This document shows positions 1-64,000 of a DNA stretch of 64,000 bases, one piece after another. Source of the stretch: Deroplatys truncata. Its lineage: Eukaryota > Arthropoda > Insecta > Mantodea > Mantidae. Under the pieces are notes generated by a model. The model saw nothing but the letters and a program-made list of their open reading frames with translations, ran no database searches and was not told where the DNA came from. The translations under genes and the position numbers were made by a program. Every line of letters begins with the position of its first letter. Position 1 is the first letter of the stretch. Location of the stretch: the NCBI GenBank assembly GCA_030765065.1, contig CM060988.1, positions 196,104,565 through 196,168,564 on the forward strand, read 5' to 3'.

Positions 1-1935
1 TTTATTAAATAAAATTAAAGAAAAGAATGATGTGCCAGAATGTTGGAAAATAAGTATGGTGGTACAAATTTACAAAGGAAAGGGAGGAGGCAAATAGACC
101 AGAGAACTATAGGGGAATAAGTTTACTATCAATATTAGGGAAAATATACACAGGTATATTGGCCAATAGATTAAGAAACTGGATGGAAGAGGAAGGAAAA
201 CTGTCAGAATATCAAACAGGATATAGGAAAGGTAAACAAACAATAGAAAATATATTTATAATAAAGACTATAATAGATAAGTATCATAGCAGGAAAAAAG
301 GAAGGATATACATGTTTTTTTGCACATTTTGAAAAAGCAGTTGATACAATAAATAGAGAAGCATTAGCAAGAAAGGGGTAAGCGAAATTTTATAAAACAA
401 ATCAAGAAGATTTATAAAGATATAAGATTTTGTATAAGATGTAAAAATAATGGAATTACAGAAGTGATGGAGCAAAAAATAGGATTAAGACAAGGGCGCA
501 AATTGAGCCCTATATTATTTAATATATTCATAGATGACATACTAGAAAGAGTGAAAGAAAAAAATCTGCACTGCCCCATAATAGCAAATAGAGAGATACC
601 AGGTTTACTATACATGGATGATCTTATGGTCGGGACTGTAACGGTAATTGGGCTACAGAAAGCAATCAACGGAATACATGAATTCTGCGAAGAATGGGGA
701 ATTAAAGTAAGTATAAATTAAAAGTTGTAGTATTTAAAACAGGAAATAAACTAAAAAAAGAAGAGAACTGGCAGATGGGGGGTTTAAAGCTACAGATTGT
801 CAAGGAGTTTGATTATTTGGGGGTGAGGATGAGCAGTAATGGTGAATGGGTGGCACATAGCAGGAAGGTTATGGCTAAAGGAAAGGCAACAATGACAGGA
901 ATAAGGATCTGCAAATACAAATTAGAAATGCCAACTAAATGGATAGAAAGAATGAATGAAGCATTGGTAGAAGCAAGAATACTATATGCAGTAGAAATTT
1001 GGGAGGGATCTGAATTAAGCAGAAAAATAGACCAGAGCTATAAAACGTTCCGTAAAGAGCTATTGGGGTTACCAAGATCAGCACCAGGGGAAGTAGCATT
1101 AGTGGAATTAGGAAGAACAAGAAGAAAGAGAGAGATACTGGAAAGGATATTGAAATTTTGGTTTAGATGCCTGAGAAAAAATGAAGAGGAAAATTTAAAG
1201 ATATGCGTAGAACAACAAAAGAGTACAAATAATAAAAATAGCTGGTGGACAGGGGTAGAAAAATTATGGAGAAGATAGGAAGGGGAGATATTTACAGAAC
1301 AGGAGCAAGAAATAGCAACAGTTTCTGGATAACAGTAAGAAAGAGAGTGGAGGATATAGAAAGACAAGAGATTTGGGGAAGCTTAGAGAATAAAAAATCA
1401 CTACGGTTCTATACATTGGTAAAAAGGAAATGGGGAAGAGAAGGGTATGTGGATTATTGTAATAGAGCAGAAAAAGAAGCGTTTGCATGGATGAGAACAG
1501 GTTCAATGTACCTGAGAGGGCTAAGAGGCAGAAAAAATGGAATTTGTGAACTATGTGGAGGTAGTGAAAGCACAGAGCATTTATATGATTGAATGCAAAG
1601 AATTAGTGGAATGGAGACAAGAAGTATGGGAGGAAAAATCGTAGCATTTAAAATGTTAACAAGAAAAGAAAAATAAGAATATGGGGGAAGTTCTTAAGAA
1701 AAGTAAAAGAGAAATGGATTACAAAAGTAAGAGAGATAAGAAAGGTAGAAGGGCAAACAGAAGAGGGAGAGGATGGGCAATGGGGATTAAGGGTAACAAG
1801 GGATGTTCAGAAGGCCAGGGTGCCAGGCAAAAGGAGCAGCATATCTGGCAAGGAAATTTGTACATAGGTTAAGTTAGTTTATAAGTGGAATATGGTAAAA
1901 AAAATTGTGTATAAAAGTCTACAAATAAAGTTATC
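1..1935 (+). mobile_element. Decayed non-LTR retrotransposon (LINE), 3' part
   Basis: Remnant of a LINE reverse transcriptase, cut by the window start. Translated pieces in shifting frames give the RT order: a palm segment around 190-350 (YQTGYRKGKQT, then KAVDT), LRQGRKLSPILFN near 480-520, the catalytic YMDD box near 610-625 (usually FADD in LINEs), the FDYLGV motif near 808-825, and a C-terminal zinc-knuckle-like CELCGGSESTEH near 1545-1580. Several frameshifts and stops (for example near 325, 379, 720 and 1278) make it inactive. A possible AATAAA signal lies near 1924. The clade is not certain. It lies just outside the left edge of the duplicated unit. Confidence 0.85.
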
Positions 1936-2317
1936 TAACTATTAAAATATGTTACAACAATGAGAAGAAAACTTAGGATTGAGAAATGGGCCAATCTACT
2001 AATAGAGATAAGGGGGATGAATTTGAATTCAAGGTGCAAAATATTAAAGAGTTTGGGGAGTATCTAGGCAAGGTTAATAGAAAATAAACAATCTTGGGGA
2101 ATCAGAAAGTGTAGAAATATAATTTAAACCAGATAGAGTCTGAGTATACCGTTAAAGATAATTGGGCCTGATAGTAGAACAACCACAAGGTTGAAACTAG
2201 ATGGACCACTTGTTTACTCAGCGCTCTTGAGAAAGAGTCACTAGTATTGTAGGTTTTAATCTGTTTGGTCAAGAGATTGTAAGTATATTACTAAGTAGAC
2301 AATAAATAAATTCATTC
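1936..2317. other. Unassigned AT-rich sequence
   Basis: No coding frame, RNA or repeat recognised. It separates the LINE from the start of the tandem-duplicated unit. Confidence 0.5.
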
Positions 2318-2760
2318 ACTCAATTACCAACCAGTGGTTACACAAAAGCACACTAACCATTGTTCCATGTTTATCACAGAAGCTTTGCACACATGCATTG
2401 TTTAACAACAGGATTGATTCACTTTAAATAAGCTTAGGTTTCTGAATTCATAGAAGGCCAGCTTTAGATTAGTTTTTTTTTAATATAAAATCTTATTTTA
2501 AAAATAAAGAGAGCTGCAGGTTGTTACACTACATCACTAAAAGAACTTCTTAGTAATGAAGTGTAACAACCTACAACTCTCTTTATTTTAAATTATGACA
2601 CATCACCATTACTAGCTTCTCAATCTTCAAAATTAAATAAAATCTTATGTTAATTGCGAACCAGTGGTTACACCAAAGCATACTAACAATGCTCCATGTT
2701 TATGACATAAGCTTAAGTTTCTGAATTTGCTTGCTGTTATGCACTTTTGACAGTATGCTC
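2318..2760. repeat. Satellite-like module repeats
   Basis: Two copies of a module containing CCAGTGGTTACAC, then a GTTCCATGTTTAT-like stretch, then AAGCTTAGGTTTCTGAATT. The first spans about 2322-2475 and the second about 2645-2730, separated by an inserted hairpin element. More copies lie at 35040-35480 and partly at 30790-30920. Confidence 0.7.
2485..2648. mobile_element. Small hairpin insertion with 12-bp flanking repeats
   Basis: A 140-bp insertion (2497-2636) is bracketed by the same 12 bases, ATAAAATCTTAT, at 2485-2496 and 2637-2648. Inside are near-perfect 30-bp inverted arms at 2501-2530 and 2560-2589 with a 29-base loop. The matching place in unit 2 (about 35365-35390) lacks it. It is probably a tiny non-autonomous element. 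Confidence 0.65.
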
Positions 2761-3599
2761 TGTTGCATTGCTTTATATCACCGGAAAGCAAAACTAAAGA
2801 ACTAAGGAAAATATTGCCAATTTTCATTTAGATGGCATTTCCATTGTGCATGTACATTAGCAGAAAGATGGCAATTCCTGTTGTCATTACAACCTAATTC
2901 TGCTATAAAAGTAAGGCACTTCCTAAAAGGAGCAGGCAGTTGGGCACCAGGTCTCAAGGAGACACCATCTGATCCTAAAACAACCCCTAAGGTATTTCTG
3001 TTCTTTAAGAATTACATTTTAATACATTTTAAGTACCACGGCACATGAGCAATTTATGCCATTAAGTTCATAATGAAGATATTAAAAAAAGATGTAAAAG
3101 TAATCCTAGTTTTGCAGATAATGAAATATAGTTAACATGGCAATTTCCTATGCACGTATGCAGTATTAGCAAAATGGAGTACTTTGTTGACCTATCATAG
3201 GAATTTATGTATAAGAAACTTAATAAGGGATGATTGGTGAGTTACAGGCTGTATATGCATTCACTTCACCTTTTGAAGTCACTCTTATATGCATTTTTGT
3301 TTCTCAAATCTTTAGTCTATTAATATTAAATAGATGCGTAACCATTATCCAATATGCTTTTCAAAATAAAGACAAATTTGGTCTTTCATGTTTAAATTAA
3401 TGGAATTTTTTTACAAAACTAAATAGCTGAATAATATCCCACTACAACACTAGTAAGCATTAATTTCAAGTAATAAAATATTAACATTAAAGTTTAGCAA
3501 AGTTTAAAGTCAAAAGTTTGTTCTCATTGTTAAAGTAAATTATTACTCATAAGTAAAAGCACAATTAAATCCTGAGATTTGAGGACTTTCTTTTTGGAT
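2761..3599. other. Left part of block A, no gene seen
   Basis: Aligns with 35481-39170 of unit 2 once the two unit-2 insertions are removed. It holds the intact sites of those insertions: 2930-2947 for the IS630-like element and TTA at 3166-3168 for the Harbinger MITE. From about 3100 it also aligns with 24120 onward (block B). Confidence 0.6.
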
Positions 3600-4560
3600 T
3601 CCATATAGGTAAAGAAGACAACTTTATTAAAATAAGCTTTTCACACCCTTTCACTCTCTGCTTAGAATAAAGCCAAACCACTTAGGCCTTTTCGAGTCAC
3701 AGATCAGTTTTAATTTACAAAATTATCTTTTAGCTTTGGCCACTGTAACAGAAACATTTAAGTACATGCAACAATCACTGCATACATCGGGATAGGCAAA
3801 AGTCAGAAAACTATGTTCAGTCAATATTAGCTTAGCAAGCTGTTTCACTTCAGTGATATTTTTAATGTTAGATCTGAAGGAACTTGTAACCGATAATATT
3901 TGTGGTGTAAACAAGGGTATTATGTTGTCAGAAAATGTTTCTGCAAAATTTTAGCTTCTTTTTCCAGTTGATCATTGATAAAAGAAGGGTTGAATTATCC
4001 TTGTGTTCTACTAACTTAATACCCTTGAACCAAATGTCAGGTTGTGAGCATCTAGGGATAATATATTATCACCTTAAAACTTGACTATGGGAGAGTGAGT
4101 TTTTGATGTTCACAAAGTTCATTTAATTGACACTTCACCTTAATGAGTCGCTTGTTTAAAAACTCAAGTCCTTTTGAGAAGATTTTGGCTTGCTCTTCAA
4201 CTAACGAATGGAAAGATCCTTAAAGGTCTTTTATCTGCAAATGAGCACTACCCAAAAGGTTATAGGTGACATATCTAGTGATTCTGCTTGTGGTGATTTG
4301 GAGACAATATTCATCTTACACTGAATGACGAAGAGTAAAACAAATCTGAAGCTTTTGAGTGTTTTCTTCGGACTAATAGCTTCATTTCTTTCCTTTAGAT
4401 TTTTGTTGCTCAGAATTATAAGAGAGAATGCTTTCAGAACTTCAGTAAATCTTTATATGAGAGCATGCAAAGAATCGCAGCTTTTCCCACCCAGCGAATG
4501 GGTTAAATGTTCTCAGATTAATAACTTATAAAAGTACTAAAAGTTTTGCTAAACCAGTCT
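3600..4560 (-). pseudogene. hAT transposase relic (hATC end), block A
   Basis: Reading the minus strand gives broken pieces of a hAT transposase. One piece near 4140-4210 includes LEFLNKRLIKVKCQLNELCE. A piece near 3720-3910 reads TEVKQLAKL, then FAYPDVC and VSVTVAKAKR, then a stop and KLKL. This matches the hAT C-terminal dimerisation pattern YPNVxxALRxxLTxPVTVASAERSFSKLKL. Frameshifts and stops show it is dead. The same relic sits in blocks A', B and B', so it is older than the duplications. Family assignment is from motif memory. Confidence 0.6.
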
Positions 4561-4789
4561 GAATAATCCAGAATAACAATTTTTGGATTATGGATGTTTT
4601 AAGTACTTAAAAAATGAAAAGGAACCATGTAGTGGCTTTCATTACAACTTGATGGGTAACTCTTAACAATAAGCCATAAAATGTCTTAATTTGAATGTTT
4701 TCAAAAGTGCCTCTTAGAACTGATACAAAATTTAATGAAATGGACTTGACAGACTATTCACAGAATGTGCAGAAAAGTATATCGAACAA

Positions 4790-5110
4790 CCAATATTTGA
4801 ATCCAAATTGTTAAAGCTGTTTACAATTTATCACATAAGAGTGGAGGTAACACATAATTTACAGAAAATTTGGAAACCACATTTCATTCTTTATGTAAAT
4901 ATAGTAATTCCGTAGTTCTTTAATGAAAACTGCGAACTAATTTTAAAAAATGAAAGATATTAAAAGTGTATTGATGTAAAGGGTTGTTTGGGGTGGGGGA
5001 ATTTTCTCTAAAATGTCTGTGTGGCATTCTTAACAGTGTCTGACTTAAGCACAAAATTCAGTATTTATCCTGGTTTTCATTTTTAAGTAATGCTGTTCAT
5101 ACACTAATTA
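4790..5110. mobile_element. Old copy of the 870-bp element family
   Basis: The stretch ATGTAAAGGGTTGTTTGGGG, followed by GTGGCATTCTTAACAG and GTAATGCTGTTCATACAC, aligns with the younger insertion at 55695-56566 (TGTAAAGGGTATCTTGGGAT, then GAGTTATGCTGATCACAGAC). Only the inner part is recognisable. Confidence 0.5.
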
Positions 5111-5334
5111 TGCCTTTGTGCTGCAGATGTTCTGGGCATCTTAGAATGTATATCTGTTAAGGCTTAATAGAAAATTTTAGAGAAAATATCACCAATGTTC
5201 CCATTTACATGGTTGGCATCATTAATTGCAAATACGAATACCTGGCAGTTGACACTAATGATATATGCAGTAAAATTTTAATTCAGAAAGGAAATTTGGG
5301 AATGGAACATTTTAGGCTTCCTCTCCAGAATTTC

Positions 5335-5495
5335 CAGTTATGAGGCTTGAGGAAACCTGAGAAAAGGGATTTTAAAGTCCCCTCCCCAGAGCTGGAAGGA
5401 ATCTCAGTCTGGGAGGACATTCATGCAGGATTTGAACCCGAGAGATCCCTTTATCATTCTGTGCCACAATGACCTTGGTTATCTGAATCTATGCT
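5335..5495 (-). mobile_element. tRNA-derived SINE, family 2
   Basis: On the minus strand, a box-B-like GGGTTCAAATCC (about 5428-5439) lies downstream of a box-A-like AACCAAGGTCATTGTGGCA (about 5462-5480). A GC-richer body follows to about 5340. The same SINE occurs at the matching place in A', B and B', so it predates those duplications. Confidence 0.65.
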
Positions 5496-5777
5496 TTCTC
5501 ATAATCAATGTGCTGACCTCTATTGAAAATTAATATAAACTTCATTTTTAAGAATGTGTGCTTTTGAGAGGAAAATAACTTTCAATCACACTTCAGAGCA
5601 GAAATCTTAGTTTTTGAAATATGATACTTACAACATTTAAGGAATTGCAGTCTTCAGTTATTGATTCCTCATTATTGTCAAATTAATTGCTCTTGTGTAC
5701 ATACAGCAGTGGTTCCTTGTGTGTTTTAAGTGTAAGGTGAACCTTGATAACACTAATTTCCTTTTGTTTTTCTACAG
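5496..5777 (+). other. Sequence upstream of zinc-finger exon 1, ending in a splice acceptor
   Basis: It ends in a good polypyrimidine tract and acceptor (TTTGTTTTTCTACAG, to 5777). This implies at least one further 5' exon upstream that I could not identify. No convincing promoter was found. Confidence 0.55.
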
Positions 5778-5785
5778 TGTGTGAA

Positions 5786-7012
5786 ATGGATACCAAAACA
5801 AAAGTTAAAGAAGAAGTTGATCTTCTAGAAGAAGAGAGAGCAATTGAGAAAAACTTTTCATACTCAAAACCTGAAAGAATATTTGAAATTGATGCTACAA
5901 ATAGTCAATATGACACTAAAATGTTTCACAAAATAAACAACAGAGAGGTTGATAATTTAAACACAGGCTTATCAAATGAAAGAGAACTCTGCTCCATGAA
6001 TCATGAGAGAAATTATGGAAATGACACTATAACAAGGAGAAATGATGTTGAAATGGATCATAAAATAGATATCAAACAGGAAGATGATGTTTTATACACA
6101 GGCTTACTAAATGAGAGAGAACTTTGTTCCATGGATAATAAGAGAAATTATGAAAATGATACTATAACAAATGTGAATGATTTTGAAATTAACAACAAAA
6201 TAAATATCAAAGAACAAATTGTCTCTTCAGACACAGTCTCACCAAATCACAGAGTGTGTTTTTCCACAGATTTTGGAAATAGATTTAAGAATGATGCTGT
6301 CGCATGTAGTGGTTTTGAATTGGATAATACTAAAGTATTAAAAGAGGGGGCTTTTATTTCTGATACTGGTTTTCACAAAGAAGAGAAGTGTTTTTCTTCA
6401 GAACAAACAGATATCAAACAGGAAGATGATGTTTTATACACAGGCTTGCTAAATGAGAGAGAACATTGTTCCATGGATAATAAGAGAAATTATGACAATG
6501 AAAGTATAAGAAATGTGATTGATTTTGAAATGGACCACAAAATAGATATCAAAGAAGGAGTTGATATTTTAGACACAGGCTTACCAAATGAGAGAGAAGT
6601 TTGCTCTGTGGATCATGAGAGAAACTATGGAAATGATACTACAAGGAGAAATAATTTTGAAATTAACAACAAAATAAATATCAAAGAACAAGTTGTCTCT
6701 TCAGACACAGTCTCATCAAATCACAGAGTGTGCTTTTCCACAGATTTTGGAAATAGATTTAAGAATGATGCTGTCACATGTAGTGGTTTTGAATTGGATA
6801 ATACTAAAGAACTAAAAGAGGGGGCTTTTATTTCTGATACTGGTTTTCAGAAAGAGGAGAAGTGCTTTTCTTCAGAACTTGTCAAGAAGATAAAGAAAGA
6901 GTTTATCACATATAATGAGTGTGGTGAAGTGAGTGTTCAAAGAATGTCGACAGAAACAGAATGCATATCAGAAGCATCGGTTTCAAGCACTTTACTGCAG
7001 TGTGAAAACAAG
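5786..7012 (+). CDS. Zinc-finger gene copy 1, exon 1: acidic N-terminal repeat region
   Basis: First coding exon of a C2H2 zinc-finger protein. The acceptor AG is at 5776-5777, the ATG at 5786 follows GTGTGTGAA, and the donor AG|GTAAGT is at 7012/7013, leaving phase 0. It encodes 409 residues starting MDTKTKVKEEVDLLEEE, rich in D, E, K and N. About eight degenerate repeats of roughly 44 residues can be seen, with a core like DIKQEDDVLYTGLLNERE or INNKINIKEQ, then CFSTDFGNRFKND. Repeats 3-4 and 7-8 are near duplicates. VKEE, IKQE and IKKE fit the SUMO consensus (hydrophobic-K-x-E), which is only suggestive. No KRAB, ZAD or BTB domain is visible. The frame also stays open upstream through the acceptor, so an earlier coding exon is possible. 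Confidence 0.85.
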
Positions 7013-7844
7013 GTAAGTTGTTAAGTATAAAATAACTATAAGTAAATTGTTCATTATATAGAGTGAGTAATTGTTAATTCCAGCCCTCAAAGATCAGTGT
7101 ATGATGTAACTCAATATTTGCATCATAGCAGGTAATAAGTGCTGCTGCTACACCATGAGATATGATTTTTAATGCCCATTACATTATTGCTAGATTTGCA
7201 AGAAAATTCCTAGTTTTGTTAAAAATTGGTTATCTTTTAGAAAAGAACAAACTCTTAGGCTTTAACTGGGGAATGCAATGCTAGAAACTGAATACTCACC
7301 TTTACCTCCAAGATGATAATTAAAACATGGTATTTGGAAATGCACTTTCAGAGAGTGAGAAGGATACAGACAGAGAGTACGTCTAAGAAGAATTTGATGA
7401 AACCCCACAATGAGCAATTATCCGCAATATTGAACATTTCACACACAAAGCTAATCAAACTACTTAACTTCTCTTTCTTGTTTAATATATTTCCTCATGG
7501 ATATACCATCTAAGATTTCAAATCAGCAATATAAACTTTCATCCTATACAATAGATGTAGAACATGAAGTACAAAACTATGTTAACTGGCTTATAGAATA
7601 TAGATCATGATACATTTTATGTATATAATTGAGATTACACATGTCTAAGGAAATACAACATATGAACCTATATAGGTAGCATCATCATCCTGTTATGAAA
7701 ACTCTTCTACGGAATAATGCCATTTTATAATTGCATAGTTTAAGGGTGGGTAAGAATTTCTTCTAGGTGCATGACAACAATCTGAGAGAGTCTGGTAAGA
7801 CATTGAATTTTTGATACACTGATAGCCTGTTACTTTTTTATATA
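7013..7844 (+). other. Intron 1, first part
   Basis: Non-coding; closely matches 42286-43122 in unit 2. Short open stretches (for example around 7313-7513) are not conserved as coding sequence and are not called. Confidence 0.6.
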
Positions 7845-8994
7845 GATGGTGTCTCATAAGTAATATGGTGTTTTAAGTGAACATTTTCTGACTAGAAATT
7901 AAACTACTCTTCAAAGTAGAGTCCATCAGATCCTATGGTCTTTAGCCATCCTTCAACGAGGTTTATTATCTTGTAAAGGTACCAATCTCTGGATTTCCAT
8001 GCAAAGATTTTGGTGAAAAAATGTTTACAAAATATTTTCCATTGAAGATGAGGGCTGTAGGCTGGGTGTGGTAGCAGTCTGACTCTTTCCAATTCCTGAA
8101 TTTTTGTCATCGTTGTTCATGCAGTATGGGATGTTGCATTGTCCTTCCTGCAAGAGAACTCTCTTTTGAGTAACAAAGGCTGGCTCTCTCTGTCTCAAAA
8201 TGTATTGAACTAGTTCCAGCTGTTGAGAATAAAGATCCGCATTGTCTGCACGCTCATTTGAAACAAACTCCCAGTAAATCACTCCTTCAAAATTCCATCA
8301 GACACACAACATTACTTTGAGGCAGAACTGATTGTTTTTAATGATGGCTTTGGCAGCTTGATGGTGACAGAGCCAGTGTTTCAAGGCATCAGAGTTGCAG
8401 TACTTTTTCATCACATATGACAATTCTCCTGCTAAATCTGTCATCCATGTGATTACTGATTAGCTGACACAGACATCTGCTCTACGTTGAGCCTGTTGAG
8501 GTGTCAGTTCATGAGATCCACAGCTCCTGTTTGATTTACCAAGTTTCTTAATCTGCCAATGTATGGTATCTTTTGATGAACCTAGTTCTTCTCGCAGCCT
8601 ACAATTACTTTTTTTGTAGATTTTCTTCCAAAACTCTTCATCTGTTCTCAATATCTCATAATTTAAGTCTTCCAGAACATGGTAAATCTTTAATACTTTC
8701 TTCTCCAGTGTTAAACGTTGGAATCATCGTTGTCCCACACGCTCACTAACTCTTCCTTCCACTTGACATATTTTTTGGGCCATGGCATCAGTTTTATAAT
8801 CTTGTTTCCATTAATGCTTTACAAGGACTGTAACCTCAAAGTCTGTAACTTCCATTTTATCACAACTGACACATTCTTGCAATATACACAATATTAGCCA
8901 TGGCATCCTGTAAATAGCATTGGCAAACCAAAGGAAACCAGTTATATCTTATAAAACACCAAACTTAAAAACCAACGTTACTTATGAGACAACC
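7845..8994 (-). mobile_element. Mariner-like transposon relic (type 1) in intron 1
   Basis: A 1150-bp element with terminal inverted repeats: GTCTCATAAGTAA near the left end at 7850 and the reverse complement TTACTTATGAGAC near 8978-8990, with TA on each side. Minus-strand pieces give mariner transposase: LGSSKDTIHWQIKKLGKS and LTPQQAQRRADVCVS (about 8460-8580), QQLELVQYI, and LLPHPAYSPHLQ (about 8040-8080), which corresponds to the LPHPPYSPDL box. The last catalytic D position reads H, and frameshifts are present, so it is dead. It is shared with unit 2. Confidence 0.85.
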
Positions 8995-9849
8995 TACATA
9001 ATAGCAAGTATGTTGGTTGTTGACCTGTGTAAATATCGTTTTGTGTCATATTTTGCTAAGCATGTAGCTTCCTGAGTTTAGTTTAGGCGATAAACTGGAA
9101 GTAGACAGGGAGAAGGAACATATTTATAGCTATTATTATGAAATAAATATAATCCAAAAGAGGCAGAAGTAATCTGTCACATGGTAGAGTCTATTCCTGG
9201 CTTTTGCGCTTTAACTTTCAAGTATACTATCCAAAATCATTTTGACAGTATGTAAGCTTGTACTGAAAGCTGGTTGAACTTATTAAGACATATCTATACA
9301 CTTACATTTTAAAACTAAGTGTTCTTCTACATCTTACATTAATTTATTATTTATATGTCACATTTGTTTTGATTTCACTATGTTTTTCTCTTTTTTATTT
9401 TATTAAATTTGGTCAAGTTGAGCAAGTTAAATAAGTAATGTAATGTCTGATTTCTAGTTTATGTGGTTATCTATGAGCAACCCACCTACATTAGATTTTC
9501 AATATTTCTTCATTTATTTTCTGAGTTTATGTTTGAACCTTGGGAACACGTGTTGCACCTTGTTATATTAGCTCTATTAAAACCACATTTGTTTAACTCA
9601 AACCATTTACACATCTTGTTATGTATGTCATTTAATTAACTGTTACACAGCTAAATTGCACTATAAACTCAGTTTTTAATATAATTTCTTAATACATTTG
9701 TAACAAATATTTTAAGAGCAATTTCAATATGTCTTAATATTTGATGTAAAGAAATATTTTGTTCTGCATTCTGGAAAACAATCGGAAAACACTGCATGAT
9801 TATCCAAATAATTTTTTAAACAAATAAAACAGGAGTTACTTTGTTACAG
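8995..9849 (+). other. Intron 1, last part, with acceptor
   Basis: AT-rich intron ending in TTTGTTACAG at 9849. Nothing else recognised. Confidence 0.6.
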
Positions 9850-9890
9850 GATGAGAAGGCAGAGAACTTGGAATCAGCAGATTCATCTAG
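9850..9890 (+). CDS. Zinc-finger gene copy 1, exon 2: 41-nt micro-exon
   Basis: Bounded by acceptor TTTGTTACAG (to 9849) and donor TCTAG|GTAAGG. Read in phase 0 from exon 1 it gives DEKAENLESADSS plus two bases AG, which complete an arginine codon with the first G of exon 3. The unit-2 counterpart keeps length, phase and both sites, with A-to-T and S-to-P changes only. It is too short for ordinary ORF finding; the call rests on frame continuity across both junctions in both copies. Confidence 0.8.
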
Positions 9891-9976
9891 GTAAGGCTTT
9901 ATAATATTACACCTTGACTTTGTAAATTTATTTCTTCTTCTTCTAATACTGCTTACAACCTTTTCAAGTGAGATCG

Positions 9977-10245
9977 CCCTTCGTGGTGTAGTGGTTACCA
10001 TGCTAGCTTCTAGTTCCCAAGGTTGCGGGTTCAAACCCAGCTGAGGACAATGGATTTTTTTCAGGCTTAAAAATGCTTAGCATGGCTTCCTTCGGATGGG
10101 AAGTAAAGCTGGTGGTCCCGTGTCGTGGATTACAGCATGTAAAAGAAACTCAAGCAAACTTACCGGTCTTTTATGCTCAATATAGAATGGAACGCTAAGA
10201 ACCATAGTAGTTAAAGAGTGTCTATAACTAAAACTCAATTCAATT
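9977..10245 (+). mobile_element. tRNA-derived SINE, family 1, in intron 2
   Basis: The head carries box-A-like TGGTGTAGTGGTTACCATGC and box-B-like GGTTGCGGGTTCAAACCC near 10020. A body follows (GGAAGTAAAGCTGGTGGTCC), and the tail near 10180-10245 runs AATATAGAATGG, AACGCTAAGAAC and AGTTAAAGAGTG. The same family occurs inside the zinc-finger array at 16021. Confidence 0.8.
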
Positions 10246-11439
10246 CAGCTTAAAGCTAATTACAAAAGTTTGGCATTTTCTTATGGGACATCTGAGTTAT
10301 TACCAAAAATGGCAGCTCGTGTAGCTCTTAGTTTTTATACAATATTTGGTAATTCTCCTGTAAAAGTATGAGATTTGCCTGTAAATCTCGTCAAGAGTGT
10401 AATATGTCAGTCTCACCATAAGACGTACAAGTGTCGAGTGTTCAAAAGGTTAATATCTTGGTAACAGTCAATCTGTTTTTCTTGAGGGAGCAGAGATAAT
10501 TTCAAAATTACAACTATTTCTGCTGCTGCAACTGCTTACAATCTGCAAAACCTGATTAGTAGTTATAATGTAATACTGAAAGCTGTTAAGTTATTCACTT
10601 TACATAATATTTGTTTTAGCTATGTCTGATGTTGTGGACTTTGGGTGATAGCCCATGCCTTAACCTCTCTTTGCAGGTAGGGGGAGCATTGAGAGAATAG
10701 TGCCAGTATTATAATGCTACATCTGAAAATGTTAGTGACCCCACCTACATTGTATGTGCCACTACACTGGGCACTCTGTCTACTCTCTTGTTAAAGGAAG
10801 CCATGTATGTGCTTTAGATATAAACTACTGGTAACAGTGCTAAAATTCTCATTCGCCCCAATCTATACCTGTAACTCCAGCTCAGTTTTATATGAGTTCC
10901 TCCTTCATAAGATTAGTATTTGTTTTCATTTACCAGAGGTTTAATAACTGTGTCTACTATCTAGAATAGACAAATTTGATAGCTCTTGTTTCTGCAACAA
11001 ATTGGGATTCAGCAAAAGAAATGCAAAGAAGAGTTTGGCATTGATGCTAGGAATGAATCATCACATAACCAATTACTCATTGTGAATATCAAGATTCAGT
11101 ATTCTTATATAACGGTAAGGAACTTAATTCCTGATAAGGGAACATGGCCATGGCCACCAATATTTTGTGTTATTTTATATTGTGTTTATTCTTGTATGAA
11201 TGGGTTTTCAAGGTACAGTCACCTTAGATTAATTGTACATGATAATAGTATTTTCAGATTTAATTGTCTTCTTCTGGAACTGTATTTCTGAATCATTTAT
11301 AACATCTTGAGAGGTATTCGTATCCCCCATATAATCCCTGAAAAGTTTTATAGTGATTTTCTAAATTCTTTCCAATTCTTTATAATTTTGAAACTACAAA
11401 AATATTTTCTTATATAAGTAACTAAGAAAAATGGTTGTA
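10246..11439 (+). other. Intron 2, first part
   Basis: Non-coding, matching 45531-46724 of unit 2. An open stretch at 10986-11291 is not conserved in length or splice signals between copies and is left uncalled. Confidence 0.55.
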
Positions 11440-12144
11440 TGAGGTCATTCATTAAATTCCAGGACTATATCTGCTGTGACCGAATAGATCACATGATTGA
11501 CATGCATACGCAGCAGCACTGACAAGTAATAAGCTTGAAGACCAGCTACACAAAGTTTCAAAGTCATTGATACCTGTTACATAGGTTTGTATTGGTGCGT
11601 GCTCACTCACCCTGGTGAAGTCATAATGGACTCAAAACTGGGACAGAGAGAATACATCAAATTCTGTGTGAATATCGGAAAATTGCCAACCAAAACCCAT
11701 AGAACGTTGAAAAAAGTTTACAGGAATGAAGCAATGAGTCGAATGAGATGCTTTAAGGGGTATTCACATTTCACAAATGGCAGAACATTGCTGGAGGATA
11801 ACCAAAGGCATTATCATGGGGTTTTTAATTTTTTTTTTTCTCCACATTTGCAGGATTGTGTACTGCGAATTTCTGCGGTTAAAACGGTTTTTGTTTCCCA
11901 ATTTGAAGTTTAAATTAAAAGGTCGTTTTGGCATGATGGATGAGATCCAATGCAAATTACAGAAGGTGCTTAATGTCCTTAAACAATTACACTTCCAGGG
12001 TGCATTCCAAAAATGGCAGAGGTGCTGGTATCAGTGCATAACTGCACAAGGGGACTACTTTGAATGGGATGGCAGGCAAATTTAAATCAGGTAATTTTAT
12101 TTCCATTTACGGGACCAGTCTCGGAATTTAATGATTGCACCTCA
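11440..12144 (+). mobile_element. Mariner-like deletion derivative (type 2) in intron 2
   Basis: A 705-bp element flanked by TA on both sides. Its inverted ends are TGAGGTCATTCATTAAATTCC (11440) and the reverse complement of GGAATTTAATGATTGCACCTCA (to 12144). The plus strand encodes the N-terminal helix-turn-helix part (REYIKFCVNIGKLPTKTHR, then KKVYRNEAMSRM near 11650-11760) followed directly by the C-terminal tail (FQGAFQKWQRCWYQC, then AQGDYFE near 11990-12065). The catalytic core is missing, which is typical of internal deletion. The matching copy in unit 2 is also 705 bp. Confidence 0.85.
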
Positions 12145-13976
12145 TAAAATGTTTGTTGGCAATATGCTGAAATAGGAATAATAACACTAACAGTATAACA
12201 GCTTAGAACAATGACTGTACTCCATGGACAGGAATGCCACAGTTGTAAAATGTCTGTTGGCAAATGGGTAGACTAGAACTAATTGCGTTAAAATTGAACA
12301 ACAGAGCAGACTTTACTTCACAGTTATAAAATGTCCCAATTTACAGAACTAATATAATTAACAGTTTACAACAATAATTGTACAGTATGCACAGATACAT
12401 CACAGTTGTAAAACTTCTTTTGGCAAAATAAATTTGGAAATTCACATAAAGCAGCATGCTTAATTTGGCATCATTGTGCAGTTTTAACATGTGCTATGTT
12501 TTATGTTTAGCTATACCGTATTCTAGCAGGTCATAAAGCTTTGAACCATCTTCACAATAGCTTTGAAGATAAGGGCATATGACAATTGGCCCTTATTAAC
12601 ATGAGAATGGACGGCATCTTAATGCCATCTGCACGGCACAAAGCAGACGATCCAATAGCATTGCACTAGGGTCTCTGTGACACATGACAGAGTGGGTGGT
12701 TACAGAGATGTAACCTAGAAGACTAGCTGTCCTTAATATATCGTTCTAAGAATTATCCACTAACCAGATCCATCACTATATCAGCAAGGAGTTAAAGCAA
12801 CACAAAATAAATGGAGAAAAAAAAATTAGCAGTATCTCTGAGAGTTTGAAAATCCGTCTCCATTAGTTAAAAAGAAAGAATTCTTTTCTTTTCCGTAAGA
12901 ATCCTTATCATTAATAAAGAGCACAAAGCTAATAAGACTTGTACCACAAAGGGCTAACTGTTCTAATAAAGATAGTAGGATATTGGTCGTCTTCTCACCT
13001 GCTTTTTTTTAGCATCATTACACAATAATAGTGTAGTGTGTTAAGATGTACACACATTCTTTGTTTACACTGAAATGTACAGTATGTAACTCAATTGTTT
13101 GTCACAAAAATATGAAGGTATTGTTTTTAATTTTCTTTATATCCCTAAAATGTATGTGAACATCACTATGCACTAAATGTCAATCCTAAGCTGAAAGTAC
13201 TGGCAGAAAGACCTTTTCAACCAGTGATTTATGTGTATCAACGTCTCAAGGATTGATCAGTGCATTGTTTTGATAAGTTGCATTGGGCCTAGTTTACTGT
13301 TTATATCCTTTTATCCATTGTGCAGCTATGGCACCAGGTCTACTGTAGTGAAATTGCAAAGTAGTTCTGAGGAAAATCTATTTTGTCTTCCTTTATTATT
13401 CAAGCAAAAATGTCGCTAAAATCAATGTTTTGAGATAGTGCATCTTGATTCAAATAAACTCATTTAGTGAATGATTGTTTTGGTGATATTCATTTCAATC
13501 AGAAACTGATTTTTCTCGAGTTAAGTAATTTCAATGCATCAAATGGTTGTCTTGAATTCAGTTTTTATAGCTATTATGGGGGAAATGCACATTAGGATCC
13601 TAGAACTGTCCTATGATGGCCTTCAGCATTTAGTTATCATCTTAAGGATGTATACAAACTGTGTTGCCTTATAGTCGCATGTCAAACATATGGTGAGCTA
13701 CATGATGCTGATAAAAAGTATGGCACAACTGAAACCACTGCCTCTGTCTGAGAAATTTAAACTTATCAGCATCAAATAATAGTATTTGATACAACTCTTT
13801 ATGAATAAATAAACAGTTAATTTATACAGCATTCAAAATTATAACTTGGGATAAATTTTAAGAACACTGTACTTTCCTTTTGTTAACAGTGCACCAATAT
13901 CCTCTTAAACTTATTAGTGTAGCCTGGCCAACTACATTTTTCAAGTTAGTGATGATATTTCTTATAATTGTTGCAG
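12145..13976 (+). other. Intron 2, last part, with acceptor
   Basis: Non-coding AT-rich sequence ending in the acceptor ATAATTGTTGCAG at 13976. No other feature recognised. Confidence 0.55.
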
Positions 13977-15516
13977 GTTAACTGTAGATACAACTTGTCC
14001 TGAAACTTCTGGAGTAGAAGCTATGGAACCATTTGAAATAGACAAAAATGTTTACACTCAAAGATGTACGAAGAAGCTTGAGGAGAATGGTGAAACTGAT
14101 ATTTCAGTATTACATTCAAAAAAGCATTTTCTGGTTAAAGATACAGACTTACAGCATGAACTTTCTGGAAAGATATTTTCTGCCAAATCAGCATTGCATT
14201 TGCCTGACTTGATTCATGCAGAAAACAAAGTATATAACTGTAATGTTTGCCAGATGAGTTTCACTCAACAAGAAATGCTGAAAAGACACAGGTTAGTTCA
14301 TGAGGGTAAAAAGTCACACAAATGTAATGTTTGCAATAAGGCCTTCACTCGGCTATGGGATTTGAAATCACACACTTTGATTCATGAGGGGAAAAGGCCC
14401 CACAAATGTAATGTTTGCAATAAGACCTTTATCCAGTTAGCAGGTTTGAAAAAACACAGTTTGATCCATGAGGGCAAAAAGCCACACAAATGTAATGTTT
14501 GCAGTAAGACATTTACTCGACGATGGTATTTGAAATCACACACTTTGATTCATGAAGGTAAAAAACCCCATAAATGTAATCTTTGCAATAAGACCTATAT
14601 TCAGTTAGCAGATTTGAAAAAACACAGTTTGATCCATGAGGGCAAAAAGCCACACAAATGTAATGTTTGCAGTAAGGCATTTACTCAGCTAGCACATTTG
14701 AAAACACACAGTTTGATTCATGAGGGCAAAAAGCCATACCAATGTAATGTTTGCAATAAAAGTTTTACACGTTTATCACATCTGAAACAACACAGTTTGA
14801 TTCACGAGAGTGAAAAGCCACACAAATGTAATGTTTGCAATAAGACCTTTACTTCTATATGGAAATTAAAAGCACACAATATAATTCATGAGAGTAAAAA
14901 GCCGCACAAATGTAATGTTTGCCATAAGAGTTTCAAACGGGTATGCAATTTGAAAACACACAGTTTGATTCATGGCGGTAAAAAGCCACATAAATGTGAT
15001 ATTTGCAATAAGGCCTTTATTCGGCTATCAGATTTGAAAGTACACATTTTGAGTCATGAGGGCAAAAAGCCACACAAATGTAATGCTTGCAATAAAAGTT
15101 TTACTCGTTTATCATATATGAAAGCTCACATGTTGATTCATGAGGGTAAAAAGCCACACAAATGTAATGTATGCAGTAAGGGATTTATACAGCTAGGAAA
15201 GTTGAAAAGACACAGTTTGATTCACAAGGGCATAAAGCCACACAAATGTAATGTTTGCCATAAGTGTTTCATTCTGCCATGGAATTTGAAGACACACCTT
15301 TTGATTCATGAGAATAAAAAGCCACACAAATGTAATGTTTGTAATAAGACCTTTACTCAGCTAGGACATTTGAAAGGACACAGTTTTATTCATGAAATTA
15401 AAAAGCCACACAAATGTATGATTTGCAATAAGAACTTTATTCAGCTAAATAATTTGAAAAAACACAGCTTGATTCATGATACAGTCATCCTCCATGGTCT
15501 GGTGGTAGCATGCTAG
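13977..15516 (+). CDS. Zinc-finger gene copy 1, exon 3: fifteen C2H2 fingers
   Basis: Terminal coding exon, joined in frame to exon 2 (AG + G). It starts LTVDTTCPETSGVEAMEPFE; the ATG at 14023 is internal in this model but could be an alternative start. After a spacer of about 75 residues come 15 fingers of the form C-x2-C-x12-H-x3-H, with linkers mostly HEGKKPHKC in place of the usual TGEKPYKC. Fingers 4-5 look like a tandem copy of fingers 2-3. The product is probably a nuclear DNA-binding protein; target and role are unknown. The spliced protein is 935 residues. The last residues (VILHGLVVAC) and the TAG at 15514 come from an inserted SINE, so the original array was longer. Confidence 0.9.
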
Positions 15517-15570
15517 CCTCTAGTTCCCAAGGTAATGTGTTCAAACCTGGCAGAGGGCAATCAATTTTTT
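15492..15570 (+). mobile_element. Partial SINE (family 1) that ends the reading frame
   Basis: CCATGGTCTGGTGGTAGCAT, then GCTAGCC (box A) and GTAATGTGTTCAAACCTGGC (box B); the sequence then returns to zinc-finger DNA near 15583. It is the 5' part of the SINE seen complete at 16021. Confidence 0.8.
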
Positions 15571-15582
15571 GGGCTCCATTAA

Positions 15583-16015
15583 GAGATTCATGAGGGCAAA
15601 AAGTCACATAAATGTAATGTTTGCAATAAAACCTTTACTCATTTATCATATATGAAAGAAAATTGGTTGATTCATGAGGGTAAAAAGCCGCACAAATGTA
15701 ATGTTTGCAGTAAGGGATTTACACAGCTAGGGAGGTTGAAAAAAGTTTGATTCACAAGGGCATAATGCCACACAAATGTAATGTTTGCCATAAGTGTTTC
15801 AATCTGCCATGGAATTTGAAGACACACCTTTTAATTCATGAGAATAAAAAGCCAGATAAATGTAAATTTTGTAATAAGATCTTTACTGAGCTAGGACATT
15901 TGAAAAGACAGTTTTATTAATGAACGTAAAAAACCAAACAAATGTATGATTTTGCAATAAGAACTTTATTCAGCTAAAGAATTTGAAAAAAAAAAACAGC
16001 GTAATTCATGATACA
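15583..16015 (+). pseudogene. Dead zinc fingers after the SINE
   Basis: About five decayed finger repeats (SHKCNVCNKTFTHLSYMK, PHKCNVCSKGFTQLGRLKK, then HKCFNLPWNLKTH and others) with frameshifts near 15745, 15910 and 15950. The stretch repeats 15090-15480 at an offset of about 530 bp, so it is a tandem copy of fingers 11-15 plus SINE. Confidence 0.8.
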
Positions 16016-16020
16016 GTCAT

Positions 16021-16285
16021 CCTCCATGGTCTAGTGGTAGCATGCTAGCCTCTAGTTCCCAAGGTCATGTGTTCAAACCTGGCAGAAGGCAATGAATGTT
16101 TTGGCTTCCATCAAAAGGGAAATAAAGCTGCCTGGTCCTTTGTCTTTGATTTATGGCACATAAGGGAACCTGCAGTCTGATAAAGTTGTCTGATCAAAAT
16201 TTCCATTTTTTCATGCCTAATATAGAATGGGATTCTAAGAAACATAGCAGTTAAAGAGCACCCATAAATAAAAATTCGGTTTAAC
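16021..16285 (+). mobile_element. Full-length SINE, family 1
   Basis: Box A (TGGTCTAGTGGTAGCATGC), box B (GGTCATGTGTTCAAACCTGG), body (AAAGGGAAATAAAGCTGCC) and tail (AATATAGAATGGGATTCTAA, later ATAAATAAAAATTCGG). Zinc-finger DNA resumes at about 16308. Confidence 0.85.
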
Positions 16286-16304
16286 TGACCTTTTTTTATT
16301 TATG

Positions 16305-17560
16305 ATAGCAAAAAGCCGCACAAATGTAATGTTTGCCATAAGAGCTTTATGCGGCTATGATACTTATTTGAAAGCACACAGTTGATTCAGAGGTTGAAAA
16401 GTCACACGGTTGTAAAATTTGCAGTAAGGGCTTTACACAGCTAGAGAAGTTGAAGACACAGTTTGATTCATGAGGGCAAAAAGCCGCACTAATGTAATGT
16501 TTGCAATGTGAAACTTTACTCAGGTAGGGAATCTGAAAATGCACAATTTGATTTATGGGGTAAAAAGAGATACAAATTTAATGTTTGCAATAAGAACTTT
16601 GCTCATCAATGTAATTTGAAATCAGAAAGTTTGATTCATGAGGCTAAAAAGCCACGCAGATATAATAGTTAAATATGAGGTTTACTTGGCTATCAATCTG
16701 AAACTACACAGTTTGATTCATCAAGGTAAAAGTCCATATAAATGTAATCCTTGCAATAAGAGCTTTACTTGGTTGTCAGATTTGAAGAGACAGTTTGATT
16801 TGGGAGAGTAAAAATCCAAACCAAAAAAAATTAATCGATTTAATGAAAGATCCCTTTTATATAATCTAAATTGACATTCATTTTTGTTTATTTTAAATAA
16901 CCTTTCTACATTTCACATCTAAACACCATTTTGTTTTCGTAGCAGCTGCTTGATATTGACATTTCGTAGATGTAGTACATATGTAATATTTCCAATAAGA
17001 CCTTAACTGTGCATCAATTTTGTAAAAGAATACACTTTGATTCATCGGACTAAAAGTCACACAATTGTAATGTTTGCAGTAGGAACATTATTTAGCAATT
17101 AAAAGACACTTTGATTCAAGCAAATTTAATCTTTACAAGAAGAACTTTGCATTTGAAGACACAGTTTGATTCATGAGGGTGAAAACACTCACGAATGTAA
17201 TGATAAAATAAGTGCCTCACTCGACTATGATTTATGGGGCAGAAAAATACTTATGAGCACAACAGCCTACAAATGTAATGCTTCCAATAAGACCTGAGCT
17301 AGCACACTTGAAAACGCACAGCTGGATTCATGAGGGTAAAACCTCTCATGTACGTTATGTTTGCTAGAAGAGCTTTACTCTATTATCAGATTTGAAAGCA
17401 TGGGTTCTATTCATAAGGGTAAAAGTCACATAAATATAATGGTTGCAAAAACAGCATTTATTTGCTATCACATAAATGAAAAGACAATGTGATATCTGGG
17501 GGTAAATATTCTCAAAAGTATGTTTGGAAAAGCAACTTTACATATAAAAACACAGTGACT
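16305..17560 (+). pseudogene. Long tail of decayed zinc fingers
   Basis: Roughly a dozen broken repeats of AAAAAGCCxCACAAATGTAA, TTTGCAATAAGxxCTTTACT and GATTCATGAGG. They have many indels and grow less recognisable toward 17560. Unit 2 has lost the piece matching about 16730-17480. Confidence 0.8.
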
Positions 17561-19129
17561 TAGTGTTTGCAAGTAGAGCTTTGCTCATGTATCAAATTTA
17601 AAACAATACTATTTGCACAAAACAACAGGAGCGCAATATTTGCAAGAGCTGAAATCTGCCATCAAATTTAATAAGATATATTTGAGTAAAGAGTCCAAAG
17701 GCCACGTGAATGGAACAGTTTATTGAAAAGTTATACTGTGCTTTAAAATCTAGAAAGACAGCTTGATTTATGCACATAGAAAACATAATTTTATGCTTTC
17801 AGGGACATGTTTTAGCCAGGTATTAAATTTAAACATGCATAATATAATTTATAGAAATATATAAATAAAAATGTTTACTGACTTCATATTTTTTTCTTAT
17901 TTGGGGTAAGCAAAAATGTTAATTTAAAAGCATAAGGCGTTGTGATGTTTTATAGAAGATGTAAAGTGGTTTTGATTTATGAAACAGCCTAATGTGACTA
18001 AGGATAGAAGAATGATATCCATATACAAAGTTTGCAAGAAGTGTTGAATTAGTTATCTTCTTTGAAAAGACATAACTGCATCCAAGATGTGAGAAAGGAG
18101 CACATAGTTGAAATCTATGAGATCTTAGTATACTGATACTGAGTAACTTAATTCTTAAATTATACAACTGTAAATCCAGAATTTATTGTCCATCAGAACT
18201 GTAAACTGCATGTGATTAATGGGTTAAAATCTATAGTACTTAAAAGAACTCTGCACTAAGAGATATTCCTCCATGATACATATAAGGTTACAATATGTGT
18301 TTAATTCAGCTTGTATAAAACTAGTACAAATAAATGTGTTAAAATTTTAAGTGGTTATAAATGAAGTAAATACACCTCAGAAACAACATTATTGATAGCC
18401 AGTTAATAAAGTTACCAATCCATGAGAACAATCATACCTGCTGTAGTCAACTTCTACATCAAGGCAGTGTCATTAGTTCACATGTTCAGTGTGAATTAAG
18501 AGTACTATATTCTGAAACCCCAAAATGAGGACGCTTTCGACAGGATTGGTCAACATGCTCTTTGGACTGCAGAATGAAACATTATTAATTCAATTCAGTC
18601 AAATGGCTGTGTTACATAAGAAACAAACAAAATAAAAATACTACAACACTGCAGATACCTTCATTACTTTAAAGCCTATGTCCCATGCATATTTCTCACT
18701 TGACTGAAACTTTTTTAACATTTGATTTTGTTGACACAAATATGCAACATAGTTATGCAATTCAAATGTCTAAAATTAAATTTTACCATTTCAATCCCAC
18801 GTACAAAGTCAACTGACAGTCTATTTCTCTCTTTTGTACACTGTACCTGTATTAAGGAAAACTGCTTTTCTGCAGCATTTCTTCTGCCTTAGTTCAGATT
18901 TTCCATCATATGCAGCTCTGAATTTGTTTATATTTGAAAATTAATCAAAACAGTATTTTCATATAACAAAAATCTGATAAGATTCATCTACATAATTCCA
19001 TGATACATCTACAAAATCAAGCTACTTAAAACATGAATATTCCCTAAACAGTTCCATTCCTCATAGAGGATCCCAACATTGCACCTAAAATACTTTACCT
19101 TAGATCCATAACCATTTTCCATCTGAACC
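17561..19129. other. Intergenic, no gene recognised
   Basis: AT-rich; aligns with 51950-53540. Short minus-strand open stretches (17598-17786, 17919-18167) differ in length between copies and resemble nothing I know. Confidence 0.5.
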
Positions 19130-20090
19130 AACTTTACCTTCACCCTCAAAAGCATAAAATTATCATGTCTGAAGAACATCACAGAAGGTATTTGAAATAT
19201 TCATCCACCAATAAGGGAATTTTCTTCCTTTTCTAAGTCGCTGATATAATTTATTAAAAAACCAACTAAAGACTGGAATATCTCACCCATAGGATCCATA
19301 AACAGTTCTTGAGGACTGCCACAGGTTCGTTTTGAGACAGGAAACAACTCCTAATTCTCTGAACAGCTGGAAAAAGTGATAACCATCATATCTTGCTATG
19401 ACTGAAAAGTTGTTACAGTATTTCAACAAAGTCACAAAATTTCTTTAGAGATTCCACATGGACAGCATATGTTGTATGTTTGTTATTAAACCTTGCAAGT
19501 CAATTTCAAGGAGATCAGTTCCATGCTGAGTGTGGTTGTTAAGGACATTCCACTGCAACCAACATCTTGTTAAACATCCTCTTGAGGATAGCAAACTTTG
19601 CCATCACCTCTTTTAACACCACCAAACATTGTGCTACAACTATCGCCACCAAACGCCATACATTTATCCTTAATTTTCAACTCATTTGTGTGTCAATGCT
19701 ATAAGTTGAAATAGTTCTGCAGATTCACTTGGCCTACTTTCAATATTAAGAAACTTAATTTGCAGTCCTCCATTCCTGTAGTCAAAGTAATGAACTATAA
19801 TAAGGAACATTTTAATATCCCCATGATTCCTAGCATCTGTCGAGCCACCCTCAAAATGAATGCATTCAGATTTTTGTATTCATTCTGCTGAATGAGGTAC
19901 TAGAACTGAATTTACAATCACTTCACTTCTGGTATATACACAAGAATTTTTTTATGATATAGCTGAGTCAGAAAAATTTTTTCTCAATAGTCCACGGTAT
20001 AACCAATAGATTTATAACAGCTGTGACATGGCGATAATAAGTAAGAATGCCTTCAGTAGCCCTTGTGTTGAGTTTTATGAAACATTAGTC
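19130..20090 (-). pseudogene. hAT transposase relic (central part)
   Basis: The minus strand reads, in broken frames: GGLQIKFLNIESR (near 19745-19785); then KDKCMAFGGDSCSTMFGGVK (about 19615-19680), matching the VAFCGDNxNTNFGGVKR box of hAT transposases; then LFPVSKRTCGSPQELFMDPM (about 19290-19350), matching the later PAxxRLLxLYPxLKxYF...FFxDPL region. Frameshifts and stops are present. The copy at 53540-54480 keeps a 91-residue open piece of this region. Confidence 0.6.
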
Positions 20091-21280
20091 ACCCCTAACA
20101 CACATCCTATTATCTCAGTTTTCAAGTAGACCTCCAGGTCGCTGATACCATGATATGATTGTTCAGGTATAAAAATCTTAACTTATAAAACAAAACAATG
20201 TTTCTGTCCATATATGCTGAAAATTGAGAAACTGTTGTTACACCTTACCTAATAAGCTTATTTATTTGGTGAGGAATAGGTTATTTAATGAAGATGAACC
20301 TGGATGAATACACTAGTTTGTTTTAGTCCAAAAAAAAGAATGTGTATCCACAAACGTAAAACATTATGTGAAAATTGGTAGGAAGGAGAACTATTGTAAC
20401 ATGTCTAAGCTAAAAGGATTGATATATCAATTTTAGGTTTTACTAGCATAACAGATAAATTATAAGAAAATAATGAAGAATGTAATTCAGTAATCTATAT
20501 AAAATAATATATAAACTGTTGACAATAGATGGTAACAAAAATTTAAAGATCTTAATGCACAAATGTGGACATTATCAGAAATAGTCAAAATGTACATGGA
20601 CACATCAGTAAACATTGAAAATACAGACATGTCCGCATGAATGCAGATGTATGGTAAACCAATTGTGATTGGAATGTTTCAAATTAAAATGTTATTAAAA
20701 ATTGTGAGTTTTACTTCTAAATAGCTTCTTGACCACTTGACAGTCTTCCTTTTTTACATTGTTAATCTTTGACGTCAAAGGATTGGCAGGCAAGTAGGCT
20801 ATCTAGAAGCTGTTAATTAGCAAGGATAAAGAAAAAGATGTCTTAAAGCTCATGAAGCATTTTATAAGGGTACAGTTTACGGTCATCATTAGGTTTCCAG
20901 TTTTGTATTATTGGTGCTTCTATTTTGTTTTATATTCTGATAAGTCTTGATTGTTATTATTTTATACTCATGTTTATCAGACTGATAAGGAACAATGTGA
21001 TACTAAATAATTGTTATCTGTAAAAACAATAGGACACAAGAAAAAAAGATATATTTTGAGTGAGTATATTAACAAAATTTTGTCCTCCATTATCAGTTTT
21101 ATAACTGAAAATTTTGGGAGTGAAAAATACATGCTTAAAATCACAGTATAAGTGTTAGATTATTTGATTCATGTGATTAGTATTTCAGTTTGATATTAAA
21201 AAATGCATTTCATGGAAATTTGGCTTTTTTTCATTTATCAACTTATGAAAAAAATGTGTTTCAACTGCTTATTTCATTTC
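20091..21280. other. Intergenic, no gene recognised
   Basis: AT-rich sequence matching 54481-55690 in unit 2. No supported coding frame or RNA. Confidence 0.5.
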
Positions 21281-22562
21281 TTCAGAAACCAAGTCTTATT
21301 TGAACAGTAGTAGAATTGGATGAAAGTCTCGAACAAATTATGCAAAAGTATATGGAAAACCATTTAGTGCAGATAACAAGTTCTCCTTTTCTTTTCTGGT
21401 TGACCAATGACAAGACTGTACTGCAATTACAGAGTAGAATACAATGGACAAAACGTTCAGTATGTAGGAAGTTCTGACTACACATGATCAGTAAGGAGGA
21501 GAGTCTGATGTAAAATGGTAGATATATCATTCTATTCAATTCCTGTACCAAGAATGAAGTTGGTACAAGTAATCTGTTTCTTTGGCGTCACTGTTAGATT
21601 TCCCAGATATATATTTGGTAGACCTTCATTTAATATAGTGATGCAGAAATAAAATGACTCTACAGAATTGCAGTTTCAGGTAATGAGTCTGGTAATTGAG
21701 AACAATATTACTATTCAGACATATGTTCTAAAGCAGGTACCTAAATGTTACAGATGAAAGAGTGTAATGAATACATTATTTTAGAATTTACAATAGTGAG
21801 TTTTGTATGCACTTGAAGAATTATGTTGAATAAAATTATCCTCACTGTTTTATTCTGCTTAAAACAAGATTTTAATTTGTCAGGAAGATACAGTTTCACA
21901 GTAGCAGAGTAGTTTAATGCACTCTTGGTTTTAACACAAGCTAAATGGTGGCATAGCTAGGTTCTCAGAGACTGATGCTAAAGATTCCAAACATGTGTAC
22001 AGTAGTTTTAAAACTAATTCTTATACGCATTAAATTATAAATTACATTTAACCATATTATGCATTAAGATGTAACAGTTATTTTCGAGTAACTATTAGCT
22101 TTAACTACATTCCAATATGAACAATGTAGTTTGAACTTAGCGGCCCACACATAGTTTGCTACTAAACAGCATTAATTGTTTATTCATACCCATCTACCTG
22201 TGAAGAACAAAACCTTGTGTACCTACAGTTGCATCTTAATGCAGCACATACAATTTTGCTGCCTGAGTACTGATTGACCTGTCATCTGTGGCCTGTGATG
22301 TATATTATTCAAAATGATAAGCATCGAGTTGAAGTAATTATTTGCCGATAAGGGATACTAATGCAGTGACATGCAGTAAATGTCATCCAGGTTCTGAAAC
22401 CATCACATTACCTTAGTAACCATTAATGCAATACTAGTTGTTATTGTTAGCTTGTTAACCGTTATTGGTTAGCTAGTCACTTTGGTAGCCATTATATCAA
22501 AGAAAGATTACAAAATAACTGTGTTAATTTCTGCCCTTCTCTATTATGTATACATTATTGTT
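21281..22562. repeat. Linker segment, paralogous to 33640-34500
   Basis: TATTTGGTAGACCTTCATTT near 21613 recurs near 33927, and GGCATAGCTAGGTT near 21951 recurs near 34292, in the same order. An older duplicate of this linker therefore exists besides the unit-2 copy. Confidence 0.7.
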
Positions 22563-23622
22563 GGTTTTACAAATTTGAAGAACAGTGATTGCAATAATGA
22601 GATGTGAATTGCTTGATTTAGCTTGTCTAAAATATTTTTGTTTTACAAATATGATATCCAATAATGAGATGTGAATTTCTTGATTTAGATTATCTAAAAT
22701 ATTTTTGTTTTACAAATTTGAAGAACATTGATATCCAATAATGAGATGTGAATTGCTTGATTTAGCTTTTCTAAAATATTTTTGTTTTACAAATTTGAAG
22801 AACATTGATATCCAATAATGAGATGAGAATTGCTTGAGTTAGCTTGTCTAAAATGTTTTGTTTTACAAATTTGAAGAACATTGATATCCAATAATGAGAT
22901 GTGAATTGCTTGAGTTAGCTTGTCTAAAATGTTTTGTTTTACAAATTTGAAGAACATTGATATCCAATAATGAGATGAGAATTGCTTGAGTTAGCTTGTC
23001 TAAAATGTTTTGTTTTACAAATTTGAGGAACATTGATATCCAATAATGAGATGTGAATTGCTTGAGTTAGCTTGTCTAAAATGTTTTGTTTTACAAATTT
23101 GAAGAACATTGATATCCAATAATGAGATGAGAATTGCTTGAGTTAGCTTGTTTAAAATGTTTTGTTTTACAAATTTGAAGAACATTGATATCCAATAATG
23201 AGATGTGAATTGCTTGATTTAGCTTGTCTAAAATATTTTTGTTTTACAAATATGATATCCAATAATGAGATGTGAATTTCTTGATTTAGATTATCTAAAA
23301 TATTTTTGTTTTACAAATTTGAAGAACATTGATATCTAATAATGAGATGTGAATTGCTTGATTTAGCTTTTCTAAAATATTTTTGTTTTACAAATTTGAA
23401 GAACATTGATATCCAATAATGAGATGAGAATTGCTTGAGTTAGCTTGTCTAAAATGTTTTGTTTTACAAATTTGAAGAACATTGATATCCAATAATGAGA
23501 TGTGAATTGCTTGATTTAGCTTGTCTAAAATGTTTGGTTTTACAAATTTTAAGAACATTGATATGCAATAATGAGATGTGAATTGTTTGATTTAGCTGCG
23601 TATTTGTCTAAAATGTTACACT
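22563..23622 (+). repeat. Minisatellite, about 14 units of about 76 bp
   Basis: Tandem units beginning GTTTTACAAATTTGAAGAAC, followed by ATTGATATCCAATAATGAGA and TGTGAATTGCTTGATTTAGC. Units 2 and 10 share the same internal deletion (CAAATATGATATCC), and units 1-4 resemble units 9-12, so a block of units was itself duplicated. Unit 2 of the segmental duplication has only three units at 57856-58095. Confidence 0.95.
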
Positions 23623-24114
23623 GCCTTATCATTACAATAAGATCAACATGATCAAAACACGTGTTATTTTGGACCTTGGGTCTTGTATAATTAAAATAAC
23701 AAAATGTAGACCTTGTTCTAGGTTCACTTTACTAATTAGTTCACACTGTCCCTTAGTTGGCACTTTATGGCTATGCTGTTGATCCTCAAGAGCAGCCAAA
23801 GTTTGAGGGAAATTACAGTGAGTATTTTAACTAGTATGCCTCTTAAACTAAAAAAGAAAGGAAGAGATGAGTATGAGCTGAGCAGAGGCTGTAGCAAGCT
23901 GTAGTAATTGACACATTCCTCTGGTTTTGAGATTTTCTCAAGGTTAGGTTTAAGATTGTGTGTGTGTGGGTGCGTGTGTGTGTTTTTTTTTCAAATAATG
24001 GGTATAATATCAGAAATTGCATTGTAAATGAGGTGAGAGGGAAATTTAGTCTCTCACCTAAATCTTCAGCTAAATGATGATGCATACAGTGAAATTTATA
24101 TTGCACGTGTTAAA
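23623..24114. other. Linker, right part, with a short TG repeat
   Basis: Contains a TG-rich microsatellite at about 23955-23984 and a T run. It aligns with 34480-34860 (GGCACTTTATGGCTATGCTG against GGCACTTTGTGGTTATATAG). No gene seen. Confidence 0.6.
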
Positions 24115-24609
24115 AAAAAAACAAGCTGCAAATATTACAGATAATGAAATATAGTTAGCTTGGTGGTTTCTCCTGCTTGTTTATAATTAACAAATGGACT
24201 CCTTTTACACATCTGACTGAATTTAGTATATAAGAAGATCTTAAAGAAGGATGGTTGGTGGGTTTCAGGCTGTGTAAGTTTCACTTCACCTTTTGAAGTC
24301 ACTCTTATACTATGCACTTTTTATCTTTAAATCAGTAATTTTTAATCTGTTATTATTAAGTGTATATGAAACCATTATCCAATGTGTTTTCAAAATAAAT
24401 ATAAACTTGGTCTTTCATGGTTAAGTTAATTGAACTGCATCACTAGTAAGCATTATTATAGCATAAATGTTAAAGAATTTTAAAGGGACAATTTCAAATA
24501 ATAAAATATAAAGGCTTAAACTAATAACTTACTTATCAGTAAAACTAATGATTTGTTCATCAGTAAAGCCATGATTAACCGTAAGATTTGAAGTGCTCTT
24601 TTTCTGATT

Positions 24610-25500
24610 TGTAAAGAATAAGACAGATTTATTAACATTAATCTTTCACGCCCTTTCAGTTTCTGTTTACAACACCACTTAGGTATTCTTGAGTCACAGG
24701 ACTTATAAGGTAGGTTGGTTTTGGTCGGTTTTAATTTATAAGATTCTAGCTTTGTCCACTATAACAGGAAAAGTTAAGTACATACTACAAGTAGTACATA
24801 TATCAGGATAGCAGAAGTCAAGTAACCATGTTCAATCAACTGTAGATTAAGCTGTTTCACATCAGTCATATATTTAATGTTAGGATCTGAAGGAATTTGT
24901 AACTGATAATACCTGTGGTGTAAATAAGGGTGTTATGTTGTCAGTAAAGGTTTCTGCAAAATTTTCAGTTTCTTTTTCCAGTTGATCATTGTTACAAAAA
25001 GCTAAAAAGAAGGGTTAAATTACCCTGTATGTGTGAAATACTAATTGAATGCCCTTGAGCCAATTGTCAAGTTGTGAGCATATAGTATTCGTCATGGAAT
25101 AATATATTGTCACCTTTAAACTTGATTTTGGTTCTGTGAGTCTTTGATCTTCACAAAGCTCATCAAAGTGACATTTCAACTTAGTGAGTTTCTTGTTTAA
25201 AAACTGAAGTCATTTTCAGCAGATTTGGCTGCCTCTTCTAATAACAAATGGAAAGATCCTCAAAGGTCTTTTATTTGTGAACGAGCATTACCCAATAGGT
25301 TACACAGCATCACAATGAGTAAAACAAATTTGAAGAAGGATCTGACTGCTTTCTTTAGATACTAACAGCTTCATTTCTTTCCTTCTGTTTTTTATTTTGT
25401 TGCTCAGAAAGTCTTTATGTAGCAGCATTATATCTTCCGATACAGCAAATGGCATCAAGTGTCTTCAGATTAATAACTGTAAGAAGTTATAAAAGTGCTA
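24610..25500 (-). pseudogene. hAT transposase relic, block B
   Basis: Minus-strand pieces include GNARSQIKDL, LLLEEAAKSAEN, DQLEKETENFAETFTDNITP and LFTPQVLSVTNSFRS. The hATC-like YPDICTTCSMYL follows. It corresponds to the relic at 3600-4560 and is equally broken. Confidence 0.55.
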
Positions 25501-25849
25501 TCAATTTAGTAAACTAGTTTGTATACTCCAGAATAACCTCAACACCTTAATAATAAAAGAATCACAATTTTTTTAATAATGTGCACTTCAAGTATTTGCT
25601 AAAAAAAGATGAAAATCAGCCACTGTTTTACAATGTAATGGCTTTGTTTCCATCTTCAATAAGAGGAAATGATTGTAAGCCTTAAAATGACTTGACTTGC
25701 ATGTTTTCAAAGTTCCTCTTAGATTCAACATTACTTTTAATGGTATAACTTACAGGTGTAAAAGTGAATATTACATAAACTAAATCTTAAGTGATGAACA
25801 ATTCAGTGGAAATGAAGTGGACTTGGTAAGCTGTTCACAGAGTGTATGT

Positions 25850-26250
25850 AAAAATATATAAAGCAGTCAGAATTTGAATCCAAATTGTTGAAAATGTTTT
25901 TGAGAAAATAAAAACTGATTAAAATTTGTCATGTACAGCGTGGGGGTTGAAGTGGAGTTTATATACAATTTACAGAATGTTTGAAACGCACAGTTTTTTT
26001 CTTTATGTAAATATGCAGTTGTTTGATCAAAATATTTTGTTATAAGATTAACCGGAATCAGCTTTAATACAAACTGAGCTAATTTTTGAAAAATTAACAG
26101 AAACTAAAGTGTATTGGTGTAAACGATTGGGGTGGGGGAATTTTCTTTAAAATCTCTGTGTGGCATTCTTAACAGCAAGTGACTTTAAGTACAAAATTCT
26201 GTATTTATCCTGTTTTTCAATTTCGAGTAATGCTGTTCACACAGAAAACT
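25850..26250. mobile_element. Old copy of the 870-bp element family, block B
   Basis: GGGGTGGGGGAATTTTCTTT, then GTGGCATTCTTAACAG and GAGTAATGCTGTTCACACAG, matching 4790-5110 and the young insertion at 55695. Confidence 0.5.
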
Positions 26251-26459
26251 TGCTTTTGTGGTGCAGATGTTTGTATCTGTAAAGTCATGATAGAAAATGA
26301 TAGTGAAGTTATTGCCAAAGTTGTCATTTACAGTCGGAATTGTTAACTGCATATATTAATACCTGGCAGTTGACAATGATGTGTGAAATAAAATGATAAT
26401 TGAGACAGGAATTTGTAGAGGAGCAGTAAATATAGGCTACATCCCTGGTACTTGGCAGT

Positions 26460-26645
26460 CATGAGACCTGATGAAAACATGAAAAGGGTTTCTAAAGCCC
26501 CCAGCCCCAGAGCTGAAGAAAACCTCAGTCAGGGAGTATGTTCATGCAGGATTTGAACTTCAGAGCTTCCTTCATGATCCTGAGCCATGATAACCTTGGT
26601 TACCAGAATATATCCCTTCTTCTTATAATTAATGCTACTGACCTC
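26460..26645 (-). mobile_element. tRNA-derived SINE, family 2, block B
   Basis: Minus-strand box B (GAAGTTCAAATCC, near 26545-26560) and box A (AACCAAGGTTATCATGGCT, near 26585-26603). Same insertion as at 5335. Confidence 0.6.
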
Positions 26646-26660
26646 TGTTGGAAATTAACC

Positions 26661-26939
26661 CTAGAGTACACATACCTTTCTGACAGCTGTTACTACATTC
26701 AGGGTGTGCACACACCCACAAGGAAAGAGGTAACTGCTGCTGTTAAATGAAGTTATCAATACAAAAATGGGAAATTAAGTATACAAAGGCTTGACAATAC
26801 TATGAACAACAGATTGACAAGATGATAATTCTATCATATCTTTAGATGTGCAAAACCTATATAGCACTTTTAAAACATGTAATCAAATCAAAATTCCATA
26901 TTTTTTATATAAAGTCAGAATATGTGTTGCATATGCGGA
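26661..26939. other. Short spacer, no gene recognised
   Basis: Lies between the end of block B homology and the piggyBac relic; almost identical in unit 2. Confidence 0.5.
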
Positions 26940-28010
26940 CATGAACTTTAATTGTCTGCTGTAACCTTCTCTGCAAGAGCAAAACATAACGTCTTTAGAT
27001 ATTTGCGATGGATGTGCTTCTTGTTGTATGCAACTTGATTTTCATTCAAATATAACATCATGGAACTGATTCCAGCCTGATCTAATATTCCATAAAAGAA
27101 ATGAGGTGGCCATTGTTTTGTTTTGCGAGCGACGATATAAGCATGCACCAGCTGGTCAAAAGTATTCACTCCTCTTTCAGTTGAATTTCAGAAATGTAGG
27201 ATTTCTGGCTTCTTTGTTGCATCGTCTACTTGCTTGCCACTGTGCATTGTTGAAAGAAAAATTGCACTCCATCCTTTCTTTGGCTTAAATGATACAAGGG
27301 TTTTGTTGCTTTGGAAAGCAAATTAAGAGCAGAGAATTTTTTTTTTTCTATCACTACAACAGTAAGTTTGTGCTCAGCATCTTCTCAGCAAGAGGCATGG
27401 ATGTAAGCAAGATGTCCATAGGTAGATTTCTTCCTGTTGCATGAATTGGACTGCTGATTTTACTAATATACTGCAAAAGAAGAGGGTCAGTACTGTTCCT
27501 GTTACCCTTCCCAAAGTATGGCAGTGCATTGTTTATATAGAAAGTTATGCTATCACACATGGTAATGCCTTTTAGGCCATATATATCAGGTTTGGATGCT
27601 ATGTACACTCAGAATGAACAGTTTCCTGGAAAATGAAGTAATTGTTTATCTATGAAGCAGTATTCATGTGGTGTGTAGTAACGAACTCAGTTGGAAATGA
27701 AAGTGGCCCAGATCTCGGGTATAAGACCAAATGTATTGTTCCTATCTGTCTCAACCCCTAGCATCAAAATGTAAGCAGTTTAGCAGAAAACAGAAATGAG
27801 CTCCCATTATTGCTCTTTCTGCATTCCATGACCACATTTCTCTCTGTTTTGTCTGCTTATAAATCCCTACAATATACAGCAGGAAAATAAGGGCAAGGAG
27901 TTCCATTTCATGTTTGTTGGCAGAATTTCAAACGATCTATATAATCAGATTCTTGGATGTATATTTCTACATATGTGAATTCAACAATTCAAACAACAAT
28001 GTTGTTTCCA
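26940..28010 (-). pseudogene. piggyBac-like transposase relic
   Basis: Minus-strand order from the N-terminal side: ALIFLLYIVGIYK (about 27860-27900), YYTPHEYCFIDKQLLHFPGN (about 27625-27680; family DEQLLxFRG, with D kept), YIASKPDIYGLKGITMCDS, then ATGRNLPMDILLTSMPLAEK (about 27375-27435; second catalytic D kept), then ERGVNTFDQLVHAYIVARKT and KQWP (about 27105-27175). In the last box the family GVDTxDQ reads GVNTFDQ, so the third catalytic D is N. Stops and frameshifts are also present. The unit-2 copy is almost identical. Confidence 0.85.
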
Positions 28011-28325
28011 TGTTTTAAGTTCATGTGGTGTATTTGTTGCCGCATATTTATTTCCTGGAATTTGCAGGACAATGTTTCTTGATGCATATATTATACTGTA
28101 TACAATTTGCGTTCTAATGCAGTATCAGATTATGGGCTGAATTGAGCTGTTTTACTTATGAAATCGGATCTTTTTTATATCCAGGTTAATCCTTTTGTTG
28201 TGAGGGACGTTCTGCTGTGATGCTGATAATGGGTCCACCGCAACCTCTCTTTTATGCGATCATTCTTATATGGTGGATTTTAGCGGCTTTTTGAAGTGAT
28301 GCCAACATAAATAATTTGGGTCGTA
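28011..28325. other. Spacer, no gene recognised
   Basis: Non-coding, almost identical to 61810-62149. Confidence 0.5.
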
Positions 28326-29055
28326 AGGCTGGTTCACAACCGCCCGAGAACGGTAAGCAATGCACCATGCAAGATATTGGTTCACAACAGCCCGGTAACG
28401 AAAACGGGAATGTATATCGATCACAAGGTGAAAGTTGAATTTGCGCATTGGCATTTCATTTGTTTTTAACTGACCAATGATATTTTTTCACCTAGTTCCA
28501 GTTTAGCCAGCCAACATCAAAATTCGATAAAATAAATGTTATCTAAATGCATATACATTACATTTCCGATCCCTCTACTTATGCCAAGCTTTCATTCTTT
28601 TATTTAATGGCATGCATTAAAATTGTTTATTGTTCTTTTTTCATTTCCACCAGTTTTAGCTGTTCTTTGTAGCTTTTGCCATTGTTTTTTAGATAATTAG
28701 ATAGTTTTGAGTTGCATCTAAACAAACTACAAATGACCCCTTCACCAGAGGAAACAACATTGATTAGATTTGCGGGTGTCAAGGATGAGGTTAGGAAACA
28801 CATTTACTATAATTCCTTTCAGTTTCATGTTTTCAGCTTGCGACTGTAGAGAGTACTAACGGCTGTTTGATGACGCGTCCGCCTAAAATAACCTATAGAA
28901 TGAAGAGCCTAATATGCACAATATAGATGTAATATGCCTTGCCGAGAACGAGAAAGTTAAACGTTGGGCAACCCTTCTTTCCCGTCGATTGTGAACACTC
29001 CCATTTGAATACATGTATTTCAACTTTCTCGTTCTCGTTGGTTGAACCCACAGGG
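28326..29055. mobile_element. PIF/Harbinger-like MITE (older copy)
   Basis: It starts GGCTGGTTCACAACCGCCCG after TAA and ends CTCGTTCTCGTTGGTTGAAC near 29047, a worn inverted end. It aligns along its length with the better-preserved element at 37946-38726 (GCGCATTGGCATTTCATTTG, AACTGACCAATGATATTTTT, CCATTTGAATACATG). An inner inverted pair, CCGAGAACGAGAAAGTT and AACTTTCTCGTTCTCG, lies at about 28943-29036. No transposase is encoded. Confidence 0.65.
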
Positions 29056-29193
29056 GTGATGGTTGGATTGGCTAAGTGGAAACCGAGGGCACTAACTCCC
29101 CACATGGACACGGTGTGTCACTAGTTGTACTTTTGCGGGAAAGGCGAATTTTCTGATTGGCTGTTTCAAGTTTGGACGTTCGTAACGAACTAA

Positions 29194-29672
29194 ATGGCAG
29201 AGGCACGAAGAAAGGGACCATCTTGGATTTTAATAGCTGGAAGCTATCGTCGGAAGTTTTTTCACCAGGAACAATGCCGAGACGGTAATCATACATTTAC
29301 GCTATTTCTGATTGAATGTATATTTGTTGTAATATTGGTATTTTCTATTAACTTCAGTGATATTCGTAGAATGAGGTAGAAAACTGATAGGTTACTGTAT
29401 GTTGCAACATTTTTATATAACGAATTAATTTTCAGATACATTGAGCCGTCCAGACAGAGGGGATACGCCTACGATTTACATTCCTTCCAGTGTTGTGGTT
29501 CGAGTCCCGATTGGTGACATAGAATCTGAAGGTATGTTATTAAGTTTCCAGCATGAGAGTGCTGAATGAAAGGTTAAGTTTTTAAGAGCTTCTTAGTGTT
29601 GCTGAATTTTATATTGTCCTGATTTACTTTTCAGATATTGTGAGTCATCCAGACAGTGGAATATACGATTAA
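29194..29672 (+). CDS. Candidate small gene copy 1 (three phase-1 exons), unknown family
   Basis: Proposed exons are 29194-29284 (ATG in CGAACTAAATGG; donor GACG|GTAATC), 29436-29531 (acceptor TTTTCAG; donor GAAG|GTATGT) and 29635-29672 (acceptor TTTTCAG; stop TAA). All introns are phase 1 and the frame stays open across both joins, giving 74 residues: MAEARRKGPSWILIAGSYRR at the start, TIYIPSSVVVRVPIGDIESE in the middle and VSHPDSGIYD at the end. There is no clear signal peptide or known domain. Exons 2 and 3 begin alike (SRPDRGDTPT and SHPDSGIYD), suggesting exon duplication; the stop lies inside exon 3, whose own possible donor is at 29724|GTAAGG. It sits in locally CpG-rich DNA just after the Harbinger MITE. 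It may instead be a chance open frame or part of a larger gene (see 31817). Confidence 0.45.
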
Positions 29673-29724
29673 TTTTCGTGTTTGCACTTCGTAATTGATG
29701 GGTGGAGATCACAGCCAAAAGTAG

Positions 29725-30520
29725 GTAAGGTAAAATCAACCTTTAATGCAAATTAATTAGCATGTTACTGTGCTAATATTTAAACACAAAGATGCAGATC
29801 ATGCGAGTGATACTCTTGTATAATTAAAAAATGTAGGATTATTGGTGGACTGACACACTAACTGTCAAGGATAGCATGCCAATGATACTATAATTCTTTT
29901 AAGACAGTGCCCAAATGAAATTTTCTAATACAGAAGGAAGAAAGATATTTGATATCATTCACATATATTTTAGTAATTCACCCTCTTTTGGGCATTTTTA
30001 TCTAACTGCCACTATGTCCTTTTTTGAACTGGGCATGGTGTGTGAAAATAGAAATTCTGGTAGCTTTTTTGACAATTAATGTCCTTGTAATCTGTTATTA
30101 CAGATGCTCAAAAGCATTTGTTTCCAAGAATAACTGAAGTGTTTGTTTTGAGTGAAATTAGCAGCTTCAGTATGTGTTCTGAGGCTTTGAAATTCCAAAG
30201 TGGTTCCAATCTTTTGTGTCTGTTTTCTACCATTTAAACTTTGTAGCAATTTTGATGATACAAAATCCTTCCCTTAAAGATACATTGTGCAGTAGTAATT
30301 AAGTTGCAGGATATTATAAGAAATGTATAGGCATTTAAATGATCGTGTTGTTTTTGTGCAAAAATCAAAGGTTTTGAAGTAATGGGCATTTAATATTTTT
30401 TAAATGTATTGAAGCCTTTTAAGTTAACACACATGATAAACATGAAGTTGATCACGATATATGATGAATCATTTGTAGAATACTTATGAAAATAGCTTAC
30501 TGTGAGTAGAGAAAGTCTTA
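29725..30520. other. Downstream of the small gene, nothing recognised
   Basis: AT-rich intron or intergenic sequence. Matches unit 2 up to the window end (30190 corresponds to 64000). Confidence 0.5.
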
Positions 30521-30595
30521 GATGGCAGAGCAGTGGTATGGCAAGTTAAAGATTGCTGGTTTGAATCCCAGGCATGGCATTGAATTTTTTGTCTG
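30521..30595 (+). mobile_element. tRNA-like SINE head (family 3)
   Basis: Box-A-like GGCAGAGCAGTGGTATGGCA and box-B-like GCTGGTTTGAATCCCAGGC with tRNA-like spacing. The body is short or lost. Confidence 0.5.
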
Positions 30596-30617
30596 ATTGT
30601 ATATACTCATCCACTAT

Positions 30618-30852
30618 TGTGTATATGCAAACAACCCATGGCTCTTTTCAGTGAAGGTTTCATGAATCTTTTCAATGAATTGGATCTTCTGAATAATCCT
30701 TTGATCTGTTATTTATAGTGAACATTTTAACACACTACGTATTTTAAACACTTTTCATATACAGCACATTGCATCCAAGTTACTATGGGAGGTTAGGTTT
30801 TTTTTATATAAGCTTAGGTTTCTGAATTTATGGAAGGTTAGCATTAGGTTTG

Positions 30853-30890
<38 letters not shown>

Positions 30891-31042
30891 CTTAGTTTTC
30901 TGAATTCACAGAAGGTTAGTAATTTTTTTAATGAAAAGTGTTTAAAATTTCACTATAAATAACAGTTCGAAGGATCCTTCAAAAGATCTGATTCATTGAA
31001 CCTTCAATGAAAAGATCCATGGATCCTTTGCATATACTGAAT
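30618..31042. mobile_element. Foldback element with arms of more than 110 bp
   Basis: The left arm (about 30620-30760: TATATGCAAA, CCATGG, TTATTTATAGTGAA, ACACTTTTCAT) is the inverted complement of the right arm (about 30930-31040: ATGAAAAGTGT, TTCACTATAAATAA, CCATGG, TTTGCATATAC). The centre holds two AAGCTTAGGTTTCTGAATT-type modules around a (TA)n run at about 30863-30890. Confidence 0.75.
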
Positions 31043-31816
31043 TTTATTTTGTTCAAGTAACACAAAGTGGTGGTGGTTTTACAATAAAAAGTGTTGTTTC
31101 CTTCTCATTTAGCACTTTATCAACCAAACTTTTTTGCCACTTTTTAACGGTTTCCCAGTTTTGTGTTAAAACAGCTTATTCACACTATGCACTTCTTCCT
31201 TTGTCATGGCAACTCAAACACTAACTGATAAAGTCGAAGATTTGACTTGAGCTGAGCATATGAGTGCTAGCGTATTATGAATGACTGTTTGCTTATCATA
31301 TTTCCTGTGTTATGCAAAGAGTTTATTTGGTACTCAGATAGCAATGCTGAGAATTCATTGCTGTATTTCTCATATAGGCAAGAGAATAGCAGTCATCCAT
31401 ACAGTTGATAATTAACAAAAAGATACTCTTTGATTGTTAATGCAATAGCAGGTAGAATTAAGAAAATCATATTTTGTAATCTCTTAACAGTTACTATATA
31501 TCCATAACCTTTCACAATGAGTTCTTACGATAATCACAATAAAATGTGTAGTTCTATACCTTTCCTACTCCAATGTTTCATGACACAATACGTTTAAGGA
31601 ATTATTTACATTGGCATAAGCGTAGTGCTTAGTTTGAAGACAAGAGGAAGCATATGCTTTGTTTACATCAGAGAGAACTCTGGTTTACAGTGGATAGTGT
31701 GTAATATAATCACAAGGTGTTTGTAACCACAAATTTTTCCTTAATGTAAGTAATTTCTCTTTTCAGAAACCTACTTTTAAGGGTAGTTTAAACATGTGTG
31801 TTCTATTTAATTCTAG
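31043..31816. other. No feature recognised
   Basis: AT-rich sequence without supported coding. It ends in a possible splice acceptor, TTTAATTCTAG. Confidence 0.45.
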
Positions 31817-31941
31817 GATATACACAATGGAAAGTTGGAGTTAAGTTGTGGCTATTTGTGTCCAGTGATGGTGCTTCAAGTCAGAGCACAGAGAGTGACA
31901 ATGACATTAATAGTGTTAAATGGTGTGGTGAAACTTGCTAA
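31817..31941 (+). other. Possible last exon of the small gene (exon skipping model)
   Basis: After the acceptor TTTAATTCTAG the frame entered in phase 1 is open for 40 codons (YTQWKVGVKLWLFVSSDG, then SQSTESDNDINSVKW) to TAA at 31939. It fits directly onto exon 2 ending GAA G, which would make a 103-residue protein without exon 3. It would also fit exon 3 after 29724, but then the in-frame TAA intervenes. The equivalent region of unit 2 is outside the window, so conservation cannot be checked. Confidence 0.3.
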
Positions 31942-32470
31942 TGACATTTATTGCACTGCTAATAGCAATTTAGTGAATGACAAACAATAGCTACACTATT
32001 GCATATAATGTGTGCAGAAGTTTCTTTGTAGGAAATGGAATTAAGTTATTCATGTCAAATTGTATTGCGCTATCTAGAGTAGAATAAAATAACAAGTGTC
32101 AAACCTGTGTTATTCTTCCAATTTTCCTGTCAAATTCCACATCCTACTGTTGGTTGGAAGTTCAAACAAACCATGGAGGCAGTTTAAGTGCAAAAGATTT
32201 TACTATGAAGCATGCAGAAGAAATTATTGCAAGGTGCTGGATCTCATTCACTCTCAAAAATTTAAATGTGACCATTATGTATTATGACATAGAAACATTC
32301 AGCAACCACTATTAACCCCAATAATATTATATAAAAAGCAATGTATGTGCCGACTATTGGATAATTTAATAAGTTACACAGGAATAAACAGTTGTGTTTT
32401 TCATACTAGCCTAGCTGTGAGGTGTTCAACTGATCATAATTGTGTTCTAATATTGTATTGCTACAGATGA
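31942..32470. other. No feature recognised
   Basis: AT-rich; an open stretch at 32096-32287 has no supporting signals. Confidence 0.45.
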
Positions 32471-32474
32471 CAGT

Positions 32475-32578
32475 GACAAGTTATTTTATGTGAGCTTTAA
32501 TCGACTCCTTTAAAAAGAAATATGAATAACTCCAAGTGCAATCACGATTATTGAAGCTCACGTAATTAACTTTGTACG
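32475..32578. repeat. Short inverted repeat, MITE-like
   Basis: AAGTTATTTTATGTGAGCTT near 32478 is mirrored by AAGCTCACGTAATTAACTT near 32554-32572, with a loop of about 60 bases. It may be a tiny MITE remnant. Confidence 0.4.
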
Positions 32579-32649
32579 CCGTCAGTAGCGATACAATATT
32601 GGAACATATGATCAGCTGAGCAGACAGCTAGGCAGGTATGAAAAATACA

Positions 32650-33039
32650 GCTGTAGTAGCAACGAGTGACGTCATCATCCGAGAGCACGATTTTTCATAG
32701 TTTAGTTGAACCCCAGATCACTACTCACGCTGCGATCGCCCTCGTGTTTCCAACGTTTAACACGAGAGTTGCACTTCTAATAGTTTGCTGTTCTATGGTT
32801 GAACCAGCCTTTAAAAGCGCAGATCCCTCGGTTACGGCTTGCGGCTTCAATCGTATCTTCAGCTGTGTCGGGATTGCATATGTTGGCAGTGGAAAGACAA
32901 TGCAACCAACCATGCCATGGCGGAGATGCATACGATGCGACTTCTATGGAACATAAGTGAAAAAATATGCCATAAATTCATGAAAATACTTAAAGTAAGA
33001 GTTTCATTTCTGTATTATATCAAATGATGGAATTAAAAA
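32650..33039. other. CpG-richer stretch with a perfect hairpin
   Basis: Contrasts with its AT-rich surroundings (GACGTCATCATCCGAG, GCTGCGATCGCCCTCG, CCTCGGTTACGGCTTGCGG). CTCGTGTT and AACACGAG form an 8-bp stem around 32739-32764. GGTTGAACCAGCCTTTA near 32798-32814 resembles a Harbinger-type end. Both strands are open for about 70-95 codons, but neither frame looks like a known protein. Confidence 0.35.
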
Positions 33040-33290
33040 AAGTAAAGCTGTGCAGCATATGCGTGTATAGTGATTTCGCCCATAATCGGAATCTGCAGTT
33101 TATTAACCATCTGCGTCCATTTTTCCCGAAAAGTAACGCTGAATATGCAGGTGGTTTTTCAGTTTCCTCTTCACTGTTATCTCCAGCACTCAACTCACTG
33201 TCTTCTTCGGAATATACAACCACGTTATCCTAAGTTTCTGACAAAAAGTCAAAATCACTGTTTTCGTTAACACTGTATTGTAGCAATGCT
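33040..33290 (-). pseudogene. Possible piggyBac-like N-terminal fragment
   Basis: Minus-strand frame with NENSDFDFLSE, a stop, then VVVYSEEDSELSAGDNSEEE and LLFGKNGRRW. An acidic leader followed by a (Y/F)GKNxxxW box is usual at the start of piggyBac transposases. It could be a separate insertion or a displaced part of the relic at 26940. Confidence 0.4.
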
Positions 33291-33639
33291 ACTTGGATTT
33301 TTTTTCAATAACTGTATGACTTTCCACTCTAGAAGTCTTTTTGAAGCACAGGCGTATCACTGAGGGTAGTAAAAATGAAAGGTATGCAACAGCAATCCCA
33401 CAGCAATGCCAAAAGATTCTAGCTACCTAAAAATCACAATCACTGTTGCATACAGAATGATCGCGCACCCCTGTACTTACAACAAAGTCAAAGATTAATA
33501 GGAAAGTCATTAACTAAACGTCAGTGGCAGTGGCGATATTCTGTATAGGATGTGCGGGTTACCCTACACTAACAAGTTATCTGCATAAACAATTATTAGC
33601 ATTGCCTGCCACAACTAAAGACTAATGTCAACATTATTG
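33291..33639. other. No feature recognised
   Basis: Nothing supported. Confidence 0.4.
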
Positions 33640-34860
33640 AACACATGCCAGTCGGTTGTCAACCATTTTATCGTGAGCAGTGTGGTAAAACGAAATAGTC
33701 CAATCAGTGGAATGACAAACGAATACAATGCACAACATATTCAGTATCTAGGCGGTTCTGACTGACGCTTCAAGTAAGAGTCCTGATATAAATGTTGGAT
33801 GTCAGATAAATGAAATGTGCCGTTCTGTATTTCAATCGCAATATTCTGCAACAAACTACCTAGAAAGACAGTTTGGTACGAGCAATCCGTTTATTGGAAC
33901 GTCGTCGTTGGATTGCGCAATGAATATTTGGTAGACCTTCATTTAATATTGAGAAACGGAACTATAGTGACTATACAGGTAATCGCAGTTTGAGGCGAAT
34001 TTTAATTTCTTCGTGTAAACCATTCTGTTAATTCAGAAGAATATTGTTATTCGAACTTATACATTCTATAAGCCGATACGTAAACGTTAACCGATAACAA
34101 TTATAATGCTTAATTATGAAAGGCTGTGATCAATACATTGTTTTGGAATTTAAACGATAAAAGATTTTTAAAATGAAGTTATCTTGACTCTTTGTTCGTG
34201 TATAAAATAACCTCTCAATGTGTTAATACGATAGAATTTTACTGTAATGAATCAGTTTAATGCACTGTCAGTTTTAATACAGCTAAACAGTGGCATAGCT
34301 AGGTTATTGAGGTTCGGTGCAAAAGATTCCAAATGGGGCCCCTAACTGTAATTGCCTAACATGAATTCAATACTTTTAAATATTATTTAGAAATTAAATT
34401 ATAAATTACATTTAACCAAATAGTTACATAATTAAAATAGTAAAATGCAGATATTCTAGATCAACTTAAGTAATTATTTCATGCTTTGGCCATTACTGGC
34501 ACTTTGTGGTTATATAGTTAATCCTGAAGAGCAAAAAATGTTTGAGCAAAAACACAGTGAGATCAAAATGAATATTTTAATTTGTATGTTTCTTAAATAA
34601 AAACAAACACAGAAAAAAGCAAAGGAGGAAATGGGTATGAGGTGAGAGAGGCCGCAAAGTTTTAGTGAGTCATAGTGAATTTACAGGATCCTCTGGTTTC
34701 AAAATTTACCCGAGCTTAGGTTTAAATTAGTGTGTGATGTCTATATGAATTAGTTTCAAATAATAGGTATGTTATCAGAAATTGTACTGTAAATGAGGTG
34801 AGAGCGAGGTTTGCTCACTTGCCTTAATCTCCAGCTTAGTGCATACAGTTAAATTGGGTA
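33640..34860. repeat. Old paralogue of the linker at 21281-24114, without the minisatellite
   Basis: Shares the ordered landmarks CCAATxAxTGGAATGACAA, TTTGGTACGAGCAATC, TATTTGGTAGACCTTCATTT, GGCATAGCTAGGTT, GGCACTTTGTGGTTAT and AAATGAGGTGAGAGCGAGGT with the linker, at much lower identity than between units 1 and 2. No minisatellite unit lies between them. Confidence 0.7.
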
Positions 34861-35039
34861 ACCTTACCTATGTGCCACGGAAAAATGGTGTTTTGCTTCT
34901 GCTACAGATGACACTCTAGCTACATGTGATTTCCAAATGTGCAAACAAAATGCCCACTGTAAACATGTGCAGAGCGAGCGTGCATTTCTTAATGATGTGA
35001 ATAATTCAGTATTAAATAACCTTTGGCTTTTCTAAATTT
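34861..35039. other. Spacer near the unit junction
   Basis: Nothing recognised; the unit junction lies just to its right. Confidence 0.4.
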
Positions 35040-35480
35040 ACAGAAGTTTAGCCTTGGTTAGGTCTTTTTTTATGTAAGCTTGTGTTAATTACCAACCAGT
35101 GGTTACACAATAGTACATTAAACAATGTTCCAAGTTTATCATATAAGCTAAGTTCACATTTTTTTAACAACAGGAATGATTCACTTTAAAGAAGCTTAGG
35201 TGTCTGAATTCATGGAAGGCTAGTCTTAGGTTGATTTTTTTTGAGGGGAGGGGTACATTAAGCTCATGTTTAAAACCAACCAGTGGTTACATGAAAGCAT
35301 CCTAATGATGTTCCACGTTTATTATTTAAGCTTAGGTTTCTGAATTCATGGAAGGCCTTAGGTTAGTTTTTATATATATAAGCTTATGTTAATTACAAAC
35401 CAGTGGTTACACCAAGGCATGCTAACAATGCTCCATGTTTATGATATAAGCATAGGTTTCTGAATTTGCTTGCTGTTATG
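35040..35480. repeat. Satellite-like module repeats at the unit junction
   Basis: Three modules with CCAGTGGTTACA (35096, 35279, 35399) alternating with AAGCTTAGGTxTCTGAATTC. Unit 1 has two modules at 2318-2760, so unequal exchange here is plausible. Confidence 0.7.
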
Positions 35481-35699
35481 CACTTTTGACAGTATGGCAC
35501 TGTCGCATTGTTTTATACCAGCAGGAAGCGAAAATAAAGAAGAATAAGTAGTAAGGAAAATATCGCCAACCTGCAGTTTTCAATTTTCATTTAGTTGGCA
35601 GTTTCCATTGTGCATGTGCAATAGCGACAAGATAGCAATGTCTGTTGTCATTACAGCCTAATTCTGCTAAAAAAGTAAGGCACCTAAAAGTAGCAGTTA

Positions 35700-37716
35700 T
35701 AATCGGCGCAACAGTTCTAGACACGTGAAAATCTTAATGAGAGCTATGATGCGAGTTGCTTACCAGATCAGGTGGTGACTGGTCGTGTGTGCAGGAGTGC
35801 GTGGGACAGTCATCGTCAAATATCCTCACCGGTTATGCATTGCGTTGCGCAGATAAACTTAGTTATATACAGTATATTAAAATCCACGCTGTAAAAATCG
35901 CTTAATATAAAAAAACGCTGTCAATCATTGCCTCCAATTCTTCCACATCTAACAACCCTTCCTCTTCTGCGGAATCACTCACATTATTGCCGTCATCACT
36001 GCTGTCACTACTTTCTGCACCATTATCCTGGATGAGAATTATTTCTATTTGATTTTCTGCAATTCCGTATTTTTCGGAATAATGATTCTTAATTTATTCA
36101 GCATGTCGCCATACATTTTCCCATTCTGGCCTTCCAATTTCAGCAAATTGCTGGCGTTATAACTGCTCCACATATTTTAATTTAAAAGTGATATTTCTGC
36201 ATGCCACCCATTTTTTGATATCAGCCCAGATTAATTCAATTGGGTTTAGATCTGGGCGATACGATGACAGTCTAAATACATTATGGCGATGTTGTATTAC
36301 TATCTGGTCAAGTATGTATGACTTCTGAAGCTGTTTGTTGGCTTTAATTAAGTTATATAGCTTTGTTTTACTCATGCTTTCATCTAAAGCTTTATTATGT
36401 CTAAGTAACCAAGGTCTCATTTATTCTTTCAAGGAAGTTGAGGTAGATGGTTTGTGAATTTGAGTGTTGACGCATTGTGAAGCATTGTCGATGACCAGAA
36501 CAGACCCAGCAGGCATATTAGGTATCAACATGGCGTTGATTCACTTCATGTAATTTTCTGTATTCATTTCTTGATGAAAATCTCCTGTTGTTTGTTGCGA
36601 CTTGTAAAAGAAGGGCATTTGGAATGAAGCCAATCTTTCCAACAGCATGAACGATAATAAGTATTTGCCCTTTGGCAACAGGTGCCTGCAAACCTAATTT
36701 GCTATCGTCACTCCAACTTTTAGATGCTGTATGACTGCTGTGTATGTATGACTCATCTTCATACATTATAGTATTTTTCTGAAATTTGTAGCACCACCTT
36801 GAAAATTGATGCTGATATAAGTACACATTGATATAAGTACATATAAAATTAGTCATTTGGAAAGGTAGAATCAGACTGAAAAATTAAATGTCATAGCTGG
36901 GATTTGAACCACAGATCTTAGGCTTTCCGTGCCGTTGCTTCAACTGACTAAGCTATCATGGCAACATTTACTTTTTATTTTATTTTATTTATTTATTTTG
37001 CTTTTCTGTTAGAACTCTTCTATTTGATTTCGGTTTCTTCCACTTGAACCCTAAATCTTTAATAATTTTTCTGAGATTTGTAGCACCACCTTAAAAGTTT
37101 CTGCTGTGTTTCAGCTGGATGAGCAATCTGCTTATTAATAGCACAGTTTTTTCTTCCACATAGGAATTGTGAATCTTGCGCCGAATGACGCATTCGAAAT
37201 CGTCTATTTCTGTAATATGTCTAGGGACCCCAGGCGTGTCAAATGGCATTCTTTCATCTATATGTTTTTTTTTCTTATCTTTGAGAACTCTGGAAACGGA
37301 ACTCGGTGAAACACCAGTTGCTTTGACTACTCTTTCTTTCACTCTCTTAAGGCTTTTGTGGAACTCGGACGAACATATATTTTCTTCCTTCATCTCTGCT
37401 TCTTGCTTCATGAAGTCGAGGACATTTGCAATTATTTCCCTACTTTGACTGTGTAACAACTTAGCACTCAACTTTGAAAACGTAGGAGCCATGGTTATAA
37501 ATATAACAAATATAAAGTAAGTACTATTTAGATACTGGTCTCTTTAAAATTACAACCAGATGCAAACACTTTCTATGCAGACTGTATGTGTTACGCACTG
37601 TGAGTAAGCAAAGGTGTTATATCGCTTTCGTTGATTAAGCTGAACATAAACCATTCCTAGGCTCGGCAGCTGGGCTGGCAATCAAGGTCACGATTCCAGA
37701 AGTTTTGCGCGAGTAA
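35700..37716 (-). mobile_element. IS630/Tc1-like transposon, inactive, unit 2 only
   Basis: A 2017-bp element with TA at both flanks (35698-35699, 37717-37718) and imperfect ends: TAATCGGCGCAACAGTTCT and, inverted, TTACTCGCGCAAAACTTCT. The minus strand encodes an N-terminal helix-turn-helix region (37492-37091, with VVKATGVSPSSVSRVL), then YEDESYIHSSHTASKSW (about 36770-36720, first D), VLVIDNAS (about 36500-36480, second D) and DLNPIELIWADIKKWVA (about 36255-36205, E). A stop at 36421-36423 and other breaks inactivate it. About 83 residues separate the second D from E, far more than the 34 of Tc1. Unit 1 keeps the empty site at 2930-2947. Confidence 0.85.
36840..36962 (-). mobile_element. 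tRNA-like SINE nested in the IS630-like element
   Basis: Minus strand: GATAGCTTAGTCAGTTGAAG (box A) and TGTGGTTCAAATCCCAGC (box B). It lies between two similar stretches of about 40 bp (36772-36812 and 37064-37104, core ATTTGTAGCACCACCTT), so the transposase was split by an insertion and a local duplication. Confidence 0.65.
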
Positions 37717-37945
37717 TAGTTAGGCACCAGGTCTCGAGGAGACATGTCAACCTAAAATAACCCCTAAGGTATTTCTATTCCTTAGGAATTACTTTTTAAT
37801 ACATTTTAAGTACCATGGCACAGAAGCAATTTAAGCCATTAAATTCATAATGAATATATTAAAAAAAGAAGTAAAAGCAATGCTAGTTTTTCCGATAATG
37901 AAATATAAATAGCATGGCAGTTTGCTATGCACATGTGCAGTATTA
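37717..37945. other. Start of block A', before the MITE
   Basis: GGCACCAGGTCTCGAGGAGA at 37722 matches 2943 in unit 1. Ends in the target TTA at 37943-37945. Confidence 0.6.
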
Positions 37946-38726
37946 TGGCTGGTTCACAATCCCCCCAAGACTGGTAACCAAATTGGAAACGAGACTGCGA
38001 AATAATATACCACAAAATATTGGTTTACAAGAGCGGGAATGCATATTGAACCATATCAATCACAATGTGAAAGTAAATTTTGCGCATTGGTATTTCATTT
38101 GTGTTTAACTGACCAATGATATTTTTTCGTCTACTACCCATTAGCCAACATAATGCAGGTTAGCCAACATCAAAATCTTATGCAGTAAATATTATCCAAA
38201 TGCATATCCATTACATTACCGATCCCTCTAGTTGTGCCAAGCTTTCATTCTTTTATTTAATGGCATATGTGTTATGCTTCTTTTTTTAATTTCCACCAGT
38301 TTTTTCTGTTCTTTGTAGGTTTTGCCATTGTTTTTGAGGCACTAGCCAGGTTTTAGTTGCATATGCACAAGCTAAAGATGACTCTTTCACCAGAGGAACC
38401 AATGCTCATTGGAATTGCAGGTCAGAATCTGAGGTTAGGAAGAACATTTGCTGGTAATTTCTTCCAGTTTCATGTTTCCAGCTTGCGGCTATAGAGAGCA
38501 CTAGATACTGTTTTATGTCAGGCTGCCTAGAATAACCTCTAGAGTGAAGAGTCTAATATGCTATGTCGGGAACAAGACAAGAAAGTTAAAAGTTGGGCAA
38601 GTCTTCTTTCACATTTCCAGGGTCTGTGAATGCTTCTCATCGATTATGAATGCCCATTTGAATACACGCATTTCAACTTTCTCGTTCTTGTTCTGGTTAC
38701 TGTTCTCGTTGGTTGTGAACCAGGCT
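37946..38726. mobile_element. PIF/Harbinger-like MITE, young insertion in unit 2
   Basis: A 781-bp element with inverted ends TGGCTGGTTCACAA and TTGTGAACCAGGCT. It is flanked by TTA at 37943-37945 and 38727-38729, the 3-bp duplication typical of PIF/Harbinger elements. Unit 1 has the empty site GCAGTATTAGCAAAATGG at 3160-3177. No transposase frame is present. Confidence 0.85.
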
Positions 38727-38729
38727 TTA

Positions 38730-39169
38730 GCAAAATGGAGTGCCTTAATAACCTATCACAGTGAATTTATTACATAAGAAACTAAATAAGGGGTGTTTGG
38801 TGGGTTACAGGCTGTGTAAGTATTCTCTTCACCTCTTGAAGTCACTCTTATATGCATTCTTGTTCCTTGAATCAGTCCTTAAATCAGTCTATTAATATTA
38901 TGTGGATGTGTAAGCATTACTCAATATGCTTTTCAGAATAAATGTAAATTTTGTCTTCCATGGTTAAATTAATGGAATTTTTTATGAAACTAAAAAGCTT
39001 AATAATATCTCACTACAACACTAGTAACCATTAATTTCAAGTAATAAAATTCAAAGATTAAAGTTTACCAAGCTTTAAGTCAAAAGCTCTTATTGTTAAA
39101 GTAAATTATTACTCATCAGTAAAAGCACAATTAAACCCTGAGATTTGAGGACTTTCTTTCTGGATTCCA
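38730..39169. other. Block A', left part
   Basis: Aligns with 3169-3600; no gene seen. Confidence 0.55.
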
Positions 39170-40140
39170 TATTGTTAAAGAAATTAAAGACTTTATTGAC
39201 ATAAGTCTTTCACACACCTTTAGTCTCTGCTTATAATAAGGCCAAATCACTTAGGCCTTCTCGACTCAAAGGACTTATAGATAGGTTTTGGTCAGTTTTA
39301 ATTTAAAAAATTATCTTTCAGCTTTGGCCACCGTAACAAACATTTAAGTACTACAACAAGCACTGCACACATCAGGATAGGCAAAAGTCCGAAAACTATG
39401 TTCAGTCAATATTAGCTTAGCAAGCTGTTTCACTTCAGTGATATTTTTATTGTTAGATCTGAAGGAACTTGTAAACAATAATATTTGTGGTATATACAAG
39501 GGTATTATGTTGTCAAAATCTTTCTGCAAACTTTTCAGCTTCTTTTTCCAGTTGATCATTGGTAAAAGAAGGGTTGAATTATCCTTGTGTTCTACTAACT
39601 TAATACCCTTGAACCAAATGTCAGGTTGTAGGCATTTAGTATCAATCTTGGAATGATATATTATTACCTTAAAACTTGACTATGGGAGAGTGAGTTTTTT
39701 ATCTTCACAAAGTTCATTTAATAATGAATGAGTCACTTATTTAAAAACTCAAGTCCTTTTGAAAAGATTCTGGCTGACTCTTCAACTAATGAATGGAAAG
39801 ACCCTTAAAGGTCTTTTATCTGTAAATGAGCACTACCCAAAAGGTTATAGCTGACATATCTAGTGATTCTGCTTGTGGTGATTTGGAGACAATATTCATC
39901 TTACACTGAATGACCAAGAGTAAAACAAATCTGAAGGATTTGAGTGTTTTCTTCAGAGTAATAGCTTCATTTCTTTCCTTTACATTTTTGTTGCTCAGAA
40001 TTATAAGAGCAGAATTATAAGCTTTCAGAACTTCAGTAAATCTTTATATGAGAGCATGCAAAGAATCGCATCTTCCTGCCCAGCGAATGGTTCAAGTGTT
40101 CTCAGATTAATAACTTATAAAGGTACTAACAGTTTTACTA
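39170..40140 (-). pseudogene. hAT transposase relic, block A'
   Basis: Counterpart of 3600-4560. The open minus-strand piece 39559-39344 joins INWKKKLKSLQKDF to SFRSNNKNITEVKQLAKL and TFAYPDVCSACC. Otherwise broken. Confidence 0.6.
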
Positions 40141-40369
40141 AACCAGTCTGTATAATCCAGAATAACAATTTTGGGTTATGGTTGTTTTAAGTACTTAAAA
40201 AATGAAAAGGAGCCATGTAGTGGCTTTTATTACAACTTGAAAGGGTAACTCTTACAATAAGCTATAAAATGTCTTAACTTGAATGTTTTCAAAAGTGCCT
40301 CTTAGAACTGATACAAAATTTAGTGAAATGAAGTGGACTTTGCAGACTATTCACGGAATGTGCAGAAAA

Positions 40370-40705
40370 GTATATCGAAAAACTAATATTTGAATCCAAA
40401 TTCTTAAAGCTGTTTACAATTTATCATGTAAAGGGTGGAGTTAACACATAATTTACAGAAAATTTGGAACCCACATTTTATTCTTTATGTAAATATAGTA
40501 ACTCAGTAGTTCTTTAATAAGAACTGTGAACTAATTTTAAAAAATGAAAGATATTAAAAGTGTATTGATGTAAAGGGTTGTTGGGGTTGGGGGAATTTTC
40601 TCTAAAATCTCTGTGTGGCATTCTTAACAGTGCCTGACTTAAGCACAAAATTCTGTATTTATCCTGGTTTTCATTTTTGAGTAATGCTGTTCACACACAA
40701 AACAT
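40370..40705. mobile_element. Old copy of the 870-bp element family, block A'
   Basis: Counterpart of 4790-5110. Confidence 0.5.
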
Positions 40706-40949
40706 GCCTTTGTGCTGCAGATGTTCTGGGCACATTAGAATGTTCATATCTGTTAAGGCTTAATAGAAAATTTTAGAGAAAATATCACCAATGTTCCCAT
40801 TTACATGGTTGGAATCATTAATTGCAAATACGAATACCTGGCAGTTGACACTGATGATACATGCAGTAAAATTTTAATTGAGAAAGGAAATTTGGGAATG
40901 GAACATTTCGGGCCTAATTTTAGGCTTCCTGTCCAGAATTTTTAGTTAT

Positions 40950-41110
40950 GAAGCTTGAGGAAAACCTGAAAAAAGGAATTTTAAAGTCCCCTCCACAGAA
41001 CTGGAAAAAACCTCATTCAGGGAGGACATTCATGCAGGATTTGAACCCCAGAGATCCCTTTATAACTCCGTGCCACAATGAGCTTGGTTATTCGAATCTA
41101 TGCTTTTTCT
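40950..41110 (-). mobile_element. tRNA-derived SINE, family 2, block A'
   Basis: Counterpart of 5335-5495, with minus-strand box B GGGGTTCAAATCC near 41036-41048. Confidence 0.6.
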
Positions 41111-41397
41111 TAATCATTGTGCTGACCTCTATTGAAAATTAATATAAACTTCATTTTTTAAAATGTGTGCTTTTGAGAGGAAAATCACTGTTTCAATCAT
41201 ACTTTGGAGCAGAAATCTTAGTTTTGTGAATGTTGATACTTAGAACATTTAAGGAGTAACAGTCTTCAGTTATTGATTCCACATTATTGTCAACTTAATT
41301 GCTCTTGTGTACATACAGTAGTGGTTCCTTGTGTGTTTTAAGTATAAGGTGAACCTTGATAACACTAATTGCCTTTTGTTTTTCTACAGTGTGTGAA

Positions 41398-42285
41398 ATG
41401 GAAACCAAAACAAAAGTTAAAGAAGAAGTCGATCTTGTAGAAGAAGAGATAGCAATTGAGAAAGACTTTTCTTACTCAAAACCTGAAAGAATATTTGAAA
41501 TTGATGCTACAACTAGTCAATATGACACTAAAATTGTTCACAAAATAAACATCAGAGAGGTTGATAATTTAGACACAGGCTTATCAAATGAAAGAGAACT
41601 CTGCTCCATGAATCATGAGAGAAATTATGGAAATGACGCTATAACAAGGAGAAATGATTTTGAAATGGATCATAAAACAAATATCAAACAGGAAGATGAT
41701 GTTTTACACACAGGCTTACTAAATGAGAGAGAACTTTGTTCCATGGATAATAAGAGAAATTATGAAAATGAAACTATAAGAAATGTGATTGATTTTGAAA
41801 TGGACCACAAAATAGATATCAAAGAAGGAGTTGATATTTTAGACATAGGCTTACCAAATGAGAGAGAGGTTTGCTTTGTAGATCATGAGAGAAATTATGG
41901 AAATTATACTATAACAAGGAGAAGTAATTTTGAAATTAACAACAAAATAAATATCCAAGAACAAGTTGTCTCTTGCGACACAGTCTCACCAAATCACAGA
42001 GTGTGCTTTTCCACAGATTTTGGAAATAGATTTAAGATTGATGCTGTCTCATGTAGTGGTTTTGAATTGGATAATATTAAAGAATCAAAAGAGGGGGCTT
42101 TTATTTCTGATACTGGTTTTCAGAAAGAGCAGAAGTGTTTTTCTTCAGAACTTGTCAAGAAGATAAAGGAAGAGTTTATCACATATAATGAGTATGGTGA
42201 AGTGAGTGTTCAAAGAATGTCGACAGAAACAAAATGCCTATCAGAAGCATCGGTTTCAAGCACTTTACTGCAGTGTGAAAACAAG
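41398..42285 (+). CDS. Zinc-finger gene copy 2, exon 1: acidic N-terminal repeat region
   Basis: Same structure as 5786-7012: acceptor TTTTTCTACAG to 41389, ATG at 41398, donor AAG|GTAAGT at 42285/42286, phase 0. It encodes 296 residues beginning METKTKVKEEVDLVEEE. Only five repeats of about 44 residues are present against eight in copy 1; the missing ones match a unit that is repeated in copy 1. The frame is intact, with scattered substitutions. Confidence 0.85.
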
Positions 42286-43122
42286 GTAAGTTGTTAAGTA
42301 TAAAATAACTATAAGTAAATTGTTCATTATATAAAGTGAGTAATTGTTAATTCCAGGCCTTAAAGATCAGTGTATGATGTAACTCACTATTTGCATCATA
42401 CCAGGTAATAAGTACTGCTGCTACAACCATCTGATATGATTTTTAATGCCCATTACATTATTGCTAGATTTATTTGCAAGAAAATTCTTAGTTTTGTTAA
42501 AAATTGGTTATCCTTTAGAAAAGAACAAATCCATTAGATTTAACTGTGAAATGCAATGCTAGAAAATGAATACTGACCTTTACCTCCAAGATGATAATTA
42601 AAATATGGTATTCAGAAATGCACTTTCAGATACAGAGAAGGATACAGACAGAGAGTACGTCTATGAAGAATTTGATGAAACCCCACAATGAGCAATTATC
42701 CGCAATATTGAACATTTCAGACACAAAGCTAATCAAACTACTTAACTTCTCTTTCTTGTTTAATTTATTTCCTCATGGATATACCATCTAAGATTTCAAA
42801 TCAGCAATATAAACTTTCATCCTACACAATAGATGTAGAACATGAAGTACAAAACTATGTTAACTGGCTTATAGAAGATAGATCATGATACATTTTATGT
42901 ATATAATTCAGATTACACATGTCTAAGGAAATACAACATATGAACCTATATAGGTAGCATCATCATCATGTTATGAAAACTCTTCTACGGAATAATGCCA
43001 TTTTATAATTGCATAGTTTAAGGGTGGGTAAGAATTTCTTCTAGGTGCATGACAACAATCTGAGAGAGTCTGGTAAGACATTGAATTTTTGATACACTCA
43101 TAGCCTGTTCCTTTTTGATATA
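42286..43122 (+). other. Intron 1 of copy 2, first part
   Basis: Counterpart of 7013-7844; no gene. Confidence 0.6.
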
Positions 43123-44282
43123 GATGGTGTCTCATAAGTAATATGGTGTTTTAAGTGAACATTTTATGACTAGAAGTTAAACTACTCTTCAAGGTAGAGA
43201 CTGTCAGATTCTATGGTTTTTAGCCATCCTTCAGCAAGGTTTATTATCTTGTGAAGGTATCAGTCTCTGGATTTCCATGCAAAGATTTTGGTGAAAAAAT
43301 GTTTACAAAATTTCTTCCATTGAAGATGAGGGCTGTAGGCTGGGTGTGGTAGAAGTCTGACTCTTTCCAATTCCTGAATTTTTGTTATGGTTGTTCTTGC
43401 AGTATGGGATGTTGCATTGTCCTGCTGCAAGAGAACTCTCTTTTGAGTAACAAAGGCTGGCTCTCTCTGTCTCAAAATTTATTGAACTAGTTCCAGCTGT
43501 TGAGAATAAAGATCCGCATTGTCTGCACGCTCATTTGAAACAAACTCCCAGTAAATCACTCCTTCAAAATTCCATCAGACACACAACATTACTTTGAGGC
43601 AGAACTGATTGTTTTTAATGATGGCTTTGGCAGCTTGATGGTGACAGAGCCAGTGTTTCGAGGCATCAGAGTTGCAGTACTGGACCCATTTTTCATTACA
43701 TATGACAATTCTCCTGCTAAATCTGTCATCCATGTGATTACTGATTAGCTGACACAGACATCTGCTCTACGTTGAGCCTGTTGAGGTGTCAGTTCATGAG
43801 ATCCACAGCTTCTGTTTGATTTACCAAGTTTCTTAATCTGCCAATGTATGATATCTTTTGATGAACCTAGTTCTTCTCGCAGCCTACAATTACTTTTTTT
43901 GTAGATTTTCTTCCAAAACTCTTCATCTGTTCTCAATATCTCATAATTTAAGTCTTCCAGAACATGGTAAATCTTTAATGCTTTCTTCTCAGTGTAGAAA
44001 CGGAACCATCGTTATGCCACACGCTCACTAACGACACCTCTTCCTTCCACTTGACATATTTTTTGGGCCATGGCATCAGCTTTATAATCTTGTTTCCATT
44101 AATGCTTTACAAGGACTGTAACCTCAAAGTCTGTAACTTCCATTTTATCACAACTGACACATTCTTGCAATATACACAATATTAGCCATGGCATCCTGTA
44201 AATAGCATTGGCAAACCAAAGGAAACCAGTTGTATCTTATAAAACACCAAACTTAAAAACCAACGTTACTTATGAGACAACC
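43123..44282 (-). mobile_element. Mariner-like relic (type 1), unit 2 copy
   Basis: Same insertion as 7845-8994, 1160 bp. Its piece LLQQDNATSHTARTTITKIQ (about 43440-43380) keeps the catalytic D of the LQxDNAxxH box, which the unit-1 copy has lost by frameshift. Confidence 0.85.
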
Positions 44283-45135
44283 TACATAATAGCAAGTATG
44301 TTGGTTGTTGACCTGTGTAAATATCGTTATGTGTCATATTTTGCTAAGCATGTAGCTTCCTGAGTTTAGTTTAGGTGATAAACTGGAAGTAGACAGGGAG
44401 AAGGAACATATTTATAGCTATTATTATGAAATAAATATAATCCAAAAGAGGCAGAAGTAATCTGTCACATGGTAGAGTCTATTCCTGGCTTTTGCGCTTT
44501 AACTTTCAAGTATACTATCCAAAATCATTTTGACAGTATGTAAGCTTGTACTGAAAGCTGGTTGAACTTATTAAGACATATCCATACACTTACATTTTAA
44601 AACTAAGTGTTCTTCTACATCTTACATTAATTTATTATTTATGTCACATTTGTTTTGATTTCACTATGTTTTTCTCTTTTTTATTTTATTAAATTTAGTC
44701 AAGTTGAGCAAGTTAAATAAGTAATGTAATGTCTGATTTCTAGTTTATGTGGTTATCTATGAGCAACCCATCTTCATTAGATTTTCAGTATTTCTTCATT
44801 TATTTTCTCAGTTTATGTTTGATCCTTGGGGACACGTTTTGCACCTTGTTATATTAGCTCTATTAAAACCACATTTGTTTAACTCAAACCATTTACACAT
44901 CTTGTTATGTATGTCATTTAATTAACTGTTACACAGCTAAATTGTACTATAAATTCAGTTTTTAATATAATTTCTTAATACATTTGTAACAAATATTTTA
45001 AGAGCAATTTCAATATGTCTTAATATTTGATGTAAAGAAATAATTTGTTCTGCATTCTGGAAAACAATCGGAAAACACTGCATGATTATCCAAATAATTT
45101 TTTAAACAAATAAAACAGGAGTTACTTTGTTACAG
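44283..45135 (+). other. Intron 1 of copy 2, last part
   Basis: Counterpart of 8995-9849, ending in TTTGTTACAG. Confidence 0.6.
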
Positions 45136-45176
45136 GATGAGAAGACAGAGAACTTGGAACCAGCAGATTCATCTAG
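45136..45176 (+). CDS. Zinc-finger gene copy 2, exon 2: 41-nt micro-exon
   Basis: Encodes DEKTENLEPADSS plus AG. Acceptor, donor (CTAG|GTAAGG), length and phase are as in copy 1, so the open frame continues from exon 1 into exon 3. Confidence 0.8.
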
Positions 45177-45261
45177 GTAAGGCTTTATAATATTATACCT
45201 TGACTTTGTAAATTTATTTCTTCTTCTAATACTGCTTACAACCTTTTCAAGTGAGATCACC

Positions 45262-45530
45262 CCACGTGGTGTAGTGGTTACCATGCTAGCTTCTAGTTCC
45301 CAAGGTTGCGGGTTCAAACCCAGCGGAGGACAATGGATTTTTTTCAGGCTTAAAAATGCTTAGCATGGCTTCCTTCGGGGAAGTAAAGCTGGTGGTCCCG
45401 TGTCGTGGATTACAGCATGTAAAAGAACCTCAAGCAAACTTACCGGTCTTTTATGCTCAATATAGAATGGAACGCTAAGAACCATAGTAGTTAAAGAGTG
45501 TCTATAACTAAAACTCAATTCAATTCAGAT
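45262..45530 (+). mobile_element. SINE family 1 in intron 2, unit 2 copy
   Basis: Counterpart of 9977-10245 with the same boxes A and B. Confidence 0.8.
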
Positions 45531-46724
45531 TAAAGCTAATTACAAAAGTGTGGCATTTTCTTATGGGACATCTGAGTTATTACCAAAAATGGCAGCTCGT
45601 GAAGCTCTTAGTTTTTATACAATATTTGGTAATTCTCCTGTAAAAGTATGAGATATGCCTGTAAATCTCGTCAAGAGTATAATATGTCAGTCTCACCATA
45701 AAACGTACAAGTGTCGAGTGTTCAAAAGGTTAATATCTTGGTAACAGTCAATCTGTTTTTCTTGAGGGAGCAGAGATAATTTCAAAATTACAACTATTTC
45801 TGCTGCTGCAACTGCTTACAATCTGCAAAACCTGATTAGTAGTTATAATGTAATACTGAAAGCTGTTAAGTTATTCACTTTACATAATATTTGTTTTAGC
45901 TATGTCTGATGTTGTGGACTTTGGGTGATAACCCATGCCTTAACCTCTCTTTGCAGGTAGGGGCAGCATTGAGAGAATAGTGCCAGTATTATAATGCTAC
46001 ATCTGAAAATGTTAGTGACCCCACCTACATTGTATGTGCCACTACTAATCCGGCCACTCTGTCTACTCTCTTGTTAAAGGAAGCCATGTATGTGCTTTAG
46101 ACAAGCTACTGGCAGAAGTGCTAAAATCCTCATTTGCCCCAATCTATACCTGTAATTCCAGCTCAGTTTTAAATGAGTTCCTCCTTCATAAGATTATTAT
46201 TTCTCTTCATTTATCAGAGGTTTAATAACTGTGTCTACTATCTAGAATACACAAATTTGATAGCTCTTGTTTCTGCAACAAATTGGGATTCAGCAAAAGA
46301 AATGCAAAGAAGAGTTTGGCACTGATGCTAGGAATGAATCATCACATAACCAATTACTCATTGTGAATATCAAGATTCAGTATTCTTATCATATAATGGT
46401 AAGGAACTTAATTCCTGATAAGGGAACATGGCCATGGCCACCAATATTTTGTTATTTTATATTGTGTGTATTCTTGTATGAATGGGTTTTCAAGGTACAG
46501 TCACCTTAGATTAATTGTACATGATAATAGTATTTTCAGATTTAATTGTCTTCTTCTGGAACTGTATTTCTGAATCATTTTTAACATTTTGAGAGGTATT
46601 CGTATACCTCATATAATCCCTGAAAGGTTTTATAGTGATTTTCTAAATTCTTTCCAATTCTTTACAATTTTGAAACTACAAAAATATTTTCTTATATAAG
46701 AAGTAACTAAGAAAAGCGTTGGTA
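45531..46724 (+). other. Intron 2 of copy 2, first part
   Basis: Non-coding counterpart of 10246-11439. Confidence 0.55.
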
Positions 46725-47429
46725 TGAGGTCATTCATTAAATTCCAGGACTATGTCTGCTGTGACCGAACAGATCACATGATTGACATGCATATGCAGCA
46801 GCACTGACAAGTAATAAGCTTGAAGACAAGCTACACAAAGTTTCAAAGTCATTGTTACCAGTGTTACATAAGTTTGAACTGGTACTTGCTTACTCACCCT
46901 GATGAAGTCATAATGGACTCAAAACTGGGACAGAGAGAATACATCAAATTCTGTGTGAATATCGCAAAATTGCCAACCAAAACCCATAGACCGTTGAAAC
47001 AAGTTTACAGGAATAAAGCAATGAGTCGGATGAGATGTTTTAAGGGGTATTCACATTTCACAAATGTCAGAACGTTGCTTGAGGACAACCAAAGGCATAT
47101 CATGGGGTTTTTGATTTTTTTTTCCTCCACATTTGCGGGATTGTGTACTATGAATTTCTGTGGTTAAAACGGTTTTTCTTTCCCAATTTGAAGTTTAAAT
47201 TAAAAGGTCGTTTTGGCATGATGGATGAGATCCAATGCAAATTACAGAAGATGCTTAATGTCCTTAAACAATTACACTTCCAGGGTGCATTCCAAAAATG
47301 GCAGAGGTGCTGGTATCAGTGCATAACGGCACAAGGGGACTACTTTGAACGGGATGGCAGGCAAATTTAAATCAGGTAATTTTATTTCCATTTACGGGAC
47401 CACTCTTGGAATTTAATGATTGCACCTCA
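46725..47429 (+). mobile_element. Mariner-like deletion derivative (type 2), unit 2 copy
   Basis: Counterpart of 11440-12144, also 705 bp with TA flanks and the same core deletion, so the deletion predates the unit duplication. Confidence 0.85.
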
Positions 47430-49249
47430 TAAAATGTTTGTTGGCAATATGCTGAAATAGGACTAATAACACTAACAGTATAACAGCTTAGAACAATGAC
47501 TGTACTCCATGGACAGGAATGCCACAGTTGTAAAATGTCTGTTGGCAAATGGGTAGACTAGAACTAATTGCGTTAAAATTTAACAACAGAGCAGACTGTA
47601 CTTCACAGTTATTAAATGTCCCAATTTACAGAACTAATATTATTAACAGTTTACAACAATAATTGTACAGTATGCACAGATACATCACAGTTATAAAGCT
47701 TCTTTCGGCAAAATAAATTTGGAAATTCACATCAAGCAGCATGCTTAATTTGGCATCATTGTGCAGTTTTAACTTGTGCTATGTTTTATGTTTAGCTATA
47801 CCTTATTCTAGCAGGTCATAAAGCTTTGAACCATCATCGCAATAGCTTTAAAGATAAAGGCATATAACAATTGGCCCTTATTAAGATGAGAATGTACGGC
47901 ATTTTAATGCCATCTGCACGGCACAAAGACGATCCGATAGCATTGCACTAGGGTCTCTGTGACACATGACAGAGTGGGTGGTTACAGAGATGCAACCTAG
48001 AAGACTAACTGTCCATAATATATCGTTCTAAGAGTTATCCACTAACCAGATCCATCACTATATCATCAAGGAGTTAAAGCAACACAAAATAAATGTTGGA
48101 AAAAAATTAACAGTATCTCTGAGAGTTTGAAAATCCGTCTCCATTAGTTAAAAAGAAAGAATTGTTTTTCTTTTCCCTTAAGAATCCTTATCATTAATAA
48201 AGAGCACAAAGCTAATAAGACTTGTACCACAAAGGACTAACTGTTTTTCTGATAAAGTTAGTAGGATATTGATCCTCTTCTCACCTGCTTTTTTTTAGCA
48301 TCATTACACAATAATAGTGTAGTGTGTTAACAATATGTACACACATTCTTTGTTTACACAGTGAAATGTACAGTATGTAACTCAATTGTTTGTTACAAAA
48401 ATATGAAGGTATTCTTTTTAATTTTCTTTATATCCCTAAAATGTATGTGAACATCACTATGCACTAAATGTCAATCCTAAGCTGAAAGTACTGGCAGAAA
48501 GACCTTTTCAACCAGTGATTTATGTGTATCAACGTCTCAAGGATTGATCAGTGCGTTGCATTGGGCCTAGTTTACTGTTTATATCCTTTTATCCATTGTG
48601 CAGCTATGGCACCAGGTCTACTGTAGTGAAATTGCAAAGTAGTTCTGAGGAAAATCTATTTTGTCTTCCTTTATTATTCAAGCAAAAATGTCGCTAGAAA
48701 TCAATGTTTTTAGAGATAGTGCATCTTGATTCAAATAAACTCATTTAGTGAATGATTGTTTTGGTGATATTCATTTCAATCAGAAACTGATTTTTCTCGA
48801 TTTAAGTAATTTCAATGCATCAAATGGTTGTCTTGAATTCAGTATTTATAGCTATTATGGGGGAAATGCACATTAGGATCCTAGAACTGTCCTAGATGGA
48901 CTTCGAATTTAGTTATCATCTTAAGGATGTATACAAACTGTTGCCTTATAGTCACATGTCAAACATATGGTGAGCTACATGATGCTGATAAAAAATCTGG
49001 CACAACTGAATCCACTGCCTCTGTCTGAGAAATTTAAACTTATCAGCATCAAATAATGGGAATTGATACAACTCTATGAATAAATAAACAGTTAATTTAT
49101 ACAGCATTCAAAAGTATAACCTGGGATAAATTTTAAGAAAACTACTTTCCTTTTGTTAACAGCGCACCAATATCCTCTTAGACCTATTAGTGTAGCCTGG
49201 CCAACTACATTTTTCAAGTTAGTGATGATATTTCTTATAATTGTTGCAG
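47430..49249 (+). other. Intron 2 of copy 2, last part
   Basis: Non-coding; ends in acceptor ATAATTGTTGCAG at 49249. Confidence 0.55.
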
Positions 49250-50501
49250 GTTAACTGTAGATACAACTTGTCCTGAAACTTCTGGAGTAGAAGCTATGGA
49301 ACCATTTGAAATAGACAAAAATGTTTACACTCAAAGATGTACGAAGAAGCTTGAGGAGAATGGTGAAACTGATATTTCAGTATTACATTCAAAAAAGCAT
49401 TCTCTGGTTAAACATACAGACTTAGCGCATGAACTTTCTGGAAAGATATTTTCTGCCAAATCAGCATTGCATTTGCCTGACTTGATTCATGCAGAAAACA
49501 AAGTATATAACTGTAACGTTTGCCAGTTGAGTTTCACTCAACAAGAAATGCTGAAAAGACACAGGTTAGTTCATGACGGTAAAAAGTCACACAAATGTAA
49601 TGTTTGCAATAAGGCCTTCACTCGGCTATGGGGTTTGAAATCACACACTTTGATTCATGAGGGTAAAAGGCCCCACAAATGTAATGTTTGCAATAAGACC
49701 TTTATCCAGTTAGCAGGTTTGAAAACACACAGTTTGATCCATGAGGGCAAAAAGCCACACAAATGTAATGTTTGCAGTAAGGCATTTACTCAGCTAGCAC
49801 ATTTGAAAACACACAGTTTGATTCACGAGGGCAAAAAGCCATACAAATGTAATGTTTGCAATAAAAGTTTTACACGTTTATCAGATCTGAAGCAACACAG
49901 TTTGATTCATGAGAGTGAAAAGCCACACAAATGTAATGTTTGCAATAAGACCTTTACTTCTATATGGAAATTAAAAGCACACAATATAATTCATGAGAGT
50001 AAAAAGCCGCACAAATGTAATGTTTGCCATAAGAGTTTCAAACGGCTATGCAATTTGAAATCACACAGTTTGATTCATGACGGTAAAAAGCCACATAAAT
50101 GTGATATTTGCAATAAGGCCTTTATTCGGCTATCAGATTTGAAATTACACATTTTGATTCATGAGGGCAAAAAGCCACACAAATGTAATGCTTGCAATAA
50201 AAGTTTTACTTGTTTATCATATATGAAAGCTCACAGGTTGATTCATGAGGGTAAAAAGCCACACAAATGTAATGTATGCAGTAAGGGATTTATACAGCTA
50301 GGGAAGTTGAAAACACACAGTTTGATTCACAAGGGCATAAAGCCACACAAATGTAATGTTTGCCATAAGTGTTTCAATCTGCCATGGAACTTGAAGATAC
50401 ACCTTTTGATTCATGAGAATAAAAAGCCACACAAATGTAATGTTTGCAATAAGACCTTTACTCAGCTAGCACATTTGAAAAGACACAGTTTTATTCATTA
50501 A
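49250..50501 (+). CDS. Zinc-finger gene copy 2, exon 3: twelve C2H2 fingers
   Basis: Joined in frame to exon 2; spliced protein 726 residues. It lacks the two fingers corresponding to copy-1 fingers 4-5. It stops at TAA (50499-50501) right after the finger matching copy-1 finger 14, where copy 1 reads HEIKKPHKC. A thirteenth, otherwise good finger follows the stop (50502-50585). Finger format C-x2-C-x12-H-x3-H and linkers are as in copy 1. Against copy 1, eleven changes hit helix positions -1, 2, 3 or 6 and only about seven hit the rest of the fingers. Role and target are unknown. Confidence 0.9.
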
Positions 50502-51115
50502 ATTAAAAAGCCACACAAATGTATGATTTGCAATAAGAACTTTATTCAGCTAAAGAATTTGAAAAAACACAGCTTGATTCATGATACAGTCATCCTCCAT
50601 GGTCTGGTGGTAGCATGCTGGCCTCTAGTTCCCAAGGTAATGTGTTCAAACTTGGCAGAGGGCAATCAATTTTTTGGGTACCATTAAGAGATTCTTGAGG
50701 GCAAAAAGCCACCATATGTAATGTTTGCAATAAAAGCTTTACTCATTTATCATATATGAAAGAAAATTGGTTGATTCATGAGGGTAAAAAGCCGCACAAA
50801 TGTAATGTTTGCAGTAAGGGATTTACACAGCTAGGGAGGTTGAAAAAACAGTTTGATTCACAAGGGCATAATGGTACACAAATGTAATATTTGCCATAAG
50901 TGTTTCATTCTGCCATGGAATCTGAAGACACACCTTTTAATTCATGAGAATAAAAAGCCAGAAAAATATAAATTTTGCAATAAGACCTTTACTGAGCTAG
51001 GACATTTGAAAAGACAGAGTTTTATTAATGAACGTAAAAAACCACACAAATGTATGATTTGCAATAAGAACTTTATTCAGCTAAAGAATTTGAAAAAAAA
51101 AACAGCTTAATTCAT
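50502..51115 (+). pseudogene. Dead fingers and partial SINE after copy 2
   Basis: One finger past the stop, the partial SINE (about 50594-50685), then about five decayed fingers including HKCNICHKCFILPWNLKTH (50880-50940) and KPHKCMICNKNFIQLKNLKK (to 51100). Counterpart of 15400-16015. Confidence 0.8.
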
Positions 51116-51125
51116 GATACAGTCA

Positions 51126-51395
51126 TCCTTCATGGTCTAGTGGTAGCATGCTAGCCTCTAGTTCCCAAGGTCATGTGTTCAAACCTGGCAGAGGGCAATG
51201 AATGTTTTGGCTTCCATCAAAAGGGAAATAAAGCTGCCTGGTCCCTTGTCTTTGATTTATGGCACATAAGGGAACCTGCAGTCTGATAAAGTTGTCTAAT
51301 CAAAATTTACATTTTTTCATGCCTAATATAGAATGGGATTCTAAGAAACATAGCAGTTAAAGAGCACCCATAAATAAAAATTCGGTTTAACTGAC
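51126..51395 (+). mobile_element. Full-length SINE family 1, unit 2 copy
   Basis: Counterpart of 16021-16285. Confidence 0.85.
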
Positions 51396-51404
51396 CTTTT
51401 TTAT

Positions 51405-51945
51405 TTTAGATAGCAAAAAGCCGCACAAATGTAATGTTTGCCATAAGAGCTTTATTCAGCTATGATACTTATTTGAAAGCACACAGTTGATTCAGAGAAT
51501 GAAAAGTCACATGGTTGTAAAATTTGCAGTAAGGGTTTTACACAGCTAGAGAAGTTGAAGAGTCAGTTTGATTCATGAGGGCAAAAAGCCGCACTAATGT
51601 AATGTTTGCAAGTTGAAACTTTACTCAGAAAGGGAATCTGAAAATGCACAATTTGATTTATGGGGTAAAAAGAGATACAAATTTAATGTTTGCAATAAGA
51701 ACTTTACTCATCAATGTAATTTGAAATCACAAAGTTTGATTCATGAGGCTAAAAAGCCACGAAGATATAATAGTTAAATATGAGGTTTACTTGGCTATCA
51801 ATCTGAAACTACACAGTTTAATTCATCAAGGTAAAGACACTGTGATATCTGGGGGTAAATATTCTCAAAAGTATGTTTGGAAAAGCAACTTTACATATAA
51901 AAACACACAGTGACTTAGTGTTTGCATTTAGAGCTTTGCTCATCT
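51405..51945 (+). pseudogene. Shortened tail of decayed fingers
   Basis: Counterpart of 16305-17560 with about 750 bp missing: at 51833 ATCAAGGTAAAGACAC joins sequence matching copy-1 positions near 16730 and 17480. Confidence 0.8.
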
Positions 51946-53539
51946 ATCAAATTTAAAACAATACTATTTGATTGATGAGAGCACAAAACAACAGGAGTGC
52001 AATATTTGCAAGAGCTGAAATCTACCATCAAATTTAATAAGATAAATTTGAGTAAAGAGTCCAAAGGCCACATGAATGGAACAGTTTATTGAACAGTTAT
52101 ACTCTGCTTTAAAATCTAGAAAGACAGCTTGATTTATGCGCATAGAAAACATAATTTTATGCTTTCAGGGACATGTTTTAGCCAGGTATTAAATTTAACC
52201 ATGCATAATATAATTTATAGAAATATATAAATAAAAAATTTTACTGACTTCATAATTTTTGCTTATTTGGGGTAAGCAAAAATGTTAATTTAAAAGCATA
52301 AGGCAGAAATAAACACTCAATTGTGATGTTCTATAGAAGATGTTAAATGCTTTTGATTTATGAAACAGCCTAATTTGACTAAGGATAGAAGAATGATATC
52401 CATATACAAAGTTTGCAAGAAGTGTTGAACTAGTTATCTTCTTTGAAAAGGCATAACTGCATCCAAGATGTGAGAAAGGAGCACATGGTTGAAATCTATG
52501 AGATATTAGTATACTGATACTGAGTAACTTAATTCTTAAATTATACAACTGTAAATCCAGAATATATTGTCCATCAGAACTGTAAACTGCATGTGATTAA
52601 TGGGTTAAAATCTATAGTACTTAAAAGAACTCTGCACTAAGAGATATTCCTCCATGATACATATAAGGTTACAATATGTGTTTAATTCAGCTTGTTGTAT
52701 AAAACTAGTACAAATAAATGTGTTAAAATTTTAAGTGGTTATAAATGAAGTAAATACACCTCAGAAACAACATTATTGATAGCCAGTTAATAAAGTTACC
52801 AATCCATGAGAACAATCATACCTGCTGTAGTCAACTTCTACATCAAGGCAGTGTCATTAGTTCACATGTTCAGTGTCTGTGAATTAAGAGTACTATATTC
52901 TGAAACCCCAAAATGAGGACACTCTCGACAGGATTGATCAACATGCTCTGGGCACTGCGGAATGAATCATTATTAATTCAATTCAGTCAAATTGCTGTGT
53001 TACATAAGTAACAAACAAAATAAAAATATTACAACACTGCAGATACCTTCATTACTTTAAAGCCTATGTCCCATGCATATTTCTCACTTGACTGAAACAT
53101 TTTTAACATTTGATTTTGTTGACACAAATATGTAACATAGTTTTTGCAATTCAAATGTCTAAAATTAAATTTTACCATTGCAATCCCTTGTACAAAGTCA
53201 ACTGTCAGTCTATTTCTCTCCTTTGTCCACTGTATGTGTATTAAGGAAAACTGCCTCTCTGAAGCATTTCTTCTGCCTTAGTTCAGATTTTCCATCATAT
53301 GCAGCTCTGAAGCTTTTTATATTTGAAAATTAATCAAAAGACTTTTCATCAATATCTGTCTTTTTATGTAACAAAAATCTGATAAGATTCATCTACATAA
53401 TTCTACAAAATCAAGCTACTTAAAACATGAAAATTCACTAAACAGTTCCATTCATCATAGAGGATACCAACATTGCACCTAAAATATTTAACCTTAGATC
53501 CATAACCATTTTCCATCTGAACCAACTTTACCTTCACCC
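51946..53539. other. Intergenic, no gene recognised
   Basis: Counterpart of 17561-19129. Confidence 0.5.
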
Positions 53540-54480
53540 TCAAAAGCATAAATTATCACATCTGAAGAACATCACAGAAGGTATTTGGAATATTCATCCA
53601 TCGATAAGAGAATTTTCTTCCTTTTCTAAGTCGGTGAAATAATTTATTAAAAACATCAACTAAAGACTGGAATATCTCACTCATAGGATCCATAAACAGT
53701 TCTTGAGGATTGCCACAAGTTCGTTTTGAGACAGGAAACAACTCCTTAAGTCTCTGAACAGCTGGAAAAACTGAATAACCATCATATCTTGCCATGACTG
53801 AAAAGTTGTTACAGTATTTCAACGAAGTCACAAAATTTCTTTAGAGTTTCCACATGGACAGCACATATTAATTGTTTATTATTAAACCTTGGAAGTCAAT
53901 TTCAAGGAGATAGGTTCCATGCTGAATGTGGTTAAGGACATCCCACTGCAACCAACATCATGTTAAACATCCTCTCGAGGATAGCAAACATTGCCATCAC
54001 CTCTTTTAACACCACCTAACATTGTGTTACAAATATCACCACCAAATGCCACACATTTATTCTTAATTTTCAACTCATTTGTGTGTCAATGCTGTAAGTT
54101 GAAATAGTTCTGCAGTTTCACTTGTCCTACTTTCAATATTAAGAAACTTAATTTGCAGTCCTCCATTCCTGTAGTCAAAGTAATGAACTATAATAAGGAA
54201 CATTTTAATATCCCCATGATTCCTAGCATCTATCGAGCCACCCTCAAAATGAATGCACCAGATTTTTGTATTTATTCTACTGAATGAGGTACTAGAACTG
54301 AATTTACAATCACTTCACTTCTGGTATATACACAAGAATTTTTTTATGATATAGCTGAGTCAGAAAAAATGTTTCTCAATAGTCCACGGTACAATCAATA
54401 GTTTTATAACTGCTGTGATGTGGCGTATGATAAGTAAGAATGCCTTCAGCAGCCCTTGTATTGAGTTTCATGAAACATTA
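53540..54480 (-). pseudogene. hAT transposase relic (central part), unit 2 copy
   Basis: A 91-residue open minus-strand piece (53831-53556) includes ARYDGYSVFPAVQRLKELFP and CGNPQELFMDPM. The NKCVAFGGDICNTMLGGVKR box is near 54020-54080. Counterpart of 19130-20090, in slightly better shape but still broken. Confidence 0.65.
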
Positions 54481-55694
54481 GTCACCCCTAACACACATCC
54501 TATGTATCTCAGTTTTCAAGTAAAGCTCCAGGTCGCTGATACCATGATATGATTGTTCAGGTATAAAAATCTTAACTTATAAAACAAAACAATGTTTCTG
54601 TCCATATATGCTGAAAACTGAGAAACTGTTGTTACAACTTACCTAATAAGATTATTTATTTAGTGAGGAATATGTTAATTAATGAAGATGAACCTGGATG
54701 AATACACTAGTTTGCTTTAGTCCAACAAAAAAATGTGTATCCACAAACGTAAAACATTAGGTGAAAATTGGTAGGAAGGAGAACTATTGTAACATGTCTA
54801 AGCTAAAAGGATTGATATATCAATTTTAGGTTTTACTAGCATAACAGATAAATTGTAAGAAAATAATGAATGAATCGATTCAGTAATCGATAAAAAATAA
54901 TATAAATTGTTGACAATAGATGGTAGCAAAGATCTTAATGCACAAATGTGGACATTAGCAGAAATAGTCAAAATGTACATTGACACATCATTAAACATTG
55001 AAAATACAGACATGTCCACATGAATGCAGATGTATGGTAAACCAATTGTGATTGTAATACTGTTTTGAATCAAAATGTTATTAAAAATGTGAGTTTTACT
55101 TCCAAAGAGTTTCTTTACCACTGACAGTCTTCCTTTTTTACATCGTTAATCTTTGATGTCAAAGGATTGGCAGGCAAGTAGGCTATCTAGAAGCTGTTAA
55201 TTACCAAGGATAAGGAAAAAGATGTCTTAAAACTTATGAAGCATTTTATAAAGGCACAGTTTAAGGTTATCATTAGGTTTCCAGTTTTGTATTACTGGTG
55301 CTTCTGTTTTTTTTTATATTCTGATAAGTCTTGATTGTTATTATTTTATACTCATGTTTATCACACTGATAAGGAACAATGTGATACTAAATAATTTTAA
55401 TGTAACATGAACAATAAAGGTACCCTCTTTACACTATATGTAAAAACAATAGGAGACAAGAAAAAAATACATCTTGTATGGTATATTAACAAACTTTTGT
55501 CCTCCATTATTGGTTTTATAAATGGAAATTTTGGGAGTGACAAATATGTGCTTAAAATCATAGTATAAGTGTTAAAATTATTTGGTTCATATAATTAGTA
55601 TTTCAGTTTGATAATAAAAAATGCATTTCATGAAAAGTTACCTTATTTTCATTTATCAACTTATGAAAAAAATCTGATGTGTTACACTCACATG
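54481..55694. other. Intergenic, no gene recognised
   Basis: Counterpart of 20091-21250; the minus-strand open stretch 55121-54798 is not kept in unit 1. Confidence 0.5.
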
Positions 55695-56566
55695 ACTTTC
55701 TCTACTCTTGTACAAACTATTTTTACACACTTATTCTCCATCTACTTCATGTTAATCGAGATAAACATTTGCAGACTCTTATCTTATCGCTAATTTTCTT
55801 GTAGATGTAAGTGGAATGTATATTTACAAGGGCAATATAGAAATACAGTAGCCTTTAAGCATAGACATATCTCTTAATAGCTGGTTGCTAGGTGCAGCAC
55901 CATTCCCTTTGCCACAGATTAATACTCTTTGCATATCCAAGACAAAAAAATGAATAACAAATTCCCTTTTAAGAAAATAAATATTGAAAAATTTAAGAGA
56001 ATAACAAGCAATATCTCGAAAATGGTTCACTCAACAAAAAAAATGTAAATGACATAAATTGTGTATTTTAATGCGATGTACATTTTTTGTGTAGTAAAAT
56101 TTTGTCTATCTCTTATGGTTTACTGGTTATGCAAAAGTCGTTCACAATGAAGAATACTTTTGGAGACATTCCCAGAAAATTCAAGATATACGTTTTATTT
56201 GTCATGAAAATATCTTAAACATATGCTATTTTAATTGAAATCGTTAGAGCCGTTTTTGAGAAAATTAAAATTTTCGAAAAATCTTCCATGTAAAGGGTAT
56301 CTTGGGATGGGGGGATTTTCTTGAAAACCTTTGTGTCGCATCTCTGGAAGAGATTGAACCTAAATACCAAGTTTGGTGTTTATCCGACTGTTCGTTTCTG
56401 AGTTATGCTGATCACAGACACACAGATACACACACAGATATGTTTCTAAAAATGCTTGTTTTGAATTCAGGGGATCTCAAAACATATATTTCCGGTAAAA
56501 TCTCGGTATCGAATTTTTGAGTGGAATACAATACTTCCCCTACTTACTATACGTAGTAGAGAAAGT
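55695..56566. mobile_element. Unit-2-specific 870-bp insertion with 12-bp inverted ends
   Basis: Begins ACTTTCTCTACT (55695) and ends with its exact inverted complement AGTAGAGAAAGT (to 56566). Unit 1 lacks it: near 21250 it reads AAAAAAATGTGTTTCAACTG. No coding frame is convincing. The inner part carries ACAGACACACAGATACACAC. Diverged relatives sit in all four A/B blocks. Confidence 0.7.
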
Positions 56567-57855
56567 AAATTTGCGTTTCAACTGCTTATTTCATTTCTTC
56601 AAAAACCAAGTCTTTTTTGAACAGTAGTAGAATTGGATGAAAGTCTCAAACAAATTATGCAAAGTATATGGAAAACCATTTAGCGCAGATAGCAAGCTCT
56701 CCTTTTCTTTTCTGGTTGACCAATGACAAGACTGTACTGCAATTACAGAGTGGTATACAATGGACAAAACCTTTAGTATGTAGAAGGTTCTGACTACACA
56801 TGGCAGTAAGGTCTTAACAGAGTCTGATGTAAAATGGTAGAGGTATCATTCTATTCAATTCCTGTACCAAGAATGAAGTTGGTACAAGTAATCTGTTTCT
56901 TTGCCGTCACTGTTAGATTTCCCAGATAAATATTTGGTAGACCTTCATTTAATATAGTGATGCAGAGCTAGAATGACTCTACAGAATTGCAGTTTCAAGT
57001 AATTGAGAACAATATTACTATTCAGACACATCTTCTTAAGCAGGCATCGAAATGTTACAGATGAAAGAGTGTAATAAATACAATATTTTAGAATTTAGGA
57101 TAGTGAGTTTTGTATGCACTTCAAGGATTATGCTGAATAAAATTATCCTCACTGTTTTATTCTGTTTAAAACAAGATTTTAATTTGTCAGCAAGGTGAAG
57201 TTTCACAGTAGCAGAGTAGTTTAATGCACTCTTGGGTTTAACACACGCTAAACAGTGGCATAGCTAGGTTCTCAGAAGCTGATGCTAAAGATTCCAAACA
57301 TGTGTATAGTAGTTTTAAAACTAATTCATATAGGCATTAAATTATAAATTACATTTAACCATATTATGCATTAAGATGTAACAGTTATTTTTGAGTAACT
57401 ATTAGCTGTAACTACATTCCAATATGAACAATGTTGTTTGAACTTAGCGGCCCACACATAGTTTGCTACTAAACAGCATTAATTGTTTATTCATACCCAT
57501 CTACCTGTGAAGAACACCTACAGTTGCATCTTAATGCAGCACATACAATTTTGCTGCCTGAGTACTGATTGACCTGTCATCTGTGGCCTGTGATGTATAT
57601 TATTCAAAATGATAAGCATCAAGTTGAAGTAATTATTTGCCGATAAGTGATACTAATGCAGTGACATGCAGTAAATAACATCCAGGTTCAGAAACCATCT
57701 CATTACTTTAGTAACCATTAATGCAATACTAGTTGTTATTGTTAGTTTGTTAACCGTTATTGGTTACCTAGTCACTTTGGTAGCCATTACATCAAGGAAA
57801 AATTACAAAATAACCGTGTTATTTTCTGCCCTTCTCTATTATGTATGCATTATTG
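56567..57855. repeat. Linker, unit 2 copy
   Basis: Counterpart of 21260-22562. Confidence 0.75.
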
Positions 57856-58095
57856 TTGGTTTTACAAATTTGAAGAACAGTGATTGCAATAATGAGATGT
57901 GAATTGCTTGATTTAGCTTGTCTAAAATATTTTTGTTTTACAAATTTGAAGAACATTGATATCCAATGAGATGTGAATTGCTTGATTTAGCTTGTCTAAA
58001 ATGTTTGGTTTTTCAAATTCGAAGAACATTGATATCCAATAATGAGATGTGAATTGCTTGATTTAGCTGCGTATTTGTCTAAAATGTTACACTGC
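57856..58095 (+). repeat. Minisatellite, three units of about 76 bp
   Basis: Same unit as 22563-23622. The first and last units match the first and last of the long array; the middle unit has a 4-bp deletion (ATATCCAATGAGATG). Confidence 0.95.
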
Positions 58096-58589
58096 CTTAT
58101 CATTACAATAAGATCAACACGATCAGAAAATGTGCTATTTTGGACCTTGGGTCTTGTATAATTAAAATAACAAAATGTAGATCTTGTTCTAGGTTCACTT
58201 TACTAATTAGTTCACACTGTCCCTTAGTTGGCACTTTATGGCTATGCTGTTGATCCTCAAGAGCAGCCAAAGTTTGAGGGAAATCACAGTGAGTATTTTA
58301 ACTAGTATGCCTCTTAAACTAAAAAAGAAAGGAAGAGATGAGTATGAGCTGAGCGGAGGTTGTAGCAAGTTGTAGTAATTGACGTATTCCTCTGGTTTTG
58401 AGATTTATTCAAGGTTAGGTGTAAGATCATGTTTTTGTGTGTGTATATATGAATTGGTTTTAAATAATGGGTATGATATCAGAAATTGCACTGTAAATGA
58501 GATGAGAGGGAAATTTAGCCTCTCACCTAAATCTTCAGCTAAATGATGACGCATACAGTGAAATTTATATTGCACGTATTAAAAAAAAA
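58096..58589. other. Linker, right part, unit 2 copy
   Basis: Counterpart of 23623-24114. About 650 bp of the start of block B (24125-24770) is missing at the junction near 58590. Confidence 0.6.
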
Positions 58590-59310
58590 CAAGTACATAC
58601 TACAAGTAGTACATATATCAGGATAGGCAGAAGTCAAGTAACCATGTTCAGTCAACTGTAGATTAAGCTGTTTCACATCAGTTATATATTTAATGTTGGA
58701 TCTGAAGGACTTTGTAACTAATAATACCTGTGGTGTAAATAAGGGTGTTATGTTGTCAGTAAAGGTTTCCACAAACTTTTAAGTTTCTTTTTCCAGTTGA
58801 TCATCGTTACAAGAAGTTAAAAAGAAGGGTTAAATTACCCTGTATGTGTGTAATACTAACTGAATGCCCTTGAGCCAATTGTCAAGTTGTGAGCATATAG
58901 TATTCGTCATGGAATAATATATTGTCACCTTTAAACTTGATGTTGGTTCAGTGAGTCTTTGATCTTCACAAAACTCATCAAAGTGACATTTCAACTTAGT
59001 GAGTTTCTTGTTTAAAAACTGAAGCTATTTTCAGCAGATTTGGCTCCTCTTATAATAACAAATGGAAAGATCCTCAAAGGTCTTTTATTTGTGAACGAGC
59101 ATTACCCAAAAGGTTACACAGAATCACAATGAGTAAAACTTTTGAAGAAGGATCTCACTGCTTTCTTTAGATACTAACAGCTTCATTTCTTTCCTTCTGT
59201 GTTTTGTTATTTTGTTGCTCAGAAAGTCTTTATGTAGCAGCATTATATCTTCCGATACAGCAAATGGCATCAAGTGTCTTCAGATTAATAACTGTAAGAA
59301 GTTATAAAAG
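58590..59310 (-). pseudogene. hAT transposase relic, block B'
   Basis: The minus-strand piece ITPLFTPQVLLVTKSFRSN, then TDVKQLNLQLTEHGYLTSAY and PDICTTCSMYL, is the most continuous hATC-like stretch of the four relics. Confidence 0.6.
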
Positions 59311-59689
59311 TGCTATCAATTTAGTAAACTAGTTTGTATACTCCAGAATAACCTCAACACCTTAATAATAAAAGAATCACAATTTTCTTAATAATGTGCA
59401 CTTCAAGTATTTGCTAAAAAAAGATGAAAATCAGCCACTGTTTTACAATGTAATGGCTTTGTTTCCATCTTCAATAAGAGGAAATGATTGTAAGCCTTAA
59501 AATGACTTGACTTGCATGTTTTCAAAGGTTCCTCTTAGATTCAACATTACCTTTCAATGGTATAACTTACAGGTGTAAAAGTGAATATTACATAAACTAA
59601 ATCTTAAGTGATGAACAATTCAGTGGAAATGAAGTGGACTTGGTAAGCTGTTCACAGAGTGTATGTAAAAATATATAAAGCAGTCAGAA

Positions 59690-60075
59690 TTTGAATCCAA
59701 ATTGTTGAAAATGTTTTTGAGAAAATAAAAACTGATTAAAATTTGTCATGTAAAGCGTGGGGGTTGAAGTGGAGTTTATATACAATTTACAGAATGTTTG
59801 AAACGCACAGTTTTTTTCTTTATGTAAATATGCAGTTGTTTGATCAAAATATTTTGTTACAAGATTAACCGGAATCAGCTTTAAAAAAACTGAGCTAATT
59901 TTTTGAAAAATTAACAGAAACTAAAGTGTATTGGTGTAAACGATTGGGGTGGGGGAATTTTCTTTAAAATCTCTGTGTGGCATTCTTAACAGCAAGTGAC
60001 TTTAAGTACAAAATTCTGTATTTATCCGGTTTTTCAATTTCGAGTAATGCTGTTCACACAGAAAACTTGCTTTTG
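59690..60075. mobile_element. Old copy of the 870-bp element family, block B'
   Basis: Counterpart of 25850-26250. Confidence 0.5.
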
Positions 60076-60274
60076 TGGTGCAGATGTTTGTATCTGTAAA
60101 GTCATGATAGAAAATGGTTAGTGAAGTTATTGCCAAAGTTGTCATTTACAGTCGGAATTGTTAACTGCAAATATTAATACCTGGCAGTTGACAATGATGT
60201 GTGAAATAAAATAATTGTGACAGGAATTTGTAGAGGAGCAGTAAATATAGGGTACATCCCTGGTACTTGGCAGT

Positions 60275-60455
60275 CATGAGACCTGATGAAAACATGAAAA
60301 GGGTTTCTAAAGCTCCCAACCCCAGAGCTGAAGAAAACCTCAGTCAGGGAGTATGTTCATGCAGGATTTGAACTTCAGAGCTTCCTTCATGATCCTGAGC
60401 CATGATAACCTTGGTTACCAGAATATACACCTTCTTATAATTAATGCTACTGACC
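60275..60455 (-). mobile_element. tRNA-derived SINE, family 2, block B'
   Basis: Counterpart of 26460-26645. Confidence 0.6.
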
Positions 60456-60749
60456 TCTGTTGGAAATTAACCCTAGAGTACACATACCTTTCTGACAGCT
60501 GTTACTACATTCAGGGTGTGCACATACCCCACAAGGAAAAATGTACCTGCTGCTGTTAAATGAAGTTATTAACACAAAATGGGAAATTAAGTATACAAAG
60601 GCTTGACACTACTATGAACAACAGATTGACAAGATGATAATTCTATCATATCTTTAGATGTGCAAAACCTATATAGCACTTTTAAAACATGTAATCAAAT
60701 CAAAATTCCATATTTTTTATATAAAGTCAGAATATGTGTTGCATATGCG

Positions 60750-61815
60750 GACATGAACTTTAATTGTCTGCTGTAACCTTCTCTGCAAGAGCAAAACATA
60801 ACGTCTTTAGATATTTGCGATGGATGTGCTTCTTGTTGTATGCAACCTGATTTTCATTCAAATATAGCATCATGGAACTGATTCCAGCCTGATCTAATAT
60901 TCCATAAAAGAAATGAGGTGGCCATTGTTTTGTTTTGCGAGCGACGATATAAGCATGCACCAGCTGGTCAAAAGTATTCACTCCTCTTTCAGTTGAATTT
61001 CAGAAATGTAGGATTTCTGGCTTCTTTGTTGCATCGTCTACTTGCTTGCCACTGTGCATTGTTGAAAGAAAAATTGCACTCCATCCTTTCTTTGGCTTAA
61101 ATGATACAAGGGTTTTGTTGCTTTGGAAAGCAAATTAAGAGCAGAGATTTTTTTTTTCTATCACTACAATAGTAAGTTTATGCTCAGCATCTTCTCAGCA
61201 AGAGGCATGGATGTAAGCAAGATGTCCATAGGTAGATTTCTTCCTGTTGCATGAATTGGACTGCTGATTTTACTAATATACTGCAAAAGAAGAGGGTCAG
61301 TACTGTTCCTGTTTCCCTTCCCAAAGTATGGCAGTGCATTGTTTATATAGAAAGTTATGCTATCACACATGGTAATACCTTTTAGGCCATATATATCAGG
61401 TTTGGATGCTATGTACACTCAGAATGAGCAGTTTCCTGGAAAATGAAGTAATTGTTCATCTATGAAGCAGTATTCATGTGGTGTGTAGTAACGAACTCAG
61501 TTGGAAATGAAAGTGCCCCAGATCTCGGGTATAAGACCAAATGTATTGTTCCTATCTGTCTCAACCCCTAGCATCAAAATGTAAGCAGTTTAGCAGAAAA
61601 CAGAAATGAGCTCCCATTATTGCTCTTTCTGCATTCCATGACCACATTTCTCTCTGTTTTGTCTGCTTATAAATCCCTACAATATACAGCAGGAAAATAA
61701 GGGCAAGGAGTTCCATTTCATGTTTGTTGGCAGAATTTCAAACGATCTATATAATCAGATTCTTGGATGTATATTTCTACATATGTGAATTCAACAATTC
61801 AAACAACAATGTTAT
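60750..61815 (-). pseudogene. piggyBac-like transposase relic, unit 2 copy
   Basis: Almost identical to 26940-28010, including GVNTFDQ with N for the catalytic D. It keeps 13 bases (TGCCAAAAAGAAG, near 61816) that unit 1 lacks. Confidence 0.85.
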
Positions 61816-62149
61816 TGCCAAAAAGAAGTTTCCATGTTTTAAGTTCATGTGGTGTATTTGTTGCCGCATATTTATTTCCTGGAATTTGCAGGACAATGTT
61901 TCTTGATGCATATATTATACTGTATACAATTTGCGTTCTAATGCAGTATCAGATTATGGGCTGAATTGAGCTGTTTTACTTATGAAATCGGATCTTTTTT
62001 ATATCCAGGTTAATCCTTTTGTTGTGAGGGACGTTCTGCTGTGATGCTGATAATGGGTCCACCGCAACCTCTCTTTTATGCGATCATTCTTATATGGTGG
62101 ATTTTAGCGGCTTTTTGAAGTGATGCGAATATAAATAATTCGGGTCGTA

Positions 62150-62875
62150 AGGCTGGTTCACAACCGCCCGAGAACGGTAAGCAATGCACCATGCAAGATA
62201 TTGGTTCACAACAGCCCGGTAACGAAAACGGGAATGTATATCGATCACAAGGTGAAAGTTGAATTTGCGCATTGGCATTTCATTTGTTTTTAACTGACCA
62301 ATGATATTTTTTCACCTACTTCCAGTTTAGCAAGCCAACATCAAAATTTGATAAAATAAATGTTATCTAAATGCATATACATTACATTTCCGATCCCTCT
62401 ACTTATGCCAAGCTTTCATTCTTTTATTTAATGGCATGCATTAAAATTGTTTATTGTTCTTTTTTCATTTCCACCAGTTTTAGCTGTTCTTTGTAGCTTT
62501 TGCCATTGTTTTTTAGATAATTAGATAGTTTTGAGTTGCATCTAAACAAACTACAAATGACCCCTTCACCAGAGGAAACAACATTGATTAGATTTGCGGG
62601 TGTCAAGGATGAGGTTAGGAAACACATTTACTATAATTCCTTTCAGTTTCATGTTTTCAGCTTGCGACTGTAGAGAGTACTAACGGCTGTTTGATGACGC
62701 GTCCGCCTAAAATAACCTATAGAATGAAGAGCCTAATATGCACAATATAGATGTAATATGCCTTGCCGAGAACGAGAAAGTTAAACGTTGGGCAACCCTT
62801 CTTTCCCGTCGATTGTGAACACTCCCATTTGAATACATGTATTTCAACTTTCTCGTTCTCGTTGGTTGAACCCAC
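62150..62875. mobile_element. PIF/Harbinger-like MITE (older copy), unit 2
   Basis: Counterpart of 28326-29055, nearly identical. Confidence 0.65.
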
Positions 62876-63017
62876 AGGGGTGATGGTTGGATTGGCTAAG
62901 TGGAAACCGAGGGCACTAACTCCCCACATGGACACGGTGTGTCACTAGTTGTACTTTTGCGGGAAAGGCGAATTTTCTGATTGGCTGTTTCAAGTTTGGA
63001 CGTTCGTAACGAACTAA

Positions 63018-63496
63018 ATGGCAGAGGCACGAAGAAAGGGACCATCTTGGATTTTAATAGCTGGAAGCTATCGTCCGAAGTTTTTTCACCAGGAACAATG
63101 CCGAGACGGTAATCATACATTTAGGCTATTTCTGATTGAATGTATATTTGTTGTAATATTGGTATTTTCTATTAACTTCAGTGATATTCGTAGAATGAGG
63201 TAGAAAACTGATAGGTTACTGTATGTTGCAACATTTTTATATAACGAATTAATTTTCAGATACATTGAGCCGTCCAGACAGAGGGGATACGCCTACGATT
63301 TACATTCCTTCCAGTGTTGTGGTTCGAGTCCCGATTGGTGACATAGAATCTGAAGGTATGTTATTAAGTTTCCAGCATGAGAGTGCTGAATGAAAGGTTA
63401 AGTTTTTAAGAGCTTCTTAGTGTTGCTGAATTTTATATTGTCCTGATTTACTTTTCAGATATTGTGAGTCATCCAGACAGTGGAATATACGATTAA
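63018..63496 (+). CDS. Candidate small gene copy 2 (three phase-1 exons)
   Basis: Exons 63018-63108, 63260-63355 and 63459-63496 with the same splice sites and frame as 29194-29672. The only coding change noticed is R to P in exon 1 (GSYRPKFF). The exon-3 tail downstream of the stop has lost about 13 bases (GGAGAGGTAGGTAAGG), so the second donor used in longer models is altered. Confidence 0.45.
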
Positions 63497-64000
63497 TTTT
63501 CGTGTTTGCACTTCATAATTGATGGGTGGAGAGGTAGGTAAGGTAAAATCAACCTTTAATGCAAATTAATTAGCATGTTACTGTGCTAATATTTAAACAC
63601 AAAGATGCAGATCATGCGAGTGATACTCTTGTATAATTAAAAAATGTAGGATTATTGGTGGACTGACACACTAACTGTCAAGGATAGCATGCCAATGATA
63701 CTATAATTCTTTTAAGACAGTGCCCAAATGAAATTTTCTAATACAGAAGGAAGAAAGATATTTGATATCATTCACATATATTTTAGTAATTCACCCTCTT
63801 TTGGGCATTTTTATCTAACTGCCACTATGTCCTTTTTTGAACTGGGCATGGTGTGTGAAAATAGAAATTCTGGTAGCTTTTTTGACAATTAATGTCCTTG
63901 TAATCTGTTATTACAGATGCTCAAAAGCATTTGTTTCCAAGAATAACTGAAGTGTTTGTTTTGAGTGAAATTAGCAGCTTCAGTATGTGTTCTGAGGCTT
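63497..64000. other. Downstream of small gene copy 2, nothing recognised
   Basis: Counterpart of 29673-30190. Confidence 0.5.

Follow-up and report, generated by a model that had tools for sequence, protein, structure and literature searches.

A conserved finger framework and fast-changing DNA-contact positions in tandemly duplicated poly-zinc-finger genes of the mantis Deroplatys truncata

Two neighbouring zinc-finger genes of the mantis Deroplatys truncata raise the question of whether the residues that contact DNA have changed under selection for new binding specificity, as a sequence-only reading of this locus had proposed by likening the genes to PRDM9 and some KRAB-ZNF clusters, or whether these residues have drifted, were overwritten by gene conversion between fingers, or belong to two haplotypes of one locus. 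The window analysed here (the whole stretch of 64,000 nucleotides, GC content 33.7%) lies on contig C14 of a 4.29-Gb genome and holds both genes, referred to below as copies 1 and 2. The presence of introns and decayed fingers beside the arrays provides neutral controls, thus making selection, drift and conversion separable.

Copies 1 and 2 arose by tandem duplication within a large, lineage-specific poly-zinc-finger family. The duplicated segment extends over 3166-30187 on the copy 1 side, in pieces matching 38727-64000 on the copy 2 side at 89-98% identity (both on the plus strand). The array flanks of the two segments have diverged by about 3-6%, some flank parts are 99-100% identical, and divergence along the duplication ranges from <1% to >8% in 500-bp bins. 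At least seven tandem copies are present on the contig, two of them inside the window; the five additional ones (P0, P1, P2, P5 and P6) were found within 100 kb on each side plus 40 kb further upstream, and the stretch ~114 to 164 kb downstream yielded none. P6 is identical to copy 2 across the 12 fingers. P5 has lost a zinc ligand of its ninth finger (F9) by a His to Leu change (window numbering 83850-83933), and its array looks, from its sequence, fused to its own tail behind F14; in P0 and P2 a stop follows F9. P1, a mosaic copy, combines a copy-1-like 5' half that includes the N-terminal exon (0.2-1.4% divergence) with a copy-2-like finger exon, the copy-2-like part starting at about -92 kb (within L012-L021, window numbering -99900 to -80000). 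Other features of the window include a 76-nt tandem repeat at 22515-23684, much shorter in copy 2, broken retroelement reverse-transcriptase frames at 368-1592, and an Rfam tRNA match of 32.9 bits at 36889-36962 on the minus strand (ARAGORN reported no tRNA in the window). No relatives were found in phage and viral collections.

The zinc-finger exon of copy 1 (13977-15516, plus strand) probably follows an acceptor, TTGCAG, directly before 13977, and its array of 15 C2H2 fingers of 84 nt each occupies 14239-15498; the sequence-only reading was right about the array and where it lies. The corresponding exon of copy 2 (49250-50501, plus strand) contributes 12 in-frame fingers (array 49512-50501) and is ended in the twelfth by a TAA at 50499-50501, where copy 1 reads GAA; this TAA is common to P1 and P6, and the decayed tails carry GAA. 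The tandem C-x2-C-x12-H-x3-H units with 7-residue linkers are those of C2H2 poly-zinc-finger proteins; the best solved relative by sequence is ZFP568, and the solved PRDM9 array 5v3g was also matched. Copies 2, P5 and P6 lack two fingers of copy 1, F4 and F5 (14491-14658, plus strand), which P0, P1 and P2 have. The frame of copy 1 is closed by a SINE-like sequence (~15486-15584), which we take to be tRNA-derived and which contains the stop; behind it, a decayed continuation of the array (15585-17412, plus strand) holds a second copy of F11-F15 together with a second SINE-like piece (~16016-16111) that was duplicated with these fingers. The part of the copy 1 tail at 15480-16730 was used as a neutral control. 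Finger number thus differs between the copies through the loss of two fingers and through array ends shifted by the nonsense difference and the SINE-like insertion.

An acidic N-terminal exon lies at 5786-7012 in copy 1, where it opens with an ATG and closes at a GT donor that follows AAG (AAG|GTAAGT); translation and comparison with copy 1 place the N-terminal exon of copy 2 at 41398-42285 (both on the plus strand). In each copy this exon ends about 7 kb upstream of the array exon. It consists in copy 1 of 45-residue repeats (spacing 135 nt), and an in-frame block of ~114 codons is missing in copy 2. This exon is probably joined to the zinc-finger exon in one gene, and as it is left in phase 0 while the array exon is entered in phase 2, a further exon between them is likely. 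Its dN/dS between copies 1 and 2 is 1.29, which points to weak constraint. Pfam scans covered both exons of both copies and, of the 19 other plus-strand frames of at least 55 aa between 1652 and 13990, 17. The N-terminal exons matched no family above cut-off, and these scans, which smaller exons may escape, yielded no KRAB domain, no PR/SET domain ahead of the array and no N-terminal zf-AD (ZAD) domain. The acidic part carries VKEE/IKQE-like motifs, presumably SUMO-like. The intron of copy 1 contains a Mos1-type HTH remnant (11539-11913), and 46808-47167 reads alike.

Differences between the two arrays were counted after aligning them finger by finger and codon by codon, which leaves F4 and F5 in copy 1 without partners and 12 fingers in common. 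Amino acid changes affect 10 of 48 contact codons vs. 8 of 288 other codons (Fisher P = 2.6e-5), bearing out the proposed concentration at contact positions; the same fingers also carry 8 synonymous differences and a single nonsense difference. The ten contact codons (plus strand, copy 1 residue given first, positions by arithmetic from finger starts) span 14359-15378: D/G at position 3 (p3) of F2 (codon from 14359), K/T at p6 of F3 (14452), H/D at p3 of F7 (14779), T/S at p6 of F9 (14956), V/L at p6 of F10 (15040), R/C at p-1 of F11 (15106), R/T at p6 of F12 (15208), T/I at p6 of F13 (15292), and G/A at p2 (15364) and G/R at p6 (15376) of F14. The sequence-only reading had listed eleven such changes, the eleventh being I/N in F13; this one sits at -2 rather than -1 because the helix leucine is position 4, so that the -1 residue is L in both copies. 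The roughly seven changes it saw elsewhere compare with the 8 codons and the nonsense change counted here. F15 also differs (N/K at p2) and lies beyond the stop of copy 2, outside the 48 contact codons. Position 6 accounts for six of the ten contact differences, and without it the comparison becomes 4/36 vs. 8/288 (P = 0.033). When four finger columns are picked in every possible way (20,475 sets), 81 sets (0.4%) reach ten or more changes. In the decayed, untranslated fingers just downstream, none of 54 contact-codon bases differs between the copies, against 14 of 366 other bases.

A neutral yardstick of 3.1-3.3% was obtained from differences at 211 of 6,835 intron columns and at 41 of 1,241 columns of the decayed-finger tail. 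Against the expectation from this neutral spectrum (nonsense codon counted apart, F15 left out), there are 10 contact replacements where 3.3 are expected (P(10 or more) = 0.0023, the rate being taken as known despite its spread between the 500-bp bins), 8 other replacements where 19.5 are expected (P 0.003), and 8 synonymous changes where 7.3 are expected. Contact sites have thus changed at ~3x the neutral rate and the framework at 0.3-0.4x. Synonymous changes, 8 in number, make a weak yardstick by themselves; the contact vs. synonymous counts alone give a ratio of 2.75 (one-sided P 0.028, or 0.006 with the tail added), and site counting gives one-sided P values of 0.07, 0.024 and 0.012 at kappa 1, 2 and 3, respectively. 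Codon maximum likelihood (ML) for copies 1 and 2 estimates dN/dS at 2.65 for contact codons (wC) and 0.31 for the others (wO), with P 2e-5 for wC = wO and P 0.053 (two-sided) for wC = 1; including F15 yields wC 2.85 (wC = 1, P 0.033). All P values in this study are nominal, as pairs were chosen by looking at helices and several test variants were run. The difference between contact and framework rates in copies 1 and 2 is secure; the significance of the contact excess over the neutral expectation is nominal, with P ranging from 0.002 to 0.07 between tests, and rests on ten events. Thus, the finger framework was conserved after duplication and the contact positions, above all p6, changed faster than neutral in this pair; the contact excess, taken together with the ML estimate, indicates that more than relaxed constraint seems to be at work.

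The additional cluster copies place part of these changes on branches. Once P1 had split off, the branch leading to copy 2 saw contact residues change at p6 of F3, p3 of F7, p-1 of F11 and p2 of F14 (copy 1 and P1 agree), and this branch has one clear other replacement (M/L in F1, private to copies 2 and P6); the copy 1 branch has changes at p6 of F10, p6 of F14 and p2 of F15, plus four clear other replacements. The change at p3 of F2 preceded the split of P1 and copy 2, and p6 of F9, F12 and F13 remained unpolarised owing to missing P2 fingers, a third state or disagreeing tails. ML over copies 1, 2, P1, P2 and P5 gave wC 1.82 and wO 0.46 (wC = wO, P 1e-5; wC = 1, P 0.063), and over copies 1, 2 and P1 only, wC 2.07 (P 0.13).

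The family is by no means confined to this contig. At least 163 matches to the array exon (86 of 12,627 candidates scored), 135 to the 87-residue pre-array segment (150 of 772 scored) and at least 206, in pieces, to the N-terminal exon (102 of 1,145 scored) were found in the genome, these figures being matches, not genes. Among the matches listed, clusters stand on C1, C13 and C14, and further matches lie on C7, C16, C755 and C787. A separate tandem array of seven pre-array segments, ~9.9 kb apart and in 106-aa frames, lies at G000:C16:653277469-653337266. ZAD, an arthropod domain, was listed at 47 places (150 of 275 candidates scored), none of them <90 kb from a listed family match, the nearest being ~96 kb away on C16. 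Altogether, 29 further exon stretches of the family were read. Over 306 fingers, the four most variable of 28 columns are p3, -1, 2 and 6 (the divergence bins over family fingers are not independent of one another, since a finger can enter more than one bin). In nearest finger pairs within arrays (111 pairs from 21 genes including copy 1, one gene kept per close group and pairs above a set number of differences excluded), divergence is 0.135 at contact, 0.085 at synonymous and 0.044 at other sites, giving a contact dN/dS of 1.59 (P 2.4e-5; gene bootstrap 1.27-2.01), with contact pN above pS in 18 of 21 genes. One array, L031 (C1:15402100-15403800), shows 0.358 at contact, 0.034 at other and 0.043 at synonymous sites over all its finger pairs.

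Comparison of further paralogues likewise revealed contact dN above other dN, though not in every pair; wC > 1 was mixed between young pairs. L048/L049 (3 contact, 1 other, 0 synonymous changes) repeats the pattern of copies 1 and 2; P0/P2 (0 contact, 6 other, 2 synonymous) and the nine clearly collinear fingers of L035/L036, cut by hand (0 contact, 12 other, 4 synonymous), do not. The twelve program-aligned fingers of the latter pair give 6 contact, 17 other and 3 synonymous changes, and in L028/L029 (wC 4.0, wO 2.8) other replacements are raised too. Five collinear young pairs pooled have wC 2.35 (P 0.018). Two other pools were not relied on. One of them, with wC 2.35 at P 1e-6, leans on L035/L044 (wC 0.74 over 4 unique reciprocal-best fingers); the strict reciprocal-best rule brings its five pairs to wC 1.66 (P 0.12), and such matching is biased the other way because contact-changing fingers lose reciprocity. 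The pair L031/L051 (wC 37) was discarded owing to a shifted finger alignment. The contact pattern is, therefore, recurrent over time within arrays, but not present in every young pair.

How much of this could arise without selection for new targets? The assembly could have set two haplotypes of one locus side by side, which would agree with the nearly identical flank parts; a single contig with seven or more unevenly spaced copies, the divergence of the array flanks, the unequal finger numbers and the match clusters elsewhere in the genome make this very improbable. A rather unlikely explanation, although compatible with several of the tests on copies 1 and 2 and on the cluster (wC = 1 is accommodated), is that constraint was only relaxed, so that contacts drifted at the neutral rate with the framework held; P1/P2 with wC 0.93, the four young pairs that remain once copies 1 and 2 are removed from the pool (wC 1.89, P 0.24) and the weakly constrained N-terminal exon are in line with it. 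Contact replacements at three times the neutral expectation in copies 1 and 2, a within-array contact dN/dS whose bootstrap range stays above 1, and the pooled estimate for all five pairs argue against drift of this kind.

Short gene conversion between fingers, with no recent selection in copies 1 and 2, is an unlikely account of the pattern as a whole, although some of the differences fit it. Conversion would show mainly at contact codons because fingers differ most there. The longest donor-shared stretch at contact differences averages 20.7 nt vs. 13.5 expected from random contact mutations in the same columns (P 0.013), whereas synonymous differences do not show this (P 0.55); at the F13 I/N base, main array and tail carry opposite states in copies 1 and 2, and P1 itself is a mosaic. 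With derived bases judged from P1, P2 and the tails, a donor stretch of at least 20 nt carrying the derived base exists at p6 of F3 and p2 of F14, six other differences lack one, and p6 of F9 and F12 could fit, depending on polarity. Between two and four of the ten contact changes may thus be due to conversion; removal of three or four leaves 7 or 6 vs. 3.3 expected (Poisson P ~0.05 or 0.12). Moreover, the donor pool itself has contact divergence above synonymous divergence, which conversion alone does not make. We therefore consider it probable, at moderate confidence, that after the tandem duplication which gave copies 1 and 2 the framework was kept, contacts changed faster than neutral, and selection favoured copies that bind new sequences. 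The proposal of selection for new specificity finds partial support in the contact excess in this pair and in the within-array ratio, with wC > 1 between copies being nominal only.

Under selection for new targets, each array would bind a long DNA site, a duplicate could move to another site by contact replacement together with finger loss or gain, and selection would then favour copies that bind new sequences. By the zinc-finger recognition code, the preferred bases would be altered by the differences in F7 (H3 to D), F11 (R-1 to C), F12 (R6/T) and F14 (G6/R), and loss of F4 and F5 would shorten the DNA site by about six bases. PRDM9 is known for a long array with contact diversity; the present family differs in comprising many tandem genes, with no PR/SET domain found by Pfam ahead of the arrays of copies 1 and 2. 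The suggested likeness to PRDM9 and KRAB-ZNF clusters hence extends to the mode of evolution and not to these accessory domains.

Among systems already described, vertebrate poly-zinc-finger expansions such as KRAB-ZNF share with the present family young tandem paralogues, contact changes and unequal finger numbers (PMC2604467); they differ by a KRAB domain, none of which was found by Pfam in the two exons of copies 1 and 2. The same paper (Emerson and Thomas 2009) reports contact-site selection in vertebrate zinc-finger sets and no significance in A. gambiae and D. melanogaster. The FiNZ-ZNF genes that Wells et al. (2023, PMC10547256) describe in cyprinid fish are likewise large in number, young and equipped with their own N-terminal sequence, with contact residues enriched for dN/dS > 1 in 2 of 7 clades; the N-terminal exons here have no Pfam match above cut-off. 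ZAD-ZNF genes resemble the present ones as fast-evolving insect poly-zinc-finger genes, Kasinathan et al. (2020, PMC7655104) describing selection in 12 of 90 genes, three of them in the ZNF domain, and a fast-evolving linker in several genes; they differ by the ZAD, absent from the exons scanned here. Finally, Panfilio et al. (2019, PMC6444547) describe >115 tandem-repeat zinc-finger proteins in the milkweed bug, some clustered, pseudogenes included, and no KRAB; in that description the milkweed bug and pea aphid proteins of this kind (ZF271-like/APEZ) have no domain besides fingers, in contrast to the shared N-terminal exon found here. No paper on the present family was found in the contact-site-selection literature, insects included, which is not proof of absence.

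Overall, the signal in the sequences is real, and these genes, whose predicted binding sites would differ, belong with the known diversifying poly-zinc-finger families. The acidic N-terminal part might be a means of silencing or marking repeated DNA, which, by analogy with PMC10547256 and PMC6444547, we would guess to be the most likely role. A further extension, possible but somewhat doubtful, is that ~100 or more poly-zinc-finger genes with an undescribed N-terminal exon form an arthropod counterpart of the KRAB-ZNF genes of mammals, selected for recognition of new transposons, with recombination also shuffling N-terminal and finger exons among copies. Contact-site diversification of poly-zinc-finger genes is established in vertebrates, and the 2009 survey gave no significance in fly and mosquito. 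The family appears large, young and clustered in this genome and, if binding differs as predicted, would provide an independent arthropod case of target shift after duplication.
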